From: Apostichopus japonicus
Taxonomy: Eukaryota > Echinodermata > Holothuroidea > Aspidochirotida > Stichopodidae
DNA length: 64,000 nt
Direction: 5' to 3'
Assembly (NCBI RefSeq): GCF_037975245.1
Contig: NC_092574.1
Span: forward strand, 6,690,713 to 6,754,712
Shown: positions 1-64,000 of the stretch, piece by piece
Position numbering within the stretch: position 1 is the first letter of the stretch
How the letters are laid out: every line of letters starts with the position of its first letter
Translations under genes and position numbers: made by a program
The notes under the pieces: generated by a model
What the model saw: only the letters and a program-made list of their open reading frames with translations
Told to the model about the DNA's origin: nothing
Databases searched by the model: none

Positions 1-3000
1 TCTAGTTACCGCAACCTAACAGGAAATAACAGCATGACCGTGTTTTAAAGCATGACTTTCGAATTGTTCTGGTATATAATAAGTCTTTGTAAATATTTCA
101 CTTTTCGATCATTTTACCTGCAGTTTAAGAAATGATTATGCTCTACACACACACGCACAAAGTGCACATTGTCTGTAAGGGTATCAATGCGTTCCTCAAC
201 AAAACGTCTTTAATTATAAATTGTAGGACCGAAATTATATCTTTCAAATAGACTATATTGTGAAACATAATGTCAGCTCCCCCAAATCACTCTTATCCGA
301 ATACCAAGGTGAGGGTAGTGGGAGGGGGTGGGGTGGCGGTTGATTGTGGTCATTCTCCTGCTATATACGTACTGTATACTATGCTGCCCATATAAGCCAA
401 TACATAATTTATATAGGCCTAGCTACTGACAAAAACTTAAAGCAAGGCAGTCTTCTGAGTAAAATTTTGATAGAATAAAATTGTTGCTTCTCATGTCTCA
501 TATTTACAGCCACTAAAGTGTAATAATACCATTATTTACAATCCGTAGGATGAAACAAAAGTTTCGTCATAATTTGCGGCTTCGCACTAATCCCATTGAC
601 ACACGCATGAGTGGATCTGTTTGGAAATGAATTATACTGTTTCGCGGATTTGGTAATGAATGTATTCAACGATAATACATATATATATATATTCAACCTG
701 TTTCGTTCCTCTTCACTAGAGGGCCTGTACTCCTTTTTTTAGTAAATGAAAGGGTGGGTGACTTTAGGCTGAAGGTTAGTCACGATATAGTTGAGTCCAA
801 CAATAAAGAAAATGTTGAGTGCTTATGGTGCTTTTATAGCTATTTCGGTTTTCAAGATGTTCACATTTTAAAATATACTTAATCTCATGAGTGTTCCTTT
901 AAGGTGATGACGTCAGCTCTTCATAAGAGGTTTTCACTGTTAATGTTAAAGTCCATTGCTAAGTTCTCATTGCGCAAACGAAACATATTGTGACAACTTC
1001 GTGTGAAAAGCAGATCACCCTTGCATTACCAAAACACCAGTTTCCCTTAACAATTCGTAATACATTATAAACATGTAATTCGAGGACATAAAAGTGTTAT
1101 CTTTCCCCACTGAATTTTGTGTTGCATCTAAGAAACTGGCCTAATGGTTTGCGCATTAGACTATATAGTCCAGTCACTCTAATTGATGAACCTCAGCTGC
1201 TTTTTTAACGGTCATATACCTCAAAAATTAAAAGTGGTTTAGAAATACAAAACTTGGAGGGATAGTTGCATTGTTTGTTAAGGTATTCTACAACAGATGT
1301 CAAAATTAATTTTACGCCTTAATTAAGGCATCCTTCTCAGTCCCAATCGAGACTTCCCTGCGAGAGAGAGGAGGGACTCTATTCCTCCATATAATAGGCC
1401 TATACCTATTCCACGAAATGGTTATGTAATTAATCGAAAATAATGAAAACTCATTTATACCGTATTCCAAGTACGCAGTAAAATAATAACGAAGAGTCAG
1501 TGGACACGACAAAAAGGCATTGTTGTTAAATTATTGCATGTATTTGGAAATGGGATGAAATAGCCGATTCATACAGAGATGACAGCAACTACTGTAAATT
1601 TTAAAGTTTTGTACCCACAGTAAAAACTGGATTGTGCAGCTGACAAATCTGATAGTTCGGAATTAAGGAGGAAGGGAGGGATGGAGGGGGCGGGGGAGGA
1701 AAGGAGGGATAGGGATGGGGAACGGAAGGTTAGGAAGGGGTATAATCATCCATTTACTTTGATATTAAACATGGACGTTTTGCAAAGATAAGGTCACCTC
1801 CACAAGTTTTGGGACATTCCACTAAGTTTTGTTTGGGTCGATTTGTTTGTTTTTCCAAACCGAAAGCCTACCAGCTGCTAACGCTGATAGAAATTGATAA
1901 TCTCTCGTCCTGTGGTTGTTGAGATTCTCCCTTACCATGGCATAGACCGAACAATGATCGGGGTACCACGTCCCATCATACCGTCCTCCCTGATGACCAC
2001 TAAACACAGATCATCGTAGATCGATAACTTCAAGAAAGTCATGAACTCAAACAAACATCGTCGAGGATTTAGTAGGAATTTGGTCAGAAACACCTGTTCG
2101 AAAATGTTGAGGTCAAAATGTGAGACAGGGATTCAAGCGACGCGGGAATACCGCAGCGACACGCGTAACGCTATGCGGGGGTATTCACACAAGCAAGATG
2201 GAACTTTAAAAAGGAAAAATTGGATACCGTTTGTCGAAAGATGATGGTTTTGACTTAAAACTGAGTTTAACTTTATATGGGTGGAAAAAGGTGAGAAAAG
2301 AGGTGAAATGGGTGTGAAAGGTGATTGAAAGGGTGATACGTTGGTATTCCATGGTTTACAATAAATTAAATATTTGTGTAATAAAATCGATAAAATTGTA
2401 GGAACAAGTTTTTAAATTTAAGGGGTTGAAGCGGTAGCTTTGAAAGAAACCAAGAGAGGAGAGGGGGAAAAGATACAAATTTCTTCCAACTAATGTTCTA
2501 TGTATTTTTGAAAATATTATTTTGAAAAAAAAAATCACCTGAACTGTATGTCATTTTGGACATAACACTTTGAAATAAAAAAATAATAATAACAAAAATA
2601 AAATAAATAAGTTACAAACTGATTGAGGAAAGTTTTTTGAATTTGTGAATTTCCATTCCATCATTACTTACTACTTCTAATATTGTTAATGAGTAAGATA
2701 AGAGTAACAAAAAACATTATCATCTGCTATTGATCGCTTATTCCACTGACGTTTATATTGAAACTCAAATCGCTTAGATCGAAGTTTATATCCGTGTAGT
2801 CTTATGATAGATAAATTGAAGTTCAACCAAAATATGACATCACATGTTAACTGGCTTATCGGGTTGTTTATACGAAAACAACTTGTAGAGAATTTCTAGT
2901 CCATCTGTTTTGCTGAAAGTTATAGACAATGTATAAGTAACTATGTTGGTATTTGATTAAGGAGACTAACTGGCTGGCTACGATACAAGCTAATTGTTAA

Positions 3001-4310
3001 GAACAGATGGCCCTCTTAATTACCTTATTAAATGACCTAGCTGACTGAATCGAAAGAGAAGTAAACAGAAATCAATACAGTTAGTCCGTCCGTGCATGGG
3101 AAGGTTTATATAAGGAGCTTTGCCTATAATATAGTAGTAATATAGCATGTAGGCGTATAGGCGTCTCAGCGAATACGATGAATAATATAGGCTATACATA
3201 TATAAACACACTGCATATGTCAAAAGCCTATACTATAAGAGCGTGCACTTTATAAGTTCGACAAGTTGGTCCGGCCTACCGTATAAAGTTGTGGGATGGT
3301 GGGGATGGGATGGTGGGGGATTATAAATTCCCAAGACTTATTCGACTGAATGAAAGAAAAATACCCGATTGAGGGTGGAGGAGAGGGATACCTCCCATCC
3401 CCAGTGGCGGCGCGCCTCGACTTAGAAAATCCGTATATGTGTATATTTAAAGACGGGCTCGCGTACAAGAATTCGGCGGCGCTGTTTGTCACTCACCGAA
3501 AAAGTGTTGTGCCAGTCACAAAAACCCGGATGTTAATTAAAGTACACACGGGTATACTACAGTACTTTATCAAGTTCTGAAGTTACAACGCTGTGCTGCT
3601 CGTGTGTGGGGCTCCGACACCCATAAGGTATACACATGCACTTCATCGAACGTAGTTACATGATCACCATATCTAAGGAAATCGACATCAAGTGCCTTTA
3701 TAAACACGTGGACCATTTTGTAGGAGCTGTACAACCTTACAGATATAATAATCTTACAGTTATTATAATCATTTGGTTTAGGCTCTGGCTGCATTTCGGC
3801 ACGTCGTTTCTGTTTTCGGTGAACAAAAGATACGAGAATAGAAAAGTAATTAGTTTTACTTGGCCTAATTAGTAAATTACTCATTCGTTGCCTTCTTATC
3901 ATCTTGGTTGTAACTACTGACTCTTTTGCACCACATAACTCTTTAACTATGTATACAGACAGTAATTGGCCAACATCACGAAGAGCTTTTACATGGCCAA
4001 TGTTTGTAGATATCGATTTTGGGTGAAACCACTGTCAGGTGATGATGGAAGGCTGCGGTTTGTATAGTTCGATTTGTTGGTAAAACTTTGTTAATAATCC
4101 ATTTATCAATAGCCTAGAAACTGGTGTAGTAAGGCTTGTCGCGAAGGGGGATCAAAACTGTGACGCATGAAAATTTATTCACCTATCAATTTACGAGTCA
4201 GTATACTTCACAGCGTGTAAAAATGCCATTGAAATTAGTCTTTGAATTTTACTAGTTTTTGTTTTAGTTTTAGGCAAATATGTCACCAAAAAAGAACTAG
4301 TATTTGTTCG
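1..4310. other. Non-coding stretch upstream of the protocadherin exons
   Basis: I see no supportable exon here. All open frames are short and lack codon or motif support. Given the strand of the protocadherin exons downstream, this is probably intron of that gene. It contains scattered G-rich purine tracts (about 308-345 and 1660-1742) and a short TA run near 678-692. Nothing else stands out. Confidence 0.5.
1660..1742. repeat. G-rich polypurine tract
   Basis: About 80 bases are almost entirely G and A on the plus strand, with many GGG and GGGG runs. It is low-complexity DNA that could form G-quadruplex or triplex structures. There is no coding signal. Confidence 0.6.
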
Positions 4311-4318
4311 ATACAGGT

Positions 4319-4694
4319 CAGTGGCGTAGGAAGGTACTTTTGAGTGGGGGGGGGGGCTGAAGACTGAAGGCCGACCTGGGGGAGGGGTTTAAGGGGAGGG
4401 GGTGTCCCCATCCCCTTTGGATTATTTTGCATTTCCAGGTGGCCTCAGATGCAATTTGGTGCAATATAGCACACTTCAACACCCACTCCATTTGTAAACT
4501 TAATTTTGTATTTTCACCTGGCCTTAGATGCGAATTGGTGCTCCAAATGAGATTTTTTTTCTCATTTAGAAATGAAAAAGGGGTTTTCTGACTTGCGAAC
4601 CGGGGGGGGGGCGGAATGATACTTCCGCCCCTCCACATTTTTCACTGGGGGGGCTGGCGCCCCCCAGCCCCCCCCCCCGGTTCCTACGCCCTTG
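4319..4694. mobile_element. hAT-type miniature element with exact 8-bp target duplication
   Basis: The 376-bp element starts CAGTGGCGTAGGAAGG and ends, read on the other strand, CAAGGGCGTAGGAACC, so it has imperfect terminal inverted repeats. It is flanked by the exact 8-bp direct repeat ATACAGGT at 4311-4318 and 4695-4702. An 8-bp duplication with CAG-type ends is the hAT hallmark. The interior is G/C-run rich and has no transposase, so the element is non-autonomous. Confidence 0.85.
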
Positions 4695-4766
4695 ATACAG
4701 GTGACAAAAGCCTACAGTGGAATTACGACCTTCCTTACCGGTTTCGAACCTCTGGACATACAATCA

Positions 4767-4838
4767 GCGTCCATAGCCTAGTGGTTAGGGTGTCCGCCTA
4801 TACAGCGGGAGGCCCGGGTTCGAATCCCGGTGGAGGCT
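4767..4838 (+). other. tRNA-like sequence, probably a SINE head or tRNA pseudogene
   Basis: The sequence folds close to a cloverleaf. The acceptor ends pair at 6 of 7 positions, there is a D-arm-like A box around TAGCCTAGTGGTTAGGG, a 5-bp anticodon stem, and a perfect T stem CCGGG/CCCGG around TTCGAAT. The anticodon loop CTATACA would give anticodon ATA, which is not the normal Tyr anticodon (GTA), and there is no Tyr-type intron. I therefore favour a tRNA-derived repeat head over a working tRNA. No clear SINE body follows. Confidence 0.5.
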
Positions 4839-6244
4839 GGAAGTTTTTCACTGTTCTGGATTTTCCAACTCACTACAAATTCAACTATATATAAATATAG
4901 ATATATATATAAATCATTCTAGCGGCAACCCTGACCTGTCGATCTTCTTTAGTTCGAGATAAGTCGAAAGTACGAAAGCTTTGGGAATTTGGGTGAATCG
5001 AAGCGAAACTAAGGGAAGTTCATGGGAAATTGACAAGGTCTCTGTGTTGCAACACCTTCTACGGCGTGAAATATAGCATAGTAGGCAGGTCGAGTTTGTA
5101 CCCACAACACGACTATTTTATAGGTTAGGCGTGAAGTACCTGATGAAAGAAAATGTCGGTTCTTTGATTACCATATAGGTTTGATCTCCCAATTCATTGA
5201 ACCACTCTCATTTCACCATATATCCAATATTTGAAATGGGCTGTCAAACATGTTTTAGCTCGCCGTAACTTGGGAAGGAAAGTTTTTTATCCCCAGTAGA
5301 AACAAAGAATTGAAGAATCGCAAATTTGGTTGGCTGTTCCGGGGTTTCCTTTACTACTCCCGAAGGACGTTGGCTAAATTTACGCCGGGTGTACTTTCAC
5401 GTCGGATTTGAATAGCTGTCCCGACTCCGTCAGTCCTCAGTGTTATAGTATCTTAAGTACTATTCTAAAATGAGAATTCTTACATCCAATTATCCACATC
5501 TATAATTCGATGGCAAATATCCTTATCATAATTCTTGTTTCTGAAGGATATATAAATGCAAAGGATTTGCATCTTTCTGAACTAATATTAATAGTCCACT
5601 GAAAAGGTGAATACATTGCATATCACCAAACCAGCTAAAATGTGTGCAATTCATATTATGGTAGGCCGCGCTAGGCCTACACACTCCTATATAAGTTTAC
5701 TGAAGCTTTCGTCAACCACATGCAGTGAAATCAACTCGTCTTCCAGTAGCGCATACTCGGTATCAATTTAATCGAGGTGCACCCTTTTGTTCAAGATTAA
5801 TATCTAGAAGAAGAACACCTCCGAGAGCTTTTAGCCACCTATATGTATTGTGTTAGCCAACTTAAATAAATATTACGCAATCAATTTTTAGAAGCATAGT
5901 TGAGACTAGTAATTAAGGTGATTTTTTTTTCCAGCACTTTTAGTTACGAGGTATATACACTCCTACTCATTGTGTACCTTGACAGCGTTTGGACGCCCAA
6001 TGAAGTATTGTTAGAATGACCGTGGACGTATTTGGCACCTAATTGGCCAGCGATAAACACTCTCGAATTCATGGCAGTGGACCTATCAACATTTATTAAC
6101 GGATTAATCTGAATATTCCCCTGGTGCATAATTCTAATTCTATTATGTGGTTGACCACTTAATCTTTTAAGTATCAAACGTGACCTCTGCGTCTTCTTTT
6201 AGGGTTTGGCCTTGATTTATTTATATATATAAGGATGGAATGAG

Positions 6245-6246
<2 letters not shown>

Positions 6247-6338
<92 letters not shown>
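6247..6338. repeat. (TA)n microsatellite
   Basis: This is an uninterrupted TA dinucleotide run of about 92 bp, followed by a short CA-containing stretch. It lies about 280 bp upstream of the first recognisable protocadherin exon, probably within an intron. Confidence 0.95.
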
Positions 6339-6341
<3 letters not shown>

Positions 6342-6619
6342 ATGTATACACACACATTCATATGGGTGTGATTGTAAGGGGGTTGGGGCGTTTAGGGGGG
6401 GGGGGTTGTGAGGTGTATTCGGTTGGAGGAGGAAACTAATATATTACAACCATTAATTATTCCCTTTGATCTAGTCTTTTTTTCAGTGCTCCGGGCAGCA
6501 CAGTTTCGCCAAGCGTACAGTGTACAATATATAATACAATACCATTACCATGGCAACTATTATTTCATCGATCAGAGAACCAATTGTTTGAACTTGTCTT
6601 CATACTTTGCCGCCAACAG

Positions 6620-9600
6620 GTACAACGACTTCTTGACAAGCTTCGTCAGACCACCTCCGAGATTACGAGTGATCATTCATCGGAAGGTGACGGTAGAAGC
6701 AGCAGTCACGATAGCGGAAACGGCGGTGACAGTGATCGCGATACTAAAGATGTATCAACATCTACGATACACGGTGGTTCAACGACAGTGCCAAGGGGAT
6801 TCACTAAACAGCTTGGCATGCCACTCGCTGATCAGGATGTCTCCAAGAGGTCCACCTCTATGCCAATGATTTCTTTAATAGGATCCAATAGAAGTGAGTG
6901 TAGCCTAACATTCTCTCTGGTAGCCTAACCACCACTTTGGTAGCCTAGTGTAATGAAGTTTAAGTTTCTATTCTGAGTCTTGAATTAAAGAGTACCTACC
7001 CCCTCTAAATGAACAATTAAACAATACTGTAACATTTATAGCATTGCTTATATAAGCACTGCAGAATAATATGATTGTTGCCACCGTCGCTCCCAACACC
7101 TCACCCCCCCCCCCTCCACCAAAAAAACAAAACAATAAAGTCAAAGTTAGACATAAAACTCGACGTTATTTATGTTGTAACGTACCAGCTTGTTTTCGAG
7201 CTTATATAAATAAACATGCATTTTGTCACGTGGTTTCCCATCCCATCTATGACAAAAGGTAGATCTTCAATGAACTCTAAAATGTGACACTGATATTTTA
7301 GATTACTGAAATAAATATCTCGATTTCTTAAAGAAAGAAAGAGAACGTGGGTTCTTGATATCTCCGTATCTGAATTGTTAGATATTAAAAAAAATATCCC
7401 CCCCCCCCTTCCAAAATAAACCCGCCGAGTTAATTGGCCTAAAGTAACACGAGTAAGCGATTTTTGTCAAGAAACTGTATTAAAGTAAAGTTGTGACTAT
7501 ATAGTTGCAACCCTGTTGAGAAGAGTAGGAAGCCAATACAAAAGTGAGCCGTGCAGATTCTACAGAGGCCCAGAGTGGACGTTGAAAACATACTTGTTCA
7601 ACTTAAACCGTAAATATAGATGTTGCAATAAAGGTTAATGGCTTATTTCATGCCCTAAGTAATACACGATTAGTGATGTACAGCAATTTTTATACATTAA
7701 TAGGATCATTTGATAAATAATCGAATTGATTGCAAGCCTATACTGACTTACAAAAAAATATACGTTCATTACTCACTTCAGCCGTTCGATTTCAAATGAA
7801 TACATGAAACAAGGTATGACTTTGTATAGTTATTTTCTTCGCAGTCTCTTTGCATGCCTCCCCCCCCCCCCAGCCCCACAACCATTATTAACATGAATAA
7901 CACAAAGTTCACCTATAACGACCTCAACCTTTTTAGCCGCATTCCGTGACCTAGTTTTAACTTTCTCTGCTTTTAGTTTGGAATGACTTTGCAATGTTTT
8001 GTTGCTTTCGAGTTGTAAAGATTCGTTGTGGAGTGTATATAATTCGACAGTCTTGTCTAACCTATTGAACTCATATTTTGTCAATCCTCTCTAACCATTT
8101 TTCGATGGTCTTCTTTGTATGACTTCTCCACCATATGAATGGTCCCATATCGGGATTAGACTGTAGCCTATAGCCCTATACCACCAACATTACAAAGAGT
8201 GAAAATACGATACGGTAGGGCAATTCGTCGAGCAAAATGTGTTGTCTGGCGTTTATATTGAGGCTTTATGAATTCATAGTTATAGGCAAACAACTTTCCT
8301 ATACATGATGCAATGTTTTACTATATCAACCATGCTCTGGATATGAGAAAGGCCATTCGGAAAGTGTATCATGTGTTAGACCAATCAAGGAAGGTACAAT
8401 CGAATTATCATTATTATCGCAGGTCAAGTATTAAATTTATGCCTTTTATACCTTTTATACCTGCCATAATTATCAGCTGCTTATAAAAAACAAACAGTCA
8501 ACACGAACATCAAAAACAGACGCATAGGAGGGGTGATGAGGAGAGGGAGGGATTGAGGAGTGGTTTTTGGTCGGGGGGGGGGGGGGGAGGAGACATGCCT
8601 TTCGCACAAGAAATCATTATAAATTACGCCATTACAAACGTTTGGTATCAGCTGTACGATACGGAATAGTCATGTTAGCAGTTCTTTTTATGGGGGTGGA
8701 GTGGTTTCTAGGAGGGTCGGGTTTTTTGGAGAGAGGGGTGGATAGGAAGTCGAATGACGTTGTATCCAAATATTTTCGGCTCAAATTGTCTATAAATCTC
8801 GACATTGCTGTTAAAAATCAATGTCTTAAAAATGTTACTCCCTGGCCAGCTTCACCTCGGTTATGAACGTTTGTTTGTGAGTAATCGTATAAAGCTAACT
8901 GTAAAGCTGTACAATGCAAGCATATGCATAGGATGTATTCATAACAAACGTATAGTCTATGTCATTTGCAACCTTGTGTAGAAAAAGGTTAACGATTAAC
9001 GCAGTGATCCTCTGATAATATTTGTTTGCCTGCATGGCTGTCTTTTACAACCGGTTCTTAGCCAGGATTACATGTAATCCACAGTTTTGTTGTGTCCCAT
9101 ACACGGTGGCAAAAATAATTAATATGCTTGCGAATAGGAAGTATATTATACATACATTGGCGTGGCTCCCACCCGCTACTCTCCCTCCCACCCTGCCCTC
9201 TCCACTCCCCTCTCCCCCCCCCTCCCCTGGCTATGAACCTGGCTTGTAACCTACAGTATACGAAAACTGACCCTTTTTGCTAACATTGACAGAGTTCACT
9301 TGTTTACTAACTGCGTCTACTATAGTGTTTTATATGTTTCAAATAAACTGATACCATGTGCAGGGTATCGAAACCCGAGGTACAGCTCTTGTTGTTTACA
9401 GAAACACTCGTAAATAACCACGCTATTGAAAACGTAGTGGCACATTTATTACGTATGCCTAATTCATTTGAACTGTTTCCTCCCCAACTCCACTCACGCC
9501 CCCAATATATAAACTGATTTATACAATTGCAACAATTTGATTGATCAAAGCGAAATTCTTCACTTATACCCGCCTACGAAATATATTTATGAAGTGATGA

Positions 9601-10816
9601 GGGACCTCTTGTTGTACACTATTTAAACAAGAAAGTATTGTGTCTGGATTGCATGAATATACAGTTCCGTGTATTGCACAAGAGTCAGTGCAGTTGTACA
9701 GCTTCACTATACAGTACCATCTCAGCTAAGTCTTTAGTCTGCGTGGGGGGGGGGGGGGAGTGGCGCTGGGGGACAATATTTTCCAAATATTCTTCTAAAG
9801 CTTTGTAAACTATAGATATCATCTTTCATCTGATTCTTGACGAAACAATGGTCAATTGTTATAAAACTACAAACGGCATTCTTGATCTGGCAGTCCTGCA
9901 ATATGAGACTTAACGTCGATGGAGGTTCATAGCTTGAAACGACGTACCGCAACATTGGGAGCTCCTGTGGTCAAAGCAAGGTCTAAAAGAAAGACATTAA
10001 AGATCGCTTTCCCCTTCTATTTAGAAAAATGGTCACTATACGACTTCTATCACGTTCTAAAATTCTAAATTTCATTTTCATTTTTACTTTGCTACAGAAA
10101 ATTCTCCTGACTTTCAGAAAGGACCAAGGTGTACCCCTGAATGTAGCTCATTTGGTCACAGTGAACATTGTTGGTCATCTCACAATCCCCAAGGTGTGTC
10201 CAAGTCTAAGTCGGTATCTTTCTCACCGTATCCAGATGAGTACGAGATCAAAGATAGAAATGACAACCGCGTGGAAGATAGAAGGTCAACCCCGAGTTAC
10301 GGCGTCGGTCGATCGGAAGCTGCAGTATTACTCAACAGGATCAGGCAGTCGCCGACGACCTCCTATGCTGAGTCGACAAATAGCGACCCTGGGCGATATG
10401 ATCGGTCGTACGAAGACTCTAGAAAGCCAGTCAATGCAGCTAATCTGTCTCCAATTCGAGAACATCCGGAAGAAAGGAGAAACAGACAAAGACGACATTC
10501 AAATAAGAGAAGGACTCAAGGGGATAGAGCGTTACATACACGGGCGTCTAGACTAACAGGACGTTTAGGTCATAGTCGGGACCGACCCGAGGACACAGAG
10601 ACATTCGCACTACATAACAGGACGCCCTCTACTGGTAGTTATGAAGGTGGGGCCGATTCGGTTTCACATTCGTCGGTCGATTCGATCAAAGTGCGCCCTC
10701 CCGCGCCTTACCTCGACGTCGTCGATTCAGACGATGAATATTCAGATCACCACGTCGATAAACGCTGCATGGAAAGTACGGACGACATGGACGGAACGTA
10801 TAGGGATTGGGTATGA
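6620..10816 (+). CDS. Delta-type protocadherin, last two coding exons (cytoplasmic tail)
   Basis: Two exons join in phase: 6620-6893 (donor GTGAGT) and 10098-10816 (acceptor GCTACAG; stop TGA at 10814). Together they encode about 330 residues of a hydrophilic, Ser/Asp-rich cytoplasmic tail. The second exon carries CTPECSSFGHSEHCW, which resembles a CTPEC..GHSD.CW motif I recall from vertebrate delta-protocadherin tails. After it comes KSVSF, which fits the PP1-docking RVxF pattern and sits where delta-1 protocadherins have their CM3 motif. The first exon has HDSGNGGDSDRD, like the DSG-rich stretch of the family. The chain ends YRDWV, a possible class III PDZ ligand ([DE]-x-hydrophobic). Cadherin repeats and the membrane span must lie left of the window. 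The 5' end of the first exon is uncertain, because the frame stays open back to a second plausible acceptor at 6485-6486. The family call rests on these motifs only. Confidence 0.65.
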
Positions 10817-13800
10817 ATCGATTAAAATAGCCGACGCCAGTGTGACGATGATACAGCAGCTAATTGGATGATGAAGATAGCTCGTGTGCGCCGATAGCTC
10901 TGTCATGAAGCATCTGTGTCTATACAGATAGATTTGAGCATCATTACGGCCGAGAGTCAATGTTAAATGCTATTGGCGGCAAAGAACATATTGAAAAGCC
11001 TATTTGCCTCGTTTGTTATTACAACAGAAGGGAGCATTTACCGGATGTTCGCTAATGGAATCGATGGGTCTTTTTTGTTACGGTTTTGAAAACCTGAAAC
11101 TGGGCAACAAAACGATGCAAACGAAAAACAAAGAGAGTGAAAAAGGAGCAACGAAACTCAGAGAATTGACAAGAAGTCTGTTTTAATGAACCGCCAAGTG
11201 AACAGCAAGCTGCTATTTTAGCATAAGATACTACACAAAGTTATGAAAAGTATACCTTCCAATACAGGCTCTGACTCTCCGAGTTACTTCCAAAATAATG
11301 TGGGATATTAATTTAGACAAGAAAAACATGTCTAGGGTGAGCTACAATTCTTTGAGTTCAGCAGTTATAATTGCTTCCTCCGGTTTGATTATAAGTGACC
11401 ATTGTTCCACTCTCTAGCATATTTGGGGCCAGTGTATATTGATGACATTTACTTATGACCCCCATGCTCTCATTAGTACAATAAATGCCGTAGTCAACAT
11501 ATTACCTAACAATTGGAGAAACTGTGTTAAATATGGATAACTCCTGACTGAATCAGACCGCGACGTTATTGGCGCCAAATAATGTGAGAGACATTTGGAC
11601 AGGAATAAACCTGTGGATAGTTCAACGTTAAATTCGACGTGTACGTAACCACTATAGCTTTTCGTATATACGTATATATGCTTATAAACTTGATATCTAG
11701 GGTTGTGATGGAAAAAATATGGGTATTATTTCAATCTAATAATCCAGATCTTTATGATCTTAATGTGTCAGTAAATTCGGTCATCTTTATTCTTGTTTAT
11801 AACATTTCATTATCAGTTGCATAAAGTTACATTTTGTAATCCATCTCACTAGATCATGGGGATCGAGACGGTCCATATATACGATATCGGTTTCAATATC
11901 CAGCAAAATGTTAATTTGTTCGTAATTATGATAAAAGTTCATTCACACAATTCAAGTAGAATTTGGTTTTTATATACTAATGAGCAATACCGTATAGCTA
12001 CCAAAGAAAGTTTGTAACATGATCTGCTTTTAGTCTGTGTGTGCAAATATATATATGTCCTATGCAACCAAGGCGTGCCTTTTATACGTACAGACTTTCA
12101 GACGATAATAAAGTTGATGCGCGCCATTAACTAATTAATAAATAACAAATATATACAGGTACTTTTTACTGTGTATATATTTGCATATAAACACCGGCAT
12201 GCATTGCGCTATGAGATGCACAGAAATGTAAGCCCTATATACTTTGTCAATGCTGAGGCAACTATCTAAGTTAGAAAACTTTACATGTTATAATGCTATA
12301 CTGGCTACATAACCGTTTTGCCCCTCACATCATGTGTTTATCAAACAATGAAGCAACACAACCGTGGCGGAAAAGGGCCTAGCTGTTCGCCAAAGCTGTC
12401 AAATTTCCCACATCAAGTTTCTGACAGAAGTGTTTGCGCTAATATTGGCCATTTTCTTTGATCAGTGATTTGAAAAAGTAGGCCTAATAACAAATGTGAT
12501 AACGGAATATTTAGGGTTATCACTCGAAACAGTGACAGTGACAGTATGTATACATATGTGTGCTCGTAACTTTCACTTAAATTAGAACATTCAAATTATT
12601 TTATAGCTGCAACCGTGCATGCGTATCACACCATGACGGTGTTAATAACATATACATGCATGCTCATGTTTTAACACACTATCCCTGTTTACATCATATA
12701 TGTAGTCACAACAGTGACTACATTGGAACTCAGTTCCGCTAAAATTATCCATACACTGGAAAAAAGGTGCCTTTTATCGATATTGCCTGAATGAAATTCT
12801 TCCATAAACGGCATGTACTTCCCTCCTTGCATGTATTTTGAAGTTGACGGTCTTATGTTAGGATGTACTGTGTAAGATACAATCACGTGAGAGATAAACC
12901 TATAGTCCTCTCCTTGTTGCTATGATAACAGGCATGCAATTCTTAACGTATGTACATGTGCTAAGAATGTGTAATAGCCTATATGTTGAACCAAATAATT
13001 TCTAACGTGATGATATCGTTGATTGAAACCGATTTTCTTCTTCATTAAATGTCGTTTGCAGCTTTAATTATGCATATTTGTAATCATATTTGAATTGTTT
13101 GGCTTCCCCCCTCCATTTTATGTAACATGAAAACGAAAATATTATACCCTACGCGGTTATTTGAAGTACACATTTGTTTTGTAAATATATTTATGACATT
13201 TATAATCAAATAAAATCGTTATAATTGAAGGCTGCCATCTATAAAACGAGGCACGTGGAAAGGTCAATTAGTCCCTGTTTCAAAATTTGCGTTGTGAAGA
13301 GGACACGCATGTTTATCGTTCAATATAAGTTCAATATGTCTACCACTAGCAAAATGGAGACGAGGTATTCTCAGTTATATTCAAGGACGTTCACATGACT
13401 TTGAAGAAATGTAAATTTAACTGAAATAGGCCTTCTCTTTTATAGAGGCGGGAGGAGGAGGGGCTGGGGATGGGGATGGGCTGGGGAGGGGCTGTAGGGC
13501 TGGGCTGGGGGTGGGGTGGGGTGAAAACAACATAGTTCCACCATATAGCTATATTAATTGAATGCATGTTTAAGAGAAGGTGAAGTTTAAAAATTACCTC
13601 CGTGTAGGGTGGTGCAATAGGGTGTCCATTGCACTGACAGTAGGCGTATATACTAAAAATGTAAACCGAGGGCGCCCTTTGTCATGTTCCTTTTCTGGGT
13701 CACTATTTTCTCTGGATCAGCTCTTGTTTCTAACAATTTTTTATTGTTGTTTATTATTGTTATTATTGTTATGACTATCCCGTTGATAATGATAGAATGA

Positions 13801-16754
13801 TTATGTAGATGTGTATGTACAACACTATGTCGTACGTCGAAAACAAAAATGTAGCCCATTGGTTATCTCTCGTGTATATGATTTCGCATGTAAGCGGTTA
13901 TGAGCATGATTTATTATATTTAAAAAAAAAACAGTTTCTTGAAATAACCCAGCCTCATCCACCCCTCGATTCAAGTACTTCAAAGTAACCCAAAAGTGGA
14001 AATTATCTGATATAATTCCATAAGGGGACAATCAAAAAGTTTTCGATATAGCCCTAAAGCAATAATTGGCTTTTGTTTTGTTGGTATATTCATTCGTTTA
14101 GAGAACTTTATTTCAGTCACTTTTGAAGTAAGCAACATAATCACACACACAAATAACATGATAATATACTGTGATGTATACCGTAAACAGATCACTGATC
14201 CTGTCGCACCCCATTCACCCCTCTTCTCGCAACCCATTCACCCCTCTTCTCGCACCACATTAACCCCTCTTCTCACAGCCCACCCAGCTCTCTTACCTCA
14301 CTTCTGGCGGATATTCATAATGAGAAATATCAGTATGCTTTTGACTGTGTATATGAATGTCTTTAATTGAGTGTAATCACGTTTTTGGAATAGGCCTATG
14401 GATAAAATGACTTACACCATGGAGCTATAGCTCCATGTACATACTCTCAATATTTATAAACTTTTTGGTTTTCTAATTCTGGTTTTATTATGGCAAAACT
14501 CCAAGAAAAAAATCGTGCATTACGCCAATTTTTCCGATCTTTCATATTGCATATTTTTTATCCTGAGCGCACATCCAATAATTATAACTGGATCATCCAA
14601 CTCTATTTTACAGTAAGCTTAACTCAGGAAGTCGCATTTAAACAAGCTTGACCCCGGGGTGGATGGCAGGGTGTGGAAGTGGTATGTGTGTAAGGTAGTC
14701 TTTCCTCCAAACGGTTTGATAGACAACAGTAAACAACAGTAAACGGCCAGATCATTCGTTTTTTCGCGCCGTCTCTATATTATGTAGTATGAATAAGTGA
14801 AATTGAATAACATTCAACTAATGTTGAAAATAAAGTCACTTGCATTTCATGTTACTTTCCGTAAGATTGTAATGTATTATGTCCTATGAAATGTTGAATA
14901 AAAGTTTATATATTAACAAAGGCGTGCCTTTCCTTAATTCTTGTCAGTTGAGACTAATTGCTTTAAATTACGCAGAGTTAGTTTTTCATATCGTGGAGGT
15001 GGAGGGGGTATATGCCTTCTCGTTTCATAACCTCTCTTTATCTATGCGCAAGTGCAGGTACAAGTCAATTGAAATGTTACGCTTGTCATGATGAATCACT
15101 TCGATCAGTTTATAAACTACTTCAATTATGATGTACCACCCGGCCCGACAACAAAAACAAAAGCATGGGTTTTCAGTTTGAGCCTAGGGGGATAACCCCA
15201 CTCTTTCTTAGCAGGGGGAATCTTAATGCATTTTGCCCCACCTCTAGCCTACTCCTCTTGTAGTTTGTAGCCCCCACACCCCATGCTTCATCACACAAGC
15301 AGTTTAAAGCGTCAACATTTCACTGGCCGGAGTCAAAAGATATGTTTACACGGCTTTCGAAGGGCACAGACCCCTCCCGAGGATGGCACCCAGTTTGAAT
15401 ACCTGTCAGTCAGTTTCAGTCCCCCCCCCCCCCTCATCCCTCATTCTGGGGCATATTTAGACTTTAAATTCAGTCTACTAAGTTGCCCTTAAACGCAAGT
15501 TTTTGCGAATAAATTTATTTTGGAGGAGAGGGGTTGGTTCCCCCGTAGTGGTGGTCCAGTTCTTCCCTAACTGAATGAAGACATTCCCCGACTGGACCAT
15601 GACCCCGATCCGGGAGGTGGGAGCAGAACTTTCCCTCTTTTCCCCTTGCCATGTGACCCAATTTACTCCACGTTTATAATATTTCATAACTTTCCTCTAC
15701 CACCCTGGGAAAGAATTTAAGCTTGAGGTGACTATTTCTGGAATTTTCTAGCATATTTGGCTTGAACATGCAGCGCACAAGCAAAATAGGCTAATGTGTA
15801 TTTGTGTGGATTAGCATAGGCTCAGGCTACATCATTATGGCGTGTTACAGAATCCCCGTCCGTTCAATATCTTACTTTCGTTCAAGCGGTTTTTTGAGGA
15901 AAATCGGTGCACATTCAAGTCCTCTCTGCAATAAATGCACATATTTTGTTTCATCATCGGTTTTAGGGTATCAGTATCCAACGAAAGAAGGATTTTTGAA
16001 AGGTAAGTGTGCCGAAATTGATGTTGTAGTAACAACTTAGGCTTGCTTAATATGCTACAAGATAATATGTTAGGATATGTCATAGCAAAAACCAACGTGC
16101 GATATTGCTGCCTACAGTACTGATCAACATTCACGTCATGAAAGGGAAGAATAAAACGAAGCCTACAGACGAGCTAGTGTGAAAAGGTTCAGTTTATTGA
16201 TCATTACTTAGCCATGAAAGGCAGATGAATATGACGGAAAACCGAAAGGGGAGGTAATGTCTCTCAGATTTCGTGAAACTGCTACTCGTTAACGTTTTGC
16301 ATTAAAAGTAAATCCAACTTGATGCATGTGCTTGATTGTCGTGGCTCTTAATTTTCTTATTCACAAAAGTGATTTCAAACGATGGTTTAAATTTGCTCAG
16401 CTAGGCTTAGTCTAAATTAGGCCTAGTTTCAAACCATCACTATATTTAAAAGGTTTCATAATACCTTACATATATCAGCTTAATTCAATTGTTAAAAGGA
16501 TTGTCTGGTGGCCCAAAGAAGTTGCCTTAAAAAATAGTAAATAATTTTCCAAACATGTTGTCAAAGTATGAGAACGCTAATGTTGCGTTTGACAGAGAAA
16601 CGATTTTTTAATCGTTATGGATAGACATTTCAAATATGATTTGAACAGTACAATGCGTGACGTCAGCTCTGCCATAGCAGATTGTGTCATAACCCACCCT
16701 CCGCACAGTACCTATACGGTAATCACAACAAAAACAGCGTTTGTATACAGATAA
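10817..16754. other. Protocadherin 3' region and gene-poor intergenic DNA
   Basis: The first part is presumably the 3' UTR of the protocadherin. Beyond it I found no exon with splice-site and codon support. The region holds a G-rich tract (13443-13525), three copies of a ~24-bp CCATTCACCCCTCTTCTCGCA-like unit (about 14208-14279) and poly-C runs near 15421. The missing first exon of DNAJA3 could lie in this interval. Confidence 0.5.
13443..13525. repeat. G-rich GGGGCTGGGG-type tract
   Basis: This low-complexity run is built from GGGGCTGGGGATGGG-like words on the plus strand, with many adjacent G-triplets and G-quadruplets. It could form a G-quadruplex. No gene is associated with it. Confidence 0.6.
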
Positions 16755-17265
16755 ATTTCTTCCTTAATTTCCGGTGAAATTTCTTAAAAATTAGATATGT
16801 TTTCAAAAACTCCTTAAGCCGCCATGTACTTGGGCGGTGGTTCCGTGGTCTTTGTGTAACACAAGGTAAATTTTAACAGGAGACTCTGAGTTGTTCAGGC
16901 TATACATCGCGCTATCTAGCTCCAACGCGAAAAATGTTCGCATGTAGGCTGTACTCATACGTTGACAATCGGACAGTTCTGCGAAGCCTAAGCTTCTCAG
17001 TGCTATATTCTGCTCTGACAACGATTCGATCAATTTCTTCAATAATTTCCGGTGAAATTTCTTATAAACTAGATATGATTTAAAAAACTCCTTAAGCCGC
17101 AATATATGTAGTAGATCGGTGGTTTCGTGGTCTTTGTGTAACACAAGATAAGTTTTAACAGCAGGCTCTTCGTTGTTTATACATCGCGGTATCCAGCTCC
17201 AGCGCGAAGAATGTTTGCGTGTATAGGCTACTCTAACGTTTACAATCGGACAGTTCTGCGATGAC
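16755..17265. repeat. Diverged tandem duplication of a ~230-bp unit
   Basis: The segment at about 16762-16990 recurs at about 17042-17262 with many substitutions. Shared landmarks are TTTCCGGTGAAATTTCTTA, ACTCCTTAAGCCGC, GTGGTCTTTGTGTAACACAAG and ACAATCGGACAGTTCTGCG. A minus-strand open frame of about 158 codons runs through both units and repeats a peptide like YLVLHKDH. The copies shift in frame elsewhere and match no family I know, so I treat this as a duplicated non-coding or decayed element about 0.7 kb upstream of the first DNAJA3 exon. Confidence 0.7.
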
Positions 17266-17938
17266 ATCGATCCCGCCAAGTTTCATCTTTTGGTTTAACG
17301 AATACTTTGTATAAGTTTCCTTTTACTGTTAATTTGATCCGTGAATTTTATTTCAGCGATTTCGAAGAACAGTTAATGAACTGTGGTTTGAGTGTGAGTG
17401 TACTATGTGTAACGCTATACAAGTACACCAACTGAGCATCGTAGTATATACGTTCGCGAGTATGTACGTTATATATATGAGGCAATGTCAATGTGCTTAC
17501 ACGTGAGTTAATTTGCTGCGGAATTGGGAGTGCTAACTTCAAGTCGCCTGTTTTGCCTATCTGCAAGCACGACGTCAATCACCATATTGAAGCGTTCGAA
17601 CAAACGGTACTTTTGGTGAGAAACTGGTGAATTTGAAAACCAGATTTCTACAAGAAGAAAACGTCGAATGGGGACAATTTTTACATGGTTAGAAAGAGAA
17701 AAATAATAACTACAAGGACAATGTATCAAAATCTTCCACCAGACAATTCCTTTAATTATTTTCATGGAAAGAATGATAAAATAAAATAATGAACAATTAC
17801 TAGCTTTTGATATTTACAGAATCCCTAGCTTTTCCCACAGGTATGCATTTTGGAAGCTCTACTTGCTTTAAAAAACAATACGCAATGTCAAATATTTTTT
17901 ACTGAATTAAGTTGAGATGTTTTTCTGCCTGTTACTAG

Positions 17939-20900
17939 GTAAACTTGATGAACGGAGGCAATTCATTCACTCTGGAAACCAACACTTTGCAGGAAAAGAT
18001 TTATACAAGATTCTTGGGGTACCAAAGTCAGCTACACAAAAGGATATAAAGAAGTCGTATTATGAGGTACAGTATGTTCCTGTTCTGGACATATTATTGA
18101 TTTGAATGATTAATTTTGTGTCAAAATTGAAAAGGAAACTAAACAAATGAAGATTAAGAGTTCCACTGGATTTGTCTACAAATTTTGTTGTTATGTAAGT
18201 GTTATGTTGTTGTTGTTATCTAGTTAAAGTGGCTCTAATAGAGTGACTTTTGGCAGACTTTTGACAGACTTAACAGACTATCATTAAACACATCTGTCAA
18301 TCCACGTTGCATATCTTTATACCACTTTTTTTTTTTGGGAGGGGGGGGGGGTGAAATGTCCCTTTAAACATCTGCTGCTCAGCAATTAAAATAGTTTGAC
18401 TACATAGTCTTAGATACAGACCATTAGGTCAGTACAGTACAGTACATTGATTCAATTCATTAGGAAGACTAGACTTATATTATAAGTATTCAATTGTATT
18501 TAACTTAAATTATGATGTTCCAAGACAAAAATTCTGCCTGAAATCACCCCACAGTCTTTTTATTTTTATATGGTACCTACAGTTGTGGTACTACAACTGA
18601 CGAAAATGAAACTATTTAAGAAACGCAATTAAATTACAATGTTTTGTATAATTTGTATTGTACTTTGCTATTTATCATATTTATTTGTGAGTCACTTACA
18701 CTGTTAATATTGTAGGTTACAAAATGTTTTTTACAATTTAACATGTTAAGTGCTGTAGATTGTCATTTAAGGCAATGGATTTAATTGACTCCTTCTTCAA
18801 TAGCTTGCAAAGAAGTACCACCCAGACAAAAACAAGGGGGATGAAACAGCTGCTAAGAAGTTTTCAGAAGTTGCAGAAGCGTACGAGGTACAGTCAAATT
18901 TAAGTTAATTGCATAGAATTTTGCAGAAGAATAATTTCCAATAAGACAACTTGAGAAACTGTGGAACATGTACTTTCCAGCTCCCCCCCCCCTTTCCTTT
19001 TTCCCCATCCTCTCCACCCATAACCTTTTTGTTACATCCCCAACTTGGCTTGGAATTGGAGAGGATATATGGAGTTCATCTTTTTTTTGTAACTTTTGCT
19101 TGGCTTGTTGAGGGAATAAAAGTTTGGCAGTTGTAAGTGATGGTTATCTGGACAGTAATATTAGTTCTCAAACCCACAAGACTGTTTTGTAATGCAAGGT
19201 ATGAATGAGTACTGTTAATTCAAGGAAATTACAACAACAAAAACAGAAAATAAAAACAGATTGTCACTTGTTTTTCAAGACAAGGAAATTAGGTCTTAGA
19301 TCTCAACATCACAGCCACACTTTGAATCAAGATAGATGATCCTTTCAGCTCTTTGTCCTTAACTACTTTGCACCAAACTAATGTAAAAAATAAACACTAT
19401 AGCACAGTACTTCCAACAATTGGAAGTTTGTGGGTGGTTTCTGTGCCCATGTGATGGAATCTCGGCAAATGTGTGTCAGTTTCCTAGTTTTATTAAAAAT
19501 CATCCTTGATGGTTTATCATTGAAGCATGATACAAATTTGGAAATCTATTTTTTTCTCCCTCAGGATAAATTTGTACAAGAATTTTTTTTTTCATATCAT
19601 TTTTTTTTTGGTAATGTCATCGGTTCTTCTGTCGTCAAATACCATTTACTTTAATTAGATTAGAGAATTTTCAGTACGAATAACAGAATTAATTTCTGTT
19701 GTGATAAGGCATTGCCATTTTTGGGGTTTTTACCGAATTAAAATGATTAACCATTCTGTAGTTTTTGTTAACATTCAAACCTTCATCGATGGATGTTTGC
19801 TTGCTTGATTCATGTTCTTTACTTCATGCAAGTTCTGAAAAAATGAAATTTAATTTCCTCTTACCTCGCAGACTCTTGGAGATGAAACTCGTAGACAAGA
19901 GTATGACACCTATGGTCAGAGTGGATTTGGTGGTGCTGCGGGAGGAACAGGGGGTAAGTAGAATAGTGTTTGTTAACCCAGTCAACACAGACTTGGATAA
20001 ATTTAGTTATTTTTATGACGCTTGAGCGACCACAAATGTGGGAGAAACCACCAGCAAGGTCTTATGGATTACAACTTACACGTTGGGTGGCTTCCAATTC
20101 AACATTTTTACTCAAATTTTGGAATCTTTTCAATTTTTTTCAGAACTTTAGTAACATTTAACTGGTTCCTGAATTCATAGTTAATAACATTTAACTGGTT
20201 CCTGAATTCATAGTTTATAACATTTAACTGGTTCCTGAATTCATAGTTTATAACGTTTAACTGGTACCTGAATTCATAATTAATAACAATAAATTGATAA
20301 CCTTGATCATTTGTTCTTCTTTTCTATAAAATATACAGGCTTTCAAGGACAGTGGCAGCAGGCCAACATTGATCCGGAGGAATTATTCCGCAGAATATTT
20401 GGAAACAACGCGTTCGACCCCCGCGCTGGCTTTGAAGAATCTGTATTCGGCAATTTTAGTGATGCACACGAGGTAGGTACTATTACTTTACAAGTTTACC
20501 ATAATTAAGTTGATTGGATCCAGTATTGAAGTTATTAGCAAGTGATATGTGATAATGTAAATAATTGACTAACAGGCTGCAAAAGATCATGTTGTTGCCT
20601 TCTGAATGGTAGGTCCAGAAGGAGGAGAAAGTGGGGGCGGTGTCCTGGGAAGTGGGGTTTATGGGGTGCAGTGCTAAAGTGTTACTAGCCACATAGTTTA
20701 GTGAGATAGAAAAGTGCATATGTAGATTGGAGCCAGGTGAGTTTTAGGGATGATCATGTGTTTCCCAATTGGCTATACCTCTCCATGTGTGGAAGATGCA
20801 GGTCCAATTTTCAGTTCTCAAAGCCCACAATTTGGAAGGCCAATCAACATTTAGAAACTACAAAAGATATGAATATGCATATTTGATCACTTGAGTATTG

Positions 20901-23900
20901 ATTTTGGAGGGCTCGCAATGTTGAAAGGCAAGTTTTAAGTAAAGCATTTTTATTTCAGTAAGCAAATTTCAAAGATAAGAAAGAAGTGTTTGTGTAACTT
21001 CATCATACCATTTGATTCTGTGGAGGCAATGGTCCCCCTAATAGTGAGCTGAGATTGTGAACGTCCATCTACCTGGTGTATGAAATATTATATGAGGAAG
21101 TTGGGCTAAAACCCCAAAAAGCTTTAATTAGACCCGGGGTGATCGTTTACAGTCTGTGGTATCTGTGAAGGACAGAAAGATTGTAAGGGATGATTATTGA
21201 TACCTTTAGGTGATGATGGACCTAACATTCAGTGAAGCTGCCCGTGGTGTGAACAAGGAAATCAATATCAGAATGGAGGATTCCTGTGAGCGGTGTAAAG
21301 GAGCACGAGCAGAACCGGGAACCAAAACCACCAAATGTCACAGATGTAACGGGACAGGACAGGTAAGCGCACACTCACTGGGTCTGGGTCTAACACTACC
21401 ATAGTATCATAGATGTAACGGGACAGGTAAGCACACACACTGGGTTAGGGACAAACACCAGCATAGTATCATAGATGTAATGGGACATGGTTGGTATGCA
21501 CACACTGGGTTAGGGACTAACACCGCCATAGTATTACAGATGTAACGGGACAGGTAAGCACACACACTGGGTTAGGTACTTACACCGCAATAGTATCACA
21601 GATGTAATGGGACAGGTAAATACACACACTGGGTTAGGCACTAACACCACCATAGTATCATAGATGTAACGGGACAGGACAGGTAAGCACACACTGGGTT
21701 TGGGACGAACACCAGCATAGTATCACAGATGTAAAGGGACATGGTTGGTATGCACACACTGGGTTAGGGACTAACACCACCATAGTATCATAGATGTAAT
21801 GGGACATGGTTGGTATGCACACACTGGGTTAGGGACTAACACCGCCATAGTATTACAGATGTAACGGGACAGGTAAGCACACACACTGGGTTAGGTACTT
21901 ACACCGCAATAGTATCACAGATGTAATGGGACAGGTAAATACACACACTGGGTTAGGCACTAACACCACCATAGTATCATAGATGTAACGGGACAGGACA
22001 GGTAAGCACAAACTGGGTTTGGGACGAACACCAGCATAGTATCACAGATGTAAAGGGACATGGTTGGTATGCACACACTGGGTTAGGGACTAACACTACC
22101 ATAGTATCATAGATGTAATGCTACAAGGATAGGTTTAGAACCACTAAACAATTGGTTAATGTGGGAGAGATCTCATCATAATAAAAACACCAAGAAAGAT
22201 TGATAGGACAAAGAGTTTGGTATTTTTTGACTTTCTATCAAGACCACTGTTCAAGACTTCCTAATTACCACTCACAGAGACAGTTTTCTGGGTAGTTTGG
22301 TAAAGCCAGACAGATTCTTACCATGTATTTTTGGGAAGTATTCTAAAATGTCATTCTTTGAAAACCTATACAGGAAACTGTCAATACCGGTCCATTTGTA
22401 ATGAGGACCACCTGTAGGCAATGCAGGGGTATGAGGGTCATCATCACGGTACCGTGTAACGACTGTCGAGGGTCCGGCACTACCATGCAGAGGAAGAAAG
22501 TGATGGTCCCCGTACCAGCAGGTAAGACGAGTGAGACTTACAAGCTTTAGATCAGTCAGAGTTAGTAACAAGGGTATGAAAGTCAGATCGTGAGTACCCA
22601 TTCAACCTAGGTCATCTGGCACTGAACATTTTTACCCCATTGTTTGATCCTAAACTTGTTTATGCTTTGTACCTCAGCTGACAGTGTTCGAACCTGGCTC
22701 ATCCTGCTCTGTTCCCCCCCTCCCCCCGCCCTATGTCTGCCCTGATCCTCAGTAATGATACGCTTGTGACATGTCCCCCCATCACCCCCCCCCACCCTTT
22801 GCCCTCAACTCCACCTCACCCCAACCCACCTCTCTCTTCTTTAAACTAATGTATTAAACCGCTGGAGAGCCTACAAGTCACTTCATCTGAGGCTAAAGTA
22901 AATTTCTGAAATCTTTACATAATTATTTCTTCTCCAAAATATGCAGAATTATACATTTCCAAGATAATGAAAACATGTCATCCATGACCGAGTTTGTTGT
23001 ATTGTTTTGTTGATTTTTTCACTTTAAAACAAAAGTTGAATTTGTCTGACAGGTCAAAGATTATGGTTACATACATGTAATAATTAAAGGATCTTTAGAA
23101 GGCCCAGGGGTTGAAATTGATGGGTAGCTACATAGGGTGTCATCTCTACTGGAATTCTTGTCATTTATGCCATGGTTCATCGACAGACATGTGTTTCTAT
23201 GTAACTTATTTACATACATTTTTGAGTTGGAGCATTGGTTTTCCTCAGCAAAGTGTAGAGGGTGACTTGAGGCATAAAAATTAAAGTTTGATATATTGTA
23301 GACCATTAAAACACACTGCTTTCAGTCCAGGTTGGATTCCTTATAATAACCCTTTTAATGTTTTGAGAAGTGACCCTTTGAACAAGTGAAGGTCGTCAAC
23401 TAAAGTGACTGGACTATGAAGTCTAATAGACAGACCATTAATAGGTCAGTTCAACATGTGCAACACAAAACTCAATGACATGTATAAAATACATTACAAA
23501 TTAGGTCAACGACATATAGTGTTGAAAGAACTTGAAGGTCATCCAAGGATGTTCTCTTGTTTATATGATGTTTAAAGAACATATTATTTGAGTTGAGTTA
23601 TAGGCAGTTATGAACAATGTAATAATGTTAATTTTAGCATGCACTGCGGATACCATACTACCCAAAGCCTTAAAGGGGCAGTCCAGAATTTTAGCATATT
23701 TTGAAGGTGAACATCTTGAAAATCCAAAATAGCTATAGACACACTAACCAGCACCCAGAGTTTTTCTCCTTTCTTGAACAATATATCAAGATTAAAGTTC
23801 ACCCTCAAGTCACCCTTTAAAAATGTGGGTTCCATTGACAATAACACTCTGCATTAATTTTTTTTTCTGTATTTAAAATTTATTATTTTTTTAAATTTAT

Positions 23901-26900
23901 TTCTGTCTGGCCTCAGGAGTTTCTGATGGACAAACTGTACGGATGCCTGTAGGGAACAGAGAACTGTTCATCTCCTTCCGCGTGGCACGAAGTAATACAT
24001 TTCGCAGAGACGGAGCAGATGTACACTCGGATGCGAAAATAAGCTTTACCCAAGCTGCCCTGGGAGGTACCATGAAAATGAAGGGGATTTATGATACCAT
24101 TAGCCTCAATGTAAGTCAATATCTGAAACTTATTTTAAATAAAAAAAACTTATTTACATCTTGCAAAATGTATCAAAGGAATTTTGTGTCCAAAGATGAA
24201 ATTAAAAGTTTACAGGATCAACCTGATGAGTTAAATGGTGGGGATGTGCAGGGAAGACAGGGCGTGGATTCGGAAAGGGGTGGGAAGGGGGGGAGGAGAA
24301 AGGTGCCAAAGTTTTAATAACTGAGGCTATTTTCAGAAGTTTTCCTTGGGGTGTATACTTTAGAAATTCCAGTCCATTGTTTGTGGTTGTAAACTCTTTC
24401 TATGCATTTTATACACCCTAGTCGGTTGCTGACTCGAGTGACTTTGACAAGCAGTGAAAAGGAAAACAGGAAAATAAATGCCTAAGCTGCAAAATGTCAT
24501 AGTTAATGTGACCTGGATGGGGGATGCTGCCGATTAGTTTTGAAAAGAAATGGAAAAATCTTGAACATTCTTCATTCAAGAAAAAAAGAAGAAGAAAGTA
24601 AGCTTGTTTGCTTGACAAGTCAGTATGAAGTCATTACAAAATTTGAAGTAAATTAAGAGAAAAACTTTTGTGGAATGTGACATCCACGGAAAGAAGACCT
24701 CAGCAACATGTTGTCTGTGGTATACATAACTTGCTGGTTGATATCTATACCAGAGGGCCACTAGTAATCCATTAGCATTCATATTTCTGACCGTAGTAAC
24801 TGTCGGTAGGAAGTGCACAGAAAAATGTGCCGACTACCGAGGTACGGTCTGTTTTGGATCATTAGCGACATTTTTTGACGTTGGCTAACATTTACATGTA
24901 TGGTATGGTAGGTACGGCTGTCAGAGTTTAAATAGAGATTGTATTTGGTCAGGACCGGTAGTACGTTTGTGCCGAAGGTTTAAGTTTGTCAATGTCTGGC
25001 CACATTTTGCAGAGTACTGTCCCGATGTATTAAAACCCGGTACGAGGGGAATGACGACCTTTTCTTCATATTAGAAGTTGCGACTAGAAAAGTTGACGTG
25101 CTTGACTGCCATTCCGTTACAAACATGCCTACTTCATCAAATTTCTAAAGTGGGATTGACTCTAGGTGGCAAACTGCAGCGCTTGGTTCAGAAATGACGA
25201 AAAACCTTTTGGATTTAACATTCTTTGGCGTATTTATCGTTCTCTACCATGATTTGCAGTTCTTAAACATCAGGTCCTGAATAAATATGAATAGGAAGGA
25301 AAGAGTATGTGCTGTAGACTTTTAATTCGTACACACCCCCCCCCAAACCCCACCCCACCATACCCTTCACCCTAAGTAAACTGTTGAGTTATGTCAAGTT
25401 CCAAAATTGAACCAGAAGGTTTGGTTGAATCTGGCAAATCAGGTATCCTGTGAGGGTGCTGTAGTCAAGTGGTTAAGGCAGTGGACTTGTGATCTAAGGA
25501 TTACAGGTTCGAGTCCTGGCCAGATCATTGCATTGTGTCCTTGGGCAAGGCACTTTATCTCCATTGCCTCTCTCCACCCAGGTGTATAAATGGGGACTTG
25601 CGAGGTTACTTGTTAATATAGTTGCAGGCGCCGGTTTGTGGCTGCACCCTATGGGAAGTCCCCCGGAGGACACATGGTTGTGGTGCATCGTGGTGCCCCA
25701 GGAGAGATTGATTGAATTGTGCACACTTTGGTGTGTGGGTGTGACAAGTTACCAATGACCAGGGATAAGTTGTAAAGTCGTGTGAGAGGGCCTTGGCCCT
25801 GAACAAGACTGTAAACCTTAATAATAAATATCCTGCCAAATTTGTAATGTCAAAAGGGGTACATCCTTACTTTTGGAAAAAAATCTTAGTATTCTCTCTG
25901 TTACGTTGGTTTGATTTAATTATGTAGATAGGGCTAGTGGCATATTCAGTATTGTAGTATTCAATGAAACCTGCATTATGTAAAAAAAATATCATTCTTA
26001 TAACAATTTAACAACAACCCTGTTGCATGTAACCATTTAAGGCAACCTTGAGAGTCGTTCATGCCAAAGTGCAAACAGTAACAGTTAATTTACTATTCCA
26101 GGCTATATACAGAAAATGTACAGAAATGGATTCAAAAACAAGGTATCATGCTGTGATTTGCCACTGTGCTCAATTTAAACTAACTCAGCCATGCTCCTTT
26201 GGAAAAATTAAACAATGGAGCCATTGATTGTCAAGTTTCTTAGCAACAACAATGGTAAGGTAGCATAGATCATGGTGGTATGCTTTTAGCTGGGGAGTTA
26301 TGTTAACACAATGGCTGCCTGAATAATTGAATTATGCATTTAAGGGGAGGAATTTAGTCTTGACATGTCATAGCCCAGGGAGAACAGAACCTTTGATTTG
26401 CCCCTAATATTTCTATAAGCTGCAGTATTTTGTCAAGGTATTCAGCTACTATGAAATATACTTAATCTTTGGAATGTTCTTTTTAAGACTAAATAGATTT
26501 TAAGTCAACCTTGCAGTACAGGCTTAAAAAAAAAACCAAAGCACAAAACAAACACAGTGACCTTAGATGACTTTTGATACCATTTGACCTTGACAAATTT
26601 GCAGTTGGTAGACAGAATATGCTTACAGGTTATAATACCTTTATGTTTGTTCTGCTGTGGATTGTGTTGCATTTGAGACCTTCTTCTTCACTCTGTGTTA
26701 GGCTAAGTAGTCCAGTCGTTGAAATTGATGAGCCTCAGATGTTTTTGAAGGATTGCTTTTACTCAAAAATGAAAATTGTTCTCCATACAAAACCTGTTAT
26801 GTTAGCAGTTATTATTTTTTTAATTGTCCACAATAAGTCAAAGTTAACTTTGTACCTCAAAGTCATCCAGCCTGTTTGTGATACCATGTCAGTCAGTGGC

Positions 26901-29900
26901 GGAGCGTCCATACAGTCAGAGGGGGCGGATGCCCCCCCCCCCCCTGACGGACTCAAATGGACTGCTGGCACCCTTTTCAGCTTTTTACCACTTTTTACTT
27001 ATATTTGTCATTATTGACTTTTTTATTGCGCTCTCAAATCCCCTTTGACATTTGTCACATTTTGTTGGTGTAATTTTCTAACAAAATGGCGATGACACTC
27101 ATTTGTCCTTCTTTTATCTGCAAATAAGCAAGGCCCGGAAACGGTCATTTCCGGCGATCTAGGGAGTATCTTTACTCAAAAATTTTCTGTGCGCTCTGCG
27201 CCAACTTGTGGTGGCGCTCCGCTTAGATAGTGTCGAAAGCGCCCCTACAGACCATTCTCGCCCCCCCTGACCAATACCCCTAGCTCTGTCACTGATGACA
27301 GTGCATAAAATTAACCAAGCAATCAGCAGTATTTTGTTCATACCTGAGCGAAAATGGTAAACGTTTGTTCAAGGAACCTTAGTTTGATGACTATTTTATG
27401 GTAGGAGGGGGAATGTGAGGGGTGGGAGATATTAATAAGGGGAATAGAGCATGTAAGGGTTTATGTTTTGATATGAAATGCAAGTACTTTCTTTAGTTAA
27501 CACTTTGTTTTATGTTATATTGAATTGAAAATTGTACTTGTTACATAGCTTGGGTTCCATTGATAATGGAGGAGATATTTATAACTGTTGTGCAGTGGTT
27601 TGGATGACCAAAACGATATGAATCTTGTTTTGCATATTTCACCGAAAGGACTACCGAGGTATCAAGTTGAATAGTTACTTTGTGTTACTCCGTAAATTAT
27701 GTTCCAAGTCGGTGACCGTTTCAGTCACTCAGGTCTTGGTGATGGCTCGAGTGTCGTCCAAGCCCCAATATTTTTTCGGTCTCGTCAAAGTTTGTACGTA
27801 GTTCATGTGTCGGTCTTCCATATCTTTTTCTTGGTTGAGATTTCAAATTCAATATTCTAGCATGGATCGTCTGCATGTACATCCCTTCTTCTAAGAATTT
27901 GACTTGAGTTAGACCCAGAATTTATGAAATGTTGAATTTGTCTTGAGCATTGATATGTCTCCTGTAAAAGAAAACTAGGTGCATTTTGCCTTTCTTTTGT
28001 AGATACCAGCCGGTACTCAATCTCACGACAGAATACGACTCCCCGGTAAAGGGATTAGCAGAATTAACAGTCACGGATACGGCGACCATTACGTACACAT
28101 CAAGATTAGCGTTCCAAAGTAAGTACCGCATATGATAAGATTAGCGTTCCAAAGTAAGTACCGCATATTATAAGATTAGCGTTCCAAAGTAAGTACCGCA
28201 TATGATAAGATTAGCGTTCCAAAGTAAGTACCGCATATTATAAGATTAACGTCCAAAGTAAGTACCGCATATTATAAGATTAACGTTCCAAAGTAAGTAC
28301 CGCATATTATAAGATTAACGTCCAAAGTAAGTACCGCATATGATAAGATTAGCGTTCCAAAGTAAGTACCGCATATGATAAGATTAGCGTTCCAAAGTAA
28401 GTACCGCATATTATAAGATTAACGTCCAAAGTAAGTACCGCATATTATAAGATTAACGTCCAAAGTAAGTACCGCATATTATAAGATTAACGTCCAAAGT
28501 AAGTACCGCATATTATAAGATTAACGTTCCAAAGTAAGTACGGCATATTATAAGATTAACGTCCAAAGTAAGTACCGCATATTATAAGATTAACATTCCA
28601 AAGTAAGTACCGCATATTATAAGATTAGCGTTCCAAAGTATGTACCGCATATTATACTCATCTGATCAATTTTTGTTTCTGTGACACGTTCAAGGCATTT
28701 TCGTCCATAAAATTTCCCAAGAAAAGGAAGATTTACCCATTGAGGTGCTAATTTTGAATATTTAAATTTTTGTCATAGAAGTAATGAGCAGCCCTTAATT
28801 AACGATGTCAGTGAATTCTGGATATTATGAACTCCAGGTGTGCATCTGTTTGTTAAACCGTGAGAGCAACATGGAACCTGCCCATATTGTTAAATCCTCT
28901 TAAAACTGTTCCAAGTTGGGAAGAAACCAGGATAAATATTGTGAAAGACATTTGAACACTCGAGTTATATAGCAATCTAAAAACAATTGCTATATGCTAT
29001 GTCATTGTTTAAATAAGAGTTTCATGGTCACAAGACTGGTTATATCCGTATCACGTTTTGACGATTATGATTAAATGACCTTTGACTTTGTACCTTTACC
29101 ATCTCATTTAAATAAATGAGTCAGAGACATAGCTCTACAGTATGGTAAGAGAGAGATTGATAAAGACTGATAGCTAAACTTAAAATGCAATATTGTACAT
29201 TGTCACTCTGTGGAAGCATTGCCCAGTCGGTGAATGTTGGAAAAAAGCTTATCAAAAGTGACTGGTTGTAGATTGTTTCAGTGATGCAATTCTGTCTTCG
29301 TTTCTAGGAAACTCTCAGCTAAACAGAAATCACTCCTGATGGTCTTTGCGGAAGAAGAGTCTGGTGTCTCGGGCACTGTGAATGGACTAAGTAAAACACA
29401 AGATGGTAAGTAAACAAGTCTGACCTGAATCACATAATACAGTTGGAGAATCAAGGTCAATGACTTCTGTCCTTCTTGTACCCTTTAAGAACTTGCATAG
29501 TCTGTTTTGGATAAGCCTCAGGTAACAAGTTGGGTACATGAAACTGCTTTGGTAATCACAGAAGAGAAATCATAAAATTAGAGAAACATGTCTTCGTATG
29601 AGGGGCAAGTAATGGGTTGCATCCAGAGTAGGGTGCAAGGGTCTTAGTATCACTGACAAGAAGAGGTGAAAGGATGAATGTCTGTAAAAGTAAAAGTAGA
29701 AGGATTACAGTCTCGTTCAAGGCCCCCTCACACGACTTTACAACAGTTATCTCCTGTTCATTTGTGTCACACGCACACACCAAAGTGTGCACAATTCAAA
29801 CAATCTCTCCCAGGGCACCACTGCGCACCACAACTACATCTCCCCCGGGGGAACCTCCCATATGGTGCAGCAACAAACCAGCACACACAACTATGTGTAC

Positions 29901-31270
29901 AAGTTACCTCGCAAGTCCCCATTTATACACCTGGGTGGAGAGAGGCAATGGAGATTAAGTACCTTACCCAATGACATGACATAATGATCTGGTCAGGACT
30001 CAAAACCTGCAATCCTAAGATGGTCAGTCCATTGCCTAAACCACACAAGTGTTACTTTAGTAGTATTAAAATTGTAGCCGTGTGGGTAATTTGAATGTCC
30101 TACTATCTGATGATAAATTAGAATGTTTTTGTGATAGTTAAAGCAGGGCTTAAAAACAGAAAACTAATATGGAGTAGAATTCATTGCGAAAGTGTTCAGT
30201 ACTGCATTCAGAGAGATAACGGTTATACAAATAGAGAGTTACCATTTCTGTTCACATAAAAACAAAGTATTCATCATCTTTATCATCACTCAACAAGGTT
30301 TTAAGGATGGTTTCTTATTTGTATTCACCCAAGCAATGGATAATTGCCCAAGCTAATAAGAACATTCTCACTCCTGTAATTTGGCATCAGGGGATGTTAC
30401 ATTGCGATACAAATAAGTCCTCTTAGGTAATATTAAGGTTTGCAAACAATTTCCAATTTTTTGGGGGTATTATTCATATTATTACTTTATAAAAGAATAA
30501 TGATTAAAATTCCATTCTACATCTACAGAATCTTTTTTATTTTGCTATGGAATAGTTAATCTTATTAAAAGCTTCTGCGCTCTGTTTTCTGGCTATCTAA
30601 CATGACAGTCGATTGCAAGATTTAGTCCTGGAAATATCAGGAAATGTTTTAGAATTTAAAGAAAAGAGTAAAAATTGAAAAGACTTATCCAGTTTGGGGT
30701 GCATATAGTCACAATGTGAGGCAATTTTCAAGCAAAGCAAAATTAAAAATAAAAAAAACCCCCAAAATACAGCATGCTTCTACGATGAAATTTTACGACA
30801 AAATATGAAGTACTTATTAGTCTACTTTGCTTGATTTCAGACAAAAATAAGGAAGATATACCCGACAATGATGGTGAGGATGGTGAGGAAGGGCAAAAAG
30901 AGGAGGGTTTCTTTACGAGATTAGCGAGAAGACTAGCAACGGGATCATATAAATAGCCAGATTATAGAGGTACGCTGCTATATATAGTATTAAACACCGT
31001 CTAACACTATGTGACATATTGTGTAGTTTGTTTGAGGAAATATTATAAAAACCAAATTATGGGCAGCGGGCAATTTACAGCGAGTTATGATTGAGAGCTT
31101 TCCGTATCGTTATTTCAGGGGCTAACATAGTGACTGATGACCCAGATGGTACCGTTGCTAGGTTACGACATACAGTTCACTCGCCCACAACCGAAGAATT
31201 TGCTCACAAGGTGGCCGAAGACATCGACGACAAAGAGGACGACACAAAACGCAATAAACGTAACACCTGA
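17939..31270 (+). CDS. DNAJA3: DNAJA3 / Tid1 mitochondrial type-I Hsp40 co-chaperone (first coding exon missing)
   Basis: Type I J-protein that recruits mitochondrial Hsp70 and stimulates its ATPase. Exons in phase: 17939-18066, 18804-18887, 19872-19953, 20339-20472, 21210-21362, 22374-22521, 23917-24110, 28003-28118, 29308-29405 and 30841-30956, encoding 416 residues. In order they carry: a likely presequence cleavage region RRQFIHSG; a J domain from DLYKILGV with the HPD motif at the start of exon 2; a Gly-rich linker; a [11 protein letters not shown] segment typical of DNAJA3; four zinc-binding CxxCxG repeats ([32 protein letters not shown]), two ending in Arg instead of Gly; the substrate-binding region ([35 protein letters not shown]); and an acidic then basic C-terminus. 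The true start was not found. An ATG at 17917 is in frame but lies over the likely splice acceptor. Two introns begin with arrays made of their own donor site. A second, alternative last exon is listed separately. Confidence 0.93.
20152..20283. repeat. 33-bp minisatellite, four copies, in a DNAJA3 intron
   Basis: Four tandem copies of TAACATTTAACTGGTTCCTG followed by AATTCATAGTTTA, with only a few substitutions. The array ends about 55 bp before the acceptor of the exon at 20339, so it fills the area where the branch point would lie. Confidence 0.9.
21346..22125. repeat. Minisatellite seeded by a DNAJA3 exon/intron boundary (61-65 bp unit, 12 copies)
   Basis: The last ~17 bases of the exon ending at 21362 (AGATGTAACGGGACAGGACAG) and the following intron start are repeated about 12 times, with a partial 13th near 22110. 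Units vary in the splice-site part: some keep GGACAG/GTAAGC, some have GGACAG/GTAAAT, and some have GGTTGGTATGC. Units 3-7 and 8-12 are nearly identical five-unit blocks, so a ~317-bp higher-order block was itself duplicated. Confidence 0.93.
23670..23820. mobile_element. Short TTAA-flanked miniature element (probable)
   Basis: A 151-bp segment begins TTAAAGGGGCAG and ends, on the opposite strand, TTAAAGGGTGAC, giving a short inverted repeat bounded by TTAA at both ends. TTAA target sites are typical of piggyBac and Kolobok transposons. The inverted match is only about 8 bp, so this could be chance. It lies about 100 bp before a DNAJA3 exon. Confidence 0.45.
25449..25832 (+). mobile_element. 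tRNA-derived SINE, full length
   Basis: The head resembles a Ser-type tRNA: A box TCAAGTGGTTAAGGC, the stretch GGACTTGTGATC, and B box GGTTCGAGTCC. The body starts GTGTCCTTGGGCAAGGCAC and includes CACCCAGGTGTATAAATGGG and GTGCACACTTTGGTGTG. It ends in an AATAATAAATA-like tail. Two more copies of the same family lie at 29684-30053 (minus) and 51662-52085 (plus), all in or beside genes. Confidence 0.9.
26894..27294. mobile_element. hAT-type miniature element in a DNAJA3 intron
   Basis: The 401-bp element has ends CAGTGGCGGAGC and, on the opposite strand, CAGTGACAGAGC. It is flanked by ATGTCAGT (26886-26893) and ATGACAGT (27295-27302), an 8-bp duplication with one mismatch. The interior has no transposase. 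Its right part (GCGCCAACTTGTGGTGGCGCTCCGC region) also occurs inside the hAT element at 37009-38541, so the two are related. Confidence 0.8.
28096..28655. repeat. Minisatellite seeded by a DNAJA3 5' splice site (34-35 bp unit, 16 copies)
   Basis: The exon end AAGATTAGCGTTCCAAA with its donor GTAAGTACC (exon ends 28118) is the first of 16 tandem copies of AAGATTA(G/A)CGT(T)CCAAAGTAAGTACCGCATAT(T/G)AT. Fifteen copies keep a consensus donor GTAAGTACC or GTAAGTACG; the last has GTATGTACC. Two length variants (34 and 35 bp) are interspersed. Use of any downstream donor would read CCA AAG TAA, an immediate stop. Confidence 0.95.
29684..30053 (-). mobile_element. tRNA-derived SINE, minus orientation
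   Basis: This is a reverse-orientation copy of the SINE at 25449-25832. Read on the minus strand it has the degraded tRNA head (GGACTGACCATCTTAGGATT, then GCAGGTTTTGAGTCCTG), the CACCCAGGTGTATAAATGGG block and the GTGCACACTTTGGTGTG block. It is more diverged than the other two copies and lies in the last DNAJA3 introns. Confidence 0.85.
30841..30969 (+). CDS. DNAJA3: DNAJA3 canonical C-terminal exon (with its own downstream donor)
   Basis: The exon joins the phase-1 end of the exon at 29405 and encodes an acidic stretch then [18 protein letters not shown] and a TAG stop at 30954-30956. The basic end resembles the short basic, hydrophobic C-terminus of the long vertebrate isoform. A donor-like GAG/GTACGC lies at 30969/30970, only 13 bases after the stop, so this exon can also behave as a skipped cassette. 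Confidence 0.8.
31119..31270 (+). CDS. DNAJA3: DNAJA3 alternative C-terminal exon
   Basis: After a TATTTCAG acceptor, 152 bases remain open in exactly the phase needed to follow the exon ending at 29405, and they end with TGA at 31268-31270. The result is a ~50-residue tail rich in Asp, Glu, Lys and Arg (for example [16 protein letters not shown]), giving a 428-residue product when the exon at 30841 is skipped. If the upstream exon is included, this segment becomes 3' UTR. Vertebrate Tid1 also has long and short isoforms with different C-termini, so the layout is plausible. No transcript evidence was available. Confidence 0.6.
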
Positions 31271-34200
31271 GGTACATAGCACGATAGATGCATTATGATA
31301 TTATAATTATTACAAAATATTAAGCGTTACGTCTTACTCTGTACTAAACCTCTTGCGGTGCAAGTATTTTACGGTAGTCATCACGTGATATGGAGGAATT
31401 CCGTACAAAGCGTATAAAATATAGGTAATAATTGAATATTGAGACTTGAAAACTTTGTAAACTCAAACATGGGAGGCATATCAATGAAAAAAATATGAAT
31501 AGACCTAATATTCGCAGAGTTTGAAGGTTTAGTCAGTCTCACGATTGCAACGAGACTACTACATTTTCATACGTACCGTGTCTGCACGGTCGGGAGGCTT
31601 CGGTATCAGAAAATGCAAAGGAACTACCGTAAAGCGTGCAGTGATGTCATTTCCTTCCAGTCAGAATCCAGCGCTATCTTTGTAAGATGTACAAGTTAGG
31701 TGCCTACTGTATATAGAGATGCAGGTATGGATAACCACAGTGTACCCCTATCTGTTGGATTGAATTACAAGGATAGTTCACTTTGATTAACAAGCTTCTG
31801 TCCACGCTAGAGTAGGATTTGCCCTATCGTCCGAAACCGATGTATTCCAAAGCCAGTGAAGTCTGATGTAACGGTTCTGATTTTTTTGTATAACGGATAT
31901 GGTCAATTGACCTCTGGCGACGTTCGAGGAGTGTTTATCAATAATTTTGGAAATTCAAATGTTGGGGGATTTTGGCAGCTTTTTTAATTTTTTAATTTTT
32001 ACATTAACATGTGTACTTTGAAATTGGAGCATGCATAATGTATCATCTGACATAAATGAGTGTAACGGTCTCTGTCTCCTTGCCACACAGTTAATCGATT
32101 TATGGTTTATGGTATTAATGATTTATGGGCATTTTCTTCTATGTCAAAGTAGCTCTCTTTATAGGCATATCAAGTCTAAAAAGTCAAATATTTTTGAGCA
32201 CATCTTTCATAGCGTAGATTACCCTTACCAAATTGCTTACTTGTCCAAGTCAAACTGAAGTCAAACTGTATTAGTTCTGTGTGTAAGCAGGATAACAAAA
32301 TCCTGCCTACCCCGCTCCAACATTCACATGAATATGCATAAATTACATCTTGGTTGAATTTTATCAATATTTAAAATACCATTATTAAAAAAAATAACAA
32401 CACATACAACTACGTATAATAAAAATGTTTTCTGAAACTTGTTAATATGGTTCTGGATGTGAATCAGGACAAGAATAGGATTTGTTTTAAAATGTAACAA
32501 AAGGATCGTTTTTTAATTGTTTTTTATACACATCTGCTCTGAAAAGAATTCAATGAACAAGCAGTATACAGTTTAAGTTTTCAAGTGATTGTTAGAGAGA
32601 AGTTACACTGGAAATGCAAACCATTGTCAAATATTATATCAATATTTTTGAAAAAGATGATCAGGCGTTATCGGAAAGTTATCAATTCTTTCAAAGAAAG
32701 TAATCAAAACTGACCAGAAGACAGTTAAATCAAAGGTAGAATGTCCTTCAACCAACTACATCTTTTACTAATGTTGTCACATTTGTCCTACATTATACAT
32801 GTCACCAATATCTCATGTGATTGCAGTAGCTAAGATGACCAGTAAAGAGAAAACACCAAACTGTTATACTGCAGCTGCTGGGCGAATACTACAACTGTAG
32901 CTCCACATATTGTAATTACTCTTAAGCACACATTGGTATTTATGAATGTTTTACAAATTTTGATATGCAGGAATGTGTGAAGCAGGAACTTTCTTTGTTT
33001 ATGGGGGGTGGGGAAGGGTGAGTGGGGTAAGGATGGGGTGCAGGAGATGTCGGACACAATTGTCTGGGCTAAACGAGTTATTCTCACAAGGTCATGTCGA
33101 AGACATTATTCTTAAAAATCATTAAAAGTTTTGTCCTTTTTTTAATTTTTTGGTTGATGAGTGATGGTTGGCCATGATAGCTATGGCCTGGTACGTGTTC
33201 ACATTTTCACTGACTTTAACATTAGTGACTGCTTTATAGCCTTGCTATGTTTATTATCTTTCCAAGTGGAATAATACATCTCTATGGTCAAGCTGTTATA
33301 CAAAAATATTTTCAAATATGAAGAAAAAGTGTCTGGATGTACAGCATGCAGATTTGAAGGTGTCATAATTTAGAAAATAAAAAATAATATGAGAAAATAA
33401 ATTATTTGAAGAAAAAAAAAACTGTGCATATTAATTTCTCTTGTGCTGTGTGATAAATCGATATAAGGTGAATTCTGTTTCCATTTTGGATTCCTCGCCG
33501 AAGGCAGTTGGAATCTATATGGTGGTGATGATCTATGTCAGTGTGTCTGCGTGTGTGTGTATGTGACACACTAGACTTAACTACAGTATATCAATCACCA
33601 AGCAGAGCTTGAGTGAACTTAATACTTGCTATGTAGATACACCTTAATAAATTTTGCTACTTTGGTTGTTGGTGGAGGTCAAGGTAATTTAAGGCCACCA
33701 TTGGCCAAAAATATGTAAACCTTGTAATATAGCAAATGTATTTAGCTCGGCTACGATGATTTTCATATTTGCACTGTAGATGCAGGCTCAGTTAAAAGTT
33801 CTTGGTTACTTTTGTTTCTGTGGTACTTCCATCCTCTGAGGTACTTAATTAATGTTTTGTTGTGTTCTGTTCTGTTCTGTTTTAAGCCAGTGTTGTTTCT
33901 GAATGGTGTTGGTGACATTTTTGCTAAGGAGACAACTTCCTCATATCTTGCTTGTTCACCCCCCTCCATTCCATTCCCCGGATCACACTACCAACAGTAA
34001 TATGTTTTATTGTATCATGCACTTAGTCTTCCAGGTCTGTCGTAGCTCTCTGTCCCTCTCCCCCCCCCCCCCTCCCCACGCCCATTATTGTTTATGTCAA
34101 CATGTGTTATTTGGACGTTTTAAAGAACAACACTTTGGGATAATGGACTTGCAAATTACTAAGATAAAATGAGATGTCCTCGGAGCAGTCCAGTGAATCG

Positions 34201-35007
34201 ACCAAGTTTTCAGTTGTGTAAAGATACTCACTGCTTTCTCAGTCTTGGCCAATCAAAACCCTTTAGAAGTACCCACATGACCATGGTTGTAAAGTAAAAA
34301 TTACAGAATTTACTCCCCTCTCGTACTGTGAATAAATAGAAAGCACTTAGGATTTTTTGTTTTTACATAGCTTACGACTTTAATTAACGTGTTAGTCGTA
34401 ATTGACTCTTTTGTTGTTTACATACCCACAGCTGTTGCATATGCCAAAGTAACTTAAAAGGTCCACTGTGTGTGTGACAATTGGTTTAAAAGGCCTTTGT
34501 TTACCTTTCATATTAACAAGGTTTGGTAAACTGTCTTCCATTTAAATAGAGAGATCGTTACAAATGTGTCGCCGATTCTGCTGGGATTTTTTCAGCGCAT
34601 ACAAGATAACTGAACATGTAGTTGAATACATCACTTACAAACTACAGCTTCTTGTATGGACATACCGTTCTACCTGATAAGGAACTTATACAACTGATTT
34701 TTGGTGTAATTGTCTAAATTTTTGTTCAGGATTGAAATTTGACTGCCATTTTTTCTTCTCCATTATTTTTGTGCAGACACTCTTGTAGAGTAATAAACGA
34801 TCAATCAATCAATCGAAATCGAATCGACTATTGTACGCTTACATTAGCCTATATGTTCACCGTTGTCGGGAGTATCCTTCCTAAAATCTTTCGGCGTGTT
34901 GAATCAAATTACTCTTAAATAACAACAACATATTTGGCCAAATATTTTTCCGACCGTTAGGCTACTTATCTTAAACTATTGTTAACTCATTATTGTTGAG
35001 GATCAAA
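31271..35007. other. DNAJA3 3' flank and intergenic region
   Basis: This is AT-rich non-coding DNA with several A/T homopolymers, AATAAA-like words (for example around 33370-33400), a short TTCTG run near 33860 and a C-rich run near 34060. I found no exon or recognisable mobile element. The GPCR promoter would lie at the right end. Confidence 0.5.
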
Positions 35008-36108
35008 ATGGCAGCAGTCAATTACAACGAGTCAGATTGTTTTGTGTTAAATGTATCAACATACAGCCACTCCATGGTATCGGATTATTTCTTATATAAG
35101 AAAGTCGAAGAAGTCATTTTTAAGATTGTCCTCCCAATTGTTATCGCCTTTGGTTTCTTCGGCAACGCATGTTTTCTTTTTGTTATTTGGCGCGTTCCAC
35201 GAACGAGAACGGTGACGAACATGTACCTCTCTCATCTGTCGGTAGCCGATATGCTCTTTTTGTTTTTCGGTGCAGGAGAAAAAGTCGTACGTGTCTTCGT
35301 TTCGCCCGTCGTAGTCGACCGTTATTTTTTCTCTCAGTTTGGATGCATCATCGTAATCTTTATTCTTAATGTGTCATCGATTGCGTCACTTTTCTTGGTA
35401 ACCTTGGTTACAGCAGAACGGTACTACGCTATCAGTCGTCCAGTAAAGCATCGTCTTATGGCGGGAAAACCTCGGACGCTTAAATTCATTACCACAGCTT
35501 GGATCATATCTGTTTTGATATCGATCACAATTGTGCCCAGTCATTCTGTGTTCTCCACGTATTGCTTCGTCTGGCCGGACGACGATTTGTATGTAAATTT
35601 CCCGCCAATAATTGGCGTATGCGATAACATACAACCATGGTGGACGGATTATGCGAATGGTATGCAAACGATACCATTTTTCGTAGCACTGTTCTTAAAT
35701 TTCTACATGTACTTTGCAATCATTGTAAGCCTGTACAATCATGTCGATCCTTCTAGCTCTGTATCAGCCTCGGCAACACGCATGCGCCTTGTGGTATCGT
35801 GGATGGTGATCTTCAATGGAGTTGTTTTCTTTTGCTGTAATGCCCTCTTTAATCTCATCTCTGCCATGTTTATGGTCTCTTCGTTGGCTGGTAACACTAC
35901 CGTGGCCATGCAATGGTACCATGCAGTATCACCATTCCACGTTCTATTGCTTTACATTAATTCCATGGTTAACCCATTTATTTATGGCGCCACCAACAAA
36001 CGTTTGCGTAAAGCTTTCATTGCGTCAATGGGATGCGCCGGACAAGGTATTACGTCATCGGATGATTCAACACACCACCACACTTTCTCGATGACCTTGA
36101 AGAATTAG
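35008..36108 (+). CDS. Rhodopsin-class G-protein-coupled receptor, intronless
   Basis: A single open frame of 366 residues, started at the ATG at 35008 (AAAATGG context); upstream in-frame codons have no ATG. It has seven hydrophobic segments. N-terminal glycosylation sites are NES and NVS. Family landmarks are GN at residue 53 (TM1), LSVAD at 77-81 (TM2), Cys113 before TM3, ERY at 137-139, Trp165 (TM4) and NSxxNPxxY at 318-326 (TM7), followed by a basic KRLRKAF helix 8. TM6 lacks the usual CWxP and reads SWMVIFNGVVFFCC. Loop 3 is short. The overall pattern is closest to peptide-type receptors, but I cannot name the ligand. Intronless receptors like this are common in lineage-specific expansions of marine invertebrates. 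Confidence 0.9.
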   Translation: MAAVNYNESDCFVLNVSTYSHSMVSDYFLYKKVEEVIFKIVLPIVIAFGFFGNACFLFVIWRVPRTRTVTNMYLSHLSVADMLFLFFGAGEKVVRVFVSPVVVDRYFFSQFGCIIVIFILNVSSIASLFLVTLVTAERYYAISRPVKHRLMAGKPRTLKFITTAWIISVLISITIVPSHSVFSTYCFVWPDDDLYVNFPPIIGVCDNIQPWWTDYANGMQTIPFFVALFLNFYMYFAIIVSLYNHVDPSSSVSASATRMRLVVSWMVIFNGVVFFCCNALFNLISAMFMVSSLAGNTTVAMQWYHAVSPFHVLLLYINSMVNPFIYGATNKRLRKAFIASMGCAGQGITSSDDSTHHHTFSMTLKN

Positions 36109-37008
36109 TTCACGGCGTCATAACTTAATTTGTACATATTTATCGTTGAGATTTTAAGGAAGTTTACCGTTGCACAGAACGTATATACAATATGAACCTG
36201 GTTTTCCCTTCGCTCATTCAGTGAAATTCATTCTTTATGATTACATTAAGGTCCCTCGGGCCGCATCAGTTTAGAAAACATCTCCAGCCGCAGAATATTT
36301 GCGCGCGAACCCGCACTTATCCGGCATGTCTAAAAGAGATGTGCTGGTGCTGGTGTAGAAAACGCTTTACCTGATTAATGAAAAGAACTGAACGCTTTCT
36401 TACATTTCTGTTATCATCTTGGAAGCTTCTGACAACAGTTTGATTTGTGTACTTCAGTTGTTACACAGAGATTCATAAGGCATCATAATTAAAGCCGATT
36501 ATATAATAGGTTATCATGTATATAACTGCAGCATTCCGCATCGGTTCAATGTGTGATAATCACGAACCAAACTTATCAAGTGTCGGATGGATGGGTTGGC
36601 AAGTTTTACGTTCATAAAAGACTGAGGAATCAACTTCACGGAATGTTGACGAAATTATTGTAATCATAGTTCGTGTCAAAACGGACTCAAGCAACACATA
36701 GGCCCTATGAGTTCCGTGTGCCTTCTGACGGACAGACGAACAGTTTCAGTGACTCATCTGAAATGTCCTGTGCCATACTTAAATTATACTTTTCTCTGAC
36801 TCAAAAGGAAAATAAGTAACAGATGATGAAGGTGTCCCCTCCCCTTCGAGAACTTTTTATATATTAAAATAGAGTGTGCTGAGATGTTAAAGGATGTTGT
36901 AAATTGCTGCTTTTGTAGCAATGTGGAAGATCTGATAATTTAATTAATTTTACTATCGATAATTGTCCATTTTTCTTAAAGAAAGTCGCTCTAGTTGGCG
37001 CCTAGGGA
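36109..37008. other. GPCR 3' flank
   Basis: Non-coding DNA after the GPCR stop. It contains AT-rich stretches and no supportable exon, and it ends at the target-site duplication CCTAGGGA of the following hAT element. Confidence 0.5.
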
Positions 37009-38541
37009 CAGGGACGTAGCCAGGGGGGAGCAGGGGGAGCGACCGCTCCCCCCCCCCCTTTCAGTGTCGATTTTTTTTTTAAACTGTCGTTTTTTTAGCA
37101 TGGTATTTTGTCAGTGCGCTTTTGATCTTGAATACTCGTCAGCTACGTTAACTTGATTGTAATCGTAGTAACATTCACGCCTACTGATTCAACTACTTAC
37201 TTAGTTTGGCAGATGCAATTAGATAAATTTAGCTTATAGCCAATTACAAGCCTACAGTTGGCCACTGCGTAATAAAATACATATTGCCTACCTAACCGCA
37301 CTCTATGGAATGTCACGAACTGTAACGTCGACAACGTCGTTCTATGAGTCGTCCTAAGTTGTTGCACGAACAGCATGTTATGAAGCTAAGCAAGCAATCG
37401 TACGTGATACGCACTTCCTATAATAAGTATTACACTGCTAATACACTGCGGTAACGATATTTGTTTTTAGTTAAGTTCGTCAAATGTATTAAAGTCCAGA
37501 CATTGGACAATAAACAAGAATCATCCTACTGGAAAAAAATGTAAAAGAGCACTATGTTTGTCTTTCTGATATATTATGCAAAAGAATATGTAAAGGAATT
37601 CAAACAGTAAACAAAATCTGCTGATAATGATATCATATGATCAGGGGCGTAGCCAGTATGTAGCACTGTGGGCCCGGGCCTACATTTTTTTTTGGCCAAG
37701 TTATCTTTTTTTTAAAAACACCCATAATTCAAATCGATAAGCTTGCTGGACGAGTTTAAGAGTCTATAGACAGGAAAAACTATTGAAATGAACGTAGCAA
37801 GAATATGGCTAAATTAGGTGACCTATTCTTCTGTCATCTAGGCTGTCATTTCTATCGCGTGCCGTTTCATTCAACACTCTACCCGCCGAAAAAGACAGTA
37901 GGATCCGATCTTGTCTTTCATCCGATCTTGATCTTTTTTAACATGTAGTTTAGAACCCGTTTACGCAGATAATATTTCAGTTGAGAAAACAGTTGAGAAA
38001 TTTGCATCAGATGGCAATCGTCGGATAGCTCTCGCCTTCTCTTATTAGGCTAACTTAAACATTTACTAGCTACAGTTGTATCAAAGACAACTACTGGCTA
38101 TAGTTGTATCAAAGACATTTCTGGCCTATCTTTGTATCTACAAGTATCAGAAGTTAAAAAGTAAGACTACTCTGTACATGTACCTTGCTAATTTTAATAC
38201 ATTATGTAGTATTGAACTACGTACTATTTTAACTCGTTTGTGTTTTGGGTTTAAAAGTGATATTGAATGAGGTGTCTCAAGTTAGCAAGAGGCCAGGGAA
38301 CCAGAATGAACACTCGGGAAGGGCCGTTTCCGGCCCTCTGGAGGGTTTGTAAAACCAAAAATTTTCTTGTACGCTCCGCGCCAACCGATGGTGGCGCTCC
38401 GCTCAGATAGTCGTCAGAGCCGTATATAGAGATATACGGCTCTCTATATACGGCTCTGATAGTCGTGCCTACAACTTTGAAAATCTATATCAATCGCAAA
38501 AAGTGCTCCCCCCCCCTTTCAAATTCCTGGCTACGTCGCTG
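37009..38541. mobile_element. Non-autonomous hAT element, 1.5 kb, upstream of EXD1
   Basis: The left end CAGGGACGTAGCCAGG and the right end (opposite strand CAGCGACGTAGCCAGG) form 16-bp inverted repeats with one mismatch. They are flanked by the exact 8-bp direct repeat CCTAGGGA at 37001-37008 and 38542-38549. No transposase frame is present. An additional hAT-like end, CAGGGGCGTAGCCAG, lies inside at 37642 without a visible partner. Part of the right half matches the element at 26894-27294. A 44-bp palindromic insertion sits at 38415-38458. Confidence 0.88.
38415..38458. mobile_element. 44-bp perfect palindrome with 8-bp direct repeats (tiny hAT-like insertion)
   Basis: Arms of 18 bp, CAGAGCCGTATATAGAGA and its exact reverse complement, surround an 8-base centre. 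The unit is flanked by ATAGTCGT at 38407-38414 and again at 38459-38466. CAG...CTG termini and an 8-bp direct repeat match hAT insertions, which would make this among the shortest possible copies. A replication-slippage origin is the alternative. Confidence 0.7.
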
Positions 38542-38988
38542 CCTAGGGACGGAACCACAGAAGCGTCATATTGACGACTGAGGCTACACGTGTGGTAAAA
38601 GTACCGTTTTACACAGTTGGTACCATTCTTGACAAGCACCGTTTCCGTGGGTTAGAAAATCATGCAAAACATCATTGTTGTGTACGTTATCGATTTGACA
38701 ATATAACTGTGTGACGATATGATATACAAATGCAAAAAAGTTTAAATTCCAGTGCATAAATAGTGCAAAAAGGTAGATTTCAGATCTTTGACGGCTTTCA
38801 AGAACAGAACCAAGTGTGCCAAGTTTTCATGTCCATACCGTTTTAAGAGAATACAGTAAAGAAAAAAGCACTTTACAGAATTTATCTCCTTTTTTCGTAT
38901 ATGTTTGTCGTGAAGTCCTTTTACGCTTCCGTAATACTGGTGGCATGTCATTAACATTTCTTGTCATTGTCCGAGTAGTTGTTTCACG

Positions 38989-41900
38989 ATGGCAGCTTAT
39001 GCAGGTTGTCGCGTGAAGATCTTGACGGATGAAGGAGAATATTCCGGTTGTGTTCACGCACTTGAACAAAATTCGAAGAGACTGACCCTTGATGATGGTA
39101 ATTGATGATATTCTTACCGCTGTTAATCCTAACGAATGAGTTTGCATGTGTTTACTGCAAGTTATTGATGAATAGGAATATAGGCTAGGCCTAGTACATG
39201 GTCCGGATACGCGACGTGAAATGTAAGACCTTGCCAATGTGAGTTTGGCTACGCCTAGGCTAGTGCGCAATATTTAAATGAACCAATACCTAATGCACAT
39301 ACTGAGTAGGCATATACCAACCTAACCTTGCATCTAATATTATTTAATTTATATTCAATATACATCGGAAATTATCGTGAGGATGCTACTATTTAAGCAT
39401 TAACAAGCCAAAGACTATGGCCATGGGAGTAAAAGTTTTTCGATTTACATCCATTTTACAAATGGCATGATGCTTTTTTGGTTTACTTTTCATTTTGCAA
39501 TATTCATTATTTTATATCTACTGTAGAACTGAGGAGTTATAGGACTCCACACTTTGGATGTCTGTGTCACTCTGATGTATATTTTGAACCAACCAGAACA
39601 ATAAACAAGCATCAATATTCCAGAGCGCTTTATGCGCTAACTACATTAAAACTTTAGGCCTAGGCCTACCTGCCATTGTGACGACTTAATCCAGTCACTA
39701 CAATATCACTGACACAGATTTAGTTTGGAAACTGCTACATAAATGCATGGTAAATGCACAATATACCTTTATAATGCTGTTTGATGAATTGAAACTTGCA
39801 TTTGTGTGATGGAGTGCTGTTTCGTGTAAATAATTCAAACTATCAGCATGTGGGAGTTAGAAACAAATCTAAACCTTCCATTCCCATGGTCTAAAGGCTA
39901 AAGTTAAGTAGATAAGTTGATGTTGGTTCGATTAACTGTGTTCTATTGCAGATGTCCCTAATAGGCACAGAATGGATAAATGATTTCACTGTCAAAATAA
40001 CCTAAGCTAACAAGACCCACACCTAGTAGCTACCACTAACTACTGTACCTCAATCATGTTTTTCTCTAGTGGCTCTTCTGCCTGGTGATAAGAAGGTACA
40101 AGGTCTTCGTCACTTTTTTGGAGATGAAATCATTTCATGTAAGTACCATATTAGTTTCAGAACTATATTTAGGTAACACTGACTGTATACTGTTCTATTC
40201 TATAATTCTCATTTACAGTTTTAAGTCATTATTCAATGATTTTGTGAAGGGGAAAAACCATCTATTTTATAATGGTGGGAGGTGGGGAGTAAGATTTTAA
40301 GTTTAAGATTAAGTTTCCCAGAATGTTGAATACAAATGGGTGTCCCCTCCCCTTTGAGAAAGTTGAGTACAAATGGAGGGTCCTTAGATGCAATATGGTG
40401 AGCTGTATTTTGCAACTTTGAAAAAATGTGGAAGAATTTTTCACTGTTTAGGTTATACCACATAATTTTAATTTATTTATGTACTGTCCACTAGGAATGT
40501 TGTTAATATTCTATCTGCCTGTGGGTTTGGGGCATGGCTCCTCTGATTTCATTCTGATGGGGGGGGGGGGAGTTCGGGTGTTATAGCTACACTTTCTGCC
40601 TTCTTTTAACCCCTCTATCATTTTTTTCCCCCTCAAAGTGGAAGTCATTGGAGAAAATGTCGAAACGGTAAGTTTGAGGAGATTTCTGCATTGGTTTTGT
40701 TGATATACAGTATGACACTTTACTGTGCAATACAAACATCTCATGAAAAATGCTCAGTTAAAAACTAATGAAGAACTAAAGTACAGCCTCATAGCACTTT
40801 ATAGTCGGATGTTTGGATGAGATTAAAGGCATTGAAGACTCGCCCAAACCGCGTGCGGCCATCTGAAAAAGTTAACTTTCTGTTGCTTGCAAGTGACTGT
40901 TTGTTTGTATCGCTACAAAATGAAGACAGTAATGAAATGTGATACCTTGTTATCTTTAGCTTGACCTGAGATGTCCATCGCTGTACACTGTGCTGTGGGT
41001 ATTGACCGCAGCTGTTTGTACTGACTGTACACTAGTGTCTAATTACCGACGGTAGCAAGCTGTGTGTATTTTCTGGGATTGATGGTGGTGTCTAACACTT
41101 CTGTTATACCTCATTCAAAACTAGATCAGGTTACCGGAATTAGACGTTTCTTATTGCGGGAGTCTTCACACCCTTTAAGACTAAAAGGACAAAGATATTT
41201 TTTCGAATACTGTTTATTTTAAAATTGATGGAATTTGTGGCCAGAACTGATCCATTACAGACATTTCTGTGAATTTGTTGACATTTGAACGGTCGATGTT
41301 GTGTTCATAATGGTTCTTTTAAAACCAAAATCCTGAGACTTGAGAAAACCAGTCAATGAAGAACAATACATTTACAAATTATCAACTTGTACTTTGTTGT
41401 GATTACCCATTAATATGTTGGGAATCTTGCACATATGTTATTATTATTATTAAATATTCCAGCAATCAAGTAATTACAAACTCATCTTTTCAGGTGAAGA
41501 AACCAACCAAGAAAAGCCATGAAACAAGTAAGCTTTTGTCTTTATATCCAGCTGTGATATAGAAAAAGTAGTCCATGTACTGCCTCTTGCAGTAACTTGA
41601 AGTAACAAGTATTTAGTATGTAGTATTAAGTATTTAGTATGTAGTGTGATTTCAAGGCAACTTTTGAGGTAAAATATGTAAAATGAAGACATTTGGAAAT
41701 GAAGAAAAAACAAACTTAAACGAAGCCTATATTTATGTATGTGTATTAAACCTTTAAGAACTTCCATCCGATATCTGTAGATGGTATTATCTGTGTATCC
41801 TGGAATAGCCATACCATTTCAAGAATTACCTTCTTGTCTTTTTTTTTTAAAGGTACCCCGTACCAGCTTTTACCTCCGGGGGTCCCCCTTCCAGTGACGG

Positions 41901-44900
41901 TCATCTCTGAAGCTGGTGAACAATTTCAGGAAATGGTGATAAACTTGTCATCATCTTTGGTGTAGTTGTAATAATGTACGGGGAAGCAGTATCGTCTGCG
42001 GTACCACAGCTCAATGGAAATGTCACCAAATGTTCAGGAATTGTTGGGGAAAAGTGGTGACAAACTACACTAAGAATATGGTTGGGAGAGGAGATGGAAA
42101 GGATCTGGGGGAGGGGGGGGAAGGGGTTGTTCACTTGTCAGTAAAATAATTCAACAATATAAACATAATTTTTGCGTGATTTTTGTGAAAGTCACATTCT
42201 CCGTTCGTGCCCTTCGACGAGATACAAATGTCGTTACTTTTTACCGTTTGCAAACTTGGCTTGTAATGATACCAAGTAGATGAATGAAGAGACGTTGTTC
42301 AGTATTGTTAATAATGCACTGATCAACATTAACAAGAGCGGTGTGTACAATAATTTCTATGGCTTCATCTATTCTCAGTGAAGTATATGTCAGTCCAACA
42401 ATATTTTCACTATGCCTGAGTCTTCAGTATCTGTTATTATCAAAGGGTTTGCAGAAGGAGGAGGAAAAAGAAGGAGTAGCAGACATTATTTCTACTTTTG
42501 GGGGAAGGTGTGATGAAGGGTTAGGGGTAGTGAGAGGGGGAAATGCAGCCCAATATGTGGTATAGAATATTCAACATTGTGTGTGTACCTTTCACCAAAC
42601 GTTAGCGAGATGTAATTGTTAAGTAACATCATTTCCGTACTTCTCTCTAGGTAAGTGATATTTGGAAGGACGGCATCTTTGCAGTAGCTTTCTTTGGGTC
42701 TGGATACGAACGGTTTGGAAAACTGTCCTTAATTTTGGTAAGATCTCTCAACATTTTTAAGACTATATCTTTGTTATTTCATTGATCAAGTTGAAGTGTT
42801 AGATGTTCACTTCAAACTTCTGACGGTTGGACAATTTATACTAGTTTTCTCTAACGAATGTAAGTTTGGTATTACCCTGCAAGTTAGATGTGCTTTATGA
42901 GGTTATCGACAGTGATGTACCTAGCATAGTTGGCAAATAGGGCAGATCCTTCCTTTGTCACCCTGTGCAGGGAATGTTATCCTGGGGGGAGAGGGTCTAA
43001 GGGAGGGGTGTCCTCTCTGAGAAATTTTTGTTTATGTATGATGGCTGAGATGCAAAATAGTGATATCTTTGGCAACTTTTAACTGATTATATGTTTAGGA
43101 ATTAAAATTCTTTAGTGAATGGTTCTTCATTTTTCCTTTTGTTTGTTCAAAATATCTATCCTTAGTAGACAATTTTTTTTTTACTGTGGTATGGCACCAC
43201 CCCACCCCCCCCCCCGACTGGTACCCCCGCTCCCTGCTTAGTACGCCACTGGTTATCATTGCTGTAATATTACCTGATCGAGCCTGTCAGGGTGTTCGCT
43301 GAAAATCTCCCTTGGTCTTTGTCTTACTTTGATGCTTCCAATCAATTTTTTGCAAATAAATAGATCCAGACTCTTAATAATACGTTTGTGATCGATGCCA
43401 CCCTCGCAACTCCAGCAGTGTTTGTGGAAGGGTTAGGAAGTCTTCTTGAAACGAACGAAGTGGTCAAGGTGAGATAGTTAACCATGTAATTACAGTGAAT
43501 TTTTGATGGAAATATCATGCCTGGATGCTCCTTTGTTTCTATTACATTTTGGGGGGTGGTGGGGGGGGGGAGGAGCTCTTAGTTTATAAATGATGTAACA
43601 AATACATTGATAAATCAGAAAACCGAATGGAAAGTACTTTATAAATGCATAGTGTTTTCCGCAAACGTAGACTTAAAACGACTTGTCTTCAGTCTTTTTG
43701 AAAAGAATCCAACAGCATTTGAGATGAGCATTTTTGTATGTAATGTTTTTTTTTGTAGGAGGAAGAGTGGGGGTATGTTCGGGACAAAGGAGAGGGTGAG
43801 ATGAAATTGTGTGTAAATACTGGAATGAGCAAGATATTCTGTATTGTGTGTTGCCAAAGTGAATTTGCAATAGGACATTTGCACAAAATGGGATATAAAT
43901 GTCATTTAAATGATTTCTGCATTATTAAATTTAATCAGGAATTTGGACTGTTTGATTTGATTTACTTGCTGTTACTTTATTGCTTCTGAATGTCTGATGT
44001 AATATTCATTGTTGCTATGGTAACTTCTTATAATAAAGACTGATGGCCCACTATATGTTTAATGAAATAACAAATGACTGTATTCAATTGTAAAGTTAAC
44101 TCTCACCCTTAACCTTTATCCCTCATTTGCATATCTGAAATGCTAAGACGATATAGGAATGATGCCCTTTATTTTTGTAACAATAGTTAATCTTTATGTT
44201 CACTCATGCATGTTAACTGTCGGCGAGCCCTTGCTCGCTGGTGAAGAAGGCTTGTTGGGTTAGCCACGAGGTGTTACAAGGAAGAACTTTGATTAAATAT
44301 ATGTTATGCACGGTTCCTAGTGTTTTACATATTAGTTTGATTAAATATATGTTACACACGGTTCCTAGTGTTGTACATAGTACTTTGATTAAATATATGT
44401 TACGCACGGTTCCAGTGTTGTACATAGTACTTTCATTAAATATATGTTATGCACGGTTCCTAGTGTTGTACATAGTACTTTGATTAAATATATGTTATGC
44501 ACGGTTCCTAGTGTTGTACATAGTACTTTGATTAAATATATGTTATGCACGGTTCCTAGTATTGCACATAGTACTTTGATTAAGTATATGTTACACCCGG
44601 TTCCTAGTGTTGTACATAGTACTATGATTAAATATATGTTACGCACGGTTCGTAGTGTTGTACATAGTAATTTGATTAAATATATGTTACGCACGGTTCC
44701 TAGTGTTGTACATAGTACTTTGATTAAATATATGTTATGCACGGTTCCTAGTGCTGTACGTAGTATATTTTTGTATCCTTCCGAACTCTACGTTTTCCGT
44801 GATCGGCCTCGCTTTTTCACAGGTCCTTCACGACTGCAGGTTTGCATCGGATCTGCTGTTCCATCAGTTCAGCATCAAAATGGCAAATGTCTTTGACACG

Positions 44901-47900
44901 CAGGTTAGTCGTGTCTTTTTTGTTAAATTAGTATATCAAGAATGAAGATTTCTGTGGGTGGGGGAGTTAAAGGGGTTGGGGAAGTGGAGGTGGGTGATAA
45001 AGGTCTTCAAATTACAGGGATTCATTTAGTTTTCAAATCTTGTATAACAGTTTTTGTAGCCTCAGAAATGTTTCTCGTATTAAAATACTACAATTCTGTG
45101 TAAAAAAAAAAAAACCTACCGTACGTCTTTGAACTTACATAGCAATTTGGCCATTTTGTGTAGCATTTTGTTACACGAAACAGGATGAATTATTCCCAGA
45201 ATTGTGACACCAGTTGCTTTGGAACTTTGACAATCTGATATTGGTTCTTGGGAAATGTTCTCTTCCAAAGGAATAAAATGGGAGTTGCTGATAATGTTGC
45301 TTTCATAGTTTTTTATGGGGGCAGTATTTCAGATTGTGATAATATCTATTACTGGTACTCACAGATAACATGGAATTGTCTACATTGATATGTTATTGGT
45401 GTTTAAAACCATGATAACTCAGTTTCAATTGAGCCACAAAACCACCGATATTCTAGCTATATATGTGAATTATTTGAATCGACATAAAAGCATGAAATTG
45501 TTTTTCTTCTTTCTTTCATTATGATTATTTTTCTAGTATCTCTTGTTTTGATTGTCTTCTCCCCTTATTAGGTGGCAGATCTCATGATAACCAAACAGAA
45601 AGATGGAGAGCTCCCTCAGTTGGTGCCTTCTTTACCCGACTGTCTCCTGGCACACCTTGGGGCCGACTTCCAGCATGTGTTTTCTCTCAATCAAATAGAA
45701 TCATCGATACAGGTAGTTAATAACGCTATCAGAATTGATTTTTAAGGAAAGGTATGATAGTGCCGTGGGATGCCTGGACTTGTTTGATAGATTCTCTGAA
45801 CAGCAATATAGTCAATGTCCAACAAGATTAAATGCTTAAAGGGATGGTATTACTGGGTATTGTAAGAAAATTGGTTGCCCCTGGCAACACCTCACCAACA
45901 GTTCTGATTTTTCTGAAATCAAGTCCATCTTGGATAAGTGGCGCGAATTTCCTCTTGGTCGCGAATGGTGCTGATTTCGTCCGGTGCACCAAACAAGCTG
46001 CTTGTTTCAAGGCCTGTGTTGCTGGTTGCATCACTGTCCCGGTTGAATTTCACCCTCCCCAACCCCTCTCCCTGGTTCATCCCTGTGATGCCCAAAATAT
46101 TTCAAATATGATATTTATCATATGCTTGCTTCTATCATTACTTAAAGAAATTTAACAGAATTTTTGAGTGTCGACTGAGTTTTTGAATTACTAGATTATG
46201 TCACCTATAAGTTCATTAATTACATCATAATTATGACAGATGGATGAAAACAATCACTTGATTAATTAATCTTCCAGGCTGATGATGAAAAACAATCACT
46301 TGATTTATTTATTTTCCAGCCTAACGACTGGCAACAAAGACCCCTTAGAATAGAGTTTTTCAATTTTGCTGTGGAGAGTGTCAAGCACCTGCTGCTCTTG
46401 AGGAAATCACTCCTCATCAAACTCCTCGCAGAATTTAACGTTGCCGTGGACGTCTACTTATCGACAGAGAGGAACTCCTCTCAACAAGGGAACACAGTGG
46501 TAAGAATGCAACCATTGTTGTTACTATCTCAATTTATTTGAGATAAATTGTAAATATTAATTCCAAGGAATTATTTCCAATCCTTGAAAGGGGTTCAGAT
46601 GAAGAAATGAAGGAAAACATTGGTCCAAATTTTCTTTCATGTTGCAGCAGGTGGTTTTGTTTATTAACTAAACTTACACAACCCTTGTATAGTGTCCACC
46701 ACGGCAGAGCTGTGAGCTTAGATGCAGAGGGTTGAGATGTGGTATGGGGAGGTTTGGTAAGGTTTAGAGCGGTGCAGTGAGATGTGGTGGTATGTGCCAA
46801 GATGTGGTGGGGCAGGATGTGGTATGGTTTAATGGTGATGAGGAGTGGTGCTGTTAGCTGCATTGCAGCGAGGGTGGTGAGATGTGGTGCTGTGTGATCC
46901 CATGAGGTGTAGTTTGGTTTCGTATCTTAAGGTTGGTGGGGTTTGGTGAAATTTAGTGGTAGGATGTGGTGTGGTGTCATGCAGTGTGTTATACTATGAT
47001 TAGGTGTGGTGTTGTGAGGTGCAGTAAGTTTAATGGTGGTGAGGTGTGGTGCTGTGTGATGCCATGAGGTGTAGATTGGTTTGGTATCATAAGGTTGGTG
47101 GAGTTTTGTGAAATTTAGTGGTAGGATGTGGTGTTGTGTCATGCAGTGTGTTATGCTATGATTAGGTGTGGTGTTGTGAGGTGCAGTAAGTTTAATGGTG
47201 GTGAGCTGTGGTGCTGTGTTATGCAATGAGGTGTAGTTTGGTTTGGTATCTTAAGGTTGGTGGGGTTTGGTGAAATTTAGTGGTAGGATGTGGTGTTGTG
47301 TCATGCAGTGTGTTATGCTATGATAAGGTTTGGTGTTGTGAGGTGCAGTAAGTTTAATGGTGGTGTGGTGTGGTGCTGTGTGATGCCATGAGGTGTAGAT
47401 TGGTTTGGTATCATAAGGTTGGTGGAGTTTTGTGAAATTTAGTGGTAGGATGTGGTGTTGTGTCATGCAGTGTGTTATGCTATGATTAGGTGTGGTGTTG
47501 TGAGGTGCAGTAAGTTTAATGGTGGTGAGCTGTGGTGCTGTGTTATGCAATGAGGTGTAGTTTGGTTTGGTATCTTAAGGTTGGTGGGGTTTGGTGAAAT
47601 TTAGTGGTAGGATGTGGTGTTGTGTCATGCAGTGTGTTATGCTATGATAAGGTTTGGTGTTGTGAGGTGCAGTAAGTTTAATGGTGGTGTGGTGTGGTGC
47701 TGTGTGATGCCATGAGGTTTAGTTTGGTTTCATATCTTAAGGTTGGTGGGGTTTGGTGAAATTTAGTGTGGAAGGATACTGTGTAGTGAGGTGTCTTGCA
47801 GTGTGGTATGGTATGTTTAAATGAAGTGTTGTGAGGTGCAGTGTGCTAGGATGTTGTGTGATGAGGAATCATGCAGCATTGTATGGTATGTTTAAGTGTG

Positions 47901-50601
47901 GTGTTGTGAGGTGTGGTGTGGTGTGGTAGAATGCTGTGTAGTGAGGTGTCATGCAGTGTGGTATGGTATGTTTAGGTGTGGTGTTGTGAGGTTCAGTGTG
48001 GTAGGATGCTGTGTGATGAGGAATCATGCAGCATTGTATGATATGTTTAGGTGTGGTGTGGTGTTGTGAGGTGAGGTGTAGTGGAATATTTGGTTGGTGG
48101 AGCTTTTCAGGTATTGTTTGTCATGTAAGCCAACTTTTGGCTGGTGGAGTTTTATCTTCCTGACATAGATATTTCTCTTTGATGATTCATTCGTAGACCA
48201 AAGGAAAAGCTAAATATTTGCCGAAAGAATTCCGGAAAAACTGGAAATTCAAGCTGCCAGCATTAATGGAAGCCGAGTTGAGTAAATCTTCAGGTGTGTT
48301 ACCCTTTACTTTTCTTTTCTCTTTCTTCCAAATTCCACTTTTTGAATGGGGAATTGATTAATGATTCTGGTTACATGAGGCAACTTTAGAATAAATATTT
48401 CTGAATCTTGAAGGGTGCAAAAAGGGCTCTTTAACCTCTGTTTGATGTAGAAAAATAAACTAAATTACAGTTTAATTCTTTATAATTTCTTTTATAAACT
48501 TTCTGTAAACACCACAGCCTTTTCAGGGACCTCACCTCTACTAGAATTATGACTATGAGTTTGTATTTACACCACCTTGACAGACAGGATTCATCATGAA
48601 TGAATGCTCAACTTTATAATAAAGGGGCAGGTTATTCATTTACAAAAGATGAAAGGGTTACACCTGTATATAAAATGATTTGACGTAACAGCTAAATTGA
48701 TATCCATTGTTACTTTTGTCAGGGGTAAGTGTATTGACAGACAACACAGTTGGTATCGCTGCAAGGGTACAAAACAGGGTAAGCTCACCCCCAACTGAGG
48801 TGTTTGCTGGAAAGCTGTCAGACGATCGCCATGACAAAGAGGACCATACCAAGAATAGAGAAGGTAAACAAGGTAAGTTTTGTAATAATACGTAATGTAG
48901 GAGGTAGGAATTTAACATACGAAGCAATGTGTGATAAAGTATGAAAAGAAGGTCGACCACATCACTCCTATTCTTCAGCAACTGCACTGGTTACCTGTTT
49001 CCTACAGGATAAACTTCAAGATCATCCTGCTCACATATAAATCCCTGCATGGATTAGCACCAGAATACATTAGTAACATGATCAGTCGGAAGACCACCAC
49101 CCGCTCTCTCCAAACCTAAAATGAGCTACTGCTCCATGTGCCTAAGTGGAAGCTCAAGTCATTTGGTCAAAGATAGTTTTCTAATGCTGCTCCTACTCTT
49201 TGGAACTCACTTCCACTGCACATCAAGTCGACACCCAACGTTAACATTTTCAAAAACAGACTCAAAACTTATCTATTTTTAACTGCCTTCCCCCAGCACT
49301 AGCGCCACTGAGCATTAGTTTTCCTCTGGATATTGGCGCTATATAAATTTGCATTTATTATTATTATTATTAAACATTGTGAGAAATCAATGTCAATATA
49401 CATAATACATCAAAATGTGAGACTTAATAGCAATGTGTGATAAGGTATGACACATCAAAACATTGTGAGAATTAAATTAAGAATGTGAGACTTAAAAGTG
49501 TGTTAATGCCCATGTGATTGTAGGATACAATGTCAAGTGTAATCAATCTTCCCAAAATGTAATTTCCTGTTATTACATCTCGTTGAAATTGATTTCATAC
49601 AAATCAGAAGAAATGCGGTGCTGGACAGACCGAGTATATTTAATTATTTACAGCTTCTTTTGTTTATGTCTTAGAGACAGAAACAGCCGAGAGGCCAGAG
49701 AAACCTCCATGGACACCCTCAGGAGATAATAACATCAGTGAAGTAATCAGATGGCAGAGGGGTAGAGGTCGAGGTGTTCTCGTTCACAGAGAACCTCACA
49801 GAAATGAAAGATTTAAAGCTGTGAGTAAATCAATCTTAAATCCATTGTTTCGCCGCTGTGCATAGTATTTGAAGCATATTAAAAGGGAGTTTGAAATTGC
49901 AACCAAATGTGTTGGAAATTGGTCCACCTCTTTTCCTAGTCATCCTCATATCAGTTTTGATATGTGGATCTATCTTAGTAAAAAGAACACTATGGACCGT
50001 TTTCTATGGAGGTCAAAGGTTATTTGAGGGCAACAGAATTCAGAGTCCGGAACTCTTTGAAACACGAAGTATAAAGGTTGGATGAACTTCATACTCGATA
50101 TACTTTACTGAGTGCAAACACACTTGTGTTTTTCTGTGTTGATCAAAGGTCATTTGAGGTCATGAAGACCTTGCAAACTGACAGGATAACTCAAGAAGTG
50201 AAACTAGGATGGACTTTATATGCGAATATTAAAAATTGATAGAAATGCTTGAAGCTCGACAAACTCTTACACCGATCGACTACTTTTCATCCTTAGATTA
50301 TTTCACCTTTCAAGATATGTTCAGTTGACTTTGATCCTATTATTCACATCCCTCCCAAGCCAGCCCTTCCCCCCCCCTACACCTTTACCATCTCCCCTAC
50401 ATCCATCCCACCACATCACTCATTATCTTTTCGTTTCAATGACAGGAAGCTACTAATGGCCCTTCTGGGAACGTTACATTCCGTCACAGAGCAGCAGTTG
50501 ATTTCCCTACTTCGGAGGAAGTGAGAGAAATGGAAACGAAAAGAAACCAAGCGCTGAGGAGAAAGGGTGAGATGGAGGAAGACACATTCTCTGGCGACTG
50601 A
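38989..50601 (+). CDS. EXD1: EXD1, Sm-like plus 3'-5' exonuclease-like piRNA-pathway protein, complete
   Basis: Fourteen exons in continuous phase encode 488 residues: 38989-39097, 40070-40138, 40639-40667, 41494-41527, 41853-41935, 42651-42737, 43364-43468, 44823-44903, 45572-45712, 46320-46499, 48197-48293, 48723-48872, 49675-49820, 50446-50601. Residues 1-70 look Sm-like (GEYSGCVHALE, HFFGDEIISLEVI). Residues ~109-306 match the RNase D-type fold: VLHDCRFASDLLF, NVFDTQVADLM, then WQQRPLRIEF and a VAVDVYLSTER end close to vertebrate EXD1. The first catalytic D-x-E motif is absent (AVAFFGSG at its place) and the third motif Tyr is replaced, so it is probably an inactive exonuclease, as reported for mouse EXD1, which acts as an RNA adaptor with TDRD12 in piRNA biogenesis. 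The tail is charged with an RGRGRG segment. A hAT element ends 448 bp before the ATG; introns hold large satellites. Confidence 0.9.
40823..41178. mobile_element. TTAA-flanked miniature inverted-repeat element, copy 1 (EXD1 intron)
   Basis: The left end TTAAAGGCATTGAAGACTC and the right end on the opposite strand TTAAAGGGTGTGAAGACTC form inverted repeats bounded by TTAA. A second copy of the same ~360-bp sequence lies at 52354-52720. TTAA targets suggest the piggyBac or Kolobok superfamilies; the ends are not piggyBac-like CCC. No protein is encoded. Confidence 0.85.
42910..43251. mobile_element. hAT-like miniature element in an EXD1 intron
   Basis: The left end CAGTGATGTACCTAGCA and the right end on the opposite strand CAGTGGCGTACTAAGCA are imperfect inverted repeats. 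Flanks are GTTATCGA (42902-42909) and GTTATCAT (43252-43259), matching at 6 of 8 positions. The interior G/C runs and the GATGCAAAATAG word recall the element at 4319. This is an older, decayed copy, and the target duplication is less certain than in the other elements. Confidence 0.6.
44289..44767. repeat. 48-bp minisatellite, ten copies, in an EXD1 intron
   Basis: Ten tandem copies of a unit starting TTTGATTAAATATATGTTA and containing CACGGTTCCTAGTGTTGTAC. One copy is a base shorter. Because the unit is a multiple of three and has stop-free frames, open frames run through on both strands, but they have no protein character. The array stops about 55 bp before the acceptor of the exon at 44823. 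Confidence 0.95.
46243..46319 (+). promoter_or_regulatory. EXD1: Tandemly duplicated 3' splice site before EXD1 exon 10
   Basis: The segment GATGAAAACAATCACTTGAT...CTTCCAG ending at 46277 is repeated as GATGAAAAACAATCACTTGAT...TTTTCCAG ending at 46319. The exon as predicted uses the second AG. The first AG would lengthen the exon by exactly 42 bases, with no stop, in phase with the preceding exon, adding ADDEKQSLDLFIFQ. Confidence 0.75.
46860..48095. repeat. TG-rich satellite with 162-bp units and a 324-bp higher order (EXD1 intron)
   Basis: GGTTGGTGGGGTTTGGTGAAATTTAGTGG-like landmarks recur at about 46932, 47094, 47256, 47418, 47580 and 47742, a ~162-bp period. Alternate units are more alike (GGGGTTTGG type versus GGAGTTTTG type), giving a 324-bp dimeric repeat. 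The right end (47770-48090) degenerates into shorter GGTGTGGTG/CATGCAGTGTGG repeats. The minus-strand frames through it (His/Thr/Pro-rich) are repeat artefacts. Confidence 0.9.
48955..49374 (+). mobile_element. 5'-truncated LINE fragment (reverse transcriptase 3' end)
   Basis: Translation begins HITPILQQLHWLPVSYRINF and continues with LTYKSLHGLAPEYI, the typical C-terminal end of CR1/L2/Rex-like reverse transcriptases, then AAPTLWNSLPLHIKS after an in-frame stop. It ends GCGCTATATAAATTTGCA followed by an ATT repeat, a usual 3' end for these elements. It is dead: there are internal stops and the 5' part is missing. It lies in an EXD1 intron in the same orientation as the gene. Confidence 0.88.
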
Positions 50602-51661
50602 GATGAAGTATTCAGAGTGTAAAGGGAGGATATCATTAAAGAGACAACACGAAAGAGGTGAAAAAAAGATTGAAAATAACATTTTAGACCTTGTGTTGTT
50701 AATTGACATTGAAGGTTGGTCATAGGACATGAACATGATAAATAGAAAAAAAGAAATTTATACATGCATTCTCATTGCTGTGAAGGAACGTGGATGCAGT
50801 CCTTGTTTTCGTAGTGGAGGCGCCGTGATATCGAAGCTCTACCAAGGACCGGTTGATGATGATTGGCAGCACTAGACTTTTCGGTGATTTCTGATTTCCA
50901 ATCCTTGTCTTGACAAAAATATATTTACTGTCATAACATGGTTCCTAATGTAACAATTTCATAATTCATTGCTTAATGCTCCCAGAAAAAAAAAATTGAA
51001 AGAGGATGAGGAAAACGCTTGATTGTGTTTGGATTCCTCAGAAATGCTATCCCAAATTTGTGTTAAATCAATAATGAATAAATTGTTTTGTATTGTTATC
51101 TTTCTCAGGAAAAGCCAAAAGACTGGTACTCTGCAATCTAAACCATCTCCCAGTGTATAATAATTTCATGAATTTTGTGAAATCATTCACACAATTTTCT
51201 TGTTGAGCCTTTAGTCGGTAATGTGTCATTATCCTGTATGCAATATATTTCATTGGATGCCTGTGTACTTTAATTAGACCAAATGGAGATGAGATGAGAA
51301 TGCTTAGTATCAAGAAAGTATTCAAACTAGATATTACATATTTTAAGTTTTCAAAGTTTTTAAAGGGCATTAATGTAGAAGTATGACGGTGAAATTTTGC
51401 TCTGAAAATTTGTGAAACTGATATTCAAGTTCAAAATTGTGTAGTGAAACATTTTTTTGTGATAAAATCCAGGCAGAGGGGTAAAAGGGACTGCTCTGAA
51501 AAATATTACGGCAATTGTTTCAAATTTCACATTTTCTTTTTAAAACTTTGTACCAAAACATTTTTATCTGAAAGAAACAAAAGTAACATTGTTTTCTGAA
51601 AGTAGTTTTTTTGTGAATAAGAAGTAGCTAGGTCCACACTAATGGAGGAAAGAGAGATAAA
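50602..51661. other. EXD1 3' flank
   Basis: Non-coding DNA after the EXD1 stop, probably including its 3' UTR. ATGAATAAATTG around 51074 could supply a polyadenylation signal. No exon is visible. Confidence 0.45.
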
Positions 51662-52085
51662 TATGATCAAGTGGTTAAGGCAGTGGACTTGTGATCTAAG
51701 GATTACAGGTTCGAGTCCTGGCCAGATCATTACGTTGTGGTCAAGTGGTTAAGGCAGTGGACTTGTGATCTAAGGATTACAGGTTCGAGCTCTGGCCAGA
51801 TCATTACGTTGTGTCCTTGGGCAAGGCACTTTATCTCCATTGCCTCTCTTCACCCAGGTGTATAACTGGGGACTTGCGAGGTAACTTGTTAATATAGTTG
51901 TGTGCACCAGTTTGTGGTTGCACCCTATGGGAAGTTCCCCGGGGACACGTAGATGTGGTGCACTGTAGTGCCCCAGGAGGGATTGTTTGAATTGTGCACA
52001 CTTTGGTGTGTGGGTGTGACAAGTTACCAATGACCAGGGGTAAAAGTGTCATGTGAGGGGGCCTTGGCCTGAAACAAGACTAAAA
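51662..52085 (+). mobile_element. tRNA-derived SINE with a doubled tRNA head
   Basis: Same family as 25449-25832. The tRNA-like head (TCAAGTGGTTAAGGC ... GGTTCGAGTCC) occurs twice in tandem at a 74-bp spacing (from about 51667 and 51741), then the usual body and an A/G-rich tail. The first head is cut off right after its first ~10 body bases (ATTACGTTGTG). The two head copies differ by few bases (GAGTCC versus GAGCTC), so the duplication looks recent. Confidence 0.9.
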
Positions 52086-52353
52086 AAGAGAAGAAAAAAA
52101 GAATGTTTGCCAATCACTTGAAATCAGTGGTCACTAACATTTAGAAAATCTTTGTTTTAGTCATAAACAAAATGTGGCAATGAATCATTGAGTCAAAACC
52201 CGCCGCCTGTACCAAATGTTAAATTTCTCCGGTTAAATGTACGAGTGAGATATTTTAATAACTGCTGTACTTTGGGACCATCAATAAATACTGGATCCAT
52301 GATTGCTAAAATCACTCCCAGAATGCTTCTCAACTTGGTTTTGTGCCCTTTCC

Positions 52354-52720
52354 TTAAAGGCATTGAAGACTCGCCCCAAACCGGGTGCCGCCTCTGAAAA
52401 AGTAAACTTTCCATTGCTTGCAAGTGAAGTTTTTATCTTGTCGCTACAAAATGCAGACAGTAATGAAACATGATAACTTGTTATCTTTTATCTGGACCTG
52501 AGATTTCCATCACTGCTATATGTACACTGTGTTGTGGGTATTGACCATAGCTGCATGTATTGACTGTACACTAGTGTCTAATTACCGACAGTAGCAAGCT
52601 GTGTTTGTTATTTTCTGGGATTGATGGTGGTGTCTAACACTTCTGTTACACCTCATTTGAAACTAGGTCAGATTACCGGCATCAGACGTTTCTTTGTGTG
52701 CGAGTCTTCACTCCCTTTAA
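52354..52720. mobile_element. TTAA-flanked miniature inverted-repeat element, copy 2
   Basis: Second copy of the element at 40823-41178, in the same orientation. Its ends are TTAAAGGCATTGAAGACTC and, on the opposite strand, TTAAAGGGAGTGAAGACTC, both bounded by TTAA. The two copies align over their whole length with scattered substitutions and small indels. It sits between the convergent EXD1 and OCA2 genes. Confidence 0.85.
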
Positions 52721-54772
52721 TAACACCACTGTTAAATATTCTATTCTCCATAACAGTAAGAAATTATGATCATGCGATTCAGAAACATGTACACCCCATG
52801 GTGCATTGATTTTTTTTTGAGGAGGTGTAGTAATTGTTTGTTTTTAGTACAGAGGATTAAATCAATGAAGTCTCTATGAAGTTAAGTCAAATTTTAAGGT
52901 TAAAATGTACTGAAGAATTTTAAAAATCCTTATCTTTGAGTATAGTTGTTCATGCCTTGCAGCTGAGCTATTATTTCGAAAGAAATGTTCCTATTTAAAG
53001 TTTTGGTTGGAAAAAAAAAATTAAATTTAAAACTTTCTGATGAGTTTTTTTTTAAGAGTTGAAAAAAGGGGAAATTTACTTGGCAGATTGGGTTAAGAGG
53101 TCATGTTTTTAAAAGTGTTTATCTTCCCATTGTATTTGATGAGATGCACACACATGATTGGTCAGGCTAGGGTGAGTGGCAAACCCAACAACCATCATCA
53201 TGGAAATGTTTGTGAACAACAACTCGTCTCAAACTGCTTAGAGAAATATTGTTCCATTTGCATGATACCATGGTTTTAATCACACAAGACTTTAGCAAGT
53301 CTAACTATGACATCATCAAGCCACTTCATGTGTTACTGCAATGCTAAAGGTCCTTGGTAGATGGATTTTTTCAAGGCTTTTCTTAGCATTTTGGAGTTTT
53401 TCACTGAGAGTATATCTATTATTTAAGGTAAAGGTGAGAGTTTGGTTTGCCTCTAAAGGAAATAAAAGTCGTCAAGTTACTGGACGAAAGTAATAATAAC
53501 AAAGATTTGTTGTTTCCATGCATAGTAAAGCTGAAAATAATTTCAACATATTAAAGAGTAGTCAATGAAACAAAAGGTACAGTTGGTTTGATTATTTGTA
53601 TTCTATAAGCCTTATTACACTTTCATTTCATTTCACTTACATTACACTTACATTTATATTTCATTTTACATTTCAAGTTAAAATATATGTAAACATTTTA
53701 CCAAAGTTTTAAATAGTTTATATAACAATAAAGGAGTTTATATAACAATAAAGGATTCACAAATAAAAAGAATTTTCAGAGTTTCATAAACCTCTATCCA
53801 ATTATACATTCAAACATATGTTTATTATGTCACAAACGTACCAATATAAATTGCTCTGAAGTGTACTTTTACAAACGTTCTCAGCTGCTCTGAGCATTGT
53901 GCAGAAAAGTTAAGACATCAAAAAGTGGAGAATGTTGTTTAGATCTTAAAGAATCTTCTTTTTTTATCGAGGTAAGCAACGAAAATGGACAGTAGAGGAT
54001 GAAAGTCTGTTTGTCTGTAAAGATAGTTTGTTTACTCCTCAAGCAATTTGAACAATTATAGTCGACGAGTGTCTACCAGGGACTAGCCTGGGGTAAACAA
54101 AATCACAGAACTTTGCAAAAAATTGCGGTATAGGCTCCAGTTTGAGTATGGTACAGTGTGTTAGGATAATAGTTAGGATAAAGCTCATGCCTGGTCAACT
54201 GTTACAACAACAAGGAAACTTACGGCTGTTTGGGTAATCACGATGTAAGCAGAAGAAACTCCATTAATCATCCTCTTATTAAATGACATTTTCTCTGCCT
54301 AATGATTTTTGTCCTTTTGTGTGAAATGTGTTCTCCATTTCTTTCAAATATTGGTGGGAAAAAATATTTTTACTCTGCATTTTATTCTTCAATAAATATG
54401 TACAACTATATTTTCAAGGCAAAGGACTAAAAAGGGTTAGTTCATAAAAAAAATTGTTAGACGGGGAAACTTCCATGGAAAATGTTTATGTGTTTATCGA
54501 AAGTTTATACAAAAAATTTACCCTGCAGATGAGAGACCATACTTACCCTAATTTTCATACATACATACCCTGTATTGAAATAAAGATTGGCAGCTAAGTA
54601 GGGCTTAGGAGAATATTAATTGTTTCCAAGAGCTTTAACAAAGGATTTAGAAAAGGTTTACCACAAGCATCCACGTGGTTACCTCAGTTGTTTTCTTTCT
54701 GTCTTTTAAAATCGTTTCTGCAAATATTAATATTGTAAATATTCCAGTTTATGATATGTCTTTGAATACTGA
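52721..54772. other. Intergenic / OCA2 3' region
   Basis: AT-rich DNA with no supportable exon or named repeat. The right part is probably the 3' UTR of the minus-strand OCA2 gene. Confidence 0.45.
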
Positions 54773-57700
54773 TCATGAGTTCCAACCGAGCCAACTGTGA
54801 CAAATCAAGAGGTAGATCATAGCGACGAAAGTAGTACCGAGCATCATGGGAAATCCAACTCTGTCAAAAGAAAGAAAGAAATAGACCAGCGGAATGATGT
54901 TAAATCCTGACAGGGATATTCCAGGCATCAATTGTGTGACATCTTATAGGTAGTTAAAAAATATTCCACTTAGTATAACTCATTTTATATTTCTACCAAA
55001 AAAACACTAGGTATGGGTTATTTCAGAATAACTTAGGTTTGCTGTATAAACCCTACTTTTGCAAAATCAGGAAAAAATAACATTTCATCATTGTCAATGA
55101 TCTTTTGATAGGAAGGCTTTCTATAAATGTTCCTCATTTGTCAAAACTAGAAATGTGTCCACTTATTGTACTGTTTGCTTAAAAAGCTGTAATTCACGAG
55201 GAATTGAGGTTTATTGAAAAATGACAAATTTTATAAGAGGAAATATTTATCTATTTTTGTTTTATACCTTACTCTGTTAAACATTTGTACAGTTATGGGC
55301 AAAACAACAATATGTTCAACTAATTTGTTAATGATGATGTCACTCACTCTGCTTTTGCAAGATACAAATGATAAAATTTCACTTTAACTAACACATCTTG
55401 TAGATTAAACAAAAATATTTTGTAAGGATTTCCGTAATTATCGCAATGCATCATGCAACTTTCGAGGTCATGTGCATTAACCTCAATATTTAGCATGCTA
55501 GAAATCACTTTTTAAGTTTATTAATAATGCTTTTCTGAGTATAGTTTGGGTATCAAATATTAGTCCCAGGCAACCCTATTTTTCAGGGTGGGTATAAACC
55601 ACTTTTTAGTGAAATACGGTTTGTCGAAATTTGAGCATGGGTGACCATTTTCTGACTTTCTAGAATATATCTGGAGGCAAAATACTGATGTAAACACTTT
55701 AAACACACGCACACACACTGTGAGAGAAATACTCACTTTGTAAACTCTATGAAAGAAAATGGGTAACCATGTTGTTGGGCGATACCGGCGCAGACGACAT
55801 TGGCCGAGGCACCAATTAGGGTTCCATTCCCACCGAGGCAAGCTCCAAACGCCAATGCCCACACCATTGGTTCCAGAGGGAGGCCTAGCTCTGAGTTTTC
55901 ACTCAATGATATGATGATAGGGACCTGTAGGGAAGACATTAGTGAATGATGTAAAACATATCATCTTTAAATTATAAGCCCATCTCACAAATTTTGGTAC
56001 CAGAACAATGCTACAGATCATAAAATTGTTCCCTTACCTTTGTCCACCTGTGCCCTAGCTGCCCTACCCTTCCCCCCACACCCCATTCACTAATCACAAG
56101 TTAGCAAAGAAACCGACCCAACAACTCCATAATGTCACTTTCGGCCATCTTTGTCACCGTGGTTACATACCATTGCTGTAGTAAAAGGAATGTTGTCAAT
56201 GAAGGAGGAGGCCAATGCAGACACCCATAGAATCAAAATGATGGCAACAGTGAGTCGACTCTCCTCTTGAACAACCTGGGGAGCAAGACGAAACGTGACA
56301 CTTGACTTCATCTTATGTATTTCGACAATTTTTAATCTAAAAAGCCTTACACAAGTATATAGGGTATAAATAGGAATTATGGAAAGGGCATATCGCAAAA
56401 TGATTCTTGTAGAGGACACAAATACTTGTTCTATTTTGATCATTTCACATGATCAGTCCACATGATGAAGATGACACATAAATCATGATCAACTCACATG
56501 ATCCAGAAATTTTAACCACATAAATTATAAGGTTATATGGTCGAGATATGTAACCCATTAAGTTAGTTCATGTGATTATTACACAGTTCTCTGTACATAA
56601 GATGATATAAATGATTTATGTTTACTTCTGAACTACATCGTCAGTTTGTACCAACCAGACTACTTAAGATTATATGATCCAGATAAGTAATCACCCATAA
56701 AGTTCATGTGGTTATTACACAGAATTCTGTACATATAAAGATGATATATGAATGATATGATATGTTTACATCTAAACTACATCGTCAGTTTGTACCAACC
56801 AGACTTCAATTAGATTATATACTCTAGATAATCACCCATAAAGATAAAGTTAGTTTGTGTGATTATAACATGGAATTCTGTACATGGGATGATATATGTT
56901 TACACCTAAACTACATTGTCAGTTTGTACCAACCAGACTTCATTTAGATTATATGATCCAGATATGTAATCATCTATAAAGTTAGTTCATGTGATTACAT
57001 GAGTCTGTTCATAGGATTATATTAAATTTTTACACGTTGACATCCCTATGTTCCGACGTCTCTATGTTCTGACAAAGAGAAAACATTTTTGGACTCATTA
57101 TTTTTTTTGACCAACATTTTTTTCTGCAAATTTTTTTATCCAAAAATTTGGTTGTACCAAGAAGACTAGTTTTGTGACCCCAATTTTTTTGGACCAATTT
57201 GTTTTGGACCCACATTTTTCGGACTAATTTTTTTTTGGGGGGCCACCAAATTCTTTTCACGAAAATGAAAAGGGGGCCAAAGTTTGTTATGACCCAAATA
57301 GTGCTTATGACCATTATATGCTTGTGACCCGAAATTTAATTGTTTGTACTCAAATTTGTTTGGACCATAATCGTTTTGGGCCAAAAAAAATTTGGTCCGA
57401 AAACATGCATGGTCAAGAAAAATTCTAATTAAAAAATATTTTGGTCACAAAAAAATTTGGCCCGAAAAAATTTGGTCTGAAAACATGTTGGTCAAATAAA
57501 ATGTTGGTCAAAAAATGCTGGGTCCGAAAAATTTGGGTCCGAAAAAAAGTTGGTAAAAAAAAATTATGAGTCCAAAAATTATTTTGTATTGTTGGAACTT
57601 ACAGACGTTGGAAAATAAAGAAGTAACCGTTTACACCTTAACTACCACTATTGGTTTATATGATCCTGATATGTAATCTTAAGAACAACATGATTTCATT

Positions 57701-60700
57701 TCTACAGTTATGTCATCTCACAGATTATTACTTGATATGATCCATATCTGTATTTTGCAACCCAAGTCAAGCTCAATTCGTATGCATGATGTAGGCCTTC
57801 ATATGATCACCTTTAGTTAGACATGTGACCCAATACATCATTAGTTCATATGATCAGGACATGTATTCTCATAAATGATTGGTTAATAAACAGTTTGAGA
57901 AAATGTTCACTTTCCAAACCTTGATCAATTCTGCCACTGCTGTACCAATATAATCTATAAGACCAAGCTCTGTCAAACCCTGTAAACAAGAAAGAAAAAA
58001 AAAGTAAGGCGATTTGTTCATTCAAGCTTTACCTTTGAAGTTCAGGATTTGACCTCTGGTGACCTCAAATGACTTTTGCCCACCACAGAGGATGATAGGA
58101 ATTCTTCTAACTCATCAAGATGCATCCACACACCAAGTATGGATTTTTGAACCACCATGTACCTTTTTTTTTTAAGTTAGAGAGTTTACAAACCAAAGTC
58201 TCACATACACACACATCATCACCATCACATTGATTCACAGGGAACCAAAAAGACCAGGATAGATAAACTGGTGGTACATGATGGGGTGTTGTGGGGGAGT
58301 GCTTGTAGAAAAGGGTGTTACTTTGAATCCTGGCACAGACGGCTGATTCCTTATTGCTGGAATATAAATCTTAATCAGTGTATGGTGCCACTGATCATGA
58401 TAGGAATATCATGGCAAGAGCAACCAGCTGGTAAGGTCTCCAACCAAATGCGGGACACAAGATGACTTTAAAAGAAACAAAACCCAATTTGTTTATTTCC
58501 AGAAAATGTATGTTTGAGAAACAGCAGCGTCAGACCATATACCAGGAAGTCATAACAGGGCCGATCTCTGCATCATCGAGGGAACCCAAGAGCAAACCAG
58601 ATCACCAAAGTATTCTTGGAGAAAACAGTCATCAAAAGGAAGATATTTATTAGAGTAAAACTCACAGACTTTGTCCAGCATGACTAGACTCTTAATCGTT
58701 ATTTAATAGTCAGAGAGTGCCAAGCATGGCTCCAAAGAAAGAAGTGGTGAGGACCTTACAGGAACCAAAAGAGCAAAACCAATGCCAACTTTTAACCCCA
58801 AACTGTGCACTTGATTTTCTGCCCTTGTCCTCCTTGCATTGTGAGATAAAAACATTAGAAACAAGCATTATATCTGAATAGTTACTGTGGAATGGGTGTG
58901 AGTGTTCTGTAACTAAAACAATAGGATGAACTTGTCTAGGGTTCAAGCTCTAGTGACAGCAGTTTGCATTTCCTCCTTAGATTGTGAGGTTTAAATATTA
59001 GAAACAAGCATTATTTCTCATCAGTTACAGTGGCGCAGTTGGTAGTGCTCTGAAACACAAGAGTTTGATAAATGCCAAATCTGCGGTTCAATTCCCAGTT
59101 GAGGCTTTTAATTTTCTGATCTTTTCTTAATTCCATTCTGAGGTTTACATATTAGAAACAAGCATTATTTCTCATCAGTTACAGTGGCGCAGTTGGTAGT
59201 GCTCTGAGTTATATAAATGCCAAATCTGCGGTTCAATTCCCAGTTGAGGCTTTTAATTTTCTGATCTTTTCTTCCTTCCATTCTGAGGTTTAAATATTAC
59301 AAACGAGCATTATTTCTCATCAGTTACAGTGGCGCAGTTGGTAGTGCTCTGAAACGCAAGAGTCATATAAATGCCAAATCTGCGGTTCAATTCCCAGTTG
59401 AGGCTTTTAATTTTCTGATCTTTTCTTCCTTTCTTTCTGAGGTTTAAATGTTAGAAACGAGCATTATTTCTCATCAGTTACAGTGGCGCAGTTGGTAGTG
59501 CTCTGAGTTTGATAAATGCCAAATCTGCGGTTCAATTCCCAGTTGAGGCTTTTAATTTTCTGATCTTTTCTTCCTTCCATTCTGAGGTTTAAATATTAGA
59601 AACGAGCATTATTTCTCATCAGTTACAGTGGCGCAGTTGGTAGTGCTCTGAGTTTGATAAATGCCAAATCTGCGGTTCAATTCCCAGTTGAGGCTTTTAA
59701 TTTTCTGATCTTTTCTTCCTTCCATTCTGAGGTTTAAATATTAGAAACGAGCATTATTTCTCATCAGTTACAGTGGCGCAGTTGGTAGTGCTCTGAAACG
59801 CAAAGTCAGATAAATGCCATATCTGCGGTTCAATTCCCAGTTGAGGCTTTTACTTTTCTGATGTTTGGAGAAGGTGGAAGTATAAATATAAGAAACGAAG
59901 TTTTCCCATTGGGAACCAAAATGGTGTAATGGGTAGCTCTGCTACCTATGAATTATTGATCATCCTGCCAGTGTGGGTTCAAGTCCCAGGTGAGCAATCG
60001 CTGCAAAAGGACTTCGCTGGATAGGTTTGTCTGGTACCCAAAACCCCCCTCCCCCTCCCCCTGACAGGGTGAGTTGCGCGGACTAGGTGAGTTGCGCGGA
60101 ACCCCTCCCCCCTGACAAGGTTCCAGGGCGGACAAGGTGAGTTGCGCGGATCCCTCCCCCCTGACAAGGTTCCAGCGCGGACTAGGTGAGTTGCGCGGAA
60201 CCCCTCCCCCCCTGACAAGGTTCCAGCGCGGACAAGGTGAGTTGCGCGGATTCCCTCCCCCCTGACAAGGTTCCCCCCCCCGAAGGGGAAAATTCTTTTA
60301 ACGAAAAAGTACTAAGTACCAACAATTGGATGTTTAAATATTTCTAATGAAACCAAAATCAGTAGTCCACCTAATGGTCTGGTGGTAAAAAAAAAAATTT
60401 TGGATCATAAGATCCCTGGTTCAATCCCTACTTCTGCCTTCTTTTACTCTGTTAAAGATCACTTGGATGCCACATTTTGGTGGTTGTTTTAAGTGGATAA
60501 AATTTTTGCCATGTATTCTTTAAGGTGCTAAACCATGAGAAAAATCAGCACTTTTTGTTTGTGTGTGCTTTTTTTCTTTTCTTTCTTTTGTTTTCTTTTG
60601 TTTTCTTTTGTTTTTTTAATGTAAAATAAGGCAATTGAAAATATAAAGACATAATAAAAAAAACACACAAAAGCTGATGTTTTAAGCAGCTTACAGAATA

Positions 60701-63700
60701 AACATAAATACATACATAAAAAAATATATCCACTTAGAACACCCAAAATATTGCATCCACTTAAAACCAAACCATTCTATAAACAGACAGGAGTTTTGTA
60801 CTTTATATAACCATTTGTGAGAAAAGAGAAGGATGACTACATTTGTTTCAAACATGCTGATTTAGTTTACGAATACTTTGAATATGAGTTAATTCTTTTC
60901 ATGCCAAATCAGTTCAATGACAGGAATTTTCTCCCCCCCCCCCCCCCCAATTTCACATCCTTGAAGTACCTGCCCCAAAACAAAATGTCCCAATCAAGTC
61001 ATTTCTCCCTCCCACACAACCCCCCGCCACCATCCCATGTATATTGATAAACTCCACTATGCCCAATGTCAGAATCTTAGCAAGACTATAAATACAGTTC
61101 TGTACACTTTTGAAAATTTTGCAACAAAATAAAAGGTTTTCTGAGAGGATTTCTAATCATTTACTTAATAAATAATATTTATATTATATTAACAATTTGC
61201 ATCAAAACTTTCAACACAACTTAATGCAATTTCATCATCATGATGACTGTCAACTTTACATCATTTGTAGGCTTTTGGCTTTAGATGTCACTTCCATGTA
61301 GGGTTCTAGACAAACCTGCTGCCAATCCAACTTGAAGAGAGGAGCATTGCATTTAAATGTTTGCAGAAAATATCTATATTATTGTGTAAAGAACACACAA
61401 CTCCCTGGGTAGAATAGAATTAACAGTAAAAATAGAGCAACCTCTTGAGTTATTTCAAATATTCTCTACAGATACTGAAACACCACCACATCTGCATATA
61501 TATATATATTAATATGGCCGAATGCTAATTGACATTATTAATCAAATAGCAAGCCAAGTCTGAGTCAAAAATATAGTTCAGCTTCATAGCTTGTTCTGTA
61601 AGTGATACACAAGGTATCAAACTGTTAGAATAGTTTGAGGACGAGTACATCAGCGATGCTACATTTTGTCATACATGCAGCTTTTCGAATTGAATTTTGG
61701 CTATTAAACTTACTCTAGGTGACCTACATACCAAGTATAAACTTCAACCGAGCTGTTTATTGGGTTTTCTTTAAGTCTTAAAGACTTTGACCGTCCAATA
61801 AAAATTCTTTCCAGAAAAAAAATCTTTCTTTTTATTCACCATGGGGGCATCCATATATCAAGCATGGACTTTTGAGCTAACGTTTGTAAAGTTTCCAGAC
61901 TTTCACCTCAAATGACCTAGGTTTCTTGTACTACACCATGGGGGGAATCTACATACAAACTTATAAACTTCAAACAAGATGCACTTTCGAAATACTGGGT
62001 TCAATTTAACTTTTATGAAACACATACAGCTGTGACCTATTTCTTCGGCATCGGTAACAGTTTATGACGGATGTATGGAGATGAACATGATCGAGAGTAC
62101 AGGATGGCTACATGTGGCAGCAGGACCACGGCTCCCACTCCCCTGGAAAGTTAAGCGGCTAAGTCTGGTTCTTCCGTTTACATCTAGTTTTACCTAATGG
62201 CATAATTTCGTGATAGATCTTACCAACCTCAAAATAAAATGAAACATGAAAAATGAGAAGTATAAAAAATGAAAAATATATTTGTTGACCAAATTTTGAT
62301 AGTTATACCTCCATCAGAATAAAGAGGGCAGCAAAGAAGAGAAGGGTTGCCCACTCCACCCGGTGCATGATGGCCTCAAAGTCATGAATATCAGATATGA
62401 TCAGGAGGACCAGAGCAGCTATGACTGCTATCCATCCTGAGAAGAAAGAAAGAAAGAAGAAAAAAAACTATCTGGATGGTTGGTTGGTTCATCAGTTGAA
62501 CGTTACATGTATTTAATATATATTTAATATATAATATATTTTATGTCAATACTTGGTATAAACCTTGTCCATTTCATGGTTATTCATTCCCTAAAACTTT
62601 ACTTGGCTACCTCGAACTAGTTAAGAGGATAGACGCTGATTTTTTTCCTAAGTAAACATAAAAACAACCACGTTATGTGTATTCCCACTTATTAGTCTAC
62701 TTGCTATGTGCATTTGCACTGAGTAGTTTGGTCGCTAAAAGTATTTGTACTGAGAAATCTAGTCGCTATGTGTATTGGCACTCAGTAGTCTAGTCGTTAT
62801 GTGTATTCGCACTAAGTAGTCTAGGCGCTATGTGTATTTGCACGGAGTAGCCTAGGCGTTATGTGCATTCACACTGATTAATCTAGTTGCAATGCATATT
62901 CACACTGAGTAGTCTAGGTGTTGTGTGTATTCGCACTAAGTAGTCTAGGCGCTATGTGTATTTGCACGGAGTAGTCTAGGTGTTATGTGTATTCACACTG
63001 ATTAATCTAGTTGCAATGCGTATTCGCACTGAGTAGTCTAGGTGTTGTGTGTATTCGCAGTAAGTAGTCTAGTCGCTATGTGTATTCCCACTGAGAAGTT
63101 TAATCGCTTTGTGTATTCACCCTGAGTAATCTAGTCGCTATGCGTATTCGCACCGAGTAGTCTAGGCATTATGTGTATTCACACTGATTAATCTAGGCAC
63201 TATGTGTATTCGCACTGAGTAATCTAGTCACAAGAACTGCTTCCAAAGGATTTCCCTCCCCTTAATTCCTCCACTTCCTCACTTGTCCCCTCCTCTATTA
63301 CTTCTCTCTTCAATTTTTATTTTGCAAAACACAAAAATGAACGATTGCTCACCGATGTTGAGGTAGATATTGTTCAGGAAGGAAGACATGAAGAACATAG
63401 TGATGGTCACTGTCAGTACACAGCCGCACTTGATCAAGAGAGTCTTGTTTGTAATGTGATACTAGAAAAAAAAGAACACATAGATGGTTTACTATTGACA
63501 GAAGTCAATTTTTTACTTTCTAAAATTAATAACACAAATAGATGCATAAAATCCTTCAGGGAGTCCATTATTTTTCAAAACAAAAATCATCACTTAGTCT
63601 GAACCTAAAGCAACTTTCTAGTGGAGGTGACTAAATCCTAGCTAACTTCACACATAAGAATCAGGCTATCATTAATGAATTTCTAAATTGTTGGTTTTTA

Positions 63701-63969
63701 ATTAGGGACGCTGCATTAAATTTGGACAAAAAAGATTCATATATTTTATACCAAGTATCTTGGGTGATGTGGTGATTAAGTGGCAAATGGCTATAGTAGC
63801 TTCCTTAACATAAAATTTCATCATATTTAAAAAAAATTGCAAAAAAAATTGCAAATATTGCACAGCAAGTTGCCCATATTTTACAAATTTTATGATTCAA
63901 ATTTTACTCACTTTTGATCTCATTTCTGCATACTGGTCTTTCCAATCATCTGTGTTTTTCTCTGTATTT
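54773..63969 (-). CDS. OCA2: OCA2 / P protein, last seven exons
   Basis: Membrane transporter of the ArsB/NhaD-like ion transporter group; in vertebrates it acts in melanosomes and affects luminal pH. Minus-strand exons in order: 63969-63912, 63461-63353, 62436-62309, 57979-57920, 56275-56171, 55924-55737, 54860-54773 (TGA at 54773-54775). All phases match, giving about 250 C-terminal residues. Recognisable family blocks are [20 protein letters not shown], the [14 protein letters not shown] helix, and [20 protein letters not shown] with NVVCAG and QQHGYPFSF following, then a last helix ending in GWNS. These are near-identical in character to vertebrate P protein. The N-terminal half lies right of the window. 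It is convergent with EXD1, with 4.2 kb between stops. The 4.3-kb intron at 57980-62308 is filled with tRNA-like and GC-rich repeats. Confidence 0.92.
56560..57000. repeat. ~144-bp tandem repeat, about three copies (OCA2 intron)
   Basis: The words CTACATCGTCAGTTTGTACC and AACCAGACTTCA recur at about 56633, 56777 and 56920, each followed by ATTATATGATCCAGATA-like and ATAAAGTTAGTTCATGTGATT-like words. Copies carry small indels. Confidence 0.8.
57095..57600. repeat. Low-complexity, inverted-symmetry region of T-run/GGACC and A-run/GGTCC words
   Basis: The left half is built of T runs separated by GGACC, GGACTC and GACCAAC. The right half has A runs with GGTCC, GAGTCC and GTTGGTC. The outer parts (TTTTGGACTCATTATTTTTT versus AAAAATTATGAGTCCAAAA) are inverted copies, so the strand could fold on itself. 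Minus-strand Lys-rich frames across it are artefacts of the A runs. Confidence 0.65.
58975..59865. repeat. Satellite of tRNA-like units, six copies (OCA2 intron)
   Basis: Units start with CAGTGGCGCAGTTGGTAGTG at 59028, 59182, 59327, 59481, 59626 and 59771, so spacing is 154 or 145 bp. The 9-bp difference is the presence or absence of an AAACACAAG-like insert after GCTCTG. Each unit has an A-box-like GTGGCGCAGTTGGTAGTG and a B-box-like GGTTCAATTCC about 50 bp later, then GAGGCTTTTAATTTTCTG. The TTTT after the B box would act as a pol III stop. Confidence 0.88.
59920..60000 (+). other. tRNA-like sequence
   Basis: An A-box-like TGGTGTAATGGGTAGC and a B-box-like GGGTTCAAGTCCC, spaced as in a tRNA, immediately follow the tRNA-like satellite. 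The acceptor stem does not close, so it is a tRNA-derived remnant, not a gene. Confidence 0.45.
60060..60285. repeat. GC-rich ~50-bp minisatellite, about 4.5 copies
   Basis: The unit is GGTGAGTTGCGCGGA followed by CCCCTCCCCCCTGACAAGG and TTCCAGCGCGGACAA/TA. It is sharply more GC-rich than its surroundings. Every unit contains GGTGAGT, a donor-like word on the plus strand, although the host gene is on the minus strand. Confidence 0.9.
60365..60440 (+). other. tRNA-like remnant
   Basis: Contains TAATGGTCTGGTGGTAAA and, after a poly-A interruption, GGTTCAATCCC, giving A- and B-box-like words. This is the third unrelated tRNA-like sequence in the same intron. It is not a functional tRNA. Confidence 0.35.
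62685..63235. repeat. ~31-bp minisatellite, about 17 copies (OCA2 intron)
   Basis: The repeated unit is TAGTCTAG(T/G)CGCTATGTGTATTCGCACTGA with variants (GTTATG, GCAATG, ATTAATCTAG). A two-unit pattern (TAGTCTAGGCGCTATGTG then TAATCTAGTTGCAATGC) recurs around 62820 and 62940. It ends about 120 bp before the donor of the exon at 63353-63461. Confidence 0.9.
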
Positions 63970-64000
63970 CTGTTGTAAAATGGAGAACATAACTAAATGA

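Follow-up and report, generated by a model that had tools for sequence, protein, structure and literature searches.

Donor-spanning minisatellites in the DNAJA3 gene of the sea cucumber Apostichopus japonicus are probable 5' splice site mirages

Tandem repeats that span exon/intron boundaries, called mirages, are described in amphioxus in several genes, i.e., Adh3, the globins BflGb6 and BflGb9, PGBD5 and troponin C, with units of 10-72 bp in Adh3, about 150 bp in the globins and 60 and 108 bp in PGBD5, and the available text of the two reports also cites similar structures for presenilin and retinol dehydrogenase (PMC3087553, PMC3902484). According to the same text, BflGb6 has 6 units on one haplotype and 3 on the other, and RT-PCR suggests normal splicing despite the mirages (PMC3087553, PMC3902484). 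The human IFI6 gene contains a minisatellite that, in the portion of the source at hand, 'provides multiple splice donor sites', two downstream units being used to give three mRNAs (PMC4526556). Variable internal tandem repeats are also reported in the accessible part of a study of human segmental duplications; their units measure about 30 bp, and some lie at exon-intron boundaries (PMC2812944). With the amphioxus mirages and human IFI6, the kind of repeat treated here is already known. What is perhaps new is a probable echinoderm case, with two arrays in one gene and about 150 candidate arrays genome-wide: judged by titles and the beginnings of abstracts, none of the matches listed in a literature search whose scope left out most subscription journals described an echinoderm or sea cucumber mirage. 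The IFI6 (6-16, G1P3) splice-donor minisatellite, which Turri et al. 1995 are said to have described, reportedly starts where exon 2 ends, and its 12-bp unit is said to keep the frame and to yield alternative proteins.

The window, i.e., the whole stretch of 64,000 nucleotides analysed here (C14:6690713-6754712), holds a DNAJA3 gene model on the forward strand (17995-30953) with 10 recognised exons, the part of the gene 5' to the J domain lying beyond the model. The assignment to DNAJA3, proposed earlier in a sequence-only reading of this DNA, is borne out by two human DNAJA3 matches in the PDB, 2ctt at E 1.7e-31 and 2dn9 at E 6.1e-25, and the model contains the Pfam domains DnaJ_C and DnaJ_CXXCXGXG. 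Acceptors are canonical, and the frame is continuous only via the first donor where donors are repeated; a pseudogene was considered and found unsupported, the exons being open and the splice signals canonical. Searching the genome with DnaJ_C (671,581,487 bases in 35 contigs) returned 11 loci of about 3 kb each (L009-L019), among which L015 and L016 are the DNAJA3 gene of the window itself; within these loci only L009 otherwise matches the model at E 1e-3, with 40% identity across the first 114 residues. Two of the nine donors in the gene model are amplified into arrays, and at both of these junctions the alignment with the DnaJ protein 6jzb is ungapped, the nearest gap lying six residues past the junction of array 2, which human DNAJA3 (2ctt) spans with equal lengths (93 vs 93 residues).

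Array 1 lies at the end of the exon coding IPAGTQ...KISVPK (28003-28118, forward strand), which is recognised by its translation and splice signals, by DnaJ_C and DNAJA3 homology and by a DnaJ_C match in the genome search. This exon follows the acceptor TTTTGTAG/ATACCA and ends with ...GTT CCA AA/GTAAGTACC, i.e., at a phase 2 intron, AA being two bases of the split codon. The array itself (28102-28656, forward strand, 555 bp in total) consists of 16 units of 34-36 bp according to TRF, a unit split and a unit alignment; TRF gives a period of 35, 16.0 copies, 95% matches and a score of 970, far beyond the chance level. The sequence-only reading had described a 16-copy array of 34-35 bp units starting inside the exon, with the last ~17 exon bases and the donor as first unit and a consensus donor kept in fifteen units, and this description holds: the array opens 17 bases inside the exon, unit 1 comprises those 17 exonic bases plus the donor (TRF, unit split and translation), and 15 of the 16 units carry AAA/GTAAGTACC, either exact or altered at one base, with GTAAGT kept in all 15. 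The 16 donor positions run from 28119, 28154 and 28189 onwards to 28638. In the final unit GTATGT replaces GTAAGT, the sole change in the donor hexamer; variable columns number 6 of 35 in the unit alignment, one of them inside GTAAGT, and the units bear their variants in an ordered set. From the frame and the 6jzb protein alignment, the GTAAGT of unit 1 (28119-28124) is probably the authentic 5' splice site. Joined to the next exon (29308-29405, G/AAACTCTCAGCT..., with the acceptor GTTTCTAG, placed by splice signals and frame), this first donor gives AA/G AAA CTC, completing the split codon and keeping the frame. Any later donor gives instead an mRNA reading AAG TAA, with the TAA at 28120-28122 in frame and a protein stopping at once after ...VPK, as had been claimed for every donor but the first. 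When the genome was queried with 70 bases covering two units, 7 matches came back, every one inside array 1; a dispersed repeat or transposon as its source was not supported, the unit being found only there among the best candidates scored in the genome search, which skips very common words.

A further donor-spanning array in the same gene had gone unmentioned in the earlier reading. It lies at the end of the exon coding MMDLTF...CHRCNGTGQ (21210-21362, forward strand; translation, splice signals and homology), which closes in phase 0 with CAG/GTAAGC. Array 2 (21327-22118, forward strand; TRF, unit split and donor list) has about 12 units of 62-69 bp and also opens inside the exon, taking in the ~25-30 terminal exon bases and the donor. 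Its 12 donor positions comprise 6 CAG/GTAAGC, 2 CAG/GTAAAT and 4 TTG/GTATGC, so that the first donor is intact and 6 of the 12 are changed from GTAAGC, as expected if the later copies are unused; these losses are not independent, however, because array 2 has longer repeat periods in TRF. Later donors would lead to a TAG after 13 codons. The following exon, coding ETVNTGPF..., occupies 22374-22520 behind the acceptor CCTATACAG, its 3' end being placed within 1-2 bases.

Other repeats and features also occur in the window. A third array (60076-60274, forward strand; TRF and unit split) is built of units of 51 bp that contain CAAGGTGAGT or CTAGGTGAGT, both a strong donor consensus; by-eye inspection recognised no exon on its left, and it is therefore left out of the donor-spanning kind. 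Within DNAJA3, a purely intronic array of 33-bp units occupies 20148-20288, and an exon starting near 20339 follows it after about 50 bp. Tandem units at 51667-51813 and 58969-59866 resemble tRNA-like sequence by eye (GGTTCGAGCCCTGG; GGTTCAATTCCC) and are perhaps tRNA-derived elements in tandem, and a 377-codon stop-to-stop open reading frame at 34975-36105 is reminiscent, again by eye, of a seven-transmembrane receptor.

Like the amphioxus mirages, the DNAJA3 arrays are minisatellite-like tandem copies, of comparable unit size, that include the end of a coding exon and its splice signal, and in both cases several genes per genome are concerned; judged on these features, array 1 is of the mirage kind. 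They differ from the amphioxus arrays, which belong to a cephalochordate, in coming from a holothurian echinoderm and in lying both at donors (the genome sample described below was itself chosen by a donor word), whereas the amphioxus globin mirages also include an acceptor; moreover, normal splicing and length instability are reported for amphioxus, while the DNAJA3 arrays are known from the sequence of one assembly. With IFI6, array 1 shares a donor consensus per unit (GTAAGT in 15 of 16) and a start at the edge of an exon, as is reported for IFI6. In contrast with the 12-bp IFI6 unit, which reportedly stays in frame, its units are 34-36 bp long and lead to an immediate TAA, so that the frame is not kept, and IFI6 alone is reported to use more than one donor. 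The segmental-duplication repeats, in the accessible text, belong to recent paralogues, where they are tied to novel introns or are themselves retained (PMC2812944), unlike DNAJA3, a conserved gene whose first donor still yields the conserved protein.

Donor arrays recur elsewhere in the genome. A whole-genome pattern search required AGGTAAGT three times with gaps of 20-50 bases, the reversed word serving as control, and the first 100 of its 374 matches listed were merged by eye into 10 distinct arrays over ~66 Mb, each inspected in its 5' flank. Among these matches, the first donor apparently marks an exon end in 6 of the 10 arrays, and three of the 10 have homology support for that exon: L054 is KRI1 (PF12936, E 4.8e-28), L051 is a protein tyrosine phosphatase (PF00102, E 6.2e-10; PDB, E 4.2e-10) whose exon ends at VHC, which we take to be the active site, and L047 is a ceramide glucosyltransferase (PDB, E 7.6e-17). 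In L048, L052 and L056 a frame is open up to the donor, exon status coming from the open frame and splice signals; L052 and L056 had no Pfam match, and L056 none in PDB (best E 0.49). As for the remaining four, no exon was found in the 5' flank of L050 and L053, L055 has at most a possible short first exon, and the array of L049 runs past the left edge of the stretch examined. For a second donor word, AGGTGAGT, the first 108 Mb among the matches listed hold at least ~9 distinct arrays. Extrapolating from the 10 inspected arrays, the exact words AGGTAAGT and AGGTGAGT would form, very roughly, ~150 arrays genome-wide, perhaps half of them at exon ends. Two AGGTAAGT clusters (C1:2433338-2434870 and 2475062-2477975) are spaced mostly by ~76 bases, outside the 20-50 base gap pattern, and were therefore missed, so that the number of donor arrays given here is a minimum. 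These observations are a sign that donor mirages are frequent in the A. japonicus genome. They are nevertheless a minority of all arrays, since none of the 11 arrays of at least 3 copies listed in 20 arbitrary 10-kb stretches repeats a donor word throughout its units.

How splicing chooses within such a ladder can be considered from predicted properties of array 1. Pairing with U1 is predicted at -7.0 kcal/mol for all units from 1 to 15, and local RNA folding leaves the first donor unpaired at 0.65, as against 0.54-0.83 in units 2-15; an RNA structure concealing the later donors was thus not supported, folding giving the first donor no advantage. Because U1 pairing is equal and folding gives no advantage, the sequence alone offers no reason for the first donor to win, and its choice, if so, must therefore be positional. 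Among tandem identical donors, the one closest to the acceptor is reportedly often preferred under published rules, which speaks against the first donor; under exon definition a donor is favoured by a full exon, its enhancers and a short distance to the upstream acceptor. NMD is expected where two junctions follow a premature stop, and later donors of array 1 may be used at a low level, leaking into NMD. With variation confined to 6 of the 35 unit columns, selection is not required to account for the donors kept in 15 of the 16 units: given this proportion, the chance of at most one variable column among the six donor bases is ~0.73 (hand calculation), and selection maintaining the array 1 donors was set aside as unneeded.

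The DNAJA3 arrays are probably near-neutral minisatellite mirages of the 5' splice site, the first donor being normally used and the later copies intronic. Local tandem duplication of a segment across the exon end and its donor would have given birth to the minisatellite, which would then have expanded into the intron, where later copies would leave with the intron and drift nearly neutrally, tolerated because the first donor still works. We infer that splicing normally uses this donor, since no other gives the conserved protein and it adjoins the whole exon. If a later donor were used occasionally, translation would stop at once and NMD would remove the mRNA, so such arrays could be tolerated, and copy number would be expected to vary among individuals without a strong effect on DNAJA3. 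This reading is backed by the same anatomy at array 2 and at exon ends of other conserved genes, and use of the first site fits better because such arrays occur there and because the amphioxus mirages are, in the available text of the reports, harmless to splicing (PMC3087553, PMC3902484).

A different account of their origin, namely that minisatellites nucleate preferentially at 5' splice sites, e.g., through transcription-linked breaks, is unlikely although it has some numbers on its side. Two of the three TRF arrays in the DNAJA3 model span a donor, and when three arrays were placed randomly with coding sequence spared, at least two fell at donors in 0.6% of trials (simulated chance 0.006), a post hoc figure that rests on the present gene model. 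Likewise, 10 donor arrays stand against 6 control arrays in the same 66 Mb among the matches listed (P = 0.06), the 6 being 11 minus 5 tetranucleotide-like arrays; with all 11 control arrays kept, P rises to 0.32. Whole-genome matches, which long arrays inflate, favour the donor word for AGGTGAGT (566 vs 297 for its control) but not for AGGTAAGT (374 vs 446 for the reversed word); as single words, the AGGTAAGT donor word is the rarer (27121 occurrences vs 40132 for the control word). Chance is explanation enough: in a genome rich in minisatellites some would happen to overlap donors and would then be tolerated. A broader proposal, to which we would give little credence, is that minisatellites arise preferentially at 5' splice sites, with ~150 arrays of near-identical donors, many at exon ends of conserved genes, and that length-dependent, low-level use of later donors tunes some of these genes, DNAJA3 included.

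The sequence-only reading had left two outcomes, i.e., that the first site always wins or that the array is an NMD switch scaling with copy number; the former fits better, and the latter, with just the stop itself in its favour, fared poorly. Such a switch, in which later donors would be used often and under regulation, each adding its TAA, and longer arrays would lower DNAJA3 protein, appears improbable. It would draw on the equal predicted U1 pairing of units 2-15 with the first donor and on the premature stop that alternative sites bring in both DNAJA3 arrays (the immediate TAA in array 1, the TAG 13 codons on in array 2). Outside DNAJA3, a later donor likewise meets a stop before the next copy in 5 of the 6 other exon-like arrays: L047, L051 and L054 stop at once, via GTAAG after a two-base split codon, and L048 and L056 later but still in the first copy, the frames of L048, L052 and L056 being assumed from the longest open frame. 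The immediate TAA is, however, no evidence for a switch, because GTAAG at the start of a phase 2 intron always produces one (xxG TAA), and chance stops are common within ~50 intronic bases. The sole array of the six without a stop, L052 (C2:13555120-13555650, minus strand), also speaks against it: this 33-bp donor array, with 11 residues per unit, stays open in its assumed frame, so that later donors would lengthen the protein rather than stop it, in which it resembles what is reported for IFI6. Stops are hence frequent in donor arrays, and frame and chance explain them, an NMD switch being also compatible. The donors of array 1 show no sign of selection, one of the six variable columns falling within GTAAGT. 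The described systems point both ways: downstream units of the human IFI6 array are in use, according to the portion of the source at hand (PMC4526556), whereas amphioxus mirages are reported harmless to splicing in the text available (PMC3087553, PMC3902484).

An assembly artefact is highly improbable, for although tandem arrays are often misassembled, as reportedly was an amphioxus globin mirage in a draft (PMC3087553, in its available text), array 1 is 555 bp long in an assembly made, according to the accessible part of its description, from PacBio HiFi reads (PMC10344927), its unit variants lie in an ordered set, and arrays of the same anatomy are found elsewhere.

Read as near-neutral mirages, these arrays, and array 1 in particular as judged from its DNA, most likely leave DNAJA3 working normally. 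Where real exons end in a ladder of near-identical donors, here 3 to 16 of them, nature offers an experiment on the choice of 5' splice sites, in which U1 pairing is constant and position varies, and with many ladders apparent, a HiFi assembly and published transcriptome studies, donor choice is answerable by read mapping. More broadly, the arrays suggest that mirages exist beyond cephalochordates, which bears on the proposed gain of introns by tandem duplication.
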